The notes under the pieces are model-generated. The model made no database searches, was not told the DNA's origin, and was given only the letters and a program-made list of their open reading frames with translations. Shown here piece after piece: positions 1-64,000 of a stretch of 64,000 bases of DNA. Numbering within the stretch: position 1 is the first letter of the stretch; each line of letters opens with the position of its first letter. Position numbers and translations under genes: made by a program. Source of the DNA: Cryobacterium fucosi (GTDB lineage: Bacteria; Actinomycetota; Actinomycetes; Actinomycetales; Microbacteriaceae); contig NZ_SOHH01000075.1 in NCBI RefSeq assembly GCF_004403515.1, positions 1 to 64,000 on the forward strand, written 5' to 3'.

Positions 1-35
1 CGCCCCGGCGCGGCTGTCGGCGCCAGGGCGCGCCG

Positions 36-81
36 GTTTCGGCAGGCCGCGCCCGCCCCCGCGGTGGCGGCCTGCCGAAAC
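36..81. terminator. Perfect 15-bp inverted repeat downstream of LacI gene
   Basis: The arms GTTTCGGCAGGCCGC (36-50) and its exact complement (67-81) flank a 16-base loop just beyond the stop codon of the LacI-family gene at 92. Position suggests a terminator, but there is no T tract, so it may instead be one of the intergenic palindromes scattered in this window. Confidence 0.55.
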
Positions 82-91
82 GGGCGCGGCG

Positions 92-1114
92 TCAGAAGGC
101 CGGCGGCGCCGTCGACTCGCGCACGATCAGCCGCGGCATGATCGGTTCGCGGTCGGCAATGGGCTCGCTGCCCGGGAGGTTGCTCAGCAGCAGCGCGATG
201 CAACGGCGGCCGAGCTCGCCGAAGTCCTGCCGCACCGTCGTCAGCGGCGGCCAGAAGTGTGCCGCCTCCGGGATATCGTCGAATCCCACGATGCTGATGT
301 CCCCCGGGATGTCCAGGCCGGCATCCCGGGCCGCGTGCATGAGCCCGAGCGCCATCTGGTCGTTCGAGGAGAAGATCGCGGTGAAATCGCGGCGGCCGAA
401 GAGCTCCCGTCCCGCGTGGTAGCCGAAGTCCGCGGTCCAGTCGCCGAGAATCGGCGCCGTCGTGGGGACATCCATCGCCCCCATCTCGTCGAGGAAACCA
501 CGCATCCGCGCCTCCGCCTCGATCCAGTCCTGCGGGCCGGCCAGGTGGTAGATCCGCCGGTGGCCGAGGTCGATGAGGTGCCGGGTGGCCAGCCGGGCGC
601 CGGCGATCTGGTCGACCGACAGGGCGTGGTCGTCGAGGTGACCGGTCGACTGCAGCGACACGAAGGGCACCGTGATCGACAGCTGTTCGAGCACGTCGAA
701 GACCCGCACCTGGGGAGCGATCACCACGATGCCCTCCACCGCCTGGAGCATCAGGTGCATGAGGGCCGCCTCGATCGACTCCTGGTCGACCGTGTCCAGG
801 TTTGCGGTGTTCACGTAGTAGCCGGCTTCCCGGGCGGCGTCCTGGATCGCCGCGATGCTGCTGGCCGGGCCGTACTCTGAGCTCTGCGCCGAAAGGATTC
901 CGATCGTGCGGGACCGTCCGCGGGAGAGCGCCCGCGCGGCACGGTTCGGCCGGTACTGGAGGTCTGCCATGACCTGGAGCACGCGGGCCTTGGTCGATTC
1001 CCGGATACTCGGGTGGTTGTTCAGCACGCGCGAGACGGTCTGGTGGGAGACCCCGGCCAGGCGAGCCACATCCCGGATGCTGGGCGCGCGCACCTTGGGC
1101 AAATTCTCTGTCAC
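92..1114 (-). CDS. LacI-family transcriptional regulator
   Basis: A 340-residue DNA-binding repressor of usual LacI length. The N-terminal helix-turn-helix reads SIRDVARLAGVSHQTVSRVL (about residues 12-31), followed by the hinge helix with RPNRAARALS and a periplasmic-binding-protein-like effector domain carrying the typical IVGFDDIPEA segment near residue 273. The start is GTG at 1114, preceded by AAGG; the next gene in the same direction, the cyclase-family hydrolase, lies upstream and could be co-regulated. Inverted repeats sit immediately upstream (1126-1211). The effector is unknown; a sugar is usual for the family. Family call certain, target genes inferred. Confidence 0.93.
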   Translation of the reverse strand: MTENLPKVRAPSIRDVARLAGVSHQTVSRVLNNHPSIRESTKARVLQVMADLQYRPNRAARALSRGRSRTIGILSAQSSEYGPASSIAAIQDAAREAGYYVNTANLDTVDQESIEAALMHLMLQAVEGIVVIAPQVRVFDVLEQLSITVPFVSLQSTGHLDDHALSVDQIAGARLATRHLIDLGHRRIYHLAGPQDWIEAEARMRGFLDEMGAMDVPTTAPILGDWTADFGYHAGRELFGRRDFTAIFSSNDQMALGLMHAARDAGLDIPGDISIVGFDDIPEAAHFWPPLTTVRQDFGELGRRCIALLLSNLPGSEPIADREPIMPRLIVRESTAPPAF

Positions 1115-1125
1115 GTAACGACCTT

Positions 1126-1211
1126 GTTCACATGTGCACGGTCACAAATGTGAACGCACATCAATTATGCACACCTGGCCGCCGGTCGGAAAGCGCGGTG
1201 TGACAGTCACA
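1126..1211. promoter_or_regulatory. Inverted repeats upstream of LacI gene
   Basis: GTTCACAT (1126-1133) is repeated inverted as ATGTGAAC (1148-1155), and a 13-bp palindrome TGTGACAGTCACA lies at 1199-1211. Further GTCACA words occur at about 1141, 1248 and 1271. The spacing fits neither the classical CRP/GlxR site nor a 14-bp LacI operator exactly. Autoregulation by the adjacent LacI protein, or a GlxR-like regulator, are the two readings. Confidence 0.45.
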
Positions 1212-1270
1212 TTCCCAGGAGATGCCGGCGGAAACCGCTCAGGTTACTGTCACATCCGGGCGAGCGAGCG

Positions 1271-1948
1271 TCACAACAGGGCGTAGGCCCGCACCGGGAA
1301 GGTGCCGAACCCCGCGATCTTCGGTGGCACGGCCGTGAACCGCGCGCCCGACTGCGGCAGCGCGGCGAGCCCCGTGAGGTGCTCGACCACGTGGATGCCT
1401 GCGGCGAGAAGCAGGGAATGCGCCGGCCGTTCCCCGCCGGACTCCGTGTCATCGATGTTGAGGGAATCGATCCCGACCAGGACGACGCCGGCCTCGACCA
1501 GGACCTGTGCCGCCTCGCCGGTCAGGTAGGGCGCGCCGACGGCGTACTCCGGGGTGCCGAAGTGAGCGTCCCAGCCGGTGTGCAACAGCACGGCCGCCCC
1601 GGTCAGGTCGCTCCCACTCAGGTCGAATGCGTCGGCGGGTATGCCGCGGGAGGATGCATCCGTCAGATGGAATACACGGGCGGGCAGGTCGACCAGGGTG
1701 TCGAGGGACAGGCCGGCCAGGTCGGGGCCGTCCGGGTAGCGGTGGAACGGGCTGTCCAGGTAGGTGCCCGTGTTGCCGATCATGGTGATCAGGTCCATCG
1801 CGAACTCGGTGCCCGGCGCGTAGCGCGCCCGCGAGTCCTCTCGGGTGAGGTGGGGCGTGATCACCGGGGCCGGCAGCCCGGGGTAGGTCACCAGACCGGC
1901 CCGGATCTCGTGGCTCAGATCGATGAAGCGGGAATGGGTGTCGGTCAT
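1271..1948 (-). CDS. Cyclase-family (kynurenine formamidase-like) metal hydrolase
   Basis: A 225-residue protein of the cyclase/KynB family, which hydrolyse amide or lactone-type bonds with a metal centre. The family metal motif is visible as HTGWDAHFG with DSPFHRYPDGP upstream, and the N-terminus has the typical FIDLSHEIRAGLVTYPG opening. The start ATG at 1948 was chosen over an upstream in-frame ATG because GAGGAG lies five bases before it. Real substrate unknown: no kynurenine pathway gene is near. It lies upstream of the LacI gene in the same orientation, so the two may form a small regulated unit. Confidence 0.8.
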   Translation of the reverse strand: MTDTHSRFIDLSHEIRAGLVTYPGLPAPVITPHLTREDSRARYAPGTEFAMDLITMIGNTGTYLDSPFHRYPDGPDLAGLSLDTLVDLPARVFHLTDASSRGIPADAFDLSGSDLTGAAVLLHTGWDAHFGTPEYAVGAPYLTGEAAQVLVEAGVVLVGIDSLNIDDTESGGERPAHSLLLAAGIHVVEHLTGLAALPQSGARFTAVPPKIAGFGTFPVRAYALL

Positions 1949-2076
1949 GGGGTCTCCTCGGGGATCTGTCGAGCACGGCTGCGATGTAGAGGGCGGTGCC
2001 CTGCACCAGGCCGAGGGATCCGGCGTTCGCGGGAGACGCATCCGTCGACACGGGGTTAGAAATCACTGTCTCACTT

Positions 2077-3231
2077 CTAGCGGCGGGGCAGGGCCTGCTC
2101 AACGTCGTCGATCAGGTCGGCCACGTCCTCGATGCCCACCGAGAGCCGGATGATGTTGTCCGGCACCTCGAGTTCGGTGCCGCGCACGGAGGCGTGCGTC
2201 ATCTCGGACGGGTAGTTCACGAGGGACTCGACCCCGCCGAGGGACTCGGCCAGCTGGAACAGGTGGGTCGACTCGGCGAAGGCGCGCGCCGCCGGAGCTC
2301 CCCCGGCGAACGCGAGGGACAGCATGCCGCCGAAGCCGCGCATCTGCTTCTTCGCCAGGTCGTGGCCGGGGTGGTCCGGCAGTCCGGGGTAGTACACGGT
2401 GTCGATGGCCGGGTGGCCCTGCAGGTGCTCGGCGATGGCCTGGGCGTTGCTGCAATGGCGATCCATCCGCACCGACAGGGTCTTGATGCCGCGCACGGTG
2501 AGCCAGGCGTCGAGCGGGGCGGAGACCGGGCCGGCCGCGAACTGCAGGAACTGCGCCTTCTCGGCCAGCGCGTCGTCGTTGATGATCAGGGCCCCGCCGA
2601 GCACGTCGGAGTGCCCGCCGAGGTATTTGGTGGTGGAGTGCACGATCACGTCGGCGCCGAAGGCCAGCGGATGCTGCAGCGCGGGCGAGGCGAACGTGTT
2701 GTCGACGATGACGGTGACCCCGAAGCGGTGGCCGAGCTCGGCGAGCGCGGAGATGTCGCTGATCTTCATCAGCGGGTTGCTCGGCGTCTCCACCCAGAGG
2801 ATCTTCGTCTTGCCCGGGATGATCGCCTGCTCGACCGCGGCCAGGTCAGACATCTCGACGGTCGTGTTCCGCACACCCCAGGCCCCGTGCACCTTGTTGA
2901 TGAGCCGGTGGGTGCCACCGTAGACGTCGTTGCCGAGCACGATGTGGTCGCCGGGCGCCAGGAGGGCACGCAGGATCGTGTCCTCCGCGGCGAGCCCGCT
3001 GGCGAAGGACAGTCCGTGCTTGCCGCCCTCGAGCGCGGCGAGCAGGGTCTCGAGCGCCGTGCGGGTGGGGTTGCCGCCGCGGCTGTACTCGTAGCCGCCG
3101 CGCAGTAGGCCGATGCTCTCCTGCACATAGGTGGAGGTCTGGTAGATCGGAGGGATCACGGCGCCGGTCGTGGGATCGAAGTCCTGCCCGGCGTGGATGG
3201 CGATGGTGTCGAAGTTCTGCGTGCGAGCCAT
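2077..3231 (-). CDS. metB: Cystathionine gamma-synthase/gamma-lyase (Cys/Met PLP enzyme)
   Basis: A 384-residue PLP-dependent enzyme of the transsulfuration family. The cofactor lysine is Lys202 in STTKYLGGHSD, and the substrate-site motifs YSRGGNPTR (about 49-57) and VETPSNP (147-153) are present. It could act as cystathionine gamma-synthase (towards methionine) or as gamma-lyase (towards cysteine); the two cannot be separated by eye. It follows cbs by 19 bases on the same strand, so the pair is almost certainly one operon, matching the cbs-metB neighbourhood of mycobacteria. That context favours reverse transsulfuration from homocysteine to cysteine. Confidence 0.93.
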   Translation of the reverse strand: MARTQNFDTIAIHAGQDFDPTTGAVIPPIYQTSTYVQESIGLLRGGYEYSRGGNPTRTALETLLAALEGGKHGLSFASGLAAEDTILRALLAPGDHIVLGNDVYGGTHRLINKVHGAWGVRNTTVEMSDLAAVEQAIIPGKTKILWVETPSNPLMKISDISALAELGHRFGVTVIVDNTFASPALQHPLAFGADVIVHSTTKYLGGHSDVLGGALIINDDALAEKAQFLQFAAGPVSAPLDAWLTVRGIKTLSVRMDRHCSNAQAIAEHLQGHPAIDTVYYPGLPDHPGHDLAKKQMRGFGGMLSLAFAGGAPAARAFAESTHLFQLAESLGGVESLVNYPSEMTHASVRGTELEVPDNIIRLSVGIEDVADLIDDVEQALPRR

Positions 3232-3250
3232 GGAAAGGATCCTTACTTGT

Positions 3251-4615
3251 CTAGGCGCTCAGGTAGCTGAGCAGGTCGTGACGGGTGATGACGCCGAGGG
3301 GCTTGCCGCCGTCGGTGACGAGCAGCGCATCATGGCCGGCGAAGGCCGCCCGCGCCGCGGCGACCGGTTCGTTCACGCCGATCATCGGCAGGGGCTCGCT
3401 GACGAAGGCGCTGACCTGGTCGCCCAGTTTCGCCTCCCCGGAGAAGACGAGTTCCATCAGGTGGCGTTCGTCGAGGGAGCCGACGACCTCGCCCATGACG
3501 ACCGGCGGTTTCGCGGTCAGCACGAGCACCTGGGAGACGCTCGACGACGTCATCCGCTCGATCGCGTCGCGCACGGTGGCGCTGGGGTGCACGTAGACGA
3601 AGGCCGGGAGCGTGCCGGTCTTCGATTCGAGCAGGTTGCCGACGGTGTGCCCCGCCGGCGCGTTGGTGAAACCGTAGCTGCGCATCCAGCCGTCGTTGAA
3701 GATCTTGCCCAGGTAGCCGCGGCCGCCGTCGGGCAGCAGCACGACGACGGTGTCGGCGGCGGTGAGCTTCTCGGCGGCGCGCAGGGCGGCGACGACGGCC
3801 ATGCCGCTCGAGCCGCCGACGAGGATGCCCTCCTCGAGGGCGAGGCGGCGAGTCATCGCGAAGGAGTCGGCGTCGGAGACCGCGATCACCTCGTGCACCA
3901 CGGCCGGGTCGTAGGCAGCCGGCCAGAAGTCCTCGCCGACGCCCTCGACCAGGTAGGGCCGGCCGGTGCCGCCGGAGTAGACCGAGCCCTCCGGGTCGGC
4001 GCCGATGATGCGCACGGTGTCGCCGGACACCTCGCGCAGGTAGCGGCCGGTGCCGGTGATGGTGCCTCCGGTGCCCACGCCCGCCACGAAGTGGGTGACG
4101 GTGCCGTCGGTGTCGCGCCAGATCTCGGGACCGGTGGTCTCGTAGTGGCTGAGCGGCCCGTTCGGGTTCGCGTACTGGTTCGGCTTGAACGCCCCCGGGA
4201 TCTCCCGGGCCAGCCGGTCGGAGACGCTGTAGTAGGAGTCGGGGTGGTCGGGGGCGACGGATGTCGGGGTCACCACGATCTCCGCACCGTACGCCGTGAG
4301 CACGTTGCGCTTGTCCTCGCCGACCTTGTCCGGGAGCACGAACACGCACCGGTAGCCGCGCTGCTGGGCGACCAGGGCGAGGCCGACGCCGGTGTTGCCG
4401 GACGTCGGCTCGACGATGGTGCCGCCGGGCAGGAGCAGGCCGTCCCGCTCGGCCGCGTCGATGATCCGCGTCGCGATGCGGTCCTTGGACGACCCACCCG
4501 GGTTGAGGTATTCGAGCTTGACCAGCACGGTGGCGGCCACGCCCTCCGTGACCTTGTGGAGCCTGACCAGCGGAGTGTCGCCGATCAGGTCGAGAATGGT
4601 GTCGGCAATTTTCAT
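3251..4615 (-). CDS. cbs: Cystathionine beta-synthase
   Basis: A 454-residue cytosolic PLP enzyme that condenses homocysteine with serine to cystathionine. The N-terminal catalytic fold carries the PLP lysine Lys44 in GGSSKDR, PTSGNTG and the GTGGTITG phosphate-binding loop. A C-terminal pair of CBS domains (about 330-454) would be regulatory, as in the mycobacterial and eukaryotic enzymes, and distinguishes it from plain cysteine synthase. The start is ATG at 4615, with AAGGA six bases upstream; an upstream ATG would add 26 unlikely residues. First gene of the cbs-metB operon. No SAM or cobalamin riboswitch was found in the 378 bases upstream. Confidence 0.94.
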   Translation of the reverse strand: MKIADTILDLIGDTPLVRLHKVTEGVAATVLVKLEYLNPGGSSKDRIATRIIDAAERDGLLLPGGTIVEPTSGNTGVGLALVAQQRGYRCVFVLPDKVGEDKRNVLTAYGAEIVVTPTSVAPDHPDSYYSVSDRLAREIPGAFKPNQYANPNGPLSHYETTGPEIWRDTDGTVTHFVAGVGTGGTITGTGRYLREVSGDTVRIIGADPEGSVYSGGTGRPYLVEGVGEDFWPAAYDPAVVHEVIAVSDADSFAMTRRLALEEGILVGGSSGMAVVAALRAAEKLTAADTVVVLLPDGGRGYLGKIFNDGWMRSYGFTNAPAGHTVGNLLESKTGTLPAFVYVHPSATVRDAIERMTSSSVSQVLVLTAKPPVVMGEVVGSLDERHLMELVFSGEAKLGDQVSAFVSEPLPMIGVNEPVAAARAAFAGHDALLVTDGGKPLGVITRHDLLSYLSA

Positions 4616-4993
4616 GGAATGTCCTTCGTCATGGTGTCGCGCCGTCTTTGACTCGCCGCGCGGCCGGAGGCTGCGCGCGCCGGCTGTGCGCAAATCGAGG
4701 GAACCGCGAGGTCGTGGGATTGCCCGGGTCGACCGGCGCGGGGCCGGCCGGCGTGGCGTCGGCTAGTGCGGGGTCGGCTATCGACAGCCACACCACGGAC
4801 ACGACATCAGAACAAGCACGTTTCCCACTCTATCGAAGCGCGCCCGGAGTCACCAGACTGCGACGTGCGACGGGGTCCGGCGGGCTCGCGGCGGAGGGTG
4901 AGGAAGCCGGCGCACGATAGAACGTGCGCCCCCTTCCCAAACGTGCGCCACGACGAATGCGGGGGCGCCGCAGGCGGCGCCGGATGCCGCGGG
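4616..4993. other. Gene-free spacer with palindromic element (class B) and hairpin
   Basis: This 378-base spacer lies upstream of cbs and downstream of the ABC exporter. No gene is supported. It holds GGCGCAC/GTGCGCC arms at 4909-4930, two direct copies of AACGTGCGCC (4921, 4940), and a perfect hairpin GGCGCCGC-AG-GCGGCGCC at 4964-4981 that could terminate the exporter transcript. The section 4909-4955 resembles the element at 45866-45945 (shared core CTTCCC-AAC-TGCGCCACGA). Confidence 0.6.
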
Positions 4994-6913
4994 CTACTCC
5001 GCGGGGAGCAGCCGGGACGGCGACGGCGCGGTCACCTGCTCGGCGTAGAGCCGCGCATAGACGCCGTTCGCGGCGAGCAGCTCCGCGTGGGTGCCGCTCT
5101 CCACCACCCGGCCGCCGTCCACGACGAAGATCACGTCGGCGGAGACGATCGTCGACAGCCGATGCGCGATGGCGATGGTCGTGCGGCCCCGGGACGCCGT
5201 GTCCAGCGCGGTCTGCACGATCCGCTCGGAGATGGAGTCCAGGGCGCTCGTCGCCTCGTCGAGGATGAGCACCTCGGGGTCTTTGAGGAGCACCCGGGCG
5301 ATCGCGATCCGCTGCTTCTCACCGCCGGAGAGCCGGTAGCCGCGCTCCCCGACGACCGTGGCGTAGCCCTCGGGGAACGACGCGATGGTGTCGTGGATGC
5401 TCGCGGAACGGGCGGCGGCCTCGAGTTCGGCGTCGGACGCATCCGGTTTCGCGTAGCGCAGGTTCTCGGCGATCGTGGCGTGGAAGAGGTAGGTCTCCTG
5501 GCTGACTATGCCGATGTGGGAGACGAGGGACTCCTGCTTGAGGTCCCGCACGTCGACGCCGGAGAACAGCACCCGGCCGGCCGAGGCCTCGTAGAAGCGC
5601 GGGATCAGGTAGGAGACCGTGGTCTTGCCTGCCCCGGACGGGCCGACGAAGGCCGCGAACCCGCCCGGTTCGATCCGGAACGAGACGGCGTCGAGCGTCG
5701 GCCGGGAGTCGGCCGTGGCATCCGGGTAGGCGAAGGTGACGGCGTCGAACTCGACCCGGCCGGTCGCCTCGCCGGCGGCCGGCACGTCGCCGGCGGTCGG
5801 AGCGTCGCTGATCGCGGGGGTGAGGTCGAGGTACTGGAAGATGCGGGCGAACAGGGCGCTGGAGGTCTGCAGATCGAGTGCCACCCGCATCAGCCCCAGC
5901 AGCGGGAACAGAAGCCGGGACTGCACGGTGGTGAACGCCACGATCGTGCCGGGCGTGACATCCGTGGTGCCGTTGACCATCAGCAGGCCGGCGACCAGGT
6001 AGACGATCGCGGGGATGCTGGAAAGGAAGATGCTGACCATGGCGAAGAACCACTGGCCGCTCATCTGCTGGCTGACCTGCAGCCGCACCTGGTTGTCGTT
6101 CTCGTCGGAGTAGCGGCCGATCTCGGCCTGCTGCCGGGTGAAACTCTTCGAGAGCAGGATGCCCGACACGCTCAGCGTCTCCTGGGTGATGGCCGTCATG
6201 TCGGAAAGCGACTCCTGGGTCCTCGACGCAATCCGGGCACGCACCTGGCCGACCCGGCGCTGCGCGATGACGAGCGCGGGCATCAGGATCACGGCCACAA
6301 TGGCGAGCTGCCAGTTCAGCAGCAGCATGGCCACGAGGGCCGCGATCACGGTGACAACATTGCCGAGCAGGCTGGAGATGGTGTTGGTGAGCACGCTCGC
6401 CACGCCGCCGACGTCGTTCTGCAGCCGGGACTGGATGATGCCGGTCTTCGTCTTGGTGAAGAAGCTGAGTTCCATCGCCTGCAGGTGGGTGAACAGGCGC
6501 ACGCGGAGCGCGCCCATCACCGAGTTGCCCACGGTGGCGGTCAGCCAGGTCTGCCACACGCCGAGCAGCTGCGAACCCAGGTAGATGCCGATCATCAGGC
6601 CGACCAGAGTGGCCAGTCGCGGCAGGTTCGGGTTGCCGCCCGGCGGGAAGAGCCCCTCGTCGAAGGCGCGCTGCACGAGCAGCGGCGGCAGCACCGACAG
6701 GGCTGCGCTGATGAAGACGAGCACGACGGTGATCGACAGATCCCGGCGGTGCGGCGCGAACAGGGAGCCGATGCGGCGCAGCAGGTTCGGGATGCGCGGC
6801 GCCTCCGCGTTCTCCGCCCGCTGGGCCACGGCGTCCCCGCCGCTGACCCGGCCTCGGGGACGCCCGTATTGACCGGCCTGGCGCGGGCTGCCTCCGCCGT
6901 GCATTCCACTCAT
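4994..6913 (-). CDS. ABC exporter, fused permease and ATPase
   Basis: A 639-residue half-transporter that would dimerise in the membrane and export a drug, lipid or peptide. An N-terminal membrane domain with about six helices (first one near residues 60-80) precedes the nucleotide-binding domain: Walker A GPSGAGKTT at 424-432, Q-loop VSQETYLF near 470, signature LSGGEKQR at 528-535 and Walker B VLILDEATSALD at 548-559. The first 40 residues are glycine-rich and probably disordered. Start ATG 6913 is supported by a TAGAGT box six bases upstream (leaderless pattern); no Shine-Dalgarno is seen. Substrate unknown. Confidence 0.93.
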   Translation of the reverse strand: MSGMHGGGSPRQAGQYGRPRGRVSGGDAVAQRAENAEAPRIPNLLRRIGSLFAPHRRDLSITVVLVFISAALSVLPPLLVQRAFDEGLFPPGGNPNLPRLATLVGLMIGIYLGSQLLGVWQTWLTATVGNSVMGALRVRLFTHLQAMELSFFTKTKTGIIQSRLQNDVGGVASVLTNTISSLLGNVVTVIAALVAMLLLNWQLAIVAVILMPALVIAQRRVGQVRARIASRTQESLSDMTAITQETLSVSGILLSKSFTRQQAEIGRYSDENDNQVRLQVSQQMSGQWFFAMVSIFLSSIPAIVYLVAGLLMVNGTTDVTPGTIVAFTTVQSRLLFPLLGLMRVALDLQTSSALFARIFQYLDLTPAISDAPTAGDVPAAGEATGRVEFDAVTFAYPDATADSRPTLDAVSFRIEPGGFAAFVGPSGAGKTTVSYLIPRFYEASAGRVLFSGVDVRDLKQESLVSHIGIVSQETYLFHATIAENLRYAKPDASDAELEAAARSASIHDTIASFPEGYATVVGERGYRLSGGEKQRIAIARVLLKDPEVLILDEATSALDSISERIVQTALDTASRGRTTIAIAHRLSTIVSADVIFVVDGGRVVESGTHAELLAANGVYARLYAEQVTAPSPSRLLPAE

Positions 6914-6919
6914 GGATTC

Positions 6920-6925
6920 ACTCTA
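6920..6925 (-). promoter_or_regulatory. Putative -10 box of leaderless ABC exporter transcript
   Basis: Read on the minus strand, TAGAGT is followed by six bases and then the ATG at 6913. This spacing places the transcription start at or next to the A of ATG, as in leaderless actinobacterial genes. Confidence 0.5.
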
Positions 6926-7006
6926 AGCTCCCGAGGCCGCCCGATGGCCCGGGCGCCGGCGGGCGGATACCCCGGTCGGAAAGGCCGTTCCCGCCCCACT
7001 CCCCGC

Positions 7007-7097
7007 CCGTTCCCCATTCCCCGTACCGTTGCCCGTTGCCCATTCCCCGTTGCCCATTCCCCGTTGCCCATTCCCCGTTCCCCGTTGCCCATTCCCC
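7007..7097. repeat. 14-bp minisatellite
   Basis: The unit GTTGCCCATTCCCC occurs exactly at 7035-7048, 7049-7062 and 7063-7076, then after a 7-base half unit again at 7084-7097, with degenerate copies from 7007. It lies between the ABC exporter start and the first class A palindrome, in a 404-base spacer (6914-7317) that otherwise holds no gene. Confidence 0.85.
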
Positions 7098-7098
7098 G

Positions 7099-7182
7099 TT
7101 CCGAATTCAGGAGTACAGGGCGCGGGAGTGCGGAAGCCCGACCAACTCCGCCGGATTCGGGGCTCTGCACCTGAATTCGGCA
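7099..7182. repeat. Class A palindromic element, copy 1
   Basis: The arms CCGAATTCAGG (7101-7111) and CCTGAATTCGG (7170-7180) are exact complements enclosing a GC-rich centre. The left part is identical to copy 2 over 24 bases starting TTCCGAATTCAGGAGTACAG. Each arm carries an EcoRI-type GAATTC. No open frame is associated. Confidence 0.85.
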
Positions 7183-7317
7183 CCGGGACGTGACGGGTCG
7201 GCACCCGCGTGGGAAGCTGGCTGGGCGGTGGTCATCCACAGGATGCGCGGGGCGGTGTTTCTCCACAGACGGCGCGCTCAGCCGTGAGGCTCCCGCCCGG
7301 CGCGCGAGGCTCCCCGC

Positions 7318-8190
7318 ATGACACACGTGACGGATGTCCTCACCACGCTTCAGGGAGTCGCGCAGCGGCGCGAACTCATCGCCCGTGGTGCAACCGGTCG
7401 GCAATTGAGCATCGCGGTCAATCAGGGGCACGTGTTCCGACCAAGGAAGGGCTGGTACGCGCTCCCCGGCACGCCGTCCGATCTGGTCAGGGCGGTGCGA
7501 ATCGGCGGCCGACTCGCGTGCGTCTCGGCCGCGCGTCACTACGGTTGGGCCGTGCAGGAACGACCGGGGCTGCACGTCTGCCTCGCCCCGAACGCGGCGC
7601 GCCTGCGCACCCCTCTGGACCCCCGGGAACGGATGTCCGCCCCTGCGCCGCACGGGATCACCCTGCACTGGGCCGACCGGGTGCCTTCCGAGCCGCTCAC
7701 GCGCCTGGTCACCTCGCCGCGCGAAACGGTGCTGCAGATCGCGCTCTGCCAGAGCGCCGAACTCGCTGTCGCCGCCTTCGACTCGTTCCTTCACCTGGAT
7801 CCGGACGGCAGCACCGAGCTGGACCTGTGGCTGCTGGATCTGCCGGAGACTATTCTGGCCGAACTCCAGGACTGCACTGCGCTGTGCCACAGTTTCCTCG
7901 AGAGCATTGGCCGGGTTCGGCTCGCGCATGCGGGCATCCGCGGCCGGCACCAGGTCAGGATCGCCGGCGTCGGCCGCGTCGACCTGCTGCTGCAGGGTTG
8001 GCTCGTGGTCGAATGGGACGGGCTGGAGCACCACGACAACGGGCCCGCCCACGACGAGGATTGCCGGCGGGACGCCGAGCTCGCTATTCGCGGTTTTCGC
8101 AGCCTGCGCTTCAGCTACGCCCTGGTAATGCGCAACTGGCCCCTCGTGCTTGCTGCGATCCGCGCGGCCCTTGCCGGTCACCGCCCGTGA
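7318..8190 (+). CDS. AbiEi-like N-terminal plus DUF559 nuclease-like protein
   Basis: A 290-residue protein. The first 60 residues resemble the winged-helix N-domain of type IV antitoxin AbiEi proteins (LTTLQGVAQRRELIARGATG, then FRPRKGWYALP). The C-terminal part resembles DUF559, a Vsr/PD-(D/E)XK-type nuclease fold: RVDLLLQGWLVVEWDGLEHH (about 221-240) holds the acidic residues and is followed by DEDCRRDAEL. No AbiEii toxin gene is adjacent, so a toxin-antitoxin role is unsupported. The gene is bracketed by two direct copies of the class A palindrome (7099-7182, 8222-8305). A weak GAGGCT box lies six bases before the ATG. Confidence 0.75.
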   Translation: MTHVTDVLTTLQGVAQRRELIARGATGRQLSIAVNQGHVFRPRKGWYALPGTPSDLVRAVRIGGRLACVSAARHYGWAVQERPGLHVCLAPNAARLRTPLDPRERMSAPAPHGITLHWADRVPSEPLTRLVTSPRETVLQIALCQSAELAVAAFDSFLHLDPDGSTELDLWLLDLPETILAELQDCTALCHSFLESIGRVRLAHAGIRGRHQVRIAGVGRVDLLLQGWLVVEWDGLEHHDNGPAHDEDCRRDAELAIRGFRSLRFSYALVMRNWPLVLAAIRAALAGHRP

Positions 8191-8221
8191 GCCCGGTCCC
8201 GCCCGCACCCGCCCGCAGGCA

Positions 8222-8305
8222 TTCCGAATTCAGGAGTACAGGGCGTTCTCGGGCCGGATTCGAGCGGAATTGCCGGAGAACGGGGCTGGACGCCTGAATT
8301 CGGAA
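8222..8305. repeat. Class A palindromic element, copy 2
   Basis: The arms TTCCGAATTCAGG (8222-8234) and CCTGAATTCGGAA (8293-8305) are perfect 13-bp complements. It is in the same orientation as copy 1, and the two enclose the DUF559 gene. Confidence 0.87.
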
Positions 8306-8370
8306 CGCGGGCGGGCGGTCGAGGCGGGGCGGGGCGGGGCGGGCGGTCGATCGGCGGGCGGATGCCGGGG

Positions 8371-9345
8371 CTAGCCCTTGGTCGAGCCGGCCAGCAGGCC
8401 GCGCACGAAGTAGCGCTGCAGGCTGAAGAACACGATCAGCGGCACGAGGATCGAGATGAAGGCGCCGGCGGTGAGCAGGTGCCAGTCCTGGCCGCGGCTT
8501 CCGGTGATCTCCGCCAGCAGCTTCGTCATCGGGGCGACGGCGCCGTCGGCGAAGATCAGCGCCACCAGCAGGTCGTTCCAGACCCAGAGGAACTGGAAGA
8601 TGGCGAAGGATGCGATGGCCGGCATCGTCAGCGGCAGCACGATCCGGAAGAAGATCTGGCCGTGGCCGGCGCCGTCCACGCGCGCCGCCTCGATCACGTC
8701 GGCCGGGATCTCCGAGACGAAGTTGTGCAATAGGTAGATCGCCAGAGGCAGGGCGAACATGGTGTGGGCGATCCAGACCTGGGAGTAGCCGCCGGCGTCG
8801 CTGATCGCCGTGACCACCGGGAAGCCGAAGATCTCACCCTTCGAGAAGAACCGGAGCAGCGGCACGAGGGCCATCTGCAGCGGCACAATCTGCAGAGCGA
8901 AGACCGCGATGAACAGCACGTTCTTGCCCCGGAAGTCGATCCAGGCGAACGCGTATGCGGCAAGGCTAGCGATGATCAGGGGAAGCAGCGTCGCCGGGAG
9001 GGTGATCGCGATCGAGTTGATGAACGCGCCGGCCAGGTTCAGCTGGCTGTTGCCGGCCTGGAGCACGTCCGAGTAGTTGTCGAGCGTGACGCCCCAGTTG
9101 GAGAAGATCGTCCACCAGCCCGTGGTCCGCACCTGCTGGGCCGGCCGGAACGACGAGACGAAGAGACCGAAGGTGGGGATCGTCCAGACCACGGCGATCA
9201 CGAGGGCCGCGATCGTGGCGCCCCGGCTGGTCAGACGCGTCTTGGTGCGCCGCGCCGCCGCGAACTCCGACTTGCGGGCCCCGTTGCGCAACTGCTTCTT
9301 GGTGGACGGGTCGACGGGGAGCTCAACCGGAAGTATCGCGCTCAT
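8371..9345 (-). CDS. Carbohydrate ABC transporter permease (AglG/MalG type)
   Basis: A 324-residue inner-membrane permease with about six helices. The EAA loop that docks the ATPase is visible as [21 protein letters not shown], and the N-terminal helix follows a basic cytoplasmic stretch ([19 protein letters not shown]). The start ATG overlaps the stop of the partner permease by four bases (ATGA), which argues for translational coupling. It is the last gene of the importer operon: binding protein, permease 1, permease 2. No ATPase gene is present, so a shared ATPase (MsiK/MsmX type) encoded elsewhere is expected. Confidence 0.92.
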
Positions 9346-10475
9346 CGGATTTCCCTCTGCTTCTGGATTTGGCGGGCGTTGTAGATGACGATCGGCAGCA
9401 CGAGCAGGAACAGGACGACGGCGAAGGCTGCCGAGCGGCCCAGCTCGAAGTTCTTGAACTGCGTGTACATCTCGTTCGCGATCACGCTCGTGTCGTTGGC
9501 GCCGGCGGTCATGGTGCGCACAATGTCGAAGACCTTGAGCGAGGCGATGGAGATCGTCGTCAGGACGACGATCAGGGCGCTGCGGATACCGGGAACCGTC
9601 ACGTTCGTGAATTTCTGCCAGGCGTTGGTGCCGTCGAGTTCGGCGGCCTCCATCTGCTCGGCCGGCACGCCCTTGATGGCCGCGGACAGCACGACCATGG
9701 CGAATCCGGTCTGCACCCAGATCAGCACGATGATCAGGAACAACGTGTTCCATGGCTCGTTGGCGATGAAGTCGATCGGCCGGCCGCCGAACCAGACCAC
9801 GATCTGGTTGAGCAGGCCGATCTGGTTCTGGTCGGCCGGCCGGGCGGTGTAGACGAAGCGCCAGATGATCGACGCGCCGACGAAGGAGATGGCCATGGGC
9901 ATGAACACCATGATCTTGAAGTACTTCTCGCCGCGGCTCTTGTCGATGAACACCGCGTAGGCGAGCCCGGCGATGGTGGACACGAGCGGGGCGACCAACA
10001 CCCAAACGATCGTGTTGAGCACCGTGCGGATCGCCTCAGGCTGGGTGAACACCCAGACGAAGTTGTCGAAGCCGATGAAGGCGGTCCCGCGGGAGTTCAT
10101 GAACGACTGCACCGTGGTCTGGATGGTCGGGATGACCAGGCCGATCACGAGGAGCAGGATGGCCGGGGCGAGGAATCCGACGAGCTGGAAGAGATAGCCG
10201 GCTCCGGATCGTGACCGGTAGTCGACGATGAAGAACACCCCGCCGAGCACTGCGGCCGCGGCCGCTGCCCACCAGTACGACCCGGCGGCGAGGAGCACGA
10301 GCAGCGGAGCGGCCACACACACCACGAGCCGGACGACGGTGTAGATCTTGCCGGACCGCGGGGCGATCTCGACGAAGAACAGGATCGCCCCGACCAGGGC
10401 GACGAAGGCCAGGACGATGATGGGGATTTGTGCGAGGGCCGGCAATTGCCCCAGCCAGGCAAAGAACGCTGACAT
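9342..10475 (-). CDS. Carbohydrate ABC transporter permease (AglF/MalF type)
   Basis: A 377-residue membrane permease. It has an extra pair of N-terminal helices before residue 90, then a core of about six helices with the EAA loop [22 protein letters not shown] near residues 278-299. Longer than most MalF-like partners without a periplasmic insertion; the closest look-alikes are AglF alpha-glucoside permeases. GAGAGG lies a few bases before the ATG. It is separated from the binding-protein gene by 178 bases containing a hairpin, which would lower permease transcript relative to the binding protein. Confidence 0.92.
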
Positions 10476-10560
10476 CTGAAACCTCTCGAGTACGACTGTG
10501 GACTCACGGTGATCGCTGGTCTGGCGGGAAAATTTACCGCCACGCTACACCCACAATGGC

Positions 10561-10594
10561 GTGGGCCGCCCGGTTTTCAAGACGAGCGGCCCAC
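10561..10594 (-). terminator. Intra-operon hairpin after binding-protein gene
   Basis: GTGGGCCGC (10561-10569) and GCGGCCCAC (10586-10594) form a 9-bp stem in the gap between the solute-binding-protein stop and permease 1. Likely a partial terminator or RNA stabiliser giving an excess of binding protein, as is common in sugar ABC operons. Confidence 0.55.
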
Positions 10595-10653
10595 CACTGT
10601 TCGGTGCTGCTACTACACGTGCTGTGTTACGCGGGGTCTGAGCCCCTGTCCTG

Positions 10654-11970
10654 CTACTTGGACGGCCAGCCGCCTTCGATGCTGGTCAGCACCTCGTCGG
10701 TCGGAGTGCCGTTGATCCAGTTGACCATTCCCTTCCAGAACGTTCCGGCTCCCACCGAACCCGGCATGAGGTCGGAGGCGTCGAAGCGGAAGGTGGTCTT
10801 CGGGTCCTGGAGGATCTTGATGGCCTGCTGAAGGATCGGGCTCTTCGCGCTGGCCGGGTCGAGACCCTTGTTTGCGCTGATCACTCCACCGAGACTGACG
10901 CGGCTGTTGGCCCAGTCGGCGCTGGAGAGGTAGGCCTGGACCTTCTGGGTGTCGGCGTCGTCGGAGAATGCGCCGACGATCTCGCCACCACCGGTCACGG
11001 CCTGGCCGCCGGCTTCGGCGGCCGGAGTGATGAAGGCCCACACGTCGCCGTCAGGACCGACCTTTCCGCCGGCATCCGTGATGAAGCCGTCGAAGAAGGA
11101 CGCCTGGTGGGTCAGGGCGCAAGTGCCGTTGGCGATCGGTGTGGCAACGTCGCCGAAGGCCGTGGTGTTGATCGAGCGCACGTCGCCGAAGGTGGCGTTG
11201 ACGTAGGCCGGGTTCTGCAGGATCTGTCCGAGGGAGTCGAACGCGGTCTTGATCGCGGGATCGGTGAACGGGATCTCGTTCTTGACCCACTTGTCGTAGG
11301 TCTCCGGTCCGGCTTCGCGAAGGACAAGGTCTTCGACCCAGTCCGTGCCCGGCCAGCCGGTGGCGTCGCCGGAGCCGAAGCCGGCGCACCAGGGTGCGGT
11401 GCCGGACTTCTCCTGGATGGTCTTGGTCACGGCGAGCAGCTCGTCCCACGTCGTGGGCACTTCAACGCCCCACTCCTTGAACTTCGCCGGCGAGTACCAG
11501 ATGAAGCCCTTGACGCTGGCCATCAACGGGGCGCCGTAGAAGGTGTCTCCGACGGTGCCGTAGGCCTTCCAGTCCTCGGACCAGTTCTTGTCGACGTTGT
11601 CTTCGACTGCCTTCGGAGCCGGCTTCAGGAAGTCACGGCTGGCGAGGTCGGCCATCAGGCCGGGCTGCGGGAAGATGGCGAGGTCAGGTGCGTTGCCGCC
11701 CTGGGCGCGGATCGCGATCTGCGCTTCGAACTCCTTCGACGATTCGTACTGGATGTCGATGTTGTTCTTCTTTTCCCAGTCGGCCCAGGACTGCTCGAGC
11801 AGCTTGGCCTCGGTGTCGGCAATCGTGCCGTACACGGTGACGACGCCGTCGCCCTTGGCGCCGGCGTCGGACGTCGTGCTTCCGGGTCCGCCGGAACAAC
11901 CGGCCAGGGTCAAGCCGGCGATCGCCGCAATGGCGATGGGTGCTGTGAAACGGCGATGCGAGAGCCGCAT
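10654..11970 (-). CDS. Alpha-glucoside-type ABC substrate-binding lipoprotein
   Basis: A 438-residue extracellular binding protein anchored to the membrane by a lipid. The signal peptide ends in the lipobox LTLAGC with Cys25. The mature part has the extracellular solute-binding family 1 fold; GWPGTDWVEDLVLR and PDLAIFPQPGLM are typical of AglE-like proteins, so alpha-glucosides (maltose, trehalose, sucrose) are the best guess. First gene of the importer operon; GAGGAGG stands before the ATG. Upstream are a recognisable promoter and a LacI operator (12060-12107), so sugar-inducible expression is expected. Confidence 0.92.
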   Translation of the reverse strand: MRLSHRRFTAPIAIAAIAGLTLAGCSGGPGSTTSDAGAKGDGVVTVYGTIADTEAKLLEQSWADWEKKNNIDIQYESSKEFEAQIAIRAQGGNAPDLAIFPQPGLMADLASRDFLKPAPKAVEDNVDKNWSEDWKAYGTVGDTFYGAPLMASVKGFIWYSPAKFKEWGVEVPTTWDELLAVTKTIQEKSGTAPWCAGFGSGDATGWPGTDWVEDLVLREAGPETYDKWVKNEIPFTDPAIKTAFDSLGQILQNPAYVNATFGDVRSINTTAFGDVATPIANGTCALTHQASFFDGFITDAGGKVGPDGDVWAFITPAAEAGGQAVTGGGEIVGAFSDDADTQKVQAYLSSADWANSRVSLGGVISANKGLDPASAKSPILQQAIKILQDPKTTFRFDASDLMPGSVGAGTFWKGMVNWINGTPTDEVLTSIEGGWPSK

Positions 11971-12059
11971 TATTCCTCCTCATTGAGATGTGGTGGTGTT
12001 CGATCGGGGGATTCCCCATGGACACCGAGGTGCTGCAGGTGCTGGAAACGCCCGGATAG

Positions 12060-12071
12060 GGAACCGGTTCC
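12060..12071. promoter_or_regulatory. LacI-type operator for importer operon
   Basis: GGAACCGGTTCC is a perfect 12-bp palindrome with the central CG typical of LacI/GalR operators. It lies 90 bases upstream of the binding-protein ATG and just downstream of the predicted transcription start, a position suited to repression. Confidence 0.8.
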
Positions 12072-12078
12072 ACACCAC

Positions 12079-12107
12079 AAGTTACGGCACGACCCGATTA
12101 TGCGCAA
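12079..12107 (-). promoter_or_regulatory. Putative promoter of importer operon
   Basis: On the minus strand TTGCGC (12107-12102) and TAACTT (12084-12079) are separated by 17 bases, a sigma-A-like arrangement. The predicted start falls next to the operator at 12060-12071. Confidence 0.55.
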
Positions 12108-12223
12108 GACCGATGTGGTCACAAATTGAAAAAGATCGCGGGAGAACGCTCTCAACACTGGGCGGGGGGAACGGAGGGCATCGGCGTGACCGGATGCGGG
12201 ACGGTGCCGAGCGGAAATATTCA

Positions 12224-12237
12224 TGGAACCGGTTCCA
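12224..12237. promoter_or_regulatory. LacI-type operator for regulator gene
   Basis: TGGAACCGGTTCCA is a perfect 14-bp palindrome matching the operator at 12060. A possible -10 box TAGTCT at 12256-12261 would put the -35 region inside the operator, so the regulator probably represses itself. Confidence 0.8.
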
Positions 12238-12292
12238 GAACTGCCCGTTTGACGCTAGTCTGTCGTCAGCACAACCAACGATGGAGGCCGGA

Positions 12293-13321
12293 ATGAGCGC
12301 GATCGCGGATGTCGCCCGCCTCGCCGGTGTGGCGAAGGCCACCGCGTCCCGTGCCCTGAGCGGCCGGGGCTACGTCTCGGAGGAGACCAGGCAGAAGGTC
12401 GTCGCCGCGGCGAGGGCGATCGGCTATGTCGCCTCCCCCAATGCCGCCAGCCTGGTCACCGGCCGCACCAAGAGCATCGGCGTCATCATCCCGTTCATCA
12501 GCCGCTGGTTCTTCTCCGAGGTACTCGAGAGCATGGAAGAGGCTCTCCTCGCCGAGGGCTACGACATGACCCTCTACAACTTGCCCGCCGCCTCCCCCGA
12601 GCGGGACAGCGTGTTCGACTACTTCCTGGCCCGCAAGCGGTTCGACGGAGTGATCTCGGTGGGGGTCGCGCTCAGCGAGGGAGAGGTCGACCATCTGCAC
12701 CGCCTCGGCCGGCCGCTGGTCGGCATCGGTGGGCCGATCCGGGGAGTGCAGACGATCGCGATCGACGACGTCGCCGCCGCCCGGCTCGCCACGGAACACC
12801 TGCTCAGCCTCGGCCACCAGGACATCGTGCACGTCGGCGGCAACCAGGCCGATGAGATGGACTTCAAGGTGCACAGCAATCGGCTGACCGGGTTCTATGC
12901 GGCGATGCGCGATGCTGGGCGTGCGACAAGCGGATGCTTCTACCCGTGCGAGTTCACGATGCCGGGCGGCTACCGGGTGGGCCTGTCCGTCTTCGGCGAC
13001 CCGCGTAGCCGCCCGACCGCGGTCTTCGCGGCGAGCGACGAGATCGCGATCGGTCTCATCGTCGCGGCCAGGGAACTGGGCATCCAGGTGCCGGCGGACC
13101 TGTCCGTGATCGGCATCGACGGGCATCCCTATGCCGACATGTTCCGCCTGACCACGCTGGAGCAGCACCCCAGGCGGCAGGGGCGGCTCGCCGTGGCGAC
13201 GCTCCTGACCGAACTCGACGCTCCCTTGCACCGGGATGAGTCCGACCACCTGACCGTGCTGCCGACCAACCTGGTGTTCCGTTCGAGCACCAGCCCGCCG
13301 CGGAACCCGCCCGGCGCCTGA
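12293..13321 (+). CDS. LacI-family repressor of alpha-glucoside importer
   Basis: A 342-residue repressor: helix-turn-helix IADVARLAGVAKATASRALS at residues 3-22, hinge ASPNAASLVTGRTKSIGVI, then the ligand-binding domain with VIGIDGHPYADMFRLTTLEQHP near the C-terminus. ATG 12293 was chosen over ATG 12281 because GGAGG (12283-12287) is correctly spaced for the second. It is divergent from the importer operon, and two near-identical palindromic operators lie in the 322-base shared region. Repression relieved by an imported glucoside is inferred from this layout. Confidence 0.93.
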   Translation: MSAIADVARLAGVAKATASRALSGRGYVSEETRQKVVAAARAIGYVASPNAASLVTGRTKSIGVIIPFISRWFFSEVLESMEEALLAEGYDMTLYNLPAASPERDSVFDYFLARKRFDGVISVGVALSEGEVDHLHRLGRPLVGIGGPIRGVQTIAIDDVAAARLATEHLLSLGHQDIVHVGGNQADEMDFKVHSNRLTGFYAAMRDAGRATSGCFYPCEFTMPGGYRVGLSVFGDPRSRPTAVFAASDEIAIGLIVAARELGIQVPADLSVIGIDGHPYADMFRLTTLEQHPRRQGRLAVATLLTELDAPLHRDESDHLTVLPTNLVFRSSTSPPRNPPGA

Positions 13322-13458
13322 CCGCCGGCCGCCCGGCAGCCGCCCGGCGGCGGCCAGCACGCCGAACCCGGGGCGGAGTGCATCCTCCGCTGTACATAGC
13401 TTGGCTATTTATACCCATAGCCCCGCGATGGACATCCGTCGCCCGCCCCTGCCGCCCT

Positions 13459-13544
13459 GTTCCGAATTCAGGTGTCGACCCTGTTCTCTGGCCCGTTCTG
13501 GCCGCCATCGCCGGAATGCGGATGCCGACACCTGAATTCGGAAC
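13459..13544. repeat. Class A palindromic element, copy 3
   Basis: The longest-armed exact member: 19 bases from GTTCCGAATTCAGGTGTCG (13459-13477) are perfectly complementary to 13526-13544. It lies between the convergent LacI gene and rplL, in a 340-base gap (13322-13661) whose only other feature is the rplL terminator. Confidence 0.88.
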
Positions 13545-13580
13545 ACACGCACGGGGGGGTGAGCAGGCGGGTTGACGGAC

Positions 13581-13615
13581 GACGGGCGTCGCACCCAGTG
13601 GATGCGACGCCCGTC
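13581..13615. terminator. Hairpin between convergent lacI-type gene and rplL
   Basis: GACGGGCGTCGCA (13581-13593) pairs perfectly with TGCGACGCCCGTC (13603-13615) around a 9-base loop. It lies about 45 bases beyond the rplL stop and is the likely end of the ribosomal transcript. No long T run follows on either strand. Confidence 0.65.
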
Positions 13616-13661
13616 ATTGTGCAGGACGACTGACGCCGTCCGACCCCCCAGAGGGGCCCGG

Positions 13662-14045
13662 TTACTTGAGGACTGCGGTGGCGCCGGCAGCTTCGAGAGC
13701 AGCCTTGCCCTTTTCAGCGGCCTCCTTGGAGACGCCTTCGAGGACGGCCTTCGGCGCGCCATCGACGACTGCCTTGGCCTCGCCGAGGCCCAGGCTGGTG
13801 AGCTCGCGCACAACCTTGATGACCTGGATCTTCTTGTCGCCGACGGCTTCGAGAACGACGTCGAACGCGCTCTGCTCTTCGACCTCTTCAGCAGCAGCGG
13901 CAGGTCCGGCGGCACCGGCAACGGCGACCGGAGCGGCAGCGGTGACCTCGAAGGTCTCCTCGAACGCCTTGACGAACTCGCTGAGTTCGATCAGGGTCAG
14001 ACCCTTGAACTGTTCGAGCAATTCTTCGGTGGAAAGCTTTGCCAT
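13662..14045 (-). CDS. rplL: 50S ribosomal protein L7/L12
   Basis: A 127-residue ribosomal stalk protein recruiting translation factors. N-terminal dimerisation domain [20 protein letters not shown], alanine-rich hinge (about 34-55) and the C-terminal factor-binding domain with [20 protein letters not shown]. Usual length. Lies 52 bases downstream of rplJ; the pair forms the L10(L12)4 stalk. Unusually, rpoB does not follow: the downstream gene is the convergent LacI regulator. Confidence 0.98.
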
Positions 14046-14097
14046 GATTTTTCTCCCTATAGTTTCTTAGTTACTCACCGCGATGCCAGGCAAATGC

Positions 14098-14613
14098 CTA
14101 GTTCGCGGACTCCTGCTTCTCACGCAGCGCGTCGATGGTGCGAACAGCCTTCGACAGCGGTGCGTTGAACAGATATGCGGCTCCGAACAGCGAGGCCTTG
14201 AAGGCGCCGGCCAGCTTGGCCAGCAGCACCTCACGGGACTCGAGGTCGGCGAGCTTGCCTACCTCTGCGGCGGTGAGCGGGTTACCGTCGAAGTAACCGC
14301 CCTTCACCACCAGGAGAGGGTTTGCCTTGGTAAAGGCACGCAGGGTCTTCGCGACGGCGACGGGGTCTCCGTGCACGAAGGCGATGGCGGACGGACCGAC
14401 AAGCTCGTCGTCAAACGACGTGATGCCGGCGTTGTTGGCCGCAATCTTGGTCAGCGTGTTCTTTACCACGGCGTACGTGGCGTCCGCACTGATGGAAACG
14501 CGCAGCGTCTTGAGCTGCGCAACAGTGAGACCGCGGTACTCGGTGAGCAGAACGGCGGTCGAGCTCCGGAATTTCTCCGTCAGCTCGGCGACCGTTGCTT
14601 CCTTGTTCGCCAT
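14098..14613 (-). CDS. rplJ: 50S ribosomal protein L10
   Basis: A 171-residue stalk base protein that binds 23S rRNA and L7/L12 dimers, and in many bacteria represses its own leader. The sequence opens [20 protein letters not shown] with the family motif [17 protein letters not shown] 14613 has AGAGGAG upstream; an earlier in-frame ATG would run through the leader hairpin and is rejected. Here rplJ-rplL stand about 25 kb from rplK-rplA rather than directly after them. Confidence 0.98.
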
Positions 14614-14760
14614 GGCGCTCCTCTTGGTTTTCATGTGCCGGTAGCCCGGGGCGCAGACATGAAAAAAGCTCCAGCGCAAGCGCCGGAGCTGTGGGAGCGA
14701 CCCGAGGGCTGCATCGTGCTTCGAACACCTGCGCGGGCCGTTCACGTGAATGAACCTTCG
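14614..14760 (-). ncRNA. L10 leader (autoregulatory 5-prime UTR of rplJ)
   Basis: The stretch upstream of rplJ is structured on the minus strand and carries the sequence GCGCAGGTGTTCGAAGCA around 14718-14735, a region where L10 leaders form the kink-turn and L10-binding site, followed by a terminator hairpin. Exact Rfam match cannot be run here; boundaries are approximate. The rest of the spacer to 15038 shows nothing recognisable. Confidence 0.55.
14662..14690 (-). terminator. Attenuator hairpin in rplJ leader
   Basis: On the minus strand AGCTCCGGCG, loop CTTG, CGCTGGAGCT and then six T residues form an intrinsic terminator 49 bases before the rplJ start codon. A terminator inside a leader implies conditional read-through, probably controlled by L10. 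Confidence 0.75.
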
Positions 14761-15038
14761 ATCACCGCTCCCATTACAGGGGCGATGACAACCGGCGGTC
14801 TGTGGCTAGGGATCACTCTAGGCGACGAGGCCGTGCGCCCGCAAATCCACGGCGTGGCGGCGGCCCGCTCCGTAGCGGGGTGGTAACGGATGCGTTCGGC
14901 TGGCGTTGGAACTTCGTGGCCACGCTGCTCTCCGACCTGGGCTGAAGACCCGGCCGGTTCCGGTCGACAGCCGGGCGCGGTTCCTCGCGCAGGCGAACGG
15001 GTCACCAACGGGGCCCGCTTCGCCGCGACCACCGTCAC

Positions 15039-15395
15039 TCAGACTCTGATGTAGGCCCACCCGTCAAGTTGTCTGGTCGCCAGATGTGCGACGGCGGCCG
15101 GAACCACAATCACGCCACGGAGAAGCTCGTCGGGTTTCACGCCGATCGAGCGCATGCTGTTGGCACAAGCCAACACGGCAACGTGGACAGGACCGAGGTC
15201 GGTCAAGTCGGAGGCCAATTCTGGTTCGAGGGCTGAACCGGACTGCAGAAAGGCCACCGCCGGCCCTTGCACGACGATCTCCATCATCAGGTCCGGCAAC
15301 TGCGCTCGGGCATTGTGGGCCGCCCTGATTCCTGCCTTCAACTGGGGTTCCTCGGCGCCGCTGACGTGCAGGAGGAGGCCTGGGTGAATTGTCAT
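15039..15395 (-). CDS. DsrE-family sulfur-relay-like protein
   Basis: A 118-residue small cytosolic protein with the DsrE/DsrF-like fold: LLLHVSGAEEPQLKAGIRAAHNA at the start, MEIVVQGPAVAFL in the middle and LACANSMRSIGVKPDELLRGV with a candidate sulfur-carrying cysteine near residue 77. Members shuttle persulfide sulfur or act in oxidative sulfur metabolism, but many are uncharacterised. Its ATG starts on the base next to the CcdA stop, so it is the third gene of a DsbA-CcdA-DsrE operon. The link suggests thiol or sulfane-sulfur handling; this is inference. Confidence 0.75.
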   Translation of the reverse strand: MTIHPGLLLHVSGAEEPQLKAGIRAAHNARAQLPDLMMEIVVQGPAVAFLQSGSALEPELASDLTDLGPVHVAVLACANSMRSIGVKPDELLRGVIVVPAAVAHLATRQLDGWAYIRV

Positions 15396-16307
15396 CTATC
15401 CGTCCAGTCGATCGGGCGCGGCTGATTCGCCGGTGCGTGCGGATCCCGTCAGGAGCGCCCCGCGGACACCCGGCTCGGCAACCTGGTCCGACTCGACGGC
15501 TCGTCGACGGGTGCGCAGGGTGTAGACCCCGGCGACTCCGATCAAAACAGCGAACGCGGCAAGGCCGAAGACAAGGTTGGAGATGCCCGATGAACTGCTC
15601 AACACCCAGGACTCAGCGGTGAACTGATCGCCGATGGTGAGGATACCGCCGAGGCCGGCCGTTCCATCGGTGAGCAGGAGGAGTACTCCGATTCCGATGG
15701 AGAGCAGCCCTGACACGATCATCAGCCACGAATTCTGCCAACCTCCGACGCGCACCGTGCGGGGCTTCAACCAGCCTCGCTCGGAGATTTTCAGTCGATC
15801 CCAGATCAGCGCCAGCACGAAGAGCGGAACGGTCATGCCGAGTGCATAGATCGCCAGCAGGATGCCCCCATAGGCGGCGTTGCCTCCCACCGCGGCGACG
15901 GTCAGAACCGACCCGAGAATGGGACCCGCACACACGCCGGCGACCCCATAGACAGACCCGAGTACGAAAACCGAGGCAACGGATGTCCCATCCCCCGCCC
16001 CATTTCGAGTGAACGCCGGAAGCCGAATCCCGATCAGCTGGATGAGCCCCAGCACGATGACGATGGATGCGGCGCCGACAACGAGCACGGTGCGGTTCTG
16101 GATCAAGAAGGCGCCCACCGTGCCCGCCAGAACCCCAACCGGCACAAGCGTGGCGATCAACCCGAGGTAGAACACGGCTGTCCGGCCCAGGAGCCTGGCG
16201 GGAGTCGAAAACGCAAAGGCGAAGAACGCCGGCAACAGCATGACCGAGCATGGACTCAACAGGGTGAGCACCCCACCGATCAGCGCGCCCGCATAACCGA
16301 TATCCAC
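15396..16307 (-). CDS. CcdA/DsbD-like transmembrane thiol electron carrier
   Basis: A 303-residue membrane protein with about seven to eight helices. The two reductant cysteines of the CcdA core are visible as LTLLSPCSVMLLP (Cys20) and GVAGVCAGPILG (Cys126). Such proteins pass electrons from cytoplasmic thioredoxin to extracytoplasmic thiol proteins. The start is GTG and overlaps the DsbA stop by one base (TAGTG), so the two are coupled. A 45-residue hydrophilic tail follows the last helix. No cytochrome c maturation gene is nearby, so the partner is most likely the adjacent DsbA-like protein. Confidence 0.87.
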   Translation of the reverse strand: MDIGYAGALIGGVLTLLSPCSVMLLPAFFAFAFSTPARLLGRTAVFYLGLIATLVPVGVLAGTVGAFLIQNRTVLVVGAASIVIVLGLIQLIGIRLPAFTRNGAGDGTSVASVFVLGSVYGVAGVCAGPILGSVLTVAAVGGNAAYGGILLAIYALGMTVPLFVLALIWDRLKISERGWLKPRTVRVGGWQNSWLMIVSGLLSIGIGVLLLLTDGTAGLGGILTIGDQFTAESWVLSSSSGISNLVFGLAAFAVLIGVAGVYTLRTRRRAVESDQVAEPGVRGALLTGSARTGESAAPDRLDG

Positions 16308-17041
16308 TACTTCGCCGCTTTCGCCAGCTCGTTGTCGATTGCCTGGCGGAAAACCTCGAGGGGTTGCGCGCCGGAAATGGGCGTGCCGTTGACCAGGAAA
16401 AGCGGGGTGCCCGTCGCGCCGATCGAATAGGCCTCCTCCGTGTCCGCGGTCACGCGCTCCAGAAGAGCCGGGCTGGACAGCTCGCTCTCGAAGCGCGTCA
16501 GGTCGGGCACGCCGGCATCCCGGGCGAACTGGAGCAGAATCTCCCTCGTCACTTCGAGGTGAGCGCGTTCAGGGGCGTGCGCGTACATCACCGCGTTGAA
16601 CTCCCAAAACCTCCCCTGTTCCCCTGCTGCCCTCGCGGCGACCGCGGCATCGGTGGACTCCTGTCCGAAGACCGGGAAATCCCGCCACTCCATCCGCAGC
16701 CTGCCGGACTTCACATACTCGGCGACGAGCGGCGGCAGAGTCTCACGGGCGTAGACCCCACAGAATGGGCATCGGAAGTCCGCGTACTCCACCAGCACGA
16801 CCGGAGCCGTGACTTCGCCGAGCGCAGTCGGATCGCCCGCAATCCGCCGTGCCAAATCGGGAAGCGCCGGACCGGCCCCGGTACCACCCGCGACCTGGGC
16901 AGCATCGGGCTGCGCCGTACCGGACTGCGCGGCCAGGCCGACTCCGAGCACCGCCACAATCGCTATCCCCCCAACGATGAAATACACCAGGCCCCTGCGC
17001 CGAGGCCGACCCGAAGTCGCTTTCCGTTGCGTGGACGCCAT
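16307..17041 (-). CDS. Membrane-anchored DsbA-family thioredoxin-like protein
   Basis: A 244-residue extracytoplasmic thiol oxidoreductase. A basic N-terminus and one helix (about 17-38) anchor it; the thioredoxin-fold domain carries the active site CPFC (91-94), the helical insertion and the cis-proline motif GATGTPLFLVNG. The start ATG 17041 has GGAGGAG six bases upstream. First gene of the operon with CcdA and DsrE. It is divergent from a GntR regulator, with a 14-bp palindrome in the 69-base gap, implying conditional rather than housekeeping expression. Confidence 0.9.
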   Translation of the reverse strand: MASTQRKATSGRPRRRGLVYFIVGGIAIVAVLGVGLAAQSGTAQPDAAQVAGGTGAGPALPDLARRIAGDPTALGEVTAPVVLVEYADFRCPFCGVYARETLPPLVAEYVKSGRLRMEWRDFPVFGQESTDAAVAARAAGEQGRFWEFNAVMYAHAPERAHLEVTREILLQFARDAGVPDLTRFESELSSPALLERVTADTEEAYSIGATGTPLFLVNGTPISGAQPLEVFRQAIDNELAKAAK

Positions 17042-17077
17042 GAAATTCTCCTCCGTTTGATCAACACGATCCCCTAC

Positions 17078-17091
17078 AATGTATATACATT
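17078..17091. promoter_or_regulatory. GntR-type operator palindrome
   Basis: AATGTATATACATT is a perfect 14-bp palindrome and an AT-rich island in high-GC DNA. It lies between the divergent DsbA-like and GntR genes, the usual place for a HutC-type operator (GT-N-TA-N-AC core). Confidence 0.75.
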
Positions 17092-17110
17092 TCTTGGAGG
17101 AGGGAAACCA

Positions 17111-17878
17111 TTGCCAGCACACACTGAGGTTGAGCCCGTCCCTTTCCGTTTGAGCCCGTCGGTGCCGACGAGCCCGCTGTGGCAAAGCATCTGCGCGGAC
17201 CTGTCCCGACGTATCACAGAAGACGAGTTCACGGACGGCTTCCCCGGTGAACTGGACCTGGCGCGGGAATACGGCGTGAGCCGGGGCACGATTCGGAGCG
17301 CCCTTCGGCCGCTGCGCGAGACCGGGGCCGTGACCGCCCAGCGAGGCCGGAAGCCCCACCTCATCCGGGGCGGTGGGCGAGGTGCATACGGGCCGGTCTA
17401 CAGCCTGTTCGCATCCGTGCGGGCAACCGGAATGAGCCAGCGGAGCATCGTCCTTGTTCGCGAGCTCACCACTGACCCGGTCGCCGCTGCGCAGCTGTCC
17501 CTCCCCCCGGAAGTGGAACTGTTCCACTTGTCTCGTCTGCGCCTGGCGGACGGAGAGCCGCTCGCCGTTGACCACGCGTGGCTCCCCGCCACTCGCGTGC
17601 AACCATTGCTCGAGGTTGACTTCACCGATACGGCCCTCTACCAGGAGCTCCGGGAACGTTGTGGCATCACCCTCGACGGCGGGCGGGAGGAAGTTCGCGC
17701 CGACATCGCAACAGCCGCAGATGTGACTAACCTCGACTGCGCCATCGGTGCACCACTGTTTCGGATCAGCAGGATCGGCTTTTGTCAGGGATCCGCGCTG
17801 GAGCTACGGTGCAGTCACATCCGGGGCGATCGATTCGTGGTGACGGCATCCTTCGGCGAAGGGATTCCCCGCTCGTAG
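17111..17878 (+). CDS. GntR/HutC-family regulator with UTRA domain
   Basis: A 255-residue regulator. The winged helix is seen in LWQSICADLSRRITEDEF and DLAREYGVSRGTIRSALRPL (about 25-75), and the C-terminal UTRA effector domain runs from about 95 (SLFASVRATGMSQRSIV) to the end. The start is TTG at 17111, chosen because GGAGGAGGG precedes it at good spacing and no ATG/GTG fits. Divergent from the DsbA-CcdA-DsrE operon, which it probably controls through the palindrome at 17078. Effector unknown: UTRA domains usually bind small metabolites, which is curious beside thiol-redox genes. Confidence 0.85.
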   Translation: MPAHTEVEPVPFRLSPSVPTSPLWQSICADLSRRITEDEFTDGFPGELDLAREYGVSRGTIRSALRPLRETGAVTAQRGRKPHLIRGGGRGAYGPVYSLFASVRATGMSQRSIVLVRELTTDPVAAAQLSLPPEVELFHLSRLRLADGEPLAVDHAWLPATRVQPLLEVDFTDTALYQELRERCGITLDGGREEVRADIATAADVTNLDCAIGAPLFRISRIGFCQGSALELRCSHIRGDRFVVTASFGEGIPRS

Positions 17879-17910
17879 CCGATCCAGCCCCTCCCTGCAC
17901 GCCCACAGGC

Positions 17911-18110
17911 TCCGGCGGTCCGGCTCAATCACCGGCGGCGGTCGAGCCCGTCGAGACCCGGTGGTCGAGCCCGTCGAGACCCGGGCGCGGTCGAGCCCGT
18001 CGAGACCCGGTGGTCGAGCCCGTCGAGACCCGGGCGCGTGATTTCGACAGGCTCAATCACCGGCGGTCCGGCTCAATCACCGGCGGTGGTCGAGCCTGTC
18101 GAGACCCGGC
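17911..18110. repeat. Cluster of TCGAGCC/TGTCGA repeats
   Basis: At least five near-identical copies of GGTCGAGCCCGTCGAGACCC lie head to tail, together with inverted copies (GATTTCGACAGGCTCAATCA) and two copies of GGTCCGGCTCAATCACCGGC. The cluster fills the gap between the GntR gene and the histidine kinase. Related copies lie at 26451, 39292 and 49251. Confidence 0.88.
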
Positions 18111-19589
18111 TCAGCCGAGCGGCAGGGACACTCGGAAGCAGGTGCGCCCCGGGTGGCTGTCCACCGTCAGATCGCCGTGGTGGGCGGTCACCACGGCACG
18201 GGCGATGGCGAGGCCGAGGCCGGTGCTGCCGGTGCCGCGGAAGCGGGAGCTGTCGCCGCGGGCGAAACGCTCGAACAAGGTCGCCTGGAGGTTCTCGGGG
18301 ATGCCGGGGCCGTCATCCGTCACGGTCACCACGGCCCGGTCGCCCAGGACCGAGAGCGCAACCTCGGTCGTCGTCTCCGGCGGCGTATGGATGCGGGCGT
18401 TCGCGAGCAGGTTGGCGAAGACCTGGTGCAGCCGCGCGGCATCGCCGACGACGTGGACCGGTTCGTCGGGAAGGTCGAGGCCCAGGACCCGCTCAGGCCC
18501 GGCCGCGTGGGCGTCGCTGACGACGTCGACGAGCAGACTGGTCAGGTCGACCGGCCCGCGTTCGAGGTCCCGGCCCTCGTCGAGCCTGGCGAGCAGGAGC
18601 AGGTCCTCGACCAGGCCCGTCATCCGGATCGACTCCGATTCGATCCGCCCGAGCGAGTGCAGGGTGTCGGGTGGGAGGTCCTGGCCGGTGCGGCGGGTGA
18701 GCTCGGAGTAGCCGCGGATCGAGGCGAGCGGCGTGCGCAACTCGTGGCTGGCATCCGCGACGAACTGGCGCACCTTGCGCTCGCTGGCCTGCCGGGTCTC
18801 CAGGGCGACATCGACGTGGTCGAGCATCCGGTTGAGCGCGGATCCCACCCGGCCGACCTCGGTGCGCTGGTCGGTGTCGGCGGCCGGAACCCGGTCGATC
18901 AGGGACACCTCCCCGCGGTCGAGGGGCAGTTCCGCGACCCTGGCCGCTGTCTCGGTGACCCGCTGCAGCGGGCGGAGCGCGAGCCGGACGATCCAGAGCG
19001 CCAGGACCGCCACGACGACGATGCCGGCCAGGGAGACGACGCCGACGATGATCGCGAGCTGCGCGGCGGTCCCGTTCACCTCGGCGAGCGGGAGCCCGAC
19101 CAGGTAGAGCACCCCGTCGCGATTGACGTCGGCCATGATCCGGTAGTCGCCCACGGTGCCGCCGAGGTCGATGCTCACGGCCCGGGACGGTTGCATCTGC
19201 CGGGCCAGGATCTCCTTCTGGTGGGTGCTGAGCGCGGCGATGTCACCGCTCACGGTCGTGTAGCCGGAGGAGATGCTCGTGCCGTCGAAGACCAGCGCGA
19301 GGGTGCCGGGCGGCTGGGCCGGGCCGTTCAGGATCATCTCCGCCGTCGGGAGGAAGAGCGCCGGGGCGCCGTCGTCCAGGTCCCGGTGCCCCTCGAGCAC
19401 GGCGCGGGAGCGGTCCGCCGCCGCGCTGAGCTGCTGGTCGAGGCCGTCGAGCAGGGATGCCCGGAGGATCGCGACGCTGACCAGTCCGATGGAGACGCTG
19501 ACCAGCGCGAGCAGGCCGACCACGGCGAGCACGAGCCGCCGGCGGAGGGTCCAGGGCGCGCGCGGACGGCGCGGACGCCTCGAATTCAT
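18111..19589 (-). CDS. Sensor histidine kinase
   Basis: A 492-residue membrane kinase. TM1 about 18-42, an extracellular sensor of about 130 residues without a recognised ligand fold, TM2 about 176-205, HAMP, then the dimerisation domain with His282 in FVADASHELRTPLASIRGYSEL and the ATPase domain with N box (HQVFANLLANARIH), G1 DDGPGIP and G2 GLGLAIARAVV. The order fits the OmpR-EnvZ class. Its ATG overlaps the stop of the response regulator by one base (TGATG), so both proteins are co-translated. Signal unknown. Confidence 0.94.
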   Translation of the reverse strand: MNSRRPRRPRAPWTLRRRLVLAVVGLLALVSVSIGLVSVAILRASLLDGLDQQLSAAADRSRAVLEGHRDLDDGAPALFLPTAEMILNGPAQPPGTLALVFDGTSISSGYTTVSGDIAALSTHQKEILARQMQPSRAVSIDLGGTVGDYRIMADVNRDGVLYLVGLPLAEVNGTAAQLAIIVGVVSLAGIVVVAVLALWIVRLALRPLQRVTETAARVAELPLDRGEVSLIDRVPAADTDQRTEVGRVGSALNRMLDHVDVALETRQASERKVRQFVADASHELRTPLASIRGYSELTRRTGQDLPPDTLHSLGRIESESIRMTGLVEDLLLLARLDEGRDLERGPVDLTSLLVDVVSDAHAAGPERVLGLDLPDEPVHVVGDAARLHQVFANLLANARIHTPPETTTEVALSVLGDRAVVTVTDDGPGIPENLQATLFERFARGDSSRFRGTGSTGLGLAIARAVVTAHHGDLTVDSHPGRTCFRVSLPLG

Positions 19590-20335
19590 CAGGCGGTCTT
19601 CAGCATGTAGCCGGCGCCGCGCACGGTGTGGATCATCGGCACGCGCCCGGCGTCGACCTTCTTGCGCAGGTAGGAGATGTAGATCTCGACCACGGACGAC
19701 TTGCCGCCGAAGTCGTAGCTCCAGACCCGGTCGAGGATCTGCGCCTTGCTCAGCACCCGGCGGGGATTACGCATGAGGAAGCGCAGCAGCTCGAACTCGG
19801 TCGCGGTCAACTCGATCGGCACGCCGGCCCTGGACACCTCGTAGCTGTCCTCGTCGAGGGTGAGATCGCCGACCGAGATCCGCGGGTCGGTGGAGTCGGA
19901 CACCGCGAGGGTGGACCGGCGGATGAGGCCGCGGAGCCGCGCCACGACCTCTTCGAGGCTGAACGGTTTGGTGACGTAGTCGTCGCCGCCCGCGGTCAGG
20001 CCGGAGATCCGGTCGTCGAGGGAGTCCTTGGCGGTGAGGAAGAGCACGGGAGTCTCGTACCCGTCCGCCCGAACCCGCTGCAGCACCTGCAGGCCGTCGA
20101 TGTCCGGCAGCATGATGTCGAGGACGATCGCATCCGGCCGGAATTCGCGGGCGATGGTGAGCGCCTGGCGCCCTTCGCCGGCCGTGCGCACCTCCCAGCC
20201 CTCGTAGCGCAGGGCCATCGAGAGCAGGTCGGTGAGCGTCGGCTCGTCGTCGACCACCAGCACCCGGATCGGGCTGCCGTCCGCCTTGTGCAGCCGCGGG
20301 CCGCGGGCCGCCTGGTCGGTCTCACGAGTACTCAT
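19589..20335 (-). CDS. OmpR-family response regulator
   Basis: A 248-residue regulator. Receiver domain with the acidic pair DDE (29-31), phospho-acceptor Asp73 in VLDIMLPDIDG and Lys123 in YVTKPFS; C-terminal winged helix with LTATEFELLRFLMRNPRRVLSKAQIL and HTVRGAGYML. First gene of the pair with the kinase. The start ATG has a GATACT box six bases upstream and no Shine-Dalgarno, pointing to a leaderless transcript. Targets are unknown. Confidence 0.95.
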   Translation of the reverse strand: MSTRETDQAARGPRLHKADGSPIRVLVVDDEPTLTDLLSMALRYEGWEVRTAGEGRQALTIAREFRPDAIVLDIMLPDIDGLQVLQRVRADGYETPVLFLTAKDSLDDRISGLTAGGDDYVTKPFSLEEVVARLRGLIRRSTLAVSDSTDPRISVGDLTLDEDSYEVSRAGVPIELTATEFELLRFLMRNPRRVLSKAQILDRVWSYDFGGKSSVVEIYISYLRKKVDAGRVPMIHTVRGAGYMLKTA

Positions 20336-20341
20336 GTCCCC

Positions 20342-20347
20342 AGTATC
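20342..20347 (-). promoter_or_regulatory. Putative -10 box of leaderless response regulator
   Basis: GATACT on the minus strand, then six bases and the ATG at 20335. Confidence 0.45.
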
Positions 20348-20562
20348 CCGAGTCAGCTATGAAACGGCTATGCGAAAACCGTGCCGCTCCTGTGAAGACG
20401 CTCATTCTCGCCCCCATGGCCTGGCCATGATCGAAACACCGTGTCCAGCGGGGTGCAGCTCGCCCAGGCCACGGTGCTCGAATCCGTCTGCAGCGTCAAT
20501 CAGGCAGGGGGTGCTCACGGAAGTCGCCTGACCGGGTGGCGGCGGCGGGAGCCGGGACGGGA

Positions 20563-20568
20563 GACAAT
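20563..20568 (+). promoter_or_regulatory. Putative -10 box of leaderless YqaJ gene
   Basis: GACAAT followed by six bases and GTG 20575. The rest of the 239-base spacer from 20336 holds no recognised signal. Confidence 0.45.
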
Positions 20569-20574
20569 GGGGAC

Positions 20575-21216
20575 GTGACCGACACCATGCTCTCCCTGTT
20601 CGAGGAGGACGAGTCACCGGTTCCGGCGGCGGCGGCTGCCGCACCGCACCTGCTCCGCATCGTGGCCGATTCGACCGACCGGGTGGCGTGGCTGCGGGCG
20701 CGGAGCCAGGGGATCACGGCCACGGATGTCGCAAAGCTCGCCACCCCGAAATCGGTGCGGAACGCGGCCTTCGACAAGTTCAACGGCAGCAGTTTCAGCG
20801 GCAACACGTTCACCGACCACGGCCGGGCCCGCGAGCCGGAAATCGCGGCCTGGGTGCTCGGCAACTACGGGATCGAACCCAGCACGACCCTCTTCCACGC
20901 GGCGGAGCATCGCCGCCACCTGGCCACGCCCGACGGCGTGGGCACCGGGGCGGGCGGGCTGGAACTCGCCGAGATCAAGACGACGAGCAAACCGTGGCGC
21001 AGCATCCCCCGCTCGTACCTGCGCCAGGTCTGGTGGCAGCAGTACGTGCTCGGCGCCGAACGCACCCTGCTCGTCTGGGAGCAGCACAAGGAGTTCGTGC
21101 CGGTGAACCCCGAGCCGGAGTGCCGCTGGATCGAACGCGACGACGACCAGATCGCGATCCTCGTCGGCTACGCCAACGATCTCATCGCCCGACTCAACAC
21201 GATGAGCGCGCGGTAA
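20575..21216 (+). CDS. YqaJ/lambda-exonuclease-like nuclease
   Basis: A 213-residue protein with the YqaJ viral recombinase fold. It opens with the family block WLRARSQGITATDVAKLATP, then FTDHGRAREPEIAAW, and the nuclease core GGLELAEIKTTSK supplying the (D/E)xK residues, followed by YLRQVWWQQYVLGAERTLLVW. In phages such enzymes work with a single-strand annealing protein; none is here and no phage gene surrounds it, so it is a solitary chromosomal copy. GTG 20575 is chosen from the leaderless pattern; ATG 20587 is an alternative. Confidence 0.8.
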   Translation: MTDTMLSLFEEDESPVPAAAAAAPHLLRIVADSTDRVAWLRARSQGITATDVAKLATPKSVRNAAFDKFNGSSFSGNTFTDHGRAREPEIAAWVLGNYGIEPSTTLFHAAEHRRHLATPDGVGTGAGGLELAEIKTTSKPWRSIPRSYLRQVWWQQYVLGAERTLLVWEQHKEFVPVNPEPECRWIERDDDQIAILVGYANDLIARLNTMSAR

Positions 21217-21618
21217 CGGGCAACCGAAGGAGCCTCGGGCTTCCGGCACTCGCGGAGGGCCCGGCCGTACGTCCGGGGCGGGGCGAATGGCGGAGGATCG
21301 CGCCGGTTCGGGTTCGGCGCGATCCCCCGCTCACTGCCGGAAGAAGTGGAACGTGGACACAGCACCACCGGTTCCCCGTGGCGCCCACATTGGCCGGTTC
21401 CCCCTAAAAGGAGAACCGTGGTCCCCCTTTACGAGGACAGACTATGCGGCAATGCCGGCCTGCGGCCAGACCCCGGCACCCCCAAGATGAGGACATCGGG
21501 GATTTCCACACCCCCAGTTCGGGGCACACCCGCCAACCGGGGCCGGGATTCGGCCGAGAAACGGTCCGGCTCCTCCGGGCGTCGCGGTGGAACCCGGCTG
21601 CCGGTGGAGAATGGGGAG
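21217..21618. other. Gene-free spacer
   Basis: About 400 bases between the YqaJ gene and the oxidoreductase. An imperfect inverted repeat (GGTTCCCCCT ... AAGGAGAACC, near 21391-21417) could end the YqaJ transcript. No gene, known repeat class or RNA is recognised. Confidence 0.5.
21607..21612 (+). promoter_or_regulatory. Putative -10 box of leaderless oxidoreductase gene
   Basis: GAGAAT followed by six bases (GGGGAG) and ATG 21619. Confidence 0.4.
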
Positions 21619-22692
21619 ATGGGAAACGCCACGAAACTGCCCTTGTCCATGCGCGCCCTCGTGATCGACCGGCCCGGCGCTCCCGACGAGTTCCGCCTCG
21701 CCGTCCTGCCCGCCCCGATCGCCGTGCTCGATGAGCTCATCGTGCGTGTCGTGGCGGCCGGTGTCAACCCGATCGACGCCAAGACCCGAGCCGGCAAGGG
21801 GGTCTCCGCGGCCATCTCGGCCTACCCCGCGGTGCTCGGCAACGATTTCAGCGGCGTCGTCGTCAGCGCGCCGTACGAGGCGTTCCCGTTGCAGCCCGGC
21901 GACGAGGTATACGGCATGGCGCGGGTCCCCCGCACGTCGGGCAGCTACGCGGAGTACCTCCCCGTGTCCAGCCTGAGCGTCACCCGCAAGCCGAAACGGC
22001 TCAGCCACATCGAGGCCGCCGCCGTGCCGGTCGCCGCGCTCACAGCCTGGGGCATGGTCGTCGAGCTGGCCGAGGCCGCGCCGGGGCAGCGGATGCTGAT
22101 CCACGCCGGCAGCGGCGGGGTCGGCCACTTCGCGGTGCAGTTCGCCAAGGCGTTCGGAGCCCACGTGATCGCCACCGGGTCGCCCCGCAACCTGGAGTTC
22201 CTCCGCCAGCTGGGCGCCGACGAGGTCATCGACTACACAGTCACCCGGTTCGACGAGGTGTTGTCCGGGCTCGACTCGGTGATCGACCTGGTCGGCAATG
22301 TGCACGACAACACGGGGAGCCGGTCGCTGGCCGTGCTCCGCGAGGGCGGCATCCTGGTGAACGCGCCGACCGGCAGCTGGCCGACGATGGCCGCGGATGC
22401 CGCCGCCGCCGGCATCCGCGCCACCGGCTACAAGGTTCCGGCCGACGCGCGCACCCTCGACTGGATCAGCGGCCTGATCGAGGACGGCACCGTGCGGGTG
22501 CACGTCGACCGCGTGTTCGAGCTCGCGGACGGGGCGGAGGCCCACCGCCTGATCGAGCAGGGCCACACCAGGGGAAAGATCGTGCTGCGCATTTCGGACG
22601 TGCCGCTGACCGCCGGGGGCGCCGCGGCGAGCGGGAGCGCACCCGCGGACGCGGACGTCGCCGGCCCGGCCGGGGCGGATTCCCGCGCGTGA
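21619..22692 (+). CDS. Zinc-free MDR-family NADP-dependent (quinone) oxidoreductase
   Basis: A 357-residue medium-chain reductase. The GroES-like N-terminal domain carries AAGVNPIDAKTRAGKG and LGNDFSGVV; the Rossmann domain has LIHAGSGGVGHFAVQFAK with the GxGxxG cofactor motif. Zinc-binding cysteines are absent, so a quinone or enone reductase role is likely. The last 25 residues are a low-complexity Ala/Gly/Asp tail. Its stop overlaps the GTG start of the photolyase by four bases, so the two are co-translated. Co-expression with a photolyase may point to light or oxidative stress; inference. Confidence 0.88.
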   Translation: MGNATKLPLSMRALVIDRPGAPDEFRLAVLPAPIAVLDELIVRVVAAGVNPIDAKTRAGKGVSAAISAYPAVLGNDFSGVVVSAPYEAFPLQPGDEVYGMARVPRTSGSYAEYLPVSSLSVTRKPKRLSHIEAAAVPVAALTAWGMVVELAEAAPGQRMLIHAGSGGVGHFAVQFAKAFGAHVIATGSPRNLEFLRQLGADEVIDYTVTRFDEVLSGLDSVIDLVGNVHDNTGSRSLAVLREGGILVNAPTGSWPTMAADAAAAGIRATGYKVPADARTLDWISGLIEDGTVRVHVDRVFELADGAEAHRLIEQGHTRGKIVLRISDVPLTAGGAAASGSAPADADVAGPAGADSRA

Positions 22693-24167
22693 CCGGCATC
22701 CTCGAGCCGGGCGAAGCCGCCGCGGGAACCGGGCCGTCGATCGTCTGGTTCCGGGATGACCTCCGGCTCGCCGACAATCCAGCGCTGCACGCGGCCGTTG
22801 GGCGCGGCCGGCCGATCGTGGCCGTCTACCTCCTCGACGAGGAATCGGCCGGGATCCGGCCGCTCGGCGGCGCGGCCAGGTGGTGGCTCCACGGGAGCCT
22901 GGTCTCCCTCGCCGATTCGCTGGAGAGCCTCGGCGCGCGCCTGACGCTCCGGCGCGGGCCGGCCGAGGCGGTACTGACCGAGCTGGCGGCATCCGTCGGG
23001 GCGGGGGCCGTGTTCTGGAACCGCCGCTACGGTGCCGCCGAACGGGCCGTCGACACCCGTCTGAAGTCAGGACTGCGGAAGTCCGGCACCTGGGCCGGCA
23101 GCTTCGCCGGGTCGCTGCTGCACGAGCCGTGGACGATCCAGACCGGGCAGGGCGGGCCGTATTCGGTGTTCACCCCGTTCTGGCGTGCCTGCCGGGCCGC
23201 TCCTCCGCCCCGGCCGCCGTACCCGGCGCCCGCGGCGCTCCCCGGCTACTCGGGCCCGCTCGTCTCCGACGTCCTCGCGGACTGGGATCTCCTGCCCGAC
23301 CGGCCGGACTGGGCGGCCGGTCTGCGCGCAGCCTGGCAGCCGGGCGAGGCCGCCGCGCAGCGTCTGCTCGACGTCTTCCTCCGCGACTCGCTCCCTCGCT
23401 ACGCCGACGAACGCGACGAGCCGGCCCGGGCGGCCACCTCCCGGCTCTCGCCGCACCTGCGCTGGGGCGAAATCAGTCCATTCCAAATCTGGCATGCGAC
23501 AGAGTGGGCCCGCACCGGCCTGGCCGGTCGGGCCCAGGAGAGCGCCACCCGGTTCCTCACCGAGGTGGGCTGGCGGGAGTTCAGCCACCATGTGCTGTTC
23601 AACGCCCCCGACCTGGCCACCGTGAACCTGCGGCCCGAGTTCGATGCCTTCCCCTGGCCGCCGCTCGACGAGCGGGCCCTAGCCGCCTGGCAGCAGGGTC
23701 GCACCGGCTACCCCCTGGTCGACGCCGGCATGCGCGAGCTCTGGCGCACCGGCAGCATGCACAACCGGGTGCGGATGGTGGCGGCGTCGTTCCTGATCAA
23801 GAACCTGCTGATCGACTGGCGGGAGGGCGAAGCGTGGTTCTGGGACACCCTCGTCGACGCCGACGCGGCAAGCAACCCGTTCGGTTGGCAGTGGGTGGCC
23901 GGCTCCGGCGCCGACGCCGCCCCCTACTTCCGGGTTTTCAACCCGGAGCTGCAGGCGCAGAAGTTCGACCCCCGGGGCGAGTACATCCGTGAGAACGTGC
24001 CCGAGTGGGGCACGGATGCCTACCCCGCCCCGATCGTCGACCTCGGCGAAACGAGACGAGCGGCCCTCGCCGCCTACGAGAAGATCAAGGGACTCAAGGA
24101 GCAGGCGCTCGCGGCCCGCGCCCGGGAACCCGGGGCGACCGTCGCCCTCCCCGTCGGACCGGCTTAG
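22689..24167 (+). CDS. phr: Deoxyribodipyrimidine photolyase (cryptochrome/photolyase family)
   Basis: A 492-residue flavoenzyme that repairs UV-induced pyrimidine dimers using blue light. N-terminal antenna domain beginning SIVWFRDDLRLADNPAL; C-terminal FAD domain with the family signatures YADERDEPARAATSRLSPHLRWGEISP and TGYPLVDAGMRELWRTGSMHNRVRMVAASFL. Usual length for CPD class I. GTG start overlapping the preceding oxidoreductase. Its stop overlaps the stop of the convergent GNAT gene by three bases. Photolyase versus cryptochrome cannot be fully separated by eye, but the conserved blocks favour repair. Confidence 0.95.
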   Translation: MTGILEPGEAAAGTGPSIVWFRDDLRLADNPALHAAVGRGRPIVAVYLLDEESAGIRPLGGAARWWLHGSLVSLADSLESLGARLTLRRGPAEAVLTELAASVGAGAVFWNRRYGAAERAVDTRLKSGLRKSGTWAGSFAGSLLHEPWTIQTGQGGPYSVFTPFWRACRAAPPPRPPYPAPAALPGYSGPLVSDVLADWDLLPDRPDWAAGLRAAWQPGEAAAQRLLDVFLRDSLPRYADERDEPARAATSRLSPHLRWGEISPFQIWHATEWARTGLAGRAQESATRFLTEVGWREFSHHVLFNAPDLATVNLRPEFDAFPWPPLDERALAAWQQGRTGYPLVDAGMRELWRTGSMHNRVRMVAASFLIKNLLIDWREGEAWFWDTLVDADAASNPFGWQWVAGSGADAAPYFRVFNPELQAQKFDPRGEYIRENVPEWGTDAYPAPIVDLGETRRAALAAYEKIKGLKEQALAARAREPGATVALPVGPA

Positions 24168-24691
24168 AGGGCCCGCTCGAGCACGAAATCGTCCTCGTAC
24201 TGCCCGCCGACCAGGAAGCGTTTCACGCCGACCTTGACGAAGCCGTTCTTCTCGTAGAACCGGATGGCGCGCCCGTTCTCCTGGTTCACGCCGAGCCAGC
24301 TGCCGGCGGCGCCACGCTCCCTGGCCGCCGCCAACGTCGCCGCCATGAGCGGGGCGGCGACTCCGCGGCCGTGGGTTTCCTCGCGCAGATAGCATTTGCT
24401 GAGCTCGACCGTGGGGCGCACGCGGACGGCGGCCCTGGCGTCGGCATCCGTCGGATCGCCGAAGACGAGCATGGTGTAGCCCTGCAGAGCACCGGCCTCC
24501 TCGGCAACGAGGACGACCCGGTCCGGGTCGGCCAGGTAACCGGCGAAGTTGGCCTCGGCGAGCAGGTCGCGGAGGAACTCGGCCACCGCTTCCTCCGTGG
24601 TGTGGGAGGGCGTTGCCAGCCAGAAGGTGGCTTCGGCCAACTCGGCCAGCGCCGCGGCATCCGCCCCGGTCGCCCGTCGTATCGTGATCAT
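24164..24691 (-). CDS. GNAT-family N-acetyltransferase
   Basis: A 175-residue acetyltransferase of the RimI-like class. The acetyl-CoA loop is seen in ETHGRGVAAPLMAATLAAARERGA (about 109-132), preceded by LSKCYLREE and followed by WLGVNQENGRAIRFYEKNGFVKVG. The acceptor is unknown. The ATG at 24691 follows TAGGGT plus six bases, the leaderless pattern. It converges on the photolyase with a three-base overlap of the stop codons. Confidence 0.9.
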   Translation of the reverse strand: MITIRRATGADAAALAELAEATFWLATPSHTTEEAVAEFLRDLLAEANFAGYLADPDRVVLVAEEAGALQGYTMLVFGDPTDADARAAVRVRPTVELSKCYLREETHGRGVAAPLMAATLAAARERGAAGSWLGVNQENGRAIRFYEKNGFVKVGVKRFLVGGQYEDDFVLERAL

Positions 24692-24697
24692 CGCTTC

Positions 24698-24703
24698 ACC
24701 CTA
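24698..24703 (-). promoter_or_regulatory. Putative -10 box of leaderless GNAT gene
   Basis: TAGGGT on the minus strand, six bases, then ATG 24691. Confidence 0.45.
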
Positions 24704-24735
24704 CCGACCCGCCCCGCCGCCCCCGCCCAAACCTT

Positions 24736-24798
24736 CCGCGAGAGTGCACTTTTCGCCCTCTCACGGTGATCGAAGGGGCCAAAAGTGCACTCTCGCGG
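24736..24798. repeat. Class C palindrome (18-bp perfect arms)
   Basis: CCGCGAGAGTGCACTTTT (24736-24753) is exactly complementary to 24781-24798 around a 27-base centre. It lies just beyond the aceB stop, so it may act as its terminator. A half copy, CCGCGAGAGTGCA, is at 43841-43853. Confidence 0.85.
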
Positions 24799-24814
24799 GG
24801 AGAGGAGAACGGGA

Positions 24815-26551
<1,737 letters not shown>

Positions 26552-26645
26552 GGTCTGGTCTCCTTCGGTGAGCGTCCTTGCTTGCCTGTGCACCAACTCT
26601 GCGCCCGGCGGCGACCCCGGAGGCCACTCCAGCCAACAGAAAAAG

Positions 26646-26660
26646 AGCAGTTCTTCTGCT
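26646..26660. promoter_or_regulatory. Inverted repeat between aceB and ramB
   Basis: AGCAG-TTCTT-CTGCT lies in the 142-base divergent region, 34 bases upstream of ramB. It is the only clear dyad there and a candidate RamB site, though it does not match the corynebacterial RamB consensus as I recall it. Confidence 0.4.
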
Positions 26661-26693
26661 TGCGTGAAGTTCTGCCCCGTGTGACGATGGGGC

Positions 26694-28184
26694 ATGGTCA
26701 ATGCCGATCCGCTCCTCCGTTCCGCCCTCTCAGCGCCCCCGCCGGCCGAGCATGGGCTTGACGCCCTCACGCTCGGGCGGCGCATCCGTGAACTGCGCAC
26801 GGGAAGAAGGATGACCCTCGACAGTCTCGCTGCGGCCATCGACCGGGCCCCGTCGCAGGTCTCGATGATCGAGAACGGCAACCGGGAGCCGCGCCTGTCG
26901 ATGCTGCGCACGATCGCCACCGCCCTCGGCACCACCGTCGACGATCTCCTGAAACCCGAGGCCCCCTCCGCGCGGGCCGCGCTGGAGATCGCCGTCGAAC
27001 GCGCCCAGCGCGGCCCGGTCTTCACGGCCCTCGGTCTGGCGAAAATCCGGGTCAGCCGGGCAACCAGTGATGAGACGCTGCAGACGATCCTCACCCTGCA
27101 CCATGAGATCGAGCGGTTGCACCGCGAACGGGCGGCCACCCCGGAGGAGGCCAGGCGGGCCAACGCGCAACTGCGGGCGACGATGCGCGCCAGGGACAAC
27201 TATTTCCCGGAGCTCGAGGAACAGGCGCTCGAGCTCCTCACCGCAGTCGGCCACTCCGGCGGACCGGTGTCGCACCAGGTGGTCGCCGATATGGCGACCC
27301 ACCTCGGCTATTCGCTGCACTACGTCGGCGACCTGCCGCATTCGACCAGGTCGGTCACCGACAAGCGCAATGGCCGGATCTACCTGCCGACCGCCCAGTC
27401 CGCCTCCCGGGACTCACGCACCCCCATCCTGCAGGCGTTCGCGAGCCTGCTCTGCGGACACGACGAACCAGGAAACTACGCGGATTTTCTCCGCCAGCGG
27501 GTGGAGACGAACTACCTGACCGCGGCCATCCTGTTGCCGGAGAAGGACACCGTGCGGTTGTTGACCGAGGCGAAGAACCTGCGGCGCATCTCGATGGAAG
27601 ACCTGCGGGACGCCTTCTCGGTGTCGTACGAGACGGCCGCACACCGGTTCACGAACCTCGCCACGGCCCGGCTGGGCATCCCCGTGCATTTCATGAAGGT
27701 GCACGAGTCCGGCACGATCATCAAGGCCTACGAGAACGACTCGGTGCGTTTCCCCAGCGACGCTCTCGGCGCGGTCGAGGGCACCACCGTGTGCCGCAGC
27801 TGGACCGCTCGAACTGTTTTCGACGTGCCCGACCGGTTCAGCCCCTGGTACCAGTACACCGACACGCCGAGCGGTACCTTCTGGTGCACCTCACGGATCG
27901 AGAAGGCGAAGGAGGGCGAGTACTCGGTGAGCGTCGGAGTGCCGTTCGAGCATGTGAAATGGTTCCGCGGCCGCGAGACCACCAACCGCGCCGTGTCCCG
28001 CTGCCCTGACGAGTCGTGCTGCCGTCGCGCCCCCGACGACCTGGCCACCCGCTGGGCCGGCCAGTCCTGGCCCGCCGCGCGCACCCCGACGAGCCTGCTC
28101 GCCGCGCTGCCCACCGGCACCTTCCCCGGCGTCGACCAGACCGAGGTCTACCAGTTCCTCGAGACTCACTCGCCCACGCACTGA
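26694..28184 (+). CDS. ramB: RamB-like XRE/short-chain fatty acyl regulator
   Basis: A 496-residue regulator of the RamB/ScfR family. An N-terminal Xre helix-turn-helix (about 27-82: LGRRIRELRTGRRMTLDSLAAAIDRAPSQVSMIENG) is followed by an IrrE/ImmA-like domain and the C-terminal DUF2083-type part with a Cys-rich CPDESCCRRAP segment. In Corynebacterium glutamicum RamB represses acetate and glyoxylate genes including aceA and aceB. Here it is divergent from aceB, which strongly supports the same role. ATG 26694 follows GACGAT by five bases, with no Shine-Dalgarno. Confidence 0.88.
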   Translation: MVNADPLLRSALSAPPPAEHGLDALTLGRRIRELRTGRRMTLDSLAAAIDRAPSQVSMIENGNREPRLSMLRTIATALGTTVDDLLKPEAPSARAALEIAVERAQRGPVFTALGLAKIRVSRATSDETLQTILTLHHEIERLHRERAATPEEARRANAQLRATMRARDNYFPELEEQALELLTAVGHSGGPVSHQVVADMATHLGYSLHYVGDLPHSTRSVTDKRNGRIYLPTAQSASRDSRTPILQAFASLLCGHDEPGNYADFLRQRVETNYLTAAILLPEKDTVRLLTEAKNLRRISMEDLRDAFSVSYETAAHRFTNLATARLGIPVHFMKVHESGTIIKAYENDSVRFPSDALGAVEGTTVCRSWTARTVFDVPDRFSPWYQYTDTPSGTFWCTSRIEKAKEGEYSVSVGVPFEHVKWFRGRETTNRAVSRCPDESCCRRAPDDLATRWAGQSWPAARTPTSLLAALPTGTFPGVDQTEVYQFLETHSPTH

Positions 28185-28274
28185 CCTCGGCAAGGCGCCA
28201 AGCATCCGTCATCCGGGCTGAGGCTGGTGAGTGGCGCTTCGCGGCGCGGGCAACAGATCCCGGCCACACAAACC

Positions 28275-28305
28275 GCCTCAGGCCTCCCGGGTGATCGCCA
28301 CCGTG
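28275..28305. repeat. 31-bp direct repeat, copy at MFS breakpoint
   Basis: Thirty of 31 bases match 28798-28828, the 3-prime end of the transglutaminase gene (both begin GCCTCAGGCCTCCCGGGTGA). The intact MFS-like reading frame begins inside this copy. Confidence 0.8.
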
Positions 28306-28629
28306 CCGGGCCTGCAGATGCGGGTCCTCAGCCACGCCAGCGCGACCTCGACCCTGGCCTCGGGCGCCAACATCGCCGCGTTCAACCTCGGCAACGCGCT
28401 CGGCGCCTGGCTCGGCGGGCTGACCATCACGGTCGGGCTCGGCTACACCTCGCCGATCTGGGCCGGCGCCGGCGTCACGGTGCTCGGGCTCGCGGTCCTG
28501 CTCGCCGCGGCCCGCGGTGCCCGCCGCCTGGCATCCGTCGCCCGCCCGGCGACTCCCGGCACCGGCGGCAACACGGATGCCGGCCCCGCGCTCGACTGGG
28601 AACCCGCGCCGGAAACCGCCCGGGTCTGA
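28288..28629 (+). pseudogene. C-terminal remnant of an MFS (DHA1) transporter
   Basis: The frame reads VPGLQMRVLSHASATSTLA, then NIAAFNLGNALGAWLGGLTI, and two hydrophobic helices, which is the last third of a DHA1-family drug or sugar efflux permease. About 110 codons remain of an expected 400, and the N-terminal ten helices are absent. No start signal suits the fragment. The 5-prime breakpoint coincides with a copy of the transglutaminase gene end (28275-28305), pointing to illegitimate recombination. Expected non-functional. Confidence 0.82.
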
Positions 28630-28639
28630 CCTGCCTCCT

Positions 28640-28736
28640 GTGGCCAATTCAGGAGTACTCCCTGCCCCGCCGGCAGCATCCCGCGGACCAGTGCGGCGGA
28701 TGCGCGTCGCCGGCCCGGATCTCCTGAATTGGCCAC
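28640..28736. repeat. Class A palindromic element, copy 4 (variant)
   Basis: GTGGCCAATTCAGGAG (28640-28655) is exactly complementary to 28721-28736. It differs from copies 1-3 in CCAATTC for CGAATTC but keeps AATTCAGGAGTAC. It sits between the MFS remnant and the convergent transglutaminase gene. Confidence 0.82.
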
Positions 28737-28797
28737 GGGGGCGGCGCGCCCCCGGACGAAAGGGCGAGGGGCGCAGGGGCGGAAGGGTGGCGCGGCA

Positions 28798-28828
28798 GCC
28801 TCAGGCCTCCCGGGTGATCTCCACCGTG
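28798..28828. repeat. 31-bp direct repeat, copy in transglutaminase gene
   Basis: The partner of 28275-28305; it covers the stop codon and last codons of the transglutaminase-family gene. Confidence 0.8.
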
Positions 28829-29646
28829 ACGAAGAGCTCGGAGCCGAACGGGCCGGCGAACACACCGCGCAGCGGAGGCACGTCGTCGTAGTCGCGGCCC
28901 CGGCCGACCGAGACGTGGCGGTCGCCGATCCCGATCGAGTTGGTCGGGTCGAAGCCGCGCCAATCGCCGCAGAACCATTCGACCCAGGCATGGGATTCGC
29001 CGGTCACGGTCTCGCCGATCCCGGCATCCGGCCTGGGGTGAAGGTAACCGGAGACGTAGCGTGCGGGGATGCCGACCGAGCGAAGCGCGCCGAGCGCGAT
29101 GTGGGTGATGTCCTGGCACACCCCGCGCTTGTCGGCCCACGCCTCCGCGGCGGTGGAGTGAACGCCGGTGACGCCCTGCACATACTGCATCCGGTCGCCG
29201 ATGGCCGTGCAGATTTCCAGCGCGGCGTCGCACGGGCTCTCGTGGCGGGACACGATCTCGGCGGCCAGGGCCTGCAGATCGGCGGGCGGCTCGGTGAGCC
29301 CGGTCTGCCGGGAATGCTCTACCGTCGCGGTGCTGCGCACGGCGGTCGAGGCCAGCTCGGCCCAGCGCATCGGATGGGCCAGGTGGGTGAGCGGCCGCAC
29401 CTCGACCAGGCTGGTGGCCGTGAGGGTGAGCTCGGCGTGCGGAGTGAGCACCTCGAACGACGACACCTGGGTGCCCCAGTAGTCGATGTAGTGGTGGTTG
29501 CTCGACACCGGCGAGATCTCGAGGTTGGAGTACAACACCAGCTGCTCGGCTGAGCTGACCGGCAGCATCCTGGCCTCGTTGTAGGAGGCACCCACTTCGC
29601 CCTGGTAGCGGTAGCCGGTGCGGTGCCGGATCCGGAGCCTGTTCAC
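28801..29646 (-). CDS. Transglutaminase-like cysteine protease-fold protein
   Basis: A 281-residue member of the bacterial transglutaminase-like family. N-terminal beta domain (RIRHRTGYRYQGEVGASYNEARMLP) and a papain-like core with the complete triad: Cys177 in KRGVCQDITH, His219 in GESHAWVEW and Asp233 in GFDPTNS. Probably hydrolyses or ligates an isopeptide-type bond. GTG start overlapping the alpha-E stop by four bases, so it is the third gene of the ATP-grasp/alpha-E/transglutaminase operon. This trio is conserved in many bacteria, was discussed as a peptide amidoligase system, and lacks a firmly known product. Confidence 0.9.
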   Translation of the reverse strand: MNRLRIRHRTGYRYQGEVGASYNEARMLPVSSAEQLVLYSNLEISPVSSNHHYIDYWGTQVSSFEVLTPHAELTLTATSLVEVRPLTHLAHPMRWAELASTAVRSTATVEHSRQTGLTEPPADLQALAAEIVSRHESPCDAALEICTAIGDRMQYVQGVTGVHSTAAEAWADKRGVCQDITHIALGALRSVGIPARYVSGYLHPRPDAGIGETVTGESHAWVEWFCGDWRGFDPTNSIGIGDRHVSVGRGRDYDDVPPLRGVFAGPFGSELFVTVEITREA

Positions 29647-30572
29647 GAGGCCTCCCCCGTCCAGGTCGGCACGGTGCTGGTCGGGAAGTACCGCTCTCCG
29701 ATGGCCTCCGAGGCGGTGCTCGTGGCCTCCTGCACGATGTCCATCTGGTGCGGCAGATCACTCAGGATGTCCATGATCGGCCGGTATTCGAGCTGGCTGC
29801 GGATCTGCCCCAGCACCCGCTGCGCCCGGCCGGACACTCCGACCCGGCCAGTTCGAGGCTCCATCTCGCGCAGGCACTGCTCGGCGCGGGACACGGAGAA
29901 CACGATCGACCGCGGGAACAGCCGGTCCAGCAGCAGGAACTCCGCCGCATTCCGCGCCGACGGCACACCGCGGTAGGTGCGCAGGTACGATTCGTAGGCG
30001 CCGCAGGAGCGCAGGATCGTGGTCCAGGACGGCCCGCTCGTCTCGGTCAGCGACCGGGTCGCCAGCAGCCGGGCGGTCATATCCGCCTGCTCGAGGCTGC
30101 GGCCGAGGTTGAAGAAGTGCCAGGCCTCGTCGCGGCTGACCCCGGACTCCACGATTCCCACGGCGAGCGCGGCGCGTTCGCGCACCCAGCCGAAGAAGTC
30201 GTGGGTCTTTTCGCTCGCCACCTTGCGCGGCATCCTGGCGCTCGTCGTGTTGAGGCACTCCCACAGCTCGGTGGGCACGATTTCCCTCGCCCGCCTCGCA
30301 TTCTCCCTGGCCGCCTTGACCGAATAGGCGATCGAGGCAGGATGCGCGCGGTCGACGGCCAGCGTCGCCAGCACGTCCTTACGGGTGAGCAGCCGGTCGG
30401 GCGGAACGTCGCTGCCCATCAGCTGCAACAACGACTGGCAGGCGATGCTCTCTTCGATCCACGGGTCTTCGAGCAGGAGCTGCAGGTGCACGTCCAGGAT
30501 CCGGGCCGTGCCGTCGCTGCGCTCGATGTAGCGTCCGATCCAGAACAGGCTTTCCGCGATACGGCTCAACAT
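29643..30572 (-). CDS. Alpha-E domain protein (DUF403)
   Basis: A 309-residue, almost entirely helical cytosolic protein of the alpha-E family; it opens MLSRIAESLFWIGRYIERSDGTARILDVH, the hallmark block, and contains ARENARRAREIVPTELWECLN. No catalytic role is established for the family; it is always found with circularly permuted ATP-grasp and transglutaminase proteins and may serve as partner or acceptor. ATG 30572 was chosen over an upstream ATG (12 residues earlier) since AGGAAGG precedes it and the family starts here. Overlaps the ATP-grasp gene by seven bases. Confidence 0.9.
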   Translation of the reverse strand: MLSRIAESLFWIGRYIERSDGTARILDVHLQLLLEDPWIEESIACQSLLQLMGSDVPPDRLLTRKDVLATLAVDRAHPASIAYSVKAARENARRAREIVPTELWECLNTTSARMPRKVASEKTHDFFGWVRERAALAVGIVESGVSRDEAWHFFNLGRSLEQADMTARLLATRSLTETSGPSWTTILRSCGAYESYLRTYRGVPSARNAAEFLLLDRLFPRSIVFSVSRAEQCLREMEPRTGRVGVSGRAQRVLGQIRSQLEYRPIMDILSDLPHQMDIVQEATSTASEAIGERYFPTSTVPTWTGEAS

Positions 30573-32251
30573 TCCCGGACCTTCCTCTCCCCGACAGGTC
30601 GCGCGCACGCCTGTTGCTGTTGCTGTTGCTGTCGCTGTTGCTCGTTGTCGTTGAACGGCTTGTCCTGCGGTGAGTGATCGACCGCGTGCACCACCCCGGC
30701 CGAACGGACGTTCGCCGCCTGGTTCGCGACCAGCCCCTGCACGGAGCGCGCCGCCGCCTCGGCGGAGAAATCCGGTTCGGAGCCGATCACCCAGGTGTCC
30801 TTCGAACCGCCGCCCTGGCTGGAGTTGACGACGAGTTCGCCCTCGGGCAACGCCACCCGGGTGAGGCCGCCTGGCAGCACCCAGACGTCGCTGCCGTCGT
30901 TCACGGCGAACGGGCGCAGGTCTGCGTGGCGCGGGCGCAGGCCGTCTTCGACGAGGGTGGGGATGGTCGACAGCTGAACGACGGGCTGGGCTATCCAGCC
31001 GCGCGGGTCCCTGACCAGCAGCTTCCGCAGGGTCTCCAGTTCGGCAGCGGATGCCGCCGGCCCCACCACGAGCCCCTTCCCGCCCGACCCGTCGACGGGC
31101 TTGACCACGAGCTCGTCGAGCCGGTCGAGCACCTCCTCGAGGGCGAGCGGGTCCTCCAGCCGCCAGGTGTCGACGTTGGGGATGATCGCCTCCTCGCCGA
31201 GGTAGTACCTGATCAGCTCGGGCAGGTAGGTGTAGACGAGCTTGTCGTCGGCGACGCCGTTGCCCACCGCGTTGGCGATGGTGACGTTGCCGAGCCTGGC
31301 GGACATCAGGATGCCGGGCGACCCCAGCTGGGAGTCGGCGCGGAACTGCAGCGGGTCGAGGAACTCATCGTCGACCCGGCGGTAGATCACGTCGACCCGG
31401 GTCGGGCCGGCGGTGGTGCGCATCCAGACCCTGCCCCCGGAACAGAACAGGTCGCGGCCCTCGACGAGTTCGACGCCCATCAGCCGGGCCAGCAGGGTGT
31501 GCTCGAAGTATGCCGAGTTGAACACGCCGGGGGTGAGCACGACCACGTTCGGTTCGTCGATCCCGGCCGGGGCGGAGGCGCGCAGAGCCTGGAGCAGCTT
31601 GTTCGGGTAGTCCCCGACCGGGCGCACCCGCATCGACGCGAACAACTCCGGCAGGGTCTGGGCCATCACCCGCCGGTTCGAGATGACGTAGCTCACGCCG
31701 CTGGGCACCCGCACATTGTCTTCGAGCACCCGCCAGGCGCCCTTCTCGTCGCGGATGAGGTCGATCCCGGAGACCTGGATGCGCACGTTGTTCGCCGGAA
31801 CGATTCCGGCCGCCTGGCGGTGGAAGTGGTTCGAGGAGCTGATCAGCCCGGCCGGGATGACCCCGTCGTGCACCGCTGCCTGGGGACCGTAAATGTCGGC
31901 GAGGAAGGCCTCGAGCGCGAGGACGCGCTGTGTGATACCTGCCTCCACGGTGACCCATTCCTGTTGTTCGATCACCCGTGGCACGGCATCGAGCGGGAAG
32001 GGGCGTTCCTCGCCCGCGAAGTCGAAGGTCACACCCTGCGCGAGGTAGGAGGAGGCGAGGGCATCCGTTCGCCCGCGGAGTTCCTCCTGCGTCATCTGAG
32101 CCAGCGCGTGGAAGACGTCCTTGTACGCCGCGCGGGCTTCGAACGGTGTGAGTGAGGTGAGGTCGGGGAACATCTCGTCCCAGGCGCTGGGGGCGCCTCG
32201 TTCCGCCCGGAGTGCCGCGGTAGCGCCGTAGCCCGTGAACAGGTCAACCAT
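30566..32251 (-). CDS. Circularly permuted ATP-grasp protein (DUF404/DUF407)
   Basis: A 561-residue predicted ATP-dependent carboxylate-amine ligase. Core blocks FHRQAAGIVPANNVRIQVSG, RRVDDEFLDPLQFR, LVVKPVDGSGGKGLVVGP and GGLTRVALPEGELVVNSSQGGGSKDTWV are typical of the family. First gene of the trio with alpha-E and transglutaminase. The start ATG follows TACGCT plus six bases (leaderless pattern). The C-terminus beyond about residue 528 is unusual: a glutamine run QQRQQQQQQQ from a CTGTTG tract, then a short basic tail. Ligation product unknown. Confidence 0.9.
   Translation of the reverse strand: MVDLFTGYGATAALRAERGAPSAWDEMFPDLTSLTPFEARAAYKDVFHALAQMTQEELRGRTDALASSYLAQGVTFDFAGEERPFPLDAVPRVIEQQEWVTVEAGITQRVLALEAFLADIYGPQAAVHDGVIPAGLISSSNHFHRQAAGIVPANNVRIQVSGIDLIRDEKGAWRVLEDNVRVPSGVSYVISNRRVMAQTLPELFASMRVRPVGDYPNKLLQALRASAPAGIDEPNVVVLTPGVFNSAYFEHTLLARLMGVELVEGRDLFCSGGRVWMRTTAGPTRVDVIYRRVDDEFLDPLQFRADSQLGSPGILMSARLGNVTIANAVGNGVADDKLVYTYLPELIRYYLGEEAIIPNVDTWRLEDPLALEEVLDRLDELVVKPVDGSGGKGLVVGPAASAAELETLRKLLVRDPRGWIAQPVVQLSTIPTLVEDGLRPRHADLRPFAVNDGSDVWVLPGGLTRVALPEGELVVNSSQGGGSKDTWVIGSEPDFSAEAAARSVQGLVANQAANVRSAGVVHAVDHSPQDKPFNDNEQQRQQQQQQQACARPVGERKVREC
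30609..30650. repeat. CTGTTG microsatellite encoding polyglutamine
   Basis: Repeated CTGTTG units (CAACAG on the coding strand) form the 3-prime end of the ATP-grasp gene. Such tracts are prone to slippage in triplets, which here would change glutamine number without a frameshift. Confidence 0.85.
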
Positions 32252-32257
32252 GATGGG

Positions 32258-32263
32258 AGCGTA
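32258..32263 (-). promoter_or_regulatory. Putative -10 box of leaderless ATP-grasp operon
   Basis: TACGCT on the minus strand, six bases, then ATG 32251. Confidence 0.45.
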
Positions 32264-32369
32264 GCCGCACCGTGTTGCCGGAATGTTTCACGGAAACGTC
32301 GAGAGAACGGCATACAACGGTTCCCCAGTTCGGGCCCAAACGCGGGCCGGTCGCGACTACCGGTCGGAG

Positions 32370-33050
32370 CTACCGGTCGGCGTCGGCGTCGGCGACCGTC
32401 GGCGCGACGGCGTTCCGCGCCGCGAGGATGTGCGAGCGCATCGCCACCTCGGCCCAGACCGTGTCGCCGGACCGCAGGGCGGTGAGGATGTCGCGGTGGT
32501 GGTGGTTGCTCACCGCCCGGAAGCGCGCCCCGTCACGGCGGAAGTAGCTGCTCATCATGGGAACGCGGGTGACGGATGCCGCGAGCGCGATCAGCTGGGT
32601 GCTCTGGGACGCGGCCACGACGATGTGGTGGAATTCGGCGTTGAGCTCGCTGAGCCGGGAGATGCCGGCGTCGTCGGTTGCCCGCACGAACGCCTCCATC
32701 TGCTCGATCAGCACCGCGAGCCGCTCGAGGTCCGCCTCCCCGATCAGCTCCGCCGCGAGCCCGGCCGCCCGGCTCTCCAGGGTCGCCCGGAGGAAGTACG
32801 TCTCCCGGAGCGCATCGGCCGTCCAGGCGACGACGGTCGCCCCGCGATTGGGCACGAATTCGACCAGGCCGGCCTCGTCGAGCCGGCGCAGCGCCTCGCG
32901 GATGGGAGTGCGACTGACCCCGAGTTCCTCGGCCAGCGCGGCCTCGCGCAGGGTGGCGTTGGCCGGCAGGTCGCCGGAGAGGATGCGTCCGCGCAGGGTC
33001 GCGTACGTGTTCTGGCCCCCGGTCACCGCCACTTCGCCCCCAAGTCGCAC
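32370..33050 (-). CDS. GntR/FadR-family regulator (FCD domain)
   Basis: A 226-residue regulator: winged helix TLRGRILSGDLPANATLREAALAEELGVSRTPIREALRRL (about 18-57) and a helical FCD effector domain with the usual metal-binding histidines (NAEFHHIVVAAS; SNHHHRDI; AMRSHI). Lies 144 bases downstream of the glutaryl-CoA dehydrogenase gene on the same strand and may control it. The start is uncertain: GTG 33050 is used here, GTG 33032 or 33026 are alternatives. The effector, probably a carboxylic acid, is unknown. Confidence 0.87.
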   Translation of the reverse strand: MRLGGEVAVTGGQNTYATLRGRILSGDLPANATLREAALAEELGVSRTPIREALRRLDEAGLVEFVPNRGATVVAWTADALRETYFLRATLESRAAGLAAELIGEADLERLAVLIEQMEAFVRATDDAGISRLSELNAEFHHIVVAASQSTQLIALAASVTRVPMMSSYFRRDGARFRAVSNHHHRDILTALRSGDTVWAEVAMRSHILAARNAVAPTVADADADR

Positions 33051-33194
33051 AACGCTAGAACCTCACTATGGCACAACCGCCAGCGCAGGACAGTTCGGCC
33101 TGGTCTGCCCCGAGCGCGGCGGCAAGCGCCCGGAGCCGGCCGGCGCGCTCCCGGCCCGGTCCCGGCGCGCTCCCGGCGCGGTCATGCCCGCTGC

Positions 33195-34391
33195 TCAGGC
33201 GAATGCGTTCAGGCCGGTCAACGCCCGGCCGAGAACAAGCTGATGGATCTCATCCGTGCCCTCGTAGGTACGCACGGACTCGAGGTTCGCCATGTGCCGC
33301 ATCACCGGGAACTCGCTGGTGATGCCGTCCCCGCCGAGGATCGTGCGCGCCTCACGTGCGATCAGGATCGCCTCGCGCACGCTGTTGAGCTTGCCGACGC
33401 TGATCTGCGCCGGGGTGAGCGCGCCGCGTTCCTTGAGCCGGCCGAGGTGCAGGGCGAGCAGCACTCCCTTCTCGTACTCCACGAACATGTCGGCCAGCTT
33501 GGCCTGGATGAGCTGGGTGGCGCCGATCGGTTTGCCGAACACCTCGCGGGTCTGCGAGCGCCCGATCGCCGCGTCCAGGCAGCTGCGGGCGGCGCCCATC
33601 GCCCCCCAGACGATGCCGAATCGGGCCTCGTTCAGGCAGCCGAACGGCCCGGAGAGCCCCCGGGCGCCGGGGAGGATCGCGTCGCCCGGCACGCGCACCG
33701 CGTCGAATTCGACGTCACATTGGATCGACGCGCGCATCGAGAGCTTGTTGTCGATCGGCGTCGCCGTGAACCCGGGCGTCCCGGTCGGCACGAGGAAGCC
33801 GCGCACGCCCTCGGACGTCTCTGCCCAGACCACCGCGACGTCGGCGATGCTGGCCAGGCCGATCCAGCGCTTGGAGCCGTCGAGCACCCAGTCGTCGCCG
33901 TCCCGGCGGGCCGTGGTCTTCATCGACGCCGGGTCGCTGCCGCCGGTCGGCTCGGTGAGCGCGAAGCAGCCGACGAGCTCGCCCGCGGCCATTCCGGGCA
34001 GCCACCGCTGCTTCTGCTCCTCGGTGCCGTACTTGTGGATGGCGGACATGGCGAGTGAGCCCTGCACCGACACGAAGGTGCGCCAGCCGCTGTCCGCGGC
34101 CTCCAGTTCGAGGCAGACCAGGCCGTAGCTCACCGCCCCCGCGCCGGCACAGCCGTAACCGTCGAGGTGCATGCCGAGGAAGCCGGCCGCGCCGAGTTCG
34201 GCGACCAGCTCCACCCGGAATCGCTTGTCCTCGAAGTCCTGCTCGATGGCGGGCAGGATGCGGTTGGTCGCGAACGCGCGGGCCTTCCGGGCCCAGGCGA
34301 TCTCGTCGGCCTCGAGCAGGTCGTCGAGATCGAAGACGGCGTCCACGAGGGGGCTGTGGACGAGCGGGGTGGGGCGGCCTGAGGCGGTCAC
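33195..34391 (-). CDS. gcdH: Glutaryl-CoA dehydrogenase-like acyl-CoA dehydrogenase
   Basis: A 398-residue flavoenzyme. Blocks match glutaryl-CoA dehydrogenases: LTEPTGGSDPASMKTTARRDGDDWVLDGSK, FGKPIGATQLIQAKLADM and the catalytic Glu377 in RTYEGTDEIHQLVLGRALTG. It would oxidise and decarboxylate glutaryl-CoA to crotonyl-CoA in the degradation of glutarate, lysine or cadaverine. GTG start with AAAGGA upstream. It follows the family III CoA-transferase by 17 bases; together they fit glutarate activation and oxidation. General acyl-CoA dehydrogenase is the fallback call. Confidence 0.88.
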   Translation of the reverse strand: MTASGRPTPLVHSPLVDAVFDLDDLLEADEIAWARKARAFATNRILPAIEQDFEDKRFRVELVAELGAAGFLGMHLDGYGCAGAGAVSYGLVCLELEAADSGWRTFVSVQGSLAMSAIHKYGTEEQKQRWLPGMAAGELVGCFALTEPTGGSDPASMKTTARRDGDDWVLDGSKRWIGLASIADVAVVWAETSEGVRGFLVPTGTPGFTATPIDNKLSMRASIQCDVEFDAVRVPGDAILPGARGLSGPFGCLNEARFGIVWGAMGAARSCLDAAIGRSQTREVFGKPIGATQLIQAKLADMFVEYEKGVLLALHLGRLKERGALTPAQISVGKLNSVREAILIAREARTILGGDGITSEFPVMRHMANLESVRTYEGTDEIHQLVLGRALTGLNAFA

Positions 34392-34408
34392 GAGTGTCCT
34401 TTACGGTG

Positions 34409-35674
34409 TCAGCGGAACGGGGTCAGCAGAACGGTGTCCGGGGGAACGGTGTCCGGGCGGAGCCAGCCGGCGCCGTCGTGCTCGCCGAGCCGCGGCGGCG
34501 GCAGGCGGTAGGCGGCAGGCCGGCCAGCGAGGTGGATGGGGTTGGCAACCTGGCGGCTGCCGGACACCTCGACCACCGGGGCAAGCCCCAGCGCGGCGGC
34601 GAAGGCCAAGGCCTCGTCGATGGTGTTGACCAGGCCGGCCGGCACCCCGGCATCCGTCAGCGTGCCGACCCACTCGGCGGCCGGCTGCGCGCGCAGGAGA
34701 CGCTCGAGCAGCGTCTTCAGCTCGGCCCGGTGCCGCACGCGGGCGGTGTTGCCCTCGAAGCGCGGGTCGGCGGCCAGCTCCGGCGCCCCGAGCAGGCGCA
34801 CGAGGGTGCGGAACTGGCGGTCGTTGCCCACGGCGAGCACGAGCGGCCGGTCCTGCCCGGCGAAGAGTTCGTATGGCGCGATGCTCGGGTGCGCGTTGCC
34901 CATTCGGGCCGGCGGCCGACCGGTGGCCAGGGTGCCGGCGGCCTGATTGGTGAGCGCGGAGAGCAGGGTTCCCATCAGGTCGACCTCGACCCTCTCGCCG
35001 GTCGGGGACGCGGCGCCGGCGGCGGAGCGGGCGGCATCACGGGCCCGGAGCGCGAGCAGGATGCCGCTGAGCGCGTTCAGCCCGGCGAGCACGTCGACGA
35101 GGGCCACGCCGACCTTGCTCGGTGCGCCGTCGGGGGCGCCCGTCACGCTCATCAGGCCGCCGACGGCCTGCACCAGCAGGTCGTAGCCGGGCAACCGGGC
35201 GCCCGCGCCGCCGCCGAACCCGGTGATCGAGCAGTAGACCACCCCCGGATTGGCCCTCGCCACGGCGTCGAAGCCCAGCCCGAACCGGTCGAGCACCCCC
35301 GGCCGGAAATTCTCGACGACGACATCCGCCGTCTCGGCCAGGCGCCGGGCGGCGGCGAGGCCGGCCGGGGTGGCCAGGTCGCAGACGATCGCGCGCTTGT
35401 TCCGGTTCACCGACCCGAAGTAGGTGGACTCCCCCTGCGCGTCCACCGGCGGCAGCCACTGCCGGGTGTCGTCTCCCTGCGGGCTCTCGATCTTGATCAC
35501 GTCCGCGCCGAAGTCCGCGAGCATCATGGTGGCGTACGGTCCGGCGAGCACGCGGGAGAAATCGGCGACCCGAACCCCGGCCAACGGGCCGTCCTGCCCG
35601 TGCGTCCCCTGCAGCAATCGCCCACCTCGGTCCCGGTTCCACGACGGATCACCGAGCACCGGCAATGGTCGCAC
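34409..35674 (-). CDS. Family III (CaiB/BaiF) CoA-transferase
   Basis: A 421-residue CoA-transferase. N-terminal LAGVRVADFSRVLAGPYATMMLADFGADVIKIE, then VVENFRPGVLDRFGLG and the catalytic aspartate in LPGYDLLVQAVGGLMS. With glutaryl-CoA dehydrogenase 17 bases downstream it most likely moves CoA from succinyl-CoA to glutarate. GTG 35674 lies eight bases after TAGGAT and could be leaderless; TTG 35617, preceded by GAGGTGGG, is an alternative that would shorten the protein by 19 residues. Divergent from the GntR-Cache-aldehyde dehydrogenase genes. Confidence 0.85.
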   Translation of the reverse strand: MRPLPVLGDPSWNRDRGGRLLQGTHGQDGPLAGVRVADFSRVLAGPYATMMLADFGADVIKIESPQGDDTRQWLPPVDAQGESTYFGSVNRNKRAIVCDLATPAGLAAARRLAETADVVVENFRPGVLDRFGLGFDAVARANPGVVYCSITGFGGGAGARLPGYDLLVQAVGGLMSVTGAPDGAPSKVGVALVDVLAGLNALSGILLALRARDAARSAAGAASPTGERVEVDLMGTLLSALTNQAAGTLATGRPPARMGNAHPSIAPYELFAGQDRPLVLAVGNDRQFRTLVRLLGAPELAADPRFEGNTARVRHRAELKTLLERLLRAQPAAEWVGTLTDAGVPAGLVNTIDEALAFAAALGLAPVVEVSGSRQVANPIHLAGRPAAYRLPPPRLGEHDGAGWLRPDTVPPDTVLLTPFR

Positions 35675-35741
35675 TTGATTTGATCCTATATCGCATGATT
35701 AAGTTCCCGCCACCCGACGGGGTGTCGGCTAGATTGGGCCT
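35675..35741. promoter_or_regulatory. Divergent promoter region of CoA-transferase and GntR genes
   Basis: A 67-base, AT-enriched gap. Minus strand: TATAGGAT then eight bases to GTG 35674. Plus strand: TAGATT (35730-35735) then six bases to ATG 35742. An incomplete dyad TTGATC ... ATGATTAAG (about 35679-35704) is the likely GntR site; a related word GATGATTTAGG recurs upstream of the aldehyde dehydrogenase at about 37319. Confidence 0.5.
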
Positions 35742-36518
35742 ATGAAGGCTCAGCTGCGTCCCGGTGCCCGGGAAGCGATCTTCGCGCAGCTCATCGAGGC
35801 CGGCCGCGCCGAGCAGGTCGCGCGCCGCCTCACCGACGCCATCATCCTCGGCGTCCTCACCCCTGGCGAACGTCTCCCGAGCGAGCAGGAGCTGGCCCGC
35901 CGGTTCGGCGTTGCCCTGATCACGGTGCGCGAGGGCCTGGTCATCCTGCGCGACGCCGGCCTGGTCGAGACCCGGCGCGGGCGCGGCGGCGGCAGCTTCG
36001 TGATCAAGGCGGATGCCCCGCACGACACGCTGCTGCAGGCCAGGCTGCGCGGCCTCGCCCAGGTCGAGCTCTCCGACCTGGCCGTCTACTTCTCCACGAT
36101 CGCGGAAGGCTGCGCCGAACGAGCCGCCCTCCGCGCCTCCGCCGCCGAAGCCGAACGGCTGGACGCCTGGCTGCTCCACGCCGACTTCTCGACCACCGCG
36201 GCCGCGCGCACCAACGCGGGCGGCTTCTACCTCGAGCTCGCCGTGCTCAGCCAGTCCGCGCGACTCGTCCGCGAGCAGATCCGCCTCCAGGCGGAGTTCG
36301 GGCCCCTGCTCTTCCTCGGGCTCGGCGACCCGGACACCCGCGCTCTGATCACCGGGCTGAACGGCCGGATCGCCCTGGCCATCACCCGCGGCGACGGCCA
36401 GGCCGCCCGCACCCTCGCCGCCGACCAGGTGCGGCTGCTCGGCGAGTGGCTCCTGACCATGAAGGCCCGGATCGAACGAGGAGGATACCGTGATGACGCC
36501 ATCGTCGCCGACGCCTGA
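35742..36518 (+). CDS. GntR/FadR-family regulator
   Basis: A 258-residue regulator. Winged helix VARRLTDAIILGVLTPGERLPSEQELARRFGVALITVREGLVIL (about 26-70) with the GGGSFV wing, then a helical effector domain of FCD type. ATG 35742 has the TAGATT-N6 leaderless pattern. Its 3-prime end overlaps the Cache-domain gene by 29 bases, an unusually deep overlap that suggests tight co-translation. Divergent from the CoA-transferase and gcdH genes. Likely controls both arms of this catabolic module. Confidence 0.88.
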   Translation: MKAQLRPGAREAIFAQLIEAGRAEQVARRLTDAIILGVLTPGERLPSEQELARRFGVALITVREGLVILRDAGLVETRRGRGGGSFVIKADAPHDTLLQARLRGLAQVELSDLAVYFSTIAEGCAERAALRASAAEAERLDAWLLHADFSTTAAARTNAGGFYLELAVLSQSARLVREQIRLQAEFGPLLFLGLGDPDTRALITGLNGRIALAITRGDGQAARTLAADQVRLLGEWLLTMKARIERGGYRDDAIVADA

Positions 36519-37305
36519 GACGGCCAGGCCCACGGCGCGCCCGGCCGGCCGGACCACCGCCGACAGTTGCGCCGCCGAGGTCGGCGAGATCTTCGCGCGG
36601 GTGTTCAGCACCCTCGACGACTGGCGCGACGGGATCGCCGCCGCTGTTCCCGACCGGGCCGACCTCGACGTCCTGGTGGAGTCCCTCGTCGTGCCGGCGC
36701 TGCTCGCCTCCGCTGACTCCCCCGTCGCCGACGCCCCGCCGGCCACCGAATCGCTCCTGATCGGCGCGGGCTTCATCGCCGCCCCGCAGTATGTGAACGG
36801 CCGAGACGCGCACTTCGCCTGGTGGCTCGGCCCGCTCGCGTCGAACCCGCTGCTCGGCAACACGAGCGGCGCCAGCCGGCTCGACCTGGCCACCCGGGTG
36901 CACACCGAGTACCTCCGCGACTTCCGCGAACTCGAGTGGTACGCCGTGCCGGAGGCCACGAACCAGACCCACGTGACCGGCCCCTACGTCGACCAGCTCT
37001 GCACCTGCGACTACATCATCACCCTGACCATGCCGGTGAGGCTGGGCGAGCGGATGATCGGGGTCGTCGGCGCCGACGTGTATGTGAAACGCCTGGAGCA
37101 GGTGCTGCTGCCGCACTTCCTCGCCCTGCCCGGCCCGGTCGTGCTCGTCAACCAGGCGGGCCGCGTCGTGATCTCGACCGAGCCGACGCTCCCGGCCGGC
37201 GACATCCTGCCGAACCGGCGGCACCCGGCCGACGACTACGACCTGCTCCCCTGCCCGGGTACCCCGTTCCTCATCGCGACCCGCATCGGCTCGGCCGCAA
37301 TTTAA
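36490..37305 (+). CDS. Soluble Cache (PDC-like) sensor-domain protein
   Basis: A 271-residue protein resembling an isolated Cache/PDC ligand-binding domain: FRELEWYAVPEATNQTHVTGPYVD, then ITLTMPVRLGERMIGVVGADVYVKRLEQ, the typical second half of such folds. There is no signal peptide, membrane helix, kinase or methyl-accepting part, so unlike most Cache proteins it should be cytosolic. GAGGAGG precedes GTG 36490/ATG 36493. The WY ... PY ... GAD pattern recalls amino acid or amine-binding Cache domains, though spacing differs. Wedged between GntR and an aminoaldehyde dehydrogenase; a ligand-sensing co-regulator is the inference. Confidence 0.7.
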   Translation: MMTPSSPTPETARPTARPAGRTTADSCAAEVGEIFARVFSTLDDWRDGIAAAVPDRADLDVLVESLVVPALLASADSPVADAPPATESLLIGAGFIAAPQYVNGRDAHFAWWLGPLASNPLLGNTSGASRLDLATRVHTEYLRDFRELEWYAVPEATNQTHVTGPYVDQLCTCDYIITLTMPVRLGERMIGVVGADVYVKRLEQVLLPHFLALPGPVVLVNQAGRVVISTEPTLPAGDILPNRRHPADDYDLLPCPGTPFLIATRIGSAAI

Positions 37306-37410
37306 ACATTGCATTCCGGATGATTTAGGGTAACGTCGTGCAGGCGAGCCTCCCGGCTCCCGGGCGACACGGCTGTCACGGCCGGCTCTCCACACTCCCG
37401 AAAGGCCGCC

Positions 37411-38844
37411 ATGCCCATCCGCGAACTCCGCAACTTCGTCAACGGAGCGTACGTCGACTCCGCCGCCACCGGCCGACTGGACATCATCAACCCGGCCACC
37501 GAAGAGGTCTACGCGCAGACGCCCATCTCCACCGACACGGATGTCGCGGCCGCCTACGGCGCCGCGGCCACGGCCTTCCAGACCTGGGGCGAGACGACAC
37601 CGGGCGAACGCCAGTTGGCGCTGCTGCGCTTCGCCGACGCCCTCGAGGCCCGCACCGAAGAGATCGCCGACGTGGAGTGCGAGAACACAGGCAAGCCGCG
37701 CGCCGGGATCGTCGGCGACGAGATCGAGGTCATGATCGACCAGGTGCGATTCTTCGCCGGGGCCGCCCGCGTGCTGGAAGGCAAGTCGGCCGGCGAGTAC
37801 CTCAAGGACCACACCTCGATGGTGCGCCGGGAGCCGATCGGCGTGATCGGCCAGGTCACCCCATGGAACTACCCGATGATGATGGCGATCTGGAAGATCG
37901 CCCCCGCACTCGCGGCCGGCAACACGGTCGTGCTCAAACCCTCGGACTCGACCCCGGTGTCCACGCTGCTGCTGGCCGAGATCGCCGCCGAGTTCCTGCC
38001 CGCCGGCGCCTTCAACGTCGTCGCCGGCAACCGGGAGACCGGCCGCGCCCTGGTCACCGACCGCACCCCGCAGATGATCTCGATCACCGGTTCGGTGCGC
38101 GCCGGCATGGAGGTCGCCGGTGCCGCGGCCCTCGACGTGAAGCGCGTGCATCTCGAACTGGGCGGCAAGGCCCCGGTGATCGTGTTCAACGACGCCGACA
38201 TCGCGGCGGCGGTCGAGGGAATCACCGCGGCCGCGTTCTACAACGGCGGCCAGGACTGCACCGCGGCCACCCGGGTGCTCGTGCAGGCCGGCGTGCACGA
38301 CGAGTTCGTCGCCGCCCTCGCCGCCCACGCCAGGGACAACGCGAGAACCGGAGGCCCGCGGGAGGACGGCATCCTCTTCGGCGCCCTCTCCAGCGCCGAC
38401 CAGCTCGCCCGCGTGCAGGGCGTCATCGAGCGACTCCCCGACCACGCCGAGATCGCCCTCGGCGGACACCGCCAGGGCAGCGTCGGCTACTTCCACGAGG
38501 CCACCATCGTCTCCAACCTGCGCCAGGGCGACGAGGCCGTGCAGAACGAGATCTTCGGGCCGGTCATCACGGCGCAGAAGTTCACCGACGAGGCCGAGGC
38601 GCTCACCTGGGCCAACGACGTGCAGTACGGCCTCGCCTCCTCGGTCTGGACCCGGGACCATTCGACCGCGATGCGGATGGCCAAGCGTCTCGATTTCGGC
38701 TGCGTCTGGATCAACACGCACCTCCCGCTCGTCGCCGAGATGCCGCACGGCGGGTTCAAGCATTCGGGCTACGGCAAGGACCTCTCGATGTACGGCCTCG
38801 AGGACTACACCCGGATCAAGCACGTGATGAGCTACATCGGCTGA
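37411..38844 (+). CDS. Gamma-aminobutyraldehyde dehydrogenase-like ALDH
   Basis: A 477-residue NAD(P)-dependent aldehyde dehydrogenase. Cofactor block TPWNYPMMMAIWKIAPALAAGNTVVLKPS, general base Glu in HLELGGKAP and catalytic Cys in FYNGGQDCTAATR. It resembles the 4-aminobutyraldehyde/betaine-aldehyde clade used for putrescine or cadaverine. GAAAGG stands before the ATG. With the GntR and Cache genes upstream and the glutarate genes divergent, a diamine-to-dicarboxylate pathway is plausible; no diamine transaminase or oxidase is in the window. Confidence 0.87.
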   Translation: MPIRELRNFVNGAYVDSAATGRLDIINPATEEVYAQTPISTDTDVAAAYGAAATAFQTWGETTPGERQLALLRFADALEARTEEIADVECENTGKPRAGIVGDEIEVMIDQVRFFAGAARVLEGKSAGEYLKDHTSMVRREPIGVIGQVTPWNYPMMMAIWKIAPALAAGNTVVLKPSDSTPVSTLLLAEIAAEFLPAGAFNVVAGNRETGRALVTDRTPQMISITGSVRAGMEVAGAAALDVKRVHLELGGKAPVIVFNDADIAAAVEGITAAAFYNGGQDCTAATRVLVQAGVHDEFVAALAAHARDNARTGGPREDGILFGALSSADQLARVQGVIERLPDHAEIALGGHRQGSVGYFHEATIVSNLRQGDEAVQNEIFGPVITAQKFTDEAEALTWANDVQYGLASSVWTRDHSTAMRMAKRLDFGCVWINTHLPLVAEMPHGGFKHSGYGKDLSMYGLEDYTRIKHVMSYIG

Positions 38845-38900
38845 CGGATGGGGGCTGGACAGGGCGGCCCGGTCAACGGATGATCATGGTGGAGGACACC

Positions 38901-39278
38901 ATGGAGATCCTGCAGGTTGCCCAGCACGCCGACGACCTCGACCGGGCGTCCGCCTTCTACGAGTTGCTGCTCGGGGGTCCGCCGGCCGCCCGGTTCGATC
39001 CCCCCGGCCTGCTCTTCTTCAACGTGGGCCGGTCCCGCCTGCTGCTCGAGCGGGCGGCGGCATCCGCCCTCGTCTACCTCCAGGTCGACGATGTGGCGGC
39101 GACGGTCGAGCGGCTCCGCGGGCTGCGGGTGGAGATCGTCGACCCGCCGCACATCATCTTCAGCCACACCGACGACTCGCTCGGCCCGGCCGGAACCGAC
39201 GAGTGGATGGCGTTCATCCGCGACAGTGAGGGCAACACGGTCGGGCTGGTCAGCCACGAGCCGCGCCACGACCCGTAG
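38901..39278 (+). CDS. VOC/glyoxalase-family protein
   Basis: A 125-residue protein with the vicinal-oxygen-chelate fold: MEILQVAQHADDLDRASAFYELLLG opens the first beta-alpha module, and DEWMAFIRDSEGNTVGLVSH closes the second with a metal-ligand Glu position. Function unknown: lyase, dioxygenase or resistance roles all occur. ATG 38901 is favoured over ATG 38880 and 38886 because GGAGG lies six bases upstream. It follows the aldehyde dehydrogenase by 56 bases and may be its last operon member. Confidence 0.82.
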   Translation: MEILQVAQHADDLDRASAFYELLLGGPPAARFDPPGLLFFNVGRSRLLLERAAASALVYLQVDDVAATVERLRGLRVEIVDPPHIIFSHTDDSLGPAGTDEWMAFIRDSEGNTVGLVSHEPRHDP

Positions 39279-39291
39279 TCGTCGATCACGC

Positions 39292-39482
39292 CGGGTCTCG
39301 ACAGGCTGGCAGGCTCGACCACCGGTGATTGAGCTCGTCGAAATCACCCTCGCTCGGTCTCGACAGGCTCGACCACCGGACAGGCTCGACCACCGGACAG
39401 GCTCGACCACCGGTGATTGAGCTCGTCGAAATCACCCTCGCTCGGTCTCGACAGGCGGGGCCACCGACAGGCGGGGCCACAG
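39292..39482. repeat. Cluster of TCGAGCC/TGTCGA repeats
   Basis: About eight short units alternate between GGTCTCGACAGGCTCGACCA and GGTGATTGAGCTCGTCGAAA types. Two 60-base stretches ending in CTCGCTCGGTCTCGACAGGC are direct duplications. It fills most of the gap between the VOC gene and the rplA terminator. Confidence 0.87.
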
Positions 39483-39557
39483 GGCGACGCGATCGCCGTG
39501 GCCGCGATGCTGCGGGCACACCCCGAGAACGCGCGGGAGACATCCGTCACCGACTGA
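39483..39557 (+). pseudogene. Possible C-terminal gene remnant
   Basis: Directly after the repeat cluster, one frame reads GDAIAVAAMLRAHPENARET and ends SVTD-stop, which has protein-like composition but no start and no recognised family. It may be the tail of a gene cut by the repeat, or chance in high-GC DNA. Confidence 0.25.
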
Positions 39558-39601
39558 GCACCGCTCGACCGGACGCCGTCCGGCCGAGCGCTCCTTAACG
39601 G

Positions 39602-39633
39602 GTGAAGGGCCCGTCGCGCGACGGGCCCTTCAC
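39602..39633 (-). terminator. Terminator of rplK-rplA
   Basis: A perfect 32-base palindrome, GTGAAGGGCCCGTCGC followed by its complement, lies 14 bases beyond the rplA stop. Confidence 0.8.
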
Positions 39634-39647
39634 TCTTGTGCGGGTGC

Positions 39648-40337
39648 TTAGATGCTGTTCACATCGAGCGGGATGCCGGGGCCGAACGTGGTCGACACGG
39701 CGCCCTTCATGATGTAGCGGCCCTTGGACGAGCTCGGCTTGAGGCGCACGATCTCCTCTAGCGCTGCGGCGATGTTCTCGTTCAGCTGCTCGGCGGTGAA
39801 GGATGCCTTGCCGACGACGAACTGCACGTTGGCGTGCTTGTCGACGCGGAATTCGATCTTCCCGCCCTTGATGTCGGACACGGCCTTCGCGACGTCGGGC
39901 GTCACGGTGCCTGTCTTGGGGTTCGGCATGAGGCCACGCGGGCCGAGCACCTTTCCGAGACGGCCGACCTTGCCCATGAGCTCCGGGGTCGAGACGGCGG
40001 AGTCGAACGAGGTGTAGCCGGCGGCCACCTTCTCGATGAGCTCGTCGCCACCGACCTCGTCGGCGCCGGCTGCGATTGCAGCATCGGCGGCCGGGCCGGT
40101 TGCGAAGACGATGACGCGGGCGGTGCGACCGGTTCCGTGAGGAAGAATGACGGTTCCACGCACCATCTGGTCCGCCTTGCGCGGGTCGACGCCGAGCTTG
40201 AGGGCAACCTCAACGGTCGAGTTGAAGTTCGCCGAACCGGTCTCGCGGGCCAGCGTGACGGCCTCGACGGGGGTGTAGAACCTGTCGGCTTCGATCTTCT
40301 CGGCCGCGGCCCGGTAGGCCTTTGACTTCTGTGCCAT
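39648..40337 (-). CDS. rplA: 50S ribosomal protein L1
   Basis: A 229-residue protein binding 23S rRNA at the E-site stalk. The conserved blocks [29 protein letters not shown] and [20 protein letters not shown] are intact. ATG 40337 has AGGAG upstream; an earlier ATG adding 19 residues has no support. Last gene of the secE-nusG-rplK-rplA block and followed by a strong hairpin, so rplJ-rplL are not on the same transcript. Confidence 0.98.
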
Positions 40338-40429
40338 TTGAATCTCCTGTACAAGAATTTGAGAGTGTGGTGCGAGCCTGGCTGGCTCTTCCACGTACTG
40401 CTGGGTGGCGGGATGCCGGGGGTTGAGGC

Positions 40430-40861
40430 TCAGGCCTCGACCGTGATGCCCATGGAGCGGGCGGTGCCGGCGATGATCTTCGACGCGGCGTCGAGGTCGT
40501 TGGCGTTGAGGTCAACCATCTTCGCTTCGGCGATCTCGCGAACCTGTGCCTTGGTGAGCTTCGCAACCTTGACGGTGTGCGGGGTGCCACTGCCCTTGGC
40601 GACGCCGGCGGCCTTCTTGATGAGCTCCGCTGCGGGCGGGGTCTTCAGGATGAAAGTGAATGAACGGTCGTCGTAGACGGTGATCTCCACCGGGATAACG
40701 TTGCCGCGCTGGGATTCCGTCTGGGCGTTGTACGCCTTGCAGAATTCCATGATGTTGACGCCGTGCTGACCAAGCGCCGGCCCGATGGGCGGTGCGGGGT
40801 TGGCGGCGCCGGCCTTGATCTGAAGCTTGATCAGACCGGTAACCTTCTTCTTCGGTGCCAT
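40430..40861 (-). CDS. rplK: 50S ribosomal protein L11
   Basis: A 143-residue GTPase-centre protein, opening [45 protein letters not shown] with the proline-rich thiostrepton-region motif and ending in a [25 protein letters not shown] C-terminal RNA-binding domain. Usual length. Upstream of rplA by 92 bases. Confidence 0.98.
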
Positions 40862-40945
40862 TGTTCTTCCTTCTTTGTGATGACGAGCAGCCGCGAGGGC
40901 CGCTCTCCCGGTGGCCCGGACGGGCCCCGGTGAACTGGAAACTTT

Positions 40946-41908
40946 TTAGAGCTTGGTGACCTGGTCGAAGCTGAGCTCGACCGGGGTCTCGCGCTCGAAC
41001 AGGGACACCAGCACGATGAGCTTGCCGCTCTCCGCCTTGATCTCGCTGATCGATCCGGGCAGGCCCGCGAACGAGCCCTCCTTGATCGTGATGGTCTCGC
41101 CGATCTCGTAGTCGATCTCGGCCGGGAGGGCGCGGGTCGGAACCTTGCCGCCATGGCCACTGCCGGACTTGGCGGTGGGGACTTCCTGGATCTCGACGAG
41201 GCTCTTCAGCATGCCGAAGGCCTCTTCGAAGCGGAGCGGGGTCGGGTTGTGGGCGTTGCCGACGAAGCCGGTGACGCCGGGCGTGTGGCGAACCACCGAC
41301 CAGCTGTCTTCGTTGAGGTCCATCCGCACCAGCACGTAGCCGGGGATGCGAACGCGCGTGACCATCTTGCGCTGGCCGTTCTTGATCTCGACGACGTCTT
41401 CCATCGGAACCTCGACCTGGTAGATGAAATCTTCCATGGCCATCGACTGCTTGCGGTTCTCGATGTTCGACTTCACGCGGCGTTCGAAGCCGGCGTAGGA
41501 GTGGATGACGAACCACTTGCCCGGCTGGAAGCGCAGTTCCTTGCGGAACTCCGCGTACGGGTCCTCGTCGACGGCTTCGGTCTCGGTTGCCTCTTCGTCC
41601 TGCACGGCCTCTTCGTCCTGCACGGCCTCGACGGACGCATCCGCTTCATCGGCGGAGTCGATGTCGAGGGCGTCGTCGACGAGCGCGTCGGCCTCCGGGT
41701 CGATCGATTCGGCGAGCGCGTCGAGCGCCGCGTCGAGGTTGTCCTCGACGCCGACGTTCGGGTCGAACACGTGCACGGCTGCCCGCTCGGCGGCCTCTAC
41801 GGAGTCTTCTTCGGCGGCGAGGGTGTTGCCCTCCTGCGCCTCGTCTTCGTCTGAGGACTGTTCGGCAGCGGTGGCCCAGTCGACATCGTCGTGATTCGTC
41901 TCAGTCAC
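40946..41908 (-). CDS. nusG: Transcription elongation factor NusG with long acidic N-terminus
   Basis: A 320-residue elongation and termination factor. The NGN domain begins near residue 127 ([22 protein letters not shown]), and the C-terminal KOW domain has [21 protein letters not shown]. The first about 120 residues are an Asp/Glu/Ala-rich extension, common in actinobacterial NusG but long here, and it contains an exact 18-bp tandem duplication encoding AVQDEE twice. Situated between secE and rplK as in most bacteria. Confidence 0.97.
41591..41626. repeat. 18-bp tandem duplication in nusG
   Basis: CTCTTCGTCCTGCACGGC occurs twice in succession (41591-41608, 41609-41626), in frame, within the acidic extension of NusG. 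Confidence 0.9.
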
Positions 41909-42002
41909 TAAATCTCAATCCTTATCTATTGCCTGGGCACGAAAGCGTGACCCGTTCAGCGTTGCCATGAATCCTTGCGGGAGCCGCCGGGGCGGCATCC
42001 GT

Positions 42003-42278
42003 TCAGCCGCTTGGCGTTCCGAACACGTATGTCACGACGAGCGCGAACACCCAGTCGAGTGCGGAAACCAGGGCCATCATGATCACCACGAAGACCAGCA
42101 CGACACCCGTGTAGCTCAGGAGCTCCTTGCGGGTCGGCGTGACGACCTTGCGGAGCTCAGCCATGACCTGCTTGATGAACAGGGACATCCGAGCGAAGGG
42201 ACCGCGCTTGGAATCGCGCGCCATTCTCGCGTTTGCGACGATTTCCTCACTGGGTTCGTCGACAACTTTTCGGGCCAC
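42003..42278 (-). CDS. secE: Preprotein translocase subunit SecE
   Basis: A 91-residue membrane protein of the SecYEG channel. A basic cytoplasmic part ends in the conserved FIKQVMAELRKVVTPTRKELL amphipathic region, followed by one transmembrane helix (TGVVLVFVVIMMALVSALDW). GTG 42278 was chosen with AAAGG upstream; upstream reading would enter the tRNA gene. Lies 42 bases after tRNA-Trp and 94 bases before nusG. Confidence 0.95.
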   Translation of the reverse strand: MARKVVDEPSEEIVANARMARDSKRGPFARMSLFIKQVMAELRKVVTPTRKELLSYTGVVLVFVVIMMALVSALDWVFALVVTYVFGTPSG

Positions 42279-42320
42279 CTGTTCACACCTTTCATGGGCC
42301 GACGGAACGCCACCGACTTG

Positions 42321-42393
42321 CAGGGCGGACAGGACTCGAACCTGCAACCTGCGGTTTTGGAGACCGCTGCTCTACCAATTGAGCCACCACCCT
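42321..42393 (-). tRNA. trpT: tRNA-Trp (CCA anticodon)
   Basis: A 73-nt cloverleaf: acceptor AGGGTGG pairs with CCGCCCT (one G-U), D-arm GCTC/GAGC, anticodon stem GCGGT/ACCGC with loop CTCCAAA (anticodon CCA), T-arm GCAGG/CCTGT with TTCGAGT, discriminator G. The 3-prime CCA is not encoded. The tRNA-Trp-secE-nusG order is common in bacteria. Confidence 0.97.
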
Positions 42394-42604
42394 ATGGAGA
42401 GAATCCTTCAGCGCCACTCTCCTTCGCGACTTTCGGACGAGTCCAACCGGACACGTCAAAAAGGGCGCAAAAAAGCATGGCAGAATTCAACTACCTCGAT
42501 CAAGTCTAGGTCACTCCGGGACGAGAGTAAAGCCGGGGCCCCGCGGAGGCCGGCCGGTTGCGAGAATCACGCCCGCACGCCTCCGCCGGGGTGGCCCGCC
42601 GCCG

Positions 42605-42610
42605 TATGCT
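42605..42610 (+). promoter_or_regulatory. Putative -10 box of leaderless aminotransferase gene
   Basis: TATGCT followed by six bases and GTG 42617. Nothing else is recognised in the spacer from 42394. Confidence 0.5.
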
Positions 42611-42616
42611 CGAAGC

Positions 42617-43819
42617 GTGGCTCACGAACTCAAGCGAATCTCTACCCGGATCGGCTCCATCGCGGAGTCGGCGACCCTCAAGGTTGACGGAAAGGCCAAG
42701 GCGCTCCAGGCGGCCGGCCGGGCGGTGATCAGTTTCGCCGCGGGTGAGCCGGACTTCCCCACCCCTCCGCACATCGTCGAGGCGGCGCTCCTCGCGGTGA
42801 CGGACCCGAAGAACCACCGGTATACCCCCGCGGCCGGGCTGCCCGACCTGCGTGAGGCAATCGCGGCCAAGACCCTCCGGGACAGCGGCCTGGCGATCTC
42901 GCCCAGCCAGGTGGTCGTCACCAACGGCGGCAAGCAGGCGGTCTACCAGGCCTTCGCCACGCTGCTCGACCCTGGTGACGAGGTCATCGTCCCCACGCCC
43001 TACTGGACCACGTACCCCGAGTCGATCCGCCTGGCCGGCGGCGTGCAGGTCGACGTCTTCGCCGGCGCCGACCAGGGCTACCTCGTCACGGTCGAGCAGC
43101 TCGAGGCCGCGCGCACCTCGCGCACCAAGGTGCTGCTGTTCGTGTCGCCGTCCAACCCCACCGGCGCGGTCTACTCGGCCCAGCAGACGAAGGCCATCGG
43201 CGAGTGGGCCGAGGAGCACGGCCTGTGGGTCATCAGCGACGAGATCTACCAGAACCTCACCTACGACGGCGTCCCCGCCGTGTCGATCGTCGAGGCCGTG
43301 CCTGCACTGGCAGACCGCACCATCCTGGTCAACGGCGTCGCCAAGACCTACGCGATGACCGGCTGGCGCCTCGGCTGGATGGTGGGCCCGCAGGACGCGA
43401 TCAAGGCCGCCGCCAACCTGCAGTCGCACCTCTCCTCGAACGTGTCGAACATCTCCCAGCGCGCCGGCATCGCCGCCCTCACCGGGCCGCAGGATGCCGC
43501 GCTCGCCATGCGGGACGCCTTCGACCGCCGCCGCAAGGTCATCGTCGCCGAGCTGAACAAGATCCCCGGCATGGTGACCCCGACGCCGCAGGGCGCGTTC
43601 TACGTCTACCCCGATGTCACGGGCCTGCTCGGCCGCACCTGGGGCGGCGTCACTCCGACGACGTCGCTGGAACTCGCGGACCTCATCCTCGACCAGGTCG
43701 AGGTGGCCGCGGTCCCGGGCGAGGCCTTCGGCCCGAGCGGCTACCTGCGCTTCTCCTACGCGCTCGGCGACGACGCCCTGCTCGAAGGTGTCCAGCGCCT
43801 GCAGCGCCTCTTCTCCTAG
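42617..43819 (+). CDS. aspC: Aspartate aminotransferase (class I, PLP)
   Basis: A 400-residue aminotransferase converting aspartate and 2-oxoglutarate to oxaloacetate and glutamate. The PLP lysine is Lys243 in [29 protein letters not shown] and [12 protein letters not shown] are the cofactor-site blocks and RFSYAL near the end binds the carboxylate. Clade I-gamma type, as is usual in actinobacteria. GTG start with TATGCT six bases upstream and no Shine-Dalgarno. Placement next to secE is frequent in the family; no operon partner. Confidence 0.93.
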
Positions 43820-43820
43820 C

Positions 43821-43853
43821 TTTACCGCTTTACCGCTTTACCGCGAGAGTGCA
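43821..43853. repeat. TTTACCGC triplicate plus class C half element
   Basis: TTTACCGC occurs three times head to tail (43821-43844) directly after the aminotransferase stop and merges into CCGCGAGAGTGCA, one arm of the palindrome at 24736. The matching arm is missing. Confidence 0.75.
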
Positions 43854-43929
43854 TCCGTCTCGTGATGGATGGGGCGGGGCGGGCGGGCGACGCTTTCGCG
43901 CGTGAGGGGAGGCGTGGGACTCTACTGGT

Positions 43930-44889
43930 ATGGAATCCTCATCCCCGGTCGTGCGCGTGCGCGACCTGCACAAGTCCTACGGGAGCTTCGAGGCCCTCGG
44001 CGGCATCAGCTTCGACATCCGGGCCGGCGAGACATTCGCCCTGCTCGGCCCGAACGGCGCTGGCAAGAGCACGGTGATCGAGATCCTCGAGGGCTACCGC
44101 GACCGCAGCTCCGGCGAGGTGAGCGTGCTCGGCACCGACCCGCAGCGCGGCGGCCTCGACTGGAAGGCGCGCCTGGGCATCGTGCTGCAGTCCACCGGAG
44201 AGAGCGGCACCGTCACCGTGACCGAGCAGCTCAGTCACTTCGCCGGCCTCTACCCGAATCCGCGCGGCGTCGCCGAGGTCATCGCCGCCGTGGGACTCGA
44301 GGAGAAGGCGAAGACCCGCATCAGCAAGCTCTCCGGCGGGCAGCGCCGCCGAGTGGATGTCGCGCTCGGCATCATCGGACGGCCGGAGCTTCTGTTCCTG
44401 GACGAGCCGACCACGGGATTCGACCCCGAGGCGCGGCACCAGTTCTGGGACCTGGTGCGCCGGCTCAAGGCGGAAGGCACCACGATCCTGCTCACCACGC
44501 ACTACCTCGACGAGGCCGCCCAGCTGGGCGACCGCGCCGGTGTGATCAGCGGCGGCCGCCTGATCGACATCGGGGCCATCGGCGAGATCGGCGGAGCCGA
44601 GGCGCGGGTTCCGCGCGTGCGCTGGCGGGACAAACCAGGCGTGGTCAGGGAGGTTCGCACCGATCGGCCAGGCCAGGTGGTGGCCGAGCTGGTCGCCGCC
44701 ACGGGCGGGGAACCGGCCGACCTCGAGGTGATCCGGCCCAGCCTGGAGGATGTGTACCTGGGGCTCGTTCGCGGCACGGCCGACGGCATCCGTGGCAAGG
44801 CGGATGCTGGCGAGGAGGCGGACTACCGCGATACGGCGGGCGGCAAGGCGGCAGCCGGCGAGGCGACCGTCACGGAGGTGCGCTCATGA
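43930..44889 (+). CDS. ABC transporter ATP-binding protein (ABC-2 exporter)
   Basis: A 319-residue ATPase. Walker A GPNGAGKST, signature LSGGQRRRVDVALG, Walker B ELLFLDEPTTGFD and the H-loop TTHYLDEA are present. The C-terminal about 90 residues form the extra domain of drug-resistance ATPases. ATG 43930 lies six bases after GACTCT, with no Shine-Dalgarno. Overlaps the permease gene by four bases. Likely exports a drug or lipid-like substrate. Confidence 0.93.
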   Translation: MESSSPVVRVRDLHKSYGSFEALGGISFDIRAGETFALLGPNGAGKSTVIEILEGYRDRSSGEVSVLGTDPQRGGLDWKARLGIVLQSTGESGTVTVTEQLSHFAGLYPNPRGVAEVIAAVGLEEKAKTRISKLSGGQRRRVDVALGIIGRPELLFLDEPTTGFDPEARHQFWDLVRRLKAEGTTILLTTHYLDEAAQLGDRAGVISGGRLIDIGAIGEIGGAEARVPRVRWRDKPGVVREVRTDRPGQVVAELVAATGGEPADLEVIRPSLEDVYLGLVRGTADGIRGKADAGEEADYRDTAGGKAAAGEATVTEVRS

Positions 44890-45758
44890 GCGACACCGGC
44901 ACAGCCGGCGTCCGCCGCCCGGTCGACGGCATGCGGATGCGGCGGCCCGGCCTGCTCAGGCTCGGCGCCTCCCGCGTGGCCTACGAGACCCGGGTCTACT
45001 TCCGAAGCCCGGACAGCGTGTTCTTCACCTTCCTGTTCCCGTTCATCATGCTGGGCATCTTCACGGCGGCGTTCGGGGCGAGAGGCAACATCGGGACCGC
45101 CCCGGACGGCACGGGCGGCATCAGCGTCGGCGCGTACTACCTGCCCGGGATGCTCGCCGCGGGCATGCTGCTCTCCGGCGTGCAGAACCTCGCGGTGGAC
45201 ATTGCCGGGGAGAAGGGCGACGGCACCCTCAAACGCCTCGGCGGCACGCCGCTGTCCCCGCTCAGCTACTTCATCGGCAAGATCGGCATGGTGCTGGTGA
45301 CGGGCACGATTCAGGCGGCGCTGCTGATGCTCGTGGCGCGGTTCGTGCTGGGCATCGACCTGCCGACCGACCCGGACACCTGGCTGACCTTCGCCTGGGT
45401 GTCCCTGTTCGGCGTGATCACCTGCGCCTTCCTCGGAATCGCGCTCTCGGCCCTCCCCCGCTCCGGCAAGAGCGCCACGGCCGTCGTCATCCCGATCGTG
45501 CTGATCCTGCAGTTCATCTCGGGCGTCTACCTGCAGTTCTACCTCCTGCCGGAGTGGATGCAGAACCTGGCGAGCCTGTTCCCGCTGAAGTGGATGGCGC
45601 AGGGCATGCGCGCGGTGTTCCTGCCGGAAAGTTTCTCAAGCCTGGAGCAGTCCGGTTCGTTCGACCTCCCGCTGGTGGCCCTCAACCTCGGTATCTGGCT
45701 CCTGGTCGGGCTCGTGCTCAGCCGGGTCACGTTCCGATGGATCCGCAAGGACGCCTGA
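44886..45758 (+). CDS. ABC-2 type permease
   Basis: A 290-residue permease with six predicted helices (the first near 42-60, FFTFLFPFIMLGIFTAAFGA). The central ABC-2 signature lies around GMLLSGVQNLAVDIAGEKGDGTLKRLGGTPL. ATG 44886 overlaps the ATPase stop (ATGA). With the ATPase it makes a complete two-gene exporter of unknown substrate. Confidence 0.92.
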   Translation: MSDTGTAGVRRPVDGMRMRRPGLLRLGASRVAYETRVYFRSPDSVFFTFLFPFIMLGIFTAAFGARGNIGTAPDGTGGISVGAYYLPGMLAAGMLLSGVQNLAVDIAGEKGDGTLKRLGGTPLSPLSYFIGKIGMVLVTGTIQAALLMLVARFVLGIDLPTDPDTWLTFAWVSLFGVITCAFLGIALSALPRSGKSATAVVIPIVLILQFISGVYLQFYLLPEWMQNLASLFPLKWMAQGMRAVFLPESFSSLEQSGSFDLPLVALNLGIWLLVGLVLSRVTFRWIRKDA

Positions 45759-45865
45759 ACGCCGGGACCGTGACCCGGGCGATGGCGCTGGGCTTGCCGT
45801 AGCGGGGCATCCGTGGCCGGTCGGGGTGCCGCCGCGGCGTCCCGGACGGAAGGCGTCCGGCTGGG

Positions 45866-45945
45866 AACGCTCGCGGCGCACCCTGCGGAACCCGGCGCAG
45901 GGTGCACCATGCGCCGGCTTCCCGAACCTGCGCCACGAGCGAGAA
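45866..45945. repeat. Class B palindromic element
   Basis: Nested arms: CGCTCGCGGCGCA (45868-45880) against TGCGCCACGAGCG (45930-45942, one mismatch), with an inner perfect stem GCACCCTGCG/CGCAGGGTGC (45878-45905). The right half shares CTTCCC-AAC-TGCGCCACGA with 4931-4952. It sits between the convergent ABC permease and murB genes. Confidence 0.7.
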
Positions 45946-45959
45946 CCGGCGGCGCGGGG

Positions 45960-47147
45960 CTAGAGGTCCAGGCCGACGAGCAGGGGCTCCGGCTGCAGGA
46001 TGACGCCGAACTCCGACTGTACCCGGCCCTGCACGAAGCGGGCGAGCTGGCCGACCTCGTCCGCGGTCGCCCCGCCGCTGTTGGTGAGCGCGAGGGTGTG
46101 CTTGCCGGAGATCGCCGCCCGTGACCCCGGCAGCCGGAAGCCGCGCGAGATCCCGGAATTCTCGATCAGCCAGGCGGCGCTGAGCTTCACGAGCCGCGCC
46201 GGCGTCGCATCCGGAACCGGCCCCACCCCGTAGTACTCGTCGAGCGGGATGACCCGGTCGGGCAGTTCCAGGCCCCCGAGCGGCCAGCGCGGCGCCGCAT
46301 CCGGCATCGTGCGTGAGAAGGCCAGCGACACGATCGGGTTGGTGAAGAACGACCCGGCACTGTGCGTGTCGGGGTCGCCGGCGTCGAGGACCATCCCCTT
46401 GGCGCCGCGCAGGGCGAGCACGGATGCCCGCAGCGCCTCGAGCGGCACCCGGTCGCCGACCTGCACCCCGAGCGCCGCGGCCAGCTGCGGGTAGGCGACG
46501 GGCCGGCTGAGCGCACTGCCGAGCACGGATGCCTCGGCCCGCGTGTCGTGCAGCTCCAGTTCGACCGCGAGCACCAGCCCGAGAAGCCCCTGTTTGAGCG
46601 CCGAGGTGCGGTAGCCGAGCTCGAGCTCGGCCGCCTCGATCCGGCGGCGGGCGCCGGTCCCGTGGTCGAGGAAGTCGATCGCGACCAGGCTGTCGGAGAG
46701 CTCCTGGCCATAGGCGCCGATGTTCTGCACGGGGGAGGCCCCGGTCGAGCCGGGGATACCGGAGAGCGCCTCGAGGCCCGACCAGCCCTGCGCGACCGTG
46801 TGGGCGACGAGGTCGTCCCACGGCTCGCCGCCCTGCACACGCAGACGCACCCGGTCCGGCGCGGCAGCGCCGCCCGCACCGGGCTCCAGCACCGTCACGC
46901 CGCGGGTGAGCACCCGGATCACGGTGCCGTCGAAGCCGTCGTCGCAGACGACCGTGTTCGAGCCGCCGCCGAGCAGCATCCACTCGTCGCCGGATCCCCA
47001 CACGGTGAGGGCGGCCAGGGCCAGCTCCGACTCGGTGGCCGGGGCGAGCAGCCGCGCCGGCATCCCGCCGACGCGCATGGTGGTCAGGTCGGCGAACCGG
47101 GGGGCCCGACCGGCGAACGCCACGGAATCAGGCACGGAATCAGGCAT
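45960..47147 (-). CDS. murB: UDP-N-acetylenolpyruvoylglucosamine reductase
   Basis: A 395-residue FAD enzyme making UDP-N-acetylmuramate for peptidoglycan. FAD-binding part with TTMRVGGMPARLL and LLGGGSNTVVCDDGFDG; GLEALSGIPGSTGASPVQNIGAYGQEL and the catalytic serine in AGSFFTNPIVS identify the family; the C-terminus has AAWLIENSG. About 50 residues longer than the Escherichia coli enzyme, as in other actinobacteria. Its 5-prime end overlaps the MaoC gene by eight bases, so it is the third gene of that operon. Confidence 0.95.
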   Translation of the reverse strand: MPDSVPDSVAFAGRAPRFADLTTMRVGGMPARLLAPATESELALAALTVWGSGDEWMLLGGGSNTVVCDDGFDGTVIRVLTRGVTVLEPGAGGAAAPDRVRLRVQGGEPWDDLVAHTVAQGWSGLEALSGIPGSTGASPVQNIGAYGQELSDSLVAIDFLDHGTGARRRIEAAELELGYRTSALKQGLLGLVLAVELELHDTRAEASVLGSALSRPVAYPQLAAALGVQVGDRVPLEALRASVLALRGAKGMVLDAGDPDTHSAGSFFTNPIVSLAFSRTMPDAAPRWPLGGLELPDRVIPLDEYYGVGPVPDATPARLVKLSAAWLIENSGISRGFRLPGSRAAISGKHTLALTNSGGATADEVGQLARFVQGRVQSEFGVILQPEPLLVGLDL

Positions 47148-47598
47148 CCGTGCGCGGCGCGGCGGCGAGGCTGACGCGCGCCTGCGCCTTGCCGAGCACG
47201 GTCGCCTCGTTGAACGTCACGGTGAGGTCGATGCGCGCGACGCCGGCCTCCGCGTCGATCGCGCCGACCTTGGCGACGACCGTCACGACGGCGCCGCCGG
47301 CCGGGTCGACGAGCACCGGGCGGGTGAAGCGCACCTGGTAGTCGACGATTCTGCCGGGGTCGCCGACCCAGTCGACGACCGGCTGCACGGCCAGGCCCAT
47401 CGTGAGCATGCCGTGCGCGAGCACGCCGGGCAGCCCCACGGAGACGGCCACATCGTCGCGGTAGTGGATGGGGTTGAAGTCCCCGGATGCCCCGGCGTAA
47501 CGCACGAGGGAATCGCGGATCAACGGGAAACTCGCTTCGGCGACGACGGCGCCGACGGCCAGGTCATCGAGGCGGGGCGTGGTGCCGATGATGCTCAT
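47140..47598 (-). CDS. MaoC-like (HadB-type) dehydratase subunit
   Basis: A 152-residue hot-dog-fold protein with the hydratase 2 motif YAGASGDFNPIHYRDDVA (catalytic Asp/His), followed by GVLAHGMLTMGLAVQ. The neighbour supplies the non-catalytic partner, so the pair resembles HadAB-like (3R)-hydroxyacyl dehydratases that in mycobacteria lie near secE-nusG. This organism probably lacks mycolates, so the acyl substrate is open. ATGA overlap with the partner gene upstream. Confidence 0.88.
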   Translation of the reverse strand: MSIIGTTPRLDDLAVGAVVAEASFPLIRDSLVRYAGASGDFNPIHYRDDVAVSVGLPGVLAHGMLTMGLAVQPVVDWVGDPGRIVDYQVRFTRPVLVDPAGGAVVTVVAKVGAIDAEAGVARIDLTVTFNEATVLGKAQARVSLAAAPRTDA

Positions 47599-48041
47599 TC
47601 GTCTCCCCTGACGACAAGGGTGGAGGTCGCGGTCACGACGTGGGCGCCGGACGCGTCGACGACGCGGGACTCGGCCGTCACCATCGAATGGCCGCCGAGG
47701 CTTTTCACGCTCGCCACGGTCAGCGTCGCCGTGAGCTCGTCGCCGGCGACGATCGGGCGGCTGAAGCTGAACCGCTGGTCGCCGTGCACGACCCGGCTGA
47801 AGTCGATGCCGGCATCGGGCTCGGCCAGCAGCTGGGCCAGGGTCGCTTCCTGCACGACCACCGCGAAGGTGGGCGGGGCGACGACGTCGGCGTAGCCCGC
47901 TGCGCGCGCGGCTTCCGGGTCGTGATTGATCGGGTTGGTCGCGAAGACGGCGCGGGAGAACTCGCGCACCTTCTCCCGGCCGACGAGATAGGGGGCGACC
48001 GGCGGGAAGACCCGGCCCTGCAGTTCGGGGTTGACAGACAC
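47595..48041 (-). CDS. MaoC-like N-terminal (HadA-type) dehydratase subunit
   Basis: A 148-residue hot-dog protein of the FAS1-like dehydratase N-terminal type: YLVGREKVREFSRAVFATNPINHDPEAARAAGYADVVAPPTFA. It lacks the full catalytic motif of its neighbour and would form a heterodimer with it. First gene of the operon HadA-like, HadB-like, murB; divergent from a GNAT gene with 55 bases between. Confidence 0.88.
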   Translation of the reverse strand: MSVNPELQGRVFPPVAPYLVGREKVREFSRAVFATNPINHDPEAARAAGYADVVAPPTFAVVVQEATLAQLLAEPDAGIDFSRVVHGDQRFSFSRPIVAGDELTATLTVASVKSLGGHSMVTAESRVVDASGAHVVTATSTLVVRGDE

Positions 48042-48096
48042 AGGAGGAGTTTACCCGTCGCGGTGGGAAGCGGGCCGATCGGGCAGACTGAGGGGT

Positions 48097-48561
48097 GTGA
48101 AACTCGCCCGCGTTCGCCTGGCCGACCCCGAGGTCGCCCCTCTCCTCGCCGACCTCCGCCGCGAGTACGAGGAACGCTACGGCGACGGCGACTCGGTGCA
48201 CGACGTGGAGGCGGACGCCTTCGACCTGCCGCACGGCGGCTTCGTCGTGCTGCTGGACGGCGCGAACACCGTGGCGGGCGGCGGCATCCGTCGCCTCGAC
48301 GACGCCACCTGCGAGGTCAAACGGATGTGGACCAACCCGGCCTACCGCCGGGCCGGCCACGCGTCGGCCGTGCTCGCCGCCCTCGAGGAGCTGGCCCGCG
48401 AACTCGGCTACCGGCACGTGCGGCTGGAGACCGGCTACGCCCAGCCGGAGGCGCTGGCCCTCTACCGCCGCCTCGGCTACCGGGAGATCGGCAACTACGG
48501 CATCTACGACCGGGCGACCGGGTTCGAGCGGTCGTTCCCGGCCGAAGACGCCTCCCTCTGA
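48097..48561 (+). CDS. GNAT-family N-acetyltransferase
   Basis: A 154-residue acetyltransferase. CEVKRMWTNPAYRRAGHASAVLAALEELARELGYRHVRLETG holds the acetyl-CoA loop and core strand; ALALYRRLGYREIGNYG is the C-terminal motif. GTG 48097 is preferred to an upstream ATG lying inside the divergent gene; CAGACT lies seven bases before it. Substrate unknown. Confidence 0.9.
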   Translation: MKLARVRLADPEVAPLLADLRREYEERYGDGDSVHDVEADAFDLPHGGFVVLLDGANTVAGGGIRRLDDATCEVKRMWTNPAYRRAGHASAVLAALEELARELGYRHVRLETGYAQPEALALYRRLGYREIGNYGIYDRATGFERSFPAEDASL

Positions 48562-48632
48562 TCGCGGACGCCCCGCCTGCCGACATCCGGCATTGGCCTG
48601 CACCGCACTCGCTTGCTAGTTTTGGCAGTGCC

Positions 48633-49244
48633 ATGCATAACAAATTAGATCCCCACCCCGACCTTCCCATCGACCTGCCGACGGCCGAGCGCATCCACGC
48701 CGCCGTGGAGCACTATGGCGAACAAGCGGTCATCGACAACTCCATCGCTCTCCTCCGCGCCAAGAACGCGGGCAAAGACTTCCTCCTCTACGCCGGCGGA
48801 CGCCACGCGCTGGGCATTCTCGACGGCGCCCCGGCCCTGTACTGGCCCGAGCTGTGGGGCGCCCGCGCCCTGCTCCACGTCTGGAGCGAGGCCGCCGCAC
48901 CCTACGTCGTGGTCGGACTGAACAACCAGGCCTGGCGGGTGCGCGAGATGTGCGCGCGGGTCATCCTGCTTCGGGGCCTCCAGGTTGCCCCGAAGCTCGT
49001 GCGCCTCACCACCGACGAGGTGCCCCGTGTGCGCGCCGCCGCCCTGCACGCGCTCGCCGCCCAGGGCAGCGCCGACCACCTCGCCACCATCGTGCAGCGC
49101 CTGCGCGACCCGGACAAGGAGGTCCGCCGCGCCGCCCAGCAGGCCAGGGACGTGCTCTCCGGCCGCTGGAACCTGCCGAAGAACACCAGCCAGGGCGCCG
49201 AGCAGACCCACGGCACCCGGCACACCCACGACGAGGGCGAGTAG
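48633..49244 (+). CDS. HEAT-repeat domain protein
   Basis: A 203-residue protein with HEAT-like helices in the second half: VPRVRAAALHALAAQGSADHLATIVQRLRDPDKEVRRAAQQARDVL. The first half, with DNSIALLRAKNAGKDFLLYAGGRHALGILDG, is not recognised. No signal peptide. ATG 48633 has no Shine-Dalgarno; TAGTTT lies ten bases upstream. A binding or scaffold role is all that can be inferred. Confidence 0.75.
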   Translation: MHNKLDPHPDLPIDLPTAERIHAAVEHYGEQAVIDNSIALLRAKNAGKDFLLYAGGRHALGILDGAPALYWPELWGARALLHVWSEAAAPYVVVGLNNQAWRVREMCARVILLRGLQVAPKLVRLTTDEVPRVRAAALHALAAQGSADHLATIVQRLRDPDKEVRRAAQQARDVLSGRWNLPKNTSQGAEQTHGTRHTHDEGE

Positions 49245-49250
49245 CATCGC

Positions 49251-49353
49251 CTCGGTGATTGGGCTCGTCCCGCCGGTGATTGAGCTCGTCGAAATCAGGG
49301 TATCGGGGGTCTCGACAAGCTCGACCACCGGTGATTGAGCTCGTCGAAATCAT
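49251..49353. repeat. Cluster of TGTCGA-type repeats
   Basis: Three units of the GGTGATTGAGCTCGTCGAAA kind and one GGTCTCGACAAGCTCGACCA unit, the same family as 17911 and 39292. Lies between the HEAT-repeat and SGNH genes. Confidence 0.85.
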
Positions 49354-49382
49354 CGCGAATGTCGCAGGATGAGGGGGATCTG

Positions 49383-50132
49383 ATGTTCCAGCGCTACGTC
49401 GCCATCGGCGACAGTTTCACCGAGGGCGTCGGCGACGAGCTGCAGGGCGGCCGGCTTCGCGGCTGGGCCGACCTGGTCGCGCTCGGCCTCGCCGCGGCAT
49501 CCGACGCCCCGGTCTCCTACGCGAACCTCGCCGTGCGCGGGCGCCTGCTCGGCCCGATCGTCGCCGAGCAGCTCGAACCGGCCATCAGCCAGGCCCCCGA
49601 CCTGCTGTCCATCTGCGGCGGCGGCAACGACCTGATGCGGCCGCGGGTCGAGATCTCCTACGTCATCGACCTGTTGGGCCAGGTCGTCGAGCGCGGGCTC
49701 GCCAGCGGCGCCCACGTGCTCGTGCTCAGCGGCGGCAACCCGTCGCGCCACCTGCCGATGGGTGCGGTGATGCAGCGCCGCGGCGATCGGCTCGCCGAGG
49801 CCGCGCGGGACGCGTTCGTGCGTCCGGGGGTCACCCTGGTCGACAACTGGGCCGACGCGCTCCTCGCCGACGCGCGGTTCTGGTCGGTCGACAAGCTGCA
49901 CCTGAACGCCCTCGGGCACACGCGGGTCGCCGCCAACGTGCTCGACGCGCTCGGCGTGCCGGTGCCCGCCGGATGGGCCGAGGTCGAGGCCGCCGCCGGC
50001 GACCGGGTGCAGGGAACGGCCGCGTACTACCGCGAGTACGTGCTGCCGTGGATCGGGCGGCGTCTCACCGGCCGCTCGTCCGGCGACGGACGGCCGCCGA
50101 AGCGCCCCACCCTCGAGCTCGTGGACGCCTGA
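49383..50132 (+). CDS. SGNH/GDSL hydrolase
   Basis: A 249-residue lipase/esterase-like hydrolase without signal peptide. Block I YVAIGDSFTEGVGD has the catalytic serine; Gly block NLAVRGRLL, Asn block ICGGGNDLMRP, and block V WSVDKLHLNALGHTRVA with the Asp/His pair. Probably removes an acyl group from a small molecule or carbohydrate. ATG 49383 is preceded by GAGGGGGA. Acts alone; the operator of arsM follows its stop. Confidence 0.9.
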   Translation: MFQRYVAIGDSFTEGVGDELQGGRLRGWADLVALGLAAASDAPVSYANLAVRGRLLGPIVAEQLEPAISQAPDLLSICGGGNDLMRPRVEISYVIDLLGQVVERGLASGAHVLVLSGGNPSRHLPMGAVMQRRGDRLAEAARDAFVRPGVTLVDNWADALLADARFWSVDKLHLNALGHTRVAANVLDALGVPVPAGWAEVEAAAGDRVQGTAAYYREYVLPWIGRRLTGRSSGDGRPPKRPTLELVDA

Positions 50133-50142
50133 GCCACCCGCG

Positions 50143-50164
50143 TATATTGACGCTCATCAATATA
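50143..50164. promoter_or_regulatory. ArsR/SmtB-type operator upstream of arsM
   Basis: TATATTGA and its exact complement TCAATATA are separated by CGCTCA, the TTGA-N6-TCAA layout of ArsR/SmtB metal-sensing repressors. It is 50 bases upstream of the arsM start. No arsR gene is in the window. Confidence 0.7.
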
Positions 50165-50213
50165 TGATGGATGAGTGCATCGACAACGATCACCGCACCG
50201 ACGGAGAGCCCTC

Positions 50214-51029
50214 ATGAGCGAAGACACCGACACCGTGCGCGAGGCAGTACGCGCCCGCTACGCCAGCGCGGCCCTGGCCGTGACCCGGCGGGACGCGACC
50301 CCGGCGGCCACCGCCGCGTGCTGCGGACCCAGCGACGGGGCGGATGCCGCGGCCGACTGCTGCGGACCGGCGTTCGTCGACGAGAGCCTCGTCTTCGGTG
50401 CCGCGCTCTACGACCCCGAATCGACCGGCGCCCTCCCCCAGGCGGCCGTGCTGGCCAGCCTCGGCTGCGGCAACCCCACGGCGGTCGCCGACCTCCGCCC
50501 CGGAGAAACCGTGCTCGACCTCGGCTCCGGCGGAGGAATCGACGTGCTCCTCTCCGCCCGCCGGGTCGGTCCCACCGGGTTCGCCTACGGCGTCGACATG
50601 ACCGACGAAATGCTCGACCTCGCCCGGGCCAACGCCGCGGCCGCGCACGCCGAGAACGTCGAGTTCCGGAAGGGAACGATCGAGGACCTCCCGCTGCCCG
50701 ACGCCGGCATCGACGTCGTGATCTCCAATTGCGTGATCAACCTGTCCACGGACAAGCCGGCCGTGCTCCGGGAGATGTTCCGGGTGCTCGTTGCGGGCGG
50801 CCGGGTCGGAGTGTCCGACGTGGTGGCCGAGAACCAGCTCAGCCCGGCCGAGCGGGCCGCCCGAGGCTCGCACGTCGGCTGCATCGCCGGCGCACTCTCG
50901 GTGGAGGAGTACACGAACGAACTCGGCCGGGCCGGTTTCGAGCAGGTGAGCGTCAGCCTCACCCACGAGGTCGCTCCCGGCATGCACGGTGCGATCGTGC
51001 GAGCCGTCAAGCCGCTCGACGCCGTCTGA
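50214..51029 (+). CDS. arsM: Arsenite methyltransferase
   Basis: A 271-residue SAM-dependent methyltransferase that methylates As(III) for detoxification. SAM site [20 protein letters not shown]; arsenite-binding cysteines fit ISNCVINLS and HVGCIAGAL, and the N-terminal ACCGPSD ... DCCGP cysteine pairs (36-37, 49-50) are typical of the bacterial clade. ATG 50214 has GGAGAG upstream. No ars pump or reductase is nearby; an ArsR-type operator precedes it, so it may belong to a dispersed arsenic regulon. Confidence 0.92.
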
Positions 51030-51075
51030 TCCCGGCCGTCCGATCCCGGCCGTCTGATCCCGGCCGTCCGGTCGC
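51022..51075. repeat. 14-bp tandem repeat
   Basis: About three and a half copies of a TGATCCCGGCCGTC unit (T/C alternating at the first position) begin over the arsM stop codon, so the last codons of arsM are part of the repeat. Confidence 0.75.
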
Positions 51076-51114
51076 CGAAGGGCGGCCGCGAGCGGCCGGG
51101 CGAGCGGCCGGGCG

Positions 51115-52011
51115 TCAGACGACGGGCGGCACCCGCAGCAGGGCACCCTCCTCGCGGCAGGTGGCGGCCGCGATGCGCATGGCGTCGGCCAGCAGGCGCT
51201 GCCAGCCGGTGGCATCCGTGGGCACGCCCTGGGTCAGGAACGTCTGCACGCTGGAGGCCAGGGTCGCATCGCCCGCGCCCATCGTGTCGACCACGGCGCC
51301 GGGAAGCGGGCTGATCGGTTCGCTCACGAGCAGGCCGTCGTCGGTCTCGATCGTCGCCCCGTCGCGCCCGGCGGTCGCCAGCACGTGGTGGGCTCCGGCG
51401 GCCACGAGCCGGGTCCGCAGTTCGGCCAGGGTGCTGCCGTAGAGCAACTCGGCGTCTTCGTCACCGACCTTGGTCAGCAGGCTGCGGGCGGCGGCGCGCT
51501 CGAAGTTACGCACGAACGCCTCGCGGTCGGCGAGCATGCCGGCCCGCGGGTTCGGGTCGATCACCAGACGCCGCTCCGGGTCGGCGACCGCCGCGAGGAA
51601 GGCGTCGGTCTGGGCCGTGTCGTCGAACGGGAAGCAGCTGACGACCACCAGGCTCGCGGCGTCGAGGGCGGCGCGCTCGGCCTCGCCGAACTCGATCCGG
51701 CGCTTTTTCGCGGCCTCGTTGAAGGCGTAGCGCGGCTCGCCGTCCGTGCGGTCCGAGGTGGCGCGCGAACTGCCGTGCGGGCCGGGAGTGGCGACCAGGG
51801 CGACGTCGTGGGCGGCGAGGAAGTCCCGGAGCACCGCGCCGTCCGAGTCGTCGCCGACCATGGCGATCAGCGTCGTCGGAACGCCGAGCACGGCCAGGCC
51901 GACGGCCACGTTCAGGGCTGCGCCGCCCGGGAATTCACGGAGGGACTCCACGTCGCGCAGTTCGTCGATGAGTGCGTCGCCGACGACGACGACACGGTTT
52001 GTTTCAGTCAT
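51115..52011 (-). CDS. PfkB-family carbohydrate kinase (fructokinase-like)
   Basis: A 298-residue ribokinase-family kinase. N-terminal FPGGAALNVAVGLAVLGVPTTLIAMVGDD is PfkB signature 1; DTMGAGDATLASSVQTFL is signature 2 with the catalytic Asp. The sugar, probably fructose or a related hexose, is inferred from family resemblance. It overlaps by eight bases the LacI remnant upstream, so the pair is a decayed regulator-kinase operon. Confidence 0.9.
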   Translation of the reverse strand: MTETNRVVVVGDALIDELRDVESLREFPGGAALNVAVGLAVLGVPTTLIAMVGDDSDGAVLRDFLAAHDVALVATPGPHGSSRATSDRTDGEPRYAFNEAAKKRRIEFGEAERAALDAASLVVVSCFPFDDTAQTDAFLAAVADPERRLVIDPNPRAGMLADREAFVRNFERAAARSLLTKVGDEDAELLYGSTLAELRTRLVAAGAHHVLATAGRDGATIETDDGLLVSEPISPLPGAVVDTMGAGDATLASSVQTFLTQGVPTDATGWQRLLADAMRIAAATCREEGALLRVPPVV

Positions 52012-52378
52012 TCGGTCTTATCTCCCCTGATCCGCGAGCAATCAGCTCGGTTGGCACGATATAGGTCTTCCCGATGGTGCGGTCACCATCGAGCCGTGCG
52101 AAAACACGTTCGGCGGCCAGCCGTCCGATGCCCTGGGGGTCCTGGGCGACGACGGTGATGCCCGGGTCGAGCAGGTCGGCCAGCGGCACGTCGTCGAAGC
52201 CGATCAGCGCCACCGTGCGGTGCAGCCCGAGGGCGCGGAGCGCCCGGATGGCACCGATGGTGACGAGGTGCTGGCTGCTGAAGATCGCCCGCGCGGCCGC
52301 CTCCTCGTCGTGCAGCCCGGGGGTGCCGCGGCTCGCGGCTTGCAACATGCTGAACGCCGCAAAAGGGTCGCCCCACAT
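52004..52378 (-). pseudogene. LacI-family regulator remnant (effector domain only)
   Basis: The 124-codon frame ends with the typical LacI C-terminus: IFSSQHLVTIGAIRALRALG, VALIGFDDVPLADLLDPGITVVAQD and GRLAAERVF. About 210 N-terminal residues including the helix-turn-helix are missing, and the nominal start lies within the terminator hairpin of the small gene at 52416-52577, so no genuine start exists. A deletion removed the front half. It would have controlled the adjacent sugar kinase. Confidence 0.87.
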
Positions 52379-52392
52379 CCGGGCGACCCTTT
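52362..52392 (-). terminator. Terminator of small membrane protein gene
   Basis: A 12-bp perfect stem AAAGGGTCGCCC/GGGCGACCCTTT with a 7-base loop, followed on the minus strand by TTTT in all. It ends the transcript of the 53-residue gene and abuts the LacI remnant. Confidence 0.82.
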
Positions 52393-52415
52393 CGCTGGCG
52401 TCAGTTGGGGCTGTG

Positions 52416-52577
52416 TCAGGTGCGACGTCCCGAGATCGACCGGACCAGGAACATGATCACGGCGATGACGAGAAGCACGACCCCGACCCAGAGCAGGAAC
52501 TGCAGGGATTGCACGAAGCCGCCGGTGAGGAGAAGCACGACGGCCACGATTGCGATGATGATCAGTAACAGGTTCAT
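52416..52577 (-). CDS. Small hydrophobic membrane protein
   Basis: A 53-residue open frame starting ATG 52577, with GAGG eight bases upstream and a clear terminator after it. The product begins MNLLLIIIIAIVAVVLLLTG, continues with a second hydrophobic segment FLLWVGVVLLVIAVIMFLV, and ends in a basic RSISGRRT tail, giving two membrane helices. No function is recognised; such short membrane proteins are common in actinobacteria. Both flanking genes are remnants, yet this one has intact start and stop signals. Confidence 0.72.
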   Translation of the reverse strand: MNLLLIIIAIVAVVLLLTGGFVQSLQFLLWVGVVLLVIAVIMFLVRSISGRRT

Positions 52578-52632
52578 GATTGCCGACCTCAACTTGCTCT
52601 ACTGCCGAGGGACCTCCCCGGTAACCGGCAGC

Positions 52633-52761
52633 CTAGTCCGATCCGGTCGTTTCGGGCACCACCCGGCTCCTGGCGATGGTGTTCCACCCGGTGCGGTTCG
52701 CGCCGGGTTCGATGCTGACGACGTTGATGCCGTGCGGCTTGAGCTCGACCGGGATCGGCCG
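52633..52761 (-). pseudogene. C-terminal remnant of a short-chain dehydrogenase
   Basis: About 42 codons read PIPVELKPHGINVVSIEPGA, then NRTGWNTIARSRVV, a stretch typical of SDR enzymes just after the active-site helix, and end at TAG 52635. The cofactor-binding half and active-site Tyr are missing. It lies directly downstream of the IclR gene in the same orientation, suggesting an SDR once belonged to the IclR regulon. Confidence 0.72.
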
Positions 52762-52803
52762 CGCGTGGCCATGGCGGTGTCCGCAAGCGGTGATCCGGCG
52801 GCC

Positions 52804-53682
52804 CTACTGTTCGCTCTGGAACGCACCGAGCTCGGCGGAGAGCTCCCGTGCGATTCGGGCCGTCAGCGCGCCGACCTCCTCGAGGTGCGCTCCCAGGCGG
52901 GGTTTTGGGGCCGACACGTTGATCGCCGCCACGATGTTCTGACGAAAATCGAGGACCGGTGCCGAGACACCCACCACTCCCTTCTCGAATTCCTCGTTCA
53001 CCGTGGCATAGCCGTGCGCGCGGATCCGGAGCATCTCCGTCCGGAACCCGGCGAAATCCGTGATCCGCGGCCGGCCCTGGCGCGGCGGAAGCGACTCCAG
53101 CCCCCCTGCCGGGTTGGCGACTGTCGCGAACGGGCGGAGCACCGCGGTGTCGTGTCCATGAACGTCGTACCACCGGCGCAGGTCCTCGTCGGCCCAATCG
53201 CTGACCAGGACCCGGCCCGATGAGGTCTGCCACGCCGCGGTACTGACGCCCTCCCAGCCGACCCCCCGGAACGCGTATTCGCTCATCTGACTCGAGAGCG
53301 TCAGCACGTTGCCGCCGCGCAGCACGCACAGGTTCGCCGTCTCCCGGGTGGCGGTGACCACGCGCCGCAGGTAGGGCACGGATGCCCGCACCAGTTGGGC
53401 CTCCAAGGTGCGCGCGGCGAGCGCGTAGAGCTGGTAGCCCAGGCGGTAGTTCTGCGTCACCGGATCCCTGGCCACCAGGCCGACCTCGGCGAGCGTTGCC
53501 AGGGTGCGGGACACGATTCCCTTGTCCCTGTTCACCAGCTCGGCAACCCTCACCACCCCCAGCCCGCCGGACGATTCGGCCTCAGCGGACCCGAGGGCCT
53601 CCATCAACTCGAAATCACGCCGGAGTCCGGCCGAATTCCGGCGTGGCCCCGGGGCGACCGCGGGGCTGGTGTCCTCCATCAT
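52804..53682 (-). CDS. IclR-family transcriptional regulator
   Basis: A 292-residue regulator. N-terminal winged helix around GLGVVRVAELVNRDKGIVSRTLATLAEVGLVARD and a C-terminal GAF-like effector domain with NVLTLSSQMSEYAFRGVGWEGVSTAAWQTSSGRVL. Start ATG 53682 lies seven bases after TATAGT on the minus strand and lacks a Shine-Dalgarno; ATG 53679 is equally possible. Divergent from the quaternary-amine importer and the catabolic genes behind it, which it most likely controls. Effector unknown. Confidence 0.92.
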   Translation of the reverse strand: MMEDTSPAVAPGPRRNSAGLRRDFELMEALGSAEAESSGGLGVVRVAELVNRDKGIVSRTLATLAEVGLVARDPVTQNYRLGYQLYALAARTLEAQLVRASVPYLRRVVTATRETANLCVLRGGNVLTLSSQMSEYAFRGVGWEGVSTAAWQTSSGRVLVSDWADEDLRRWYDVHGHDTAVLRPFATVANPAGGLESLPPRQGRPRITDFAGFRTEMLRIRAHGYATVNEEFEKGVVGVSAPVLDFRQNIVAAINVSAPKPRLGAHLEEVGALTARIARELSAELGAFQSEQ

Positions 53683-53689
53683 GGATGCG

Positions 53690-53732
53690 ACTATAACCGT
53701 CAGTTGCCATATGCACAACGACAGTTGCGCAA
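53690..53732. promoter_or_regulatory. IclR promoter and candidate operators
   Basis: Minus-strand TATAGT (53695-53690) is the -10 candidate of the IclR gene. Beside it lie CAGTTGC at 53701 and 53722 as direct repeats, the dyad TTGCCATATGCACAA (53704-53718) and the palindrome TTGCGCAA (53725-53732). These AT-rich dyads are the likely IclR binding sites. Confidence 0.5.
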
Positions 53733-53828
53733 ATAAGAACCGTCTCGTAGCCTCGTTCTATTCGACGGTCGTTTCGGTTCCGAGCCGACCTCAACTCAAC
53801 TCAACGAAGAGTGAAGGAGGAAGCATCC

Positions 53829-54494
53829 GTGACGGAATTTGATTTCACCGGGCTGCTGACGTTCTGGGCGCGCCGCTGGGACGACATCCTCGGGCTGGTC
53901 GTCGAGCACGTCACCGTCGTTGCCGTCGCCCTCGTCATCGCCATGGCGATCGGCGTCGGCATCGGCATGCTGGTCTGGAACCGCCCCATCCCCCGCTCAG
54001 TCACGATCGCGGCCGCCGGCGTGGCGCTGACCGTTCCGTCCCTCGCGCTGCTGGCCATCCTGATCCCGCCCTTCGGCCTGGGCTGGACCCCCACGGTGAT
54101 CGCCCTGGTCGTCTACTCTCTGCTCCCGATCGTGCGCAACACCGTCGTCGGACTGCGGGAAGTTCCGCCCGCCATCATGGAGTCCGCCAAGGGGATGGGG
54201 ATGAGCCCGGTCAAGGTGCTCTTCAGCATTCAGCTCCCGATGGCCTGGCCGGTGATTCTCACCGGGGTGCGCGTCGCTGCCCAACTCACCGTCGGAATCG
54301 CGGCAATCGCCGCGTACGTCGCCGGCCCGGGCCTGGGGGCTTTCATCTTCAAGGGATTGTCGTCACTCGGCTCCAAGAACGCCCTCAACTTCGCCCTCAC
54401 CGGCACCCTGGGCGTCGTCATCCTCGCGCTCCTGATCGACGCGATCTTCGTCGCAATCACCCGTTCCACAACCTCAAGGGGACTCCGTGCCTAA
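53829..54494 (+). CDS. Quaternary-amine ABC transporter permease 1 (OpuCB-like)
   Basis: A 221-residue permease with about five helices and the EAA-like loop REVPPAIMESAKGMGMSPVKVLFSIQLPMAWPVILTGVR. Family members import glycine betaine, choline or carnitine. GTG 53829 has AAGGAGG eight bases upstream. First gene of the island; its end overlaps the ATPase gene by eight bases. Confidence 0.92.
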   Translation: MTEFDFTGLLTFWARRWDDILGLVVEHVTVVAVALVIAMAIGVGIGMLVWNRPIPRSVTIAAAGVALTVPSLALLAILIPPFGLGWTPTVIALVVYSLLPIVRNTVVGLREVPPAIMESAKGMGMSPVKVLFSIQLPMAWPVILTGVRVAAQLTVGIAAIAAYVAGPGLGAFIFKGLSSLGSKNALNFALTGTLGVVILALLIDAIFVAITRSTTSRGLRA

Positions 54495-55548
54495 GCCAGC
54501 AGACACCGCCATCATGCAGATCGCCCGCAACACCAGCGGCGCACGCATCGTGCTCGACGGCGTCACCAAGACCTACCACAACCAGCCGATCGCTGCGGTG
54601 GAGAACTTCTCGATGACCGTGGAGCCGGGCGAACTGATCATGTTCGTCGGTCCCAGCGGCTGCGGTAAGACCACAACCATGAAGATGATCAACCGCATCA
54701 TCGAACCGACCAGCGGCTCCATCTCCATTGACGGGCGGGACGTGCTCTCGCTCGACCCGAACGAACTCCGCCGCCACATCGGGTACGTGATCCAGCAGAT
54801 CGGGTTGTTCCCCCACATGACGATCGCCGAAAACGTCGCCGTCGTGCCCAGGCTGCTTGGCTGGAGCAAGGCGAAGACCACCGAACGCGTCGAGGAACTG
54901 CTCGCCACGGTGGAGCTCGAGCCATCCGAATTCGCTGGCCGTTACCCCAAACAACTGTCCGGTGGCCAGCAGCAGCGGGTCGGGGTGGCCCGCGCCCTCG
55001 CTGCGGACCCGCCTGTGATGCTCATGGACGAGCCGTTCGGCGCGACGGACCCGATCACCAGGGAGAAGCTCCAGGCCGAATTCCTGCGGCTTCAGGAATC
55101 GCTGGGTAAGACCATCATCTTCGTCACCCACGACTTCGACGAGGCCGTGCGCCTGGGCGATCGCATCGCCGTGCTGAGCAACCGAAGCCAAATCGAACAG
55201 TTCGACACCCCCGCGAACATCCTGACCAGCCCCGCAAACGACTACGTCGCCTCCTTCATCGGGCATGGTGCCGCGATCAAGCGCCTCGTCCTCATCCCCG
55301 TCACAGAGGCGAAACTCGGTCCGGTCGGCCAGTCAGCCGGCGGGCCGATCACGGTCAGCGTGGACGACTCCCTGCGCGACGCGCTGGACTCGCTCGTGCT
55401 CACCGGGCTCCCGGCCCTGACCGTTGTCGACCGGTCTGAGAGGCCGGTCGGATCGATCAGCGTCGACCGCATCTCGGCGGTGCTCGGAGCCGAGGTTCCG
55501 ATCGCCCCCGTGGCGCGGCGGAGCGCCGGCACCGGCCAGGGGGCATGA
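54487..55548 (+). CDS. Quaternary-amine ABC transporter ATPase (OpuCA-like)
   Basis: A 353-residue ATPase energising the importer. Walker A GPSGCGKTT, signature LSGGQQQRVGVARALA, Walker B PVMLMDEPFGATDP and H-loop VTHDFDEA. The C-terminal about 70 residues (VDDSLRDALDSLVLTGLPAL) look like one CBS module, which in OpuA-type systems senses ionic strength, so osmotic gating is possible. GTG start. Overlaps both permease genes. Confidence 0.93.
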   Translation: MPKPADTAIMQIARNTSGARIVLDGVTKTYHNQPIAAVENFSMTVEPGELIMFVGPSGCGKTTTMKMINRIIEPTSGSISIDGRDVLSLDPNELRRHIGYVIQQIGLFPHMTIAENVAVVPRLLGWSKAKTTERVEELLATVELEPSEFAGRYPKQLSGGQQQRVGVARALAADPPVMLMDEPFGATDPITREKLQAEFLRLQESLGKTIIFVTHDFDEAVRLGDRIAVLSNRSQIEQFDTPANILTSPANDYVASFIGHGAAIKRLVLIPVTEAKLGPVGQSAGGPITVSVDDSLRDALDSLVLTGLPALTVVDRSERPVGSISVDRISAVLGAEVPIAPVARRSAGTGQGA

Positions 55549-56333
55549 CCATGACCCTCGATGCCACCCGCCAGATGCTGGCGATCCGGCAGCCGCCCAG
55601 TCCTCGCCACGCATTCTTCACGAGAACCCGGTTCGTGACCCCGCTCGTGGTTGTCCTCGTGCTCGGTCTGACCCTCCTGTGGCTCTCAAGCCTGAACCTG
55701 GACTCGATTGAACAACGCACCCTCAACCTGGACTACATCGTCGCACGGACTCGCGAGCACCTCGGCCTGACCGTGGTTGCCTCGGCGCTCGTCGCCGTGC
55801 TCGCGATTCCCACCGGCGTCGCCTTGAGCCGCACGAAATCCCGCGTCGTGCGGGCAATCGTCCTCGGTCTCGCCAACATCGGTCAGGCCACTCCCGCCGT
55901 CGGCGTCATCATCCTGCTGGCGATCGTGTGGAAGACCGGCTACACCACCGCCCTCGTCGCGCTCGTCGTCTATTCCTTTCTCCCGGTGCTGCGCAACACC
56001 CTCGTCGGACTGCAGCAGATCGACGAGAGCGTGCGCGAGTCCGCGAAGGGCATGGGGATGACCCGCAATCAGGTGCTGCTGAGGATCGAGCTGCCGCTCG
56101 CGGTCCCGGTGATTCTCGCCGGCCTCCGCACGTCCCTCGTCTTCGCCGTGGGCGTCGCCACCATCGCGACCTTCATCAACGCCGGCGGTCTCGGCGACAT
56201 GATCGTCAACGGCCTGAAGCTGCAGCGCTACCCGGTGCTGATCACCGGCGCGGTGCTCGTCGCCTCCATCGCCCTGCTGATCGACTGGATAGCAGGCATT
56301 GCCGAAGACCTGCTTCGCCCACGCGGCATCTAG
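55545..56333 (+). CDS. Quaternary-amine ABC transporter permease 2 (OpuCD-like)
   Basis: A 262-residue permease; an N-terminal helix (about 32-52) precedes a five-helix core with QQIDESVRESAKGMGMTRNQVLLRIELPLAVPVILAGLR. ATGA overlap with the ATPase gene. Together with permease 1 it forms the membrane channel. Confidence 0.92.
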   Translation: MTMTLDATRQMLAIRQPPSPRHAFFTRTRFVTPLVVVLVLGLTLLWLSSLNLDSIEQRTLNLDYIVARTREHLGLTVVASALVAVLAIPTGVALSRTKSRVVRAIVLGLANIGQATPAVGVIILLAIVWKTGYTTALVALVVYSFLPVLRNTLVGLQQIDESVRESAKGMGMTRNQVLLRIELPLAVPVILAGLRTSLVFAVGVATIATFINAGGLGDMIVNGLKLQRYPVLITGAVLVASIALLIDWIAGIAEDLLRPRGI

Positions 56334-56402
56334 CCCTCCCCAGCCGCACCTCCTCCACCTCCACTCACTACACCCACAGCGCACCACCCAAAAGGAGTAA
56401 TC

Positions 56403-57347
56403 ATGAATAAACGGACCACCCTCTCGCTGCTGGCCATCGCGGCCCTCGGCACGTTGGCGCTCAGCGCCTGCTCTGGCGCGGCATCCTCCGGCGGATCCGC
56501 CGCCGGGAAGGGCGACGAGGTCGCCGGCCTCACGGGCACCATCGGGGCCAAGGACTTCTCTGAGCAGTTCATCCTCGCCTACCTCACCAGCGAACTGCTC
56601 AACGCCCACGGCGCGAAGACCGAGGCCAACACGAAGGTCGTCGGATCCGCAAACGTTCGAGCGGCACTCGAGAGCGACGACTTCATGGGCTACTGGGAGT
56701 ACACCGGCACGTCCTGGATCACCTACAACAAGAACACCGCGCCCGTGCAGGGCGAGGAGGCCCAGTTCGAGGCCACCAAGGAAGCGGACGCGAAGAACGG
56801 GATCGCCTGGCTCGACCCGGCCCCGCTCAACAACACCTACGCCTTCGCCATCCGCTCCGACAAGGCCAAGGAGCTTGGGGTCACCTCGCTGAGCGACATC
56901 GCCGCGCTGCCGGCCAAGGAACAGACCTTCTGCATCGAGAGCGAATTCTCGACCCGCGATGACGGCTGGCCCGGGCTCAAGAAGGCCTACGGCATCGACG
57001 CGCCGGACTCCAACGTCGCGCTGCTCGACACCGGCGTCATCTACACGGCCACCCAGAAGGGCGACGACTGCAACTTCGGCGAGGTATTCCAGACCGACGG
57101 TCGCATCAAGGCGCTCGACTTGACCGTGATGAAGGACGACGAGGCATTCTTCCCCGTCTACCAGGGCGCATTCACGCTCAAGCAGACCACCCTCGACAAA
57201 TACCCGGGAATCGCCGACGTGATGGCGCTGCTGTCGCCGAAGCTCACCACCGAGGTCATGCAGGCCCTCAACGCGCAGGCGGATGTCGACGGAGACGACC
57301 CCGAGGACATCGCCCGCGACTGGCTGACCGAAGAGGGACTGATCTAG
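56403..57347 (+). CDS. Quaternary-amine substrate-binding lipoprotein (OpuCC-like)
   Basis: A 314-residue lipoprotein. Lipobox ALSAC with Cys23; mature domain of the OpuAC/OsmX type with IGAKDFSEQFILAYLTSELLNAHGAKTE and the aromatic-rich FMGYWEYTGTSWITY stretch, a candidate cation-pi cage for a trimethylammonium group. AAAAGGAG precedes the ATG. The Fae-like gene starts on the base after its stop codon, tying uptake to metabolism. Confidence 0.92.
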   Translation: MNKRTTLSLLAIAALGTLALSACSGAASSGGSAAGKGDEVAGLTGTIGAKDFSEQFILAYLTSELLNAHGAKTEANTKVVGSANVRAALESDDFMGYWEYTGTSWITYNKNTAPVQGEEAQFEATKEADAKNGIAWLDPAPLNNTYAFAIRSDKAKELGVTSLSDIAALPAKEQTFCIESEFSTRDDGWPGLKKAYGIDAPDSNVALLDTGVIYTATQKGDDCNFGEVFQTDGRIKALDLTVMKDDEAFFPVYQGAFTLKQTTLDKYPGIADVMALLSPKLTTEVMQALNAQADVDGDDPEDIARDWLTEEGLI

Positions 57348-57857
57348 GTGCCGCAGGCCCTTCAAATCGGCGAGAGCTTTGTTGGCGACGGCGTCAACGC
57401 CGCCCACGTCAACACTGTCTTCGGACATCGCGAAGGGCCGGCGGGGGTGGCCTGGGCTTCGGCCCTGGCCACCCCGAGCCAGGGGCACGTTCCCTTCGTG
57501 ACCGTGCTCCGACCATCGCTTCCGGTCAAGCCGCTCACCCTGTTCGTCACCAAGGCGGCGCCCACCGGCGACGCCCACGGACTCCTCATCTGGGGTCCCG
57601 CCCAGGCCGGCATCGCCGCCGGAGTGGCCGAAGCTCTGGCCGACGGGGTCATCTCCCGGGAGGAAGCCGACTCCCACGTCATCATCGCGGCGGTCTGGGT
57701 CAACCCCGGTGCCGACGACGCCGAAACGGTCTACGCGAACAACCGGCTGTCGGTGCGCACTGCCCTGGAGAACGGCGCCCGCAGCCTCCCCGACACCGAC
57801 GAGGTCATCGCGGCCCGCTCCACCCCGACCAATCCGTTCTTCACCCCGCAGACCTAG
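57348..57857 (+). CDS. fae: Formaldehyde-activating enzyme (Fae) homologue
   Basis: A 169-residue protein with the length and conserved frame of Fae, which in methylotrophs condenses formaldehyde with tetrahydromethanopterin. It opens QIGESFVGDGVNAAHVNTVFG (catalytic-type His20), followed by WGPAQAGIAAGVAEALADGVI and SVRTALENG near the end. Tetrahydromethanopterin is not expected in this lineage, so the real carrier or aldehyde may differ. GTG start directly after the transporter stop, GAGGG upstream. Position before an enolase-superfamily enzyme suggests an aldehyde released during breakdown of the imported compound. Confidence 0.85.
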   Translation: MPQALQIGESFVGDGVNAAHVNTVFGHREGPAGVAWASALATPSQGHVPFVTVLRPSLPVKPLTLFVTKAAPTGDAHGLLIWGPAQAGIAAGVAEALADGVISREEADSHVIIAAVWVNPGADDAETVYANNRLSVRTALENGARSLPDTDEVIAARSTPTNPFFTPQT

Positions 57858-57882
57858 TGCCTGCAGAACCAGGAAGCCCCAC

Positions 57883-58986
57883 ATGTTGATCACGGCCATC
57901 CGCCTGACCCGGCTGAGCCTCCCCCTCGACCCCCCGTTCCACGCGGCGTGGGACCCGAACCCACGGACGTCCTTCCCGGCGACCCTCGTCGAGGTGGAAA
58001 CGGACAGCGGCCTGGTCGGGGTCGGTTCGGGCGACACCATGGACGGGTTCGAAGCCTACGAAGACCTCTTCCTCGGAACGGACCCGCTCCAGATCCTCAA
58101 CCAGGTTCGGCGGATCGAGACGATCAATTTCCACGGCGGCCGCTACTGGCCCCTCGAGGCCGCGCTGTGGGACATCGTGGGCCAGATTGCCGGCCTTCCG
58201 GTCAGCGTGCTCTTCGGCGGGGCCAGGGACCGGCTGCGGGCCTACGCCTCCTGCGGCGAGCTGAAGGCACCGGCGGCCCGGGCGGAGTCGGCCCTGGCCG
58301 CCCGCGAACGCGGCTTTCGCGCCATGAAGATCCGCATCTCCCGCACCGGCATCGCCGAGGGAATCGCCGCGGTTCGCGCCACCCGCGACGCCGTCGGCGA
58401 CGATTTCGACATCATGGTCGACCTCAATCAGATGTGGCGGATGAGCGGTGACATCGAGGCAGCGCTCCCTCTGGCCCAGGTACGGCGTGTCGCGGCCGAG
58501 CTGAATGATCTCGGCGTTCTTTGGCTCGAGGAACCGCTGCCGCAGGCAGACATCGTCGGTGCCCGTCGCGTGCGCGCAGAGACGGGAATCCAGGTCGCCG
58601 GCGGGGAGATGGTTCGCACCATGACCGAGCTGGCCGCCCTGATCGAGGCGGACGCCTACGACATCTACCAGCCGGACGTCGTGCTCGCCGTGGGCATGTA
58701 CCGGGCGAGGCAGGTCGCCGAGTCGGCCAACCTCCGCCACCGCCTCTTCACGCCCCACACCTGGAGCAACGGACTCGGCCTTCTCGCCAACCTGCACGTC
58801 GCAGCCGGCGTCGACGCCGGCCCGTACCTCGAGTTCCCCTACGATCCTCCGGGCTGGACCCCCGAGCGACGGGACTTCTTCATGGAACCGCTCGACATCG
58901 ACTCACACGGCAACCTGCTGGTGCCGGCCACCCCGGGGCTCGGCGCCCGGATCGACTGGGATGCCGTCAGGAGGTACACCGTATGA
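57883..58986 (+). CDS. Enolase-superfamily (mandelate racemase/MLE-like) enzyme
   Basis: A 367-residue TIM-barrel enzyme with a capping domain. Base motif KxR in AMKIRIS (about 148), metal ligands Asp in MVDLNQMW, Glu in WLEEPLPQ and Glu in VAGGEMV, and a catalytic His candidate in RLFTPHTWSNGLGLLANLH. These enzymes abstract a proton next to a carboxylate: racemisation, epimerisation or dehydration. Substrate not readable; the transporter suggests an N-methylated acid, comparable to the betaine epimerases of this superfamily. AGGAAG before ATG 57883; ATGA overlap with the next gene. Confidence 0.85.
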   Translation: MLITAIRLTRLSLPLDPPFHAAWDPNPRTSFPATLVEVETDSGLVGVGSGDTMDGFEAYEDLFLGTDPLQILNQVRRIETINFHGGRYWPLEAALWDIVGQIAGLPVSVLFGGARDRLRAYASCGELKAPAARAESALAARERGFRAMKIRISRTGIAEGIAAVRATRDAVGDDFDIMVDLNQMWRMSGDIEAALPLAQVRRVAAELNDLGVLWLEEPLPQADIVGARRVRAETGIQVAGGEMVRTMTELAALIEADAYDIYQPDVVLAVGMYRARQVAESANLRHRLFTPHTWSNGLGLLANLHVAAGVDAGPYLEFPYDPPGWTPERRDFFMEPLDIDSHGNLLVPATPGLGARIDWDAVRRYTV

Positions 58987-60488
58987 CCGACTGGATCGCC
59001 CGCGCGAACGCACTCACCCCTGAGACACGGTTGTTCATCGACGGAGAGTTCCGCCCAGCGCTCGACGGAGCCACGTTCGACACCATCGCACCTCGCCACG
59101 GCCGGTTCATCGCCGCGGTCAGCGCCGCCGGCGAGGCGGATGTCGACGCCGCGGTGCGGGCCGCCGCACGCGCGTTCGAATCCGGCGTCTGGTCCCGGGC
59201 CGACCGCCGGCAGCGCCAGCGGGTGCTCCTGCGACTCAGCGACCTCATGCTCGAAAACCTCGACGAGCTGGCCCTGCTCGAGTCGATCGACTCCGGCCAC
59301 CCGATCGGCGATGCCCGAGGAGTGGACGTCCCCAACGCGGCGCGCACCGTGCGCTGGTATGCGGAAGCCATCGACAAGGTCTACGACGAAGTCGCCCCGA
59401 CTCCGCGCAACGCACTGGCACTGGTGACGCGGGAGGCGCTCGGCGTCATCGGTGCCGTCGTTCCCTGGAACTACCCGCTGATCATCACCGCATGGAAGAT
59501 CGCGCCGGCTCTCGCGGCCGGGAACTCGGTCGTCCTGAAACCTGCCGAACTCACCAGCCTGTCCGCGCTCAAGCTCGCCGAGCTCGCCGCCGAGGCCGGG
59601 CTTCCGGCCGGGGTCCTGAGTGTCGTGCCCGGGTTCGGCCCGGTGGCCGGGCAGGCGCTCGGGCGGCATCCGCTGGTCGATAAGATCACCTTCACCGGTT
59701 CACCTGCCGTCGGCCGGGGATTCCTCAGCTACGCCGGGGAATCGAACGGCAAACAAGTTGCCCTCGAACTCGGCGGGAAGTCCCCGCAGGTCGTGCTCGC
59801 AGACGTGGATGACATCGCCGCGTGCGCGTCCTCCGTCGCCTGGGGCATCTTCTACAACTCGGGGCAGACCTGCCACGGCGGCAGCCGGCTGATCGTCGAC
59901 GAGCGCGTGCACGACGAGCTCGTCGCGGAGGTCATCAAGGTCGGCCGGGAGCTCGTGCTCGGCGACCCGCTCAACGAATCCACGCAGATCGGCGCGATCG
60001 CCAGCGCACGGCAGCTCGAACGAGTACTGGCCTATACGGACATCGCCGAGTCGGAGGGCGCGATCGTCTACGGTGGCCGACGGGTGCGACCGGAGGGCCT
60101 GGATGAGGGCTACTACGTCGAACCCACGGTGTTCACCGGGGTCGACAACGCCGGACGGATCGGCCAGGAGGAGATCTTCGGCCCCGCCCTGGCGGTAACG
60201 ACCGTGCGGGGCGCCGCGGAGGCCGTGCGCGTGGCGAACCAGAGCGAATACGGACTCGCCGCGAGTGTCTGGACCTCGAACATCACCACCGCCCACACCG
60301 TGGCCCGGGAGCTCAACGCGGGCACCGTCTGGGTCAACACCTTCGACGTGGCCGATGTGATCACCCCGTTCGGCGGGTTCAAGAACTCGGGAAATGGCCG
60401 CGATCGCTCGCTGCACGCCTTCGATGCCTACACGGCACTGAAAACCACCTGGATCAACCTGGGCGACTCGCCCCTGAGCAACAACTGA
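58983..60488 (+). CDS. Aldehyde dehydrogenase (PuuC/betaine-aldehyde type)
   Basis: A 501-residue aldehyde dehydrogenase. VIGAVVPWNYPLIITAWKIAPALAAGNSVVLKPAE, FTGSPAVG, general base Glu in ALELGGKSP, catalytic Cys in FYNSGQTCHGGSRL. Resembles enzymes oxidising amino- or trimethylamino-aldehydes. ATG 58983 overlaps the enolase-family stop. It may oxidise an aldehyde formed after cleavage of the imported amine. Confidence 0.92.
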   Translation: MTDWIARANALTPETRLFIDGEFRPALDGATFDTIAPRHGRFIAAVSAAGEADVDAAVRAAARAFESGVWSRADRRQRQRVLLRLSDLMLENLDELALLESIDSGHPIGDARGVDVPNAARTVRWYAEAIDKVYDEVAPTPRNALALVTREALGVIGAVVPWNYPLIITAWKIAPALAAGNSVVLKPAELTSLSALKLAELAAEAGLPAGVLSVVPGFGPVAGQALGRHPLVDKITFTGSPAVGRGFLSYAGESNGKQVALELGGKSPQVVLADVDDIAACASSVAWGIFYNSGQTCHGGSRLIVDERVHDELVAEVIKVGRELVLGDPLNESTQIGAIASARQLERVLAYTDIAESEGAIVYGGRRVRPEGLDEGYYVEPTVFTGVDNAGRIGQEEIFGPALAVTTVRGAAEAVRVANQSEYGLAASVWTSNITTAHTVARELNAGTVWVNTFDVADVITPFGGFKNSGNGRDRSLHAFDAYTALKTTWINLGDSPLSNN

Positions 60489-60501
60489 GAAAGCGAAACC
60501 A

Positions 60502-61428
60502 ATGACCTCTGCATCGCCGACCCGCGTCGGTTTCATCGGCCTGGGCAACATGGGCTCCGGAATGACCCGCAACCTCCAGCGCGCGGGATTCGAACTCGTC
60601 GTCAACGACATCCGCCGGGAATCGGCCGCCGAGCTCATCGCCGGCGGCGCGGTCTGGGCGAACACTCCGGCCGAAGCCGCGGCGCAGAGCGACGTGGTCA
60701 TCACCATGTTGCCCACACCGCGCCACGTCGACACCGTCGTGAACTCACCGACCGGGATCCTGGCCGGCATCCCCGACGGCGGCACCTGGGTCGATATGTC
60801 GACCTCCGTGCCGGAGGTGGCCCAGCGCGTGCGCGCCGAGCAGTCCACGCGTGGTCTGCACATCCTGGACGCCCCGGTGAGCGGGATGGCCGTCGGGGCC
60901 GCCAACGGGATGCTGCAGATCTTCATCGGCGGGGAGACGGACGACGTCGAACGGCTGCGGCCGGTGTTCGAGGCGATGGGGGACCCGGAGCGCATCCTGC
61001 ACGTGGGCGCCGCCGGGTCGGGCTACGCGGTCAAGCTCATGATCAATCAGCTGTGGTTCTCCCACCTGGTCGCGACCGCCGAGGTGCTCAGCATCGGCGT
61101 CAAGGCGGGAGTGGATCTCGACGTGTTGCGCAGGTCCTTGATCGCGAGCCCCGCCAACAGCAACTTCGTGCAGCACGATGTGCTGTCCGTCCTCGAAAAC
61201 GGCGACTACGACGAGGGCTTCGCGATCGCCCTGGCCTGCAAGGATCTCGGCCTCTCGATCGACCTGGCCCGTTCGGTCGGAGTGCCCGCCGAGCTCAGTG
61301 GTCTGGTCGAGCAGATCTACCGCCGCGCCCGCGCCCAATACGGTGACCGCGCAGGAGAGATGACGCCCATGAAGCTTTACGAGGACCTGATCGGCGTCGA
61401 ACTCCGTCTCGAAACGGTCACGGCATGA
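60502..61428 (+). CDS. 3-Hydroxyisobutyrate dehydrogenase-like beta-hydroxyacid dehydrogenase
   Basis: A 308-residue NAD(P) oxidoreductase. GFIGLGNMGSGMTRNL is the Rossmann motif (residues 9-24), DAPVSGMAVGAANG the substrate loop, and the catalytic Lys lies in GSGYAVKLMINQ. The family includes tartronate-semialdehyde, glyoxylate/succinic-semialdehyde reductases and 3-hydroxyisobutyrate dehydrogenase. Thirteen bases after the aldehyde dehydrogenase; ATGA overlap with the alcohol dehydrogenase gene that follows. Confidence 0.9.
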   Translation: MTSASPTRVGFIGLGNMGSGMTRNLQRAGFELVVNDIRRESAAELIAGGAVWANTPAEAAAQSDVVITMLPTPRHVDTVVNSPTGILAGIPDGGTWVDMSTSVPEVAQRVRAEQSTRGLHILDAPVSGMAVGAANGMLQIFIGGETDDVERLRPVFEAMGDPERILHVGAAGSGYAVKLMINQLWFSHLVATAEVLSIGVKAGVDLDVLRRSLIASPANSNFVQHDVLSVLENGDYDEGFAIALACKDLGLSIDLARSVGVPAELSGLVEQIYRRARAQYGDRAGEMTPMKLYEDLIGVELRLETVTA

Positions 61429-62642
61429 TCGCGCCGGTTGGCGTCGGCCGGGCCCGTACCGGCCTCGCGCCATTGCCACGCCCGCTGTCCGAGTCCGAGT
61501 TGACGCTCGACCCGAAACCGATCGCCTACTTCGGGCGGGGCAAAGTCAGCGAGGTCGGTCGGATCACAGCCGCCACGGGAGCCACCCGGGCCCTCATCGT
61601 CACCGACCCGTTCCTCGCGTCCTCCCCGGTTGTCGAAGCCGTCCGCAGCTCGCTCGAACTCGCCGGCCTGGCCGTGACCGTCTACGGCGGGGTAACCCCC
61701 AACCCGACGACAACGTGCGTGGACGAGGGCAGCGATCTCGCGGCATCCGTCGCCGCCGAGGCCATCGTGGCCGTCGGCGGCGGCTCGTCGATGGACGCCG
61801 CCAAGGGGATCTCCCTCGGCGCGGTCAACCCTGAGCGAGGCATCGGTCTGGACTACACCACCCGGTTCGCCAGGCCTGCCTTGCCGATCGTGGCCGTGCC
61901 CACCACGGCCGGGACCGGCGCGGAGGTGAACGCGTTCGGCGTGATCACGGATGTCGTGAGCCACCGTAAGTTCTACGTCGGCCACGACAGCGCCCTCGCC
62001 CGTGCCGCGGTGCTCGACCCCGAGCTGACGGTTGGCCTGCCCCCGGGTGCGACCGCGGCCACCGGGATGGACGCGCTCACCCACGCGCTCGAGTCGTACC
62101 TCTCCATCCGGGCCAACCCGTACAGCGACGGAATCGCCCTCCAGGTCATCTCGACGGTCGCGGCGTTCCTGCCGCGCGCGGTCGCAGACGGCACCGACCT
62201 CGAGGCCAGGGCCGAACTGCTGCTCGCGAGCCATGTGGCGGGCGTCGGCTTCTCTCACACCGGTCTCGGGCTCGTGCACGGCATCGCGCATCCGCTCGGC
62301 GGCCAGTTCAACATCCCGCACGGCCTGGCCCTCTGCATCGTGATCGAGGCCGTGCTCCGGTTCAACCTGGCGGCGAGGGAGGACCGGATCGCCCGGGTCT
62401 CGTTCGCCCTCGGCGCCGGCGACACCGCGGCGACCACCGCGGAGAACGCCGAGGCAGCCATTCTGGCCATCGCCGACCTCGCCCTGGCGGTCGGCATGAC
62501 CGGCCCCCTGGCGAAATTCGGCGTGACCGAAGACGCTCTGGCCTCCCTGGCCGCGGATACCCTCGCCGACGCGGTGACCGTCAATAACCCCATCCAGCCC
62601 AGCATCGACGACGTGATGCGCATCCTCAAGGAATCCCTGTGA
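61425..62642 (+). CDS. Iron-containing alcohol dehydrogenase
   Basis: A 405-residue group III alcohol dehydrogenase. GGVTPNPTTTCVDEG, VAVGGGSSMDAAKGISL (NAD binding), VPTTAGTGAEVNAFGVI, metal ligands in ATGMDALTHALESYLS and GLVHGIAHPLGGQFNIPHG. The clade includes 4-hydroxybutyrate dehydrogenases and hydroxyacid-oxoacid transhydrogenases, which yield succinic semialdehyde, a fitting substrate for the next gene. ATG start overlapping the upstream gene, and a 4-base overlap with the next aldehyde dehydrogenase. Confidence 0.92.
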   Translation: MIAPVGVGRARTGLAPLPRPLSESELTLDPKPIAYFGRGKVSEVGRITAATGATRALIVTDPFLASSPVVEAVRSSLELAGLAVTVYGGVTPNPTTTCVDEGSDLAASVAAEAIVAVGGGSSMDAAKGISLGAVNPERGIGLDYTTRFARPALPIVAVPTTAGTGAEVNAFGVITDVVSHRKFYVGHDSALARAAVLDPELTVGLPPGATAATGMDALTHALESYLSIRANPYSDGIALQVISTVAAFLPRAVADGTDLEARAELLLASHVAGVGFSHTGLGLVHGIAHPLGGQFNIPHGLALCIVIEAVLRFNLAAREDRIARVSFALGAGDTAATTAENAEAAILAIADLALAVGMTGPLAKFGVTEDALASLAADTLADAVTVNNPIQPSIDDVMRILKESL

Positions 62643-64000
62643 CCAGCACCGCCGGAACGACCATCACCGCCGAAGCCGAACGCGCCCTGCTCGCCAGCGT
62701 TCCGACCGGGTTGTTCATCGGCGGCCAGTGGCGGGAGGCCGCTGACGGCGGCACCTTCGACGTGCGCGACCCGTCCACCGGGGACGTGCTGCTGAGCATC
62801 GCCGACGCCACGCCCGCCGACGGCGACGCTGCCCTGGCGTCCGCTTTCGCCGCCCAGAAGGGCTGGGCGAAGACGGCCCCGAGGCTGCGTGCGGAAATCC
62901 TGCGCACGGCCTTCGAGGCGGTGACCGCCCGCGCCGACGACTTTGCCCTGCTGATGACCCTGGAGATGGGCAAGCCGCTCGCAGAGGCGCGTGGGGAAGT
63001 CGCCTACGGCGCCGAGTTCCTGCGCTGGTTCTCCGAGGAGACCGCTCGGATCTCGGGTCGATTCGCCACCGCGCCCGACGGCGCCAGTCGGCTGCTGGTG
63101 ACCAAGCGACCGGTCGGACCGTGCCTGTTCATCACCCCGTGGAACTTCCCTCTGGCGATGGCCACCCGCAAGATCGCCCCCGCGATTGCGGCCGGCTGCA
63201 CCATGGTTCTCAAGCCCGCCGCCCTCACCCCGCTCACCGCGCTTCTGTTCGCTCAGGTCCTGCAGGAATCCGGGCTCCCTGCCGGGGTGCTCAACGTGGT
63301 GCAGACCACGAATGCCGGCCCGGTCACGGCGCCTCTCATCCAGGACCCCCGGCTGCGCAAGCTGTCCTTCACCGGCTCGACCGAGGTCGGCCGCCGCCTG
63401 ATCAAGGATGCGGCCGACCAGGTGCTTCGGGTGTCGATGGAGCTCGGCGGCAATGCGCCGTTCCTCGTCTTCGACGATGCGGACCTCGACAAGGCCGTGG
63501 CAGGCGCGATGCTGGCGAAGATGCGCAACGGCGGCGAGGCCTGCACCGCGGCGAACCGCATCCTCGTGCACGAGGGTGTCGCCGAGGAATTCACCGAGAA
63601 GCTGCTCGAACGGATGCGGGCCCACACTGTCGCCCGCGGCACCGACCCTGCCTCGAAAATCGGTCCGCTTGTCGACGAGGGCACCCGCACAAAGGTGCAT
63701 GAACTCGTCACGGACGCCGTTGACAGGGGCGCAACCCTTGCCCTCGGCGGACGGAGCGTCGACGGCCCCGGCTACTTCTACGAGCCCACCGTGCTCACCC
63801 ACGTCCCGGCGGACGCGCGGATCATGTCGGAGGAGGTCTTCGGGCCCGTCGCCCCGATCCTGACGTTCGCCACAGAGGCGGAGGCCATCCGTCTCGCCAA
63901 CGACACGGAATTCGGGCTTGTCGCCTACGCGTTCACCCGGGACCTCAACCGCGGGCTGCGGCTGGCCGAAGAACTCGAGGTCGGCATGTTCGGCCTGAAC
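62639..64000 (+). CDS. Succinate-semialdehyde dehydrogenase-like ALDH, cut by window end
   Basis: The first 454 codons of an aldehyde dehydrogenase; the frame is open to the last base, so perhaps 30 residues are missing. Begins GTG 62639 in an overlap with the alcohol dehydrogenase stop. Visible: FITPWNFPLAMATRKIAPAIAAGCTMVLKPA, FTGSTEVGRRLI, MELGGNAPFLVFDDADLDKA and catalytic Cys in NGGEACTAANRI, all typical of succinate-semialdehyde dehydrogenases (GabD). It would feed succinate to the TCA cycle. Last visible member of the island; more genes may follow. Confidence 0.88.
   Translation, partial: MTSTAGTTITAEAERALLASVPTGLFIGGQWREAADGGTFDVRDPSTGDVLLSIADATPADGDAALASAFAAQKGWAKTAPRLRAEILRTAFEAVTARADDFALLMTLEMGKPLAEARGEVAYGAEFLRWFSEETARISGRFATAPDGASRLLVTKRPVGPCLFITPWNFPLAMATRKIAPAIAAGCTMVLKPAALTPLTALLFAQVLQESGLPAGVLNVVQTTNAGPVTAPLIQDPRLRKLSFTGSTEVGRRLIKDAADQVLRVSMELGGNAPFLVFDDADLDKAVAGAMLAKMRNGGEACTAANRILVHEGVAEEFTEKLLERMRAHTVARGTDPASKIGPLVDEGTRTKVHELVTDAVDRGATLALGGRSVDGPGYFYEPTVLTHVPADARIMSEEVFGPVAPILTFATEAEAIRLANDTEFGLVAYAFTRDLNRGLRLAEELEVGMFGLN

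Follow-up and report, generated by a model that had tools for sequence, protein, structure and literature searches.

A candidate pathway for betaine-lipid headgroup degradation in an IclR-flanked importer and catabolic island of Cryobacterium fucosi

Among the closest known systems to the locus described here is the Escherichia coli K-12 cluster ygcN-O-P, ygcQ-R-S-U-W, yqcE-ygcE, which has flavoproteins, a 4Fe-4S protein and, in YgcP, a member of the glycerol-3-phosphate antiterminator family; in those parts of the literature open to our search, no function was found for ygcE, ygcW or ygcU. GbsA and GbsB of Bacillus, which carry out choline oxidation, likewise combine an Fe-alcohol dehydrogenase (Fe-ADH) and a betaine-aldehyde-type aldehyde dehydrogenase (ALDH) with an OpuC-type importer, a family that commonly serves osmoprotectant uptake. 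Algae and bacteria that are poor in phosphorus replace phospholipids by betaine lipids; glyceryl-N,N,N-trimethylhomoserine is the headgroup that remains once the betaine lipid DGTS has shed its fatty acids. DGTS makes up 20–40% of membrane glycerolipids in snow algae, according to the accessible part of one report (PMC10657455). No paper on recycling of the betaine-lipid headgroup was found in the literature searched.

The window, by which we mean the whole 64,000-nucleotide stretch of C. fucosi DNA analysed, ends in an intact operon of ten plus-strand genes (53811–64141), the last of which runs 141 bases beyond the window end. As originally predicted, the ten are co-directional with overlaps or gaps under about 70 bases (−8, −4, 69, 0, 25, −4, 13, −4 and −4), beside a divergent IclR gene (Table 1). 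The importer had been called complete, and all four components (OpuAC binding protein, two permeases and ProV-type ATPase) were identified by profile matches, the ATPase scoring 333.6 bits (cut-off 326.6) and its CBS-like domain 22.1 bits, slightly under the cut-off of 24. The solved structures nearest to the binding lipoprotein were osmoprotection/ProX, OsmF, EgtU and choline-type binders, and Tyr97, Trp98, Tyr100, Trp105, Tyr108, Trp136, Tyr196, Tyr214 and Tyr253, candidates for an aromatic cage around a trimethylammonium group and read as alignment positions only, were present in 80 of 80 distinct sequences.

Table 1 Features of the island, in window coordinates
Feature	Position	Strand	Basis
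IclR-family regulator	52804-53718	-	Pfam IclR_C 69.5 bits, HTH_IclR 22.9
Operator-like element, dyad CAAC-N4-GTTG	53704-53734, core 53716-53727	unstranded	conserved across loci
OpuC-type permease 1	53811-54494	+	BPD_transp_1; best NCBIfam ProW/ChoW, under cut-offs
OpuC-type ATPase, CBS-like domain	54487-55548	+	TIGR01186 proV
OpuC-type permease 2	55545-56333	+	BPD_transp_1
Substrate-binding lipoprotein, quaternary-amine type	56403-57347	+	OpuAC PF04069 184.5 bits
Fae homologue, proposed trimethylamine lyase	57348-57857	+	TIGR03126
Mandelate-racemase-type member of the enolase superfamily; putative beta-etherase yielding pyruvate (module A)	57883-58986	+	MR_MLE_C
ALDH1, proposed glyceraldehyde-ether oxidation (module A)	58983-60488	+	Aldedh 527 bits
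HIBADH-family dehydrogenase, proposed trimethylhomoserine oxidation (core)	60502-61428	+	NAD_binding_2, NAD_binding_11
Fe-ADH, proposed oxidation of glycerol CH2OH (module A)	61425-62642	+	Fe-ADH family
ALDH2, SSADH-like (core)	62639-64141, window part 62639-64000	+	TIGR01780; end read in L011

We compared 81 loci: 80 named actinobacterial loci, picked by their Fae homologue, and the window's own. The gene set is kept together in these relatives, with little variation in a core of IclR, OpuC importer, Fae, HIBADH-like and SSADH-like genes, which is complete in 65/81. The core was mostly accompanied by one of two interchangeable modules: A, the window's type, comprising Fe-ADH, ALDH and a mandelate-racemase-type enolase, or B, comprising an FGGY kinase, an SDR and a flavoprotein. 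Full A without B was found in 32 loci, full B without A in 36, and B plus enolase in two (L107, which ends inside the enolase, and L116, with no Fe-ADH or ALDH1 within 4.2 kb past it); six loci had neither, and the remaining five held parts of one module, broken off by contig or stretch ends. Three of the loci (L061, its duplicate L035, and L036, whose Fae is divergent) carry only the importer plus Fae, HIBADH and ALDH2, while L115, L118 and L119 have that enzyme trio without OpuC. Among 394 genomes of the class, the enolase (E ≤ 1e-50) occurred in eight, all of them among the ten with Fae (hypergeometric 3.4e-15, a statistic that ignores kinship, the eight genomes being only four genera). The enolase–Fae association exceeds chance. 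Gene content, this co-occurrence, the A/B interchange, the conserved residues and a shared operator-like element can all be read directly in the loci.

Dyads had also been noted between the IclR gene and the operon. Those in the window itself are short (four 6-base pairs), but one of them is kept across loci: strict CAAC-N4-GTTG was found in 43 of the 69 loci tested, against 0.16 after shuffling, and relaxed CAAC-N4/5-NTTG in 64, against 1.8 (A, 33/34; B, 26/28; core, 5/5; B plus enolase, 0/2). The IclR gene is present in 75/81 loci, and five of the other six are shortened loci. The 31-base element reaches over the TTG with which the long IclR frame opens, so translation of IclR probably begins at the ATG at 53682 instead. 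IclR may control the gene set by binding this element.

The enolase shares its KxR, D-N, E, E, D and H, E residues with the sugar-acid dehydratases of the mandelate-racemase subgroup; its nearest structure is a galactonate dehydratase, and the nearest families are galactonate and galactarate dehydratases. The metal ligands D, E, E, the base Lys and the His-Asp dyad, whose roles in the superfamily are known, occur in 41 of 42 distinct sequences (His in 40), and the exceptions have no residue aligned at those positions. The proposed leaving group differs, however, being an ether oxygen here and water in the sugar-acid dehydratases. Unlike GbsA and GbsB, the window's Fe-ADH and ALDH1 fall far under the choline and betaine-aldehyde cut-offs: ALDH1 had PuuC/BADH as its best families, under cut-offs (TIGR01804, betaine-aldehyde dehydrogenase, 462.6 bits against 668.6), and the best NCBIfam match of Fe-ADH was lactaldehyde reductase, also under cut-off. 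The window furthermore adds enolase, Fae, HIBADH and SSADH-like genes relative to GbsA/GbsB. Of the core enzymes, the HIBADH-like protein (TIGR01692, 191.6 bits, under the cut-off of 291.6) keeps its catalytic Lys (Lys178) and Asn182 in 82/82 distinct sequences, and its best solved relatives are HIBADH and 2-hydroxymethylglutarate dehydrogenase, both of which act on beta-hydroxyacids. ALDH2 scored 551.5 bits with the SSADH family TIGR01780, under the curated cut-off of 646.35; all 71 distinct sequences have Glu268 and Cys302, presumably catalytic, and Arg177, Arg307 and Ser459, presumably carboxylate-binding. It does not adjoin the other genes in six loci (L032, L034, L041, L042, L089 and L109).

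Formaldehyde handling had been predicted from the Fae homologue, which resembles the Fae of methylotrophs and methanogens in family score (142.7 bits, above the curated TIGR03126 cut-off of 118.05) and in its conserved His. In the two pterin-type proteins compared (1y5y, which we take to be Fae of M. extorquens, and Azoarcus Fae), His-x-Asp lies near the active site; in the Fae homologue the His is kept but the Asp is replaced by Asn, with His20 and Asn22 in 89/89 distinct sequences at ≥30% identity, and Asn likewise in L036 (27% identity). The source genome, 99.99% complete, gave no match to Mch (PF02289), the sole pathway marker searched, and therefore no sign of a tetrahydromethanopterin pathway; the same search picked up three of the 14 control genomes, each of them archaeal. 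A mycothiol-dependent formaldehyde dehydrogenase is encoded on another contig, no demethylase family appeared among the Pfam/NCBIfam matches of the operon genes, and the gene itself sits in an importer–dehydrogenase operon, in contrast to Azoarcus Fae in its pterin operon. These observations speak against the formaldehyde claim; in our reading the Fae homologue is the likely trimethylamine lyase.

Module B, present in other species, bears on the substrate. Following a Pfam result that its flavoprotein has domains common to AGPS and GlcD, we fixed the prediction, before any structure comparison, that with a glycerol-ether substrate this protein would be nearest AGPS. Its best solved relatives were AGPS (E 8e-47, versus 4e-26 for glycolate oxidase), and E. 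coli YgcU is likewise nearest AGPS. R419, Y578 and H615–H617 (numbers counted by hand on 4bby), which we take to be the active-site positions of AGPS in ether-lipid synthesis, are kept in 43/44 distinct B flavoproteins, the other having no aligned residue. Module B would differ from ether-lipid synthesis, in which the acyl/alkyl-DHAP reductase is an SDR, in its cleavage direction, bacterial setting and betaine-ether substrate; the window itself uses module A. The E. coli counterpart is YgcE/YgcW/YgcU (43%, 60% and 59.5% identical to the module B of L088), and YgcS is 49% identical to an MFS protein adjoining Fae in Leucobacter L118, but the ygc region (26 kb read) has no Fae, HIBADH, SSADH or OpuC gene.

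Six kinds of plasmid neighbourhood of B, among 74 records, were compared, K-12 being read for E. coli. A glycerol-3-phosphate antiterminator gene lies near B in three kinds; two have a quaternary-amine importer (OpuC in Enterococcus, BCCT in Vibrio) and four have none; two (Priestia, Vibrio) combine a lyase of the aspartase family with ALDH plus either ADH or AKR, and four have no lyase. Electron-transfer flavoprotein genes near B in Enterococcus and Ilyobacter, and YgcQ/R in E. coli, annotated only as flavoproteins and presumably of this type, would be unexpected for a redox-neutral AGPS-like step.

We infer from these features the substrate, every reaction and their order, the Fae role and IclR binding, and we favour, with moderate confidence, a role for the island in taking up and breaking down glyceryl-N,N,N-trimethylhomoserine, the deacylated DGTS headgroup. 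The OpuC importer would take up the quaternary-ammonium glycerol ether. In module A, Fe-ADH and ALDH1 would convert the free CH2OH to a carboxylate, giving a 3-O-alkyl-glycerate from which the enolase would abstract the alpha proton and expel the ether oxygen, yielding pyruvate and trimethylhomoserine. Module B would do the same job as ether-lipid synthesis in reverse: the FGGY kinase would phosphorylate the glycerol, the SDR oxidise the C2-OH, and the AGPS-like flavoprotein cleave the alkyl-DHAP analogue to DHAP and trimethylhomoserine. The HIBADH-like core enzyme would then form a C4 semialdehyde and the SSADH-like enzyme the acid, with trimethylamine eliminated before or after acid formation and fumarate as the end product. 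The proposed lyase is the Fae homologue, for which the aspartase-family lyase, unrelated in family and absent from the window's operon, may stand in functionally in Vibrio and Priestia. The dedicated pathway for an N-methylated carboxylate in the original prediction finds support, with its substrate probably refined to a glycerol ether of a betaine; the C4-semialdehyde exit is supported too, but probably ends in fumarate, not succinate.

No described pathway with this exact gene set was found in the literature searched, as originally proposed. It is possible, at a little less than an even chance, that this is the first recognised betaine-lipid breakdown pathway, with ethers cleaved in two independent ways, by a beta-etherase of the enolase superfamily and by alkyl-DHAP synthase working in reverse, with a Fae relative recruited as trimethylamine lyase, and with the same glycerol-ether module present as YgcE/W/U in E. 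coli, the most thoroughly studied bacterium. If so, the operon would close a gap in headgroup recycling, trimethylamine would be a product of phosphorus-free membranes, Fae would gain a role beyond C1 metabolism, and ygcE, ygcW and ygcU would have a concrete candidate substrate.

Against DGTS stand the beta-hydroxyacid relatives of the HIBADH-like protein, together with the sub-cut-off score of ALDH2 and its separation from the other genes in six loci. Also against it are the two B-plus-enolase loci, which lack the operator-like element, the electron-transfer flavoprotein genes near B, and the B neighbourhoods that have no lyase or no quaternary-amine importer. The relatives of the HIBADH-like protein suit a different betaine of the glycerol-ether type, chiefly the headgroup of DGTA (glyceryl hydroxymethyl-trimethyl-beta-alanine), from which, once the ether is cleaved, that enzyme would oxidise a true beta-hydroxyacid and to which the glycerol-ether argument applies equally in full; we consider this unlikely, as the alcohol's product would be branched and malonate-type, whereas a straight-chain-type SSADH-like ALDH and the aspartase/fumarase-family lyase of related clusters point to a succinate-shaped skeleton. 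Nearly the same low probability attaches to a quaternary-ammonium substrate that contains a sugar or sugar acid in place of the glycerol ether. There the enolase would be an ordinary sugar-acid dehydratase, in keeping with its nearest families, and the kinase and SDR of module B a sugar route, being nearest XylB and KduD (all under cut-offs), but the retained AGPS positions, the nearby antiterminator genes and the lack of any aldolase family among the operon genes argue otherwise.

Free homoserine betaine, an osmolyte in the environment according to the accessible part of PMC13403184, could be the real substrate, with A and B as unrelated side jobs; the module-free loci and the OpuC-free trios fit this, but such unrelated roles are improbable because 70/81 loci have module A or module B in full and 64 of the 69 tested share one operator-like element, so that we give the idea only a slim chance. 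Slightly slimmer still is that of demethylation of an N-methylated carboxylate, with Fae handling formaldehyde and a C4 semialdehyde passing to succinate: the Fae family score, the OpuC importer and the SSADH-like enzyme agree with it, but the Mch result, the location of the formaldehyde dehydrogenase, the operon's lack of a demethylase family and the Asp-to-Asn change do not, and modules A and B would be left with no role. Plain osmoprotectant uptake, with the neighbours there by chance, would match the common role of OpuC-family importers but is very improbable given catabolic genes conserved together with the importer.

Other arrangements of these genes bear on the DGTS reading as well. In its favour, S. 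clavuligerus pSCL4 carries both the Fae core and module B, located far apart, and in Peribacillus the lyase is fused to BCCT. Against it, Paroceanicella has a 47% identical enolase relative paired with Fe-ADH, without Fae, and a YgcS-type MFS gene is also found in a Priestia histidine-use cluster.

The original prediction's gene list proved correct: ten genes run on the plus strand, with neighbouring genes separated by between −8 and +69 bases and a divergent IclR gene beside them, and the last of them, the aldehyde dehydrogenase ALDH2, ends beyond the window. On the 3′ side of ALDH2, translations alone indicate a DUF393-like gene and then an apparent respiratory oxidoreductase cluster. The host genome is 3.44 Mb in size, and its genus group also takes in Cryobacterium breve and Glaciibacter superstes. 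Coordinates of the operon and of compared or neighbouring features are collected in the table.

Coordinates of the operon, its neighbours and compared loci
Feature	Position	Strand	Remark
Ten-gene operon	window 53811-64141	+	IclR gene divergent
Possible LacI-type regulator remnant	window 52004-52378	-	Short frame resembling the C-terminal part only; adjoins a PfkB-type kinase frame (translation only)
Methyltransferase resembling arsenite methyltransferase	window 50175-51029		Paired-cysteine motifs (translation only)
Acidimicrobiaceae MAG locus	L120:8871-14419		Fae flanked by zinc alcohol dehydrogenase and module B; HIBADH and SSADH-like genes not nearby
Paroceanicella plasmid locus	L127:7381-10113		Relative (47%) of the operon's enolase, adjoining Fe-ADH
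E. coli K-12 ygcN to ygcE	L128:12658-23375		Uncharacterised; orthologous to module B
Peribacillus plasmid lyase-transporter fusion	L152:8998-11556		One protein of 852 residues
Ensifer adhaerens plasmid locus	L153:8977-12983		Lyase, aldehyde dehydrogenase and aldo/keto reductase consecutive, with peptide-type ABC importer; dihydroxyacetone kinase genes divergent

By homology search, 10 of the class's 394 genomes carry the operon's homologue of the formaldehyde-activating enzyme family (Fae). Within the genus 12 of 57 genomes do, 11 with a copy at least 84% identical, a figure that includes the window's own copy. Its ten other close orthologues lie in loci L026–L035, with the gene order the same in nine; ALDH2 was not found adjoining in L032 and L034, and L035 holds the core only. 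The enolase (E ≤ 1e-50) occurred in eight of the 394 class genomes, all eight with Fae, and the flavoprotein of the alternative module B described below (E ≤ 1e-80) in one, which has Fae and lacks the enolase; at these thresholds one of the ten Fae genomes of the class (G079) has neither. Of 325 Fae relatives obtained by scanning named genomes, the best 80 were compared together with the window's locus; all 80 were retrieved through Fae, so that its presence is by construction and the set leans to close kin. Gene presence was decided by chosen identity thresholds (for example 50% for ALDH2 and 45% for the enolase), and the gene caller used on the loci missed many known genes and gave antisense ghosts; most small clusters (c12 on) were left out. 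The core (IclR, OpuC importer, Fae, HIBADH-like protein and SSADH-like ALDH2) was nearly constant, being complete in 65 of these 81 loci, with IclR in 75, the binding protein in 76, HIBADH in 75 and ALDH2 in 71. Most absences fall at contig ends; away from them, OpuC is missing from L115, L118 and L119, ALDH2 from L059, L089 and L109, and HIBADH, ALDH2 and the importer from L120, where IclR is present by Pfam. The operon is real, widely conserved and catabolic, and among the literature matches listed we found no description of it. Locus L036 (genome G414) has the importer, HIBADH and ALDH2 operon as elsewhere, but its Fae homologue shows just 27% identity and follows ALDH2.

Around this core two gene triplets swap: module A, with the enolase, ALDH1 and Fe-ADH, as in the window, and module B, with an SDR, a FAD_binding_4/FAD-oxidase_C flavoprotein and an FGGY kinase. 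Pure A was found in 32 of the 81 loci, pure B in 36, B plus enolase in two (L107 and L116), neither in six (L065 and L075, which are cut, and L061, L115, L118 and L119, which are not) and an incomplete single module, where the contig or stretch ends, in five. An operator-like element is common to A, B and core loci, being present in 64 of the 69 loci tested, namely those where the IclR gene is divergent and the start of the importer or of Fae was available; it was not found in L107 or L116. That differing enzymes share this element and the importer suggests one task performed by two routes.

The two routes would converge on a glycerol ether. If module B cleaved such an ether by way of a dihydroxyacetone-phosphate intermediate, its flavoprotein should lie nearest to alkyl-DHAP synthase (AGPS). 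This expectation was set down before the result, though with the Pfam domains already known; these are common to AGPS and to glycolate and lactate oxidases. Among solved structures its best matches were AGPS (2uuu, E 8e-47; 4bby, 5e-46), with glycolate oxidase at 4e-26, and AGPS was likewise the top match of E. coli YgcU. Counted along the 4bby alignment, R419, Y578 and H615–H617, which we take to be AGPS active-site positions, are identical in the flavoprotein and kept in 43 of 44 distinct sequences, the remaining one having no residue there; a literature search on the roles of these residues gave nothing useful. Conservation was counted over distinct sequences, an earlier tally having taken some genomes twice. 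A glycerol-3-phosphate antiterminator family gene (PF04309) lies near module B in E. coli and Streptomyces clavuligerus and, by annotation, ~7 kb from the flavoprotein in Enterococcus raffinosus. For module A, the terminal CH2OH of the ether would be oxidised to a carboxylate, yielding a 2-hydroxyacid as enolase substrate; mandelate-racemase-type enolases act on 2-hydroxyacids, and conservation of the metal ligands, Lys149 and His292 is complete among the enolase sequences covering them. The annotated stretch of the Paroceanicella plasmid contains neither Fae nor an OpuC-type importer.

The other half of the substrate was approached through importers and lyases. A module B flavoprotein match was present in 74 plasmid records, many of the matches only 26–32% identical and of other protein kinds, and six neighbourhoods were viewed; for Fae there were 26 records, with the surroundings of four viewed (one unannotated). 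Two unrelated quaternary-amine importer families accompany module or core genes, OpuC (Actinomycetota, Enterococcus) and BCCT (Vibrio), with an MFS transporter instead in E. coli, Priestia and Ilyobacter and no transporter adjoining module B in S. clavuligerus. Near module B, Priestia and Vibrio encode a lyase of the aspartase/fumarase family together with an aldehyde dehydrogenase and either an alcohol dehydrogenase or an aldo/keto reductase; in Peribacillus such a lyase, 57% identical to that of Priestia, is fused to a BCCT transporter. Caballeronia pairs Fae with an aldo/keto reductase and an aldehyde dehydrogenase 46% identical to ALDH2, and S. clavuligerus pSCL4 carries OpuC-Fae-HIBADH-SSADH at one site and module B at another. 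Across these neighbourhoods the same functions, alcohol and aldehyde oxidation plus a lyase, are supplied by different proteins, with Fae and the aspartase-family lyase apparently filling one slot.

The Fae homologue passes the Fae family score, but Mch had no match in the host genome, and a mycothiol-dependent formaldehyde dehydrogenase lies on another contig (C54). All 89 distinct sequences of at least 30% identity have Asn two residues after the conserved His, where both pterin-type comparison proteins, 1y5y and Azoarcus Fae, have Asp; Azoarcus fae sits within a pterin-pathway gene cluster. Were the Fae homologue a lyase for an amine next to an aldehyde or acid, it would retain the family's aldehyde-amine chemistry; we judge such a role as likely as not. 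Literature searches gave nothing useful on Fae with betaines or with the operon's gene set.

The combination of a glycerol ether, a straight C4 chain and amine elimination to fumarate points to N,N,N-trimethylhomoserine as the betaine, whose naturally occurring glycerol ether forms the headgroup of the betaine lipid DGTS. DGTS makes up 20–40% of membrane glycerolipids in snow-alga blooms, according to PMC10657455, and PMC13403184 names free homoserine betaine as a reported osmolyte. A homocholine or beta-alanine betaine route (oxidation, elimination, 3-hydroxypropionate) was considered first and set aside, since ALDH2 is SSADH-like and module B would have no role there. Choline oxidation would need GbsA/B-like enzymes, for which the scores are too low, and would leave the other operon enzymes unexplained, while the headgroup of DGCC, choline plus glyoxylate, gives no use to the SSADH-like and lyase steps. 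The enolase might itself be the amine lyase, on the model of methylaspartate ammonia-lyase; the presence of the core without enolase in B loci disfavours this.

Several observations weigh against parts of the DGTS scheme: L116 has an enolase without its partner genes; Enterococcus, Ilyobacter and probably E. coli have ETF genes close to module B; the HIBADH-like protein is closest to beta-hydroxyacid enzymes; ALDH2 scores under the SSADH cut-off; and no more than two of the six B neighbourhoods show a quaternary-amine importer, and no more than two a lyase. The comparisons leave a glycerol-ether betaine well supported and the DGTS headgroup moderately supported as the exact substrate, the individual reactions being predicted; overall, breakdown of the DGTS headgroup is probably, by a slight balance, what the operon does. 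More tentatively, and we lean a little against the whole, this would be the first recognised betaine-lipid breakdown pathway, with two ether-cleaving chemistries, a Fae relative as trimethylamine lyase and E. coli YgcE/W/U as the same module.

In the E. coli ygc cluster, a FAD/NAD(P) oxidoreductase, a 4Fe-4S protein and YgcQ/R, presumably ETF-like flavoproteins, are unexplained by a glycerol ether. Among the literature matches listed, from a search with most subscription journals outside it, no paper covered YgcU/W/E function, DGTS headgroup catabolism or the operon's gene set. PMC13012123 examined YgcU deletion for D-serine effects on secretion alone, seeing no change, and in PMC8601175 YgcS overexpression increased NMN production, the mechanism being unclear. 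A YgcS-type MFS transporter is shared by E. coli, Priestia, Caballeronia, Burkholderia and Leucobacter and also by A-module loci L037 and L038. Plasmid records with it numbered 21, 13 of them from Priestia, and surroundings were viewed for four of the 21 (one unannotated), two of these four being among the 13; in all eight Burkholderia/Caballeronia records Fae lies within 3 kb. One Priestia transporter accompanies module B and the lyase; another, on a P. megaterium plasmid (L155) and 47% identical to the Leucobacter one, lies between hut-like histidine-use genes for histidine ammonia-lyase and urocanate hydratase, in what may be a histidine-betaine or ergothioneine cluster.
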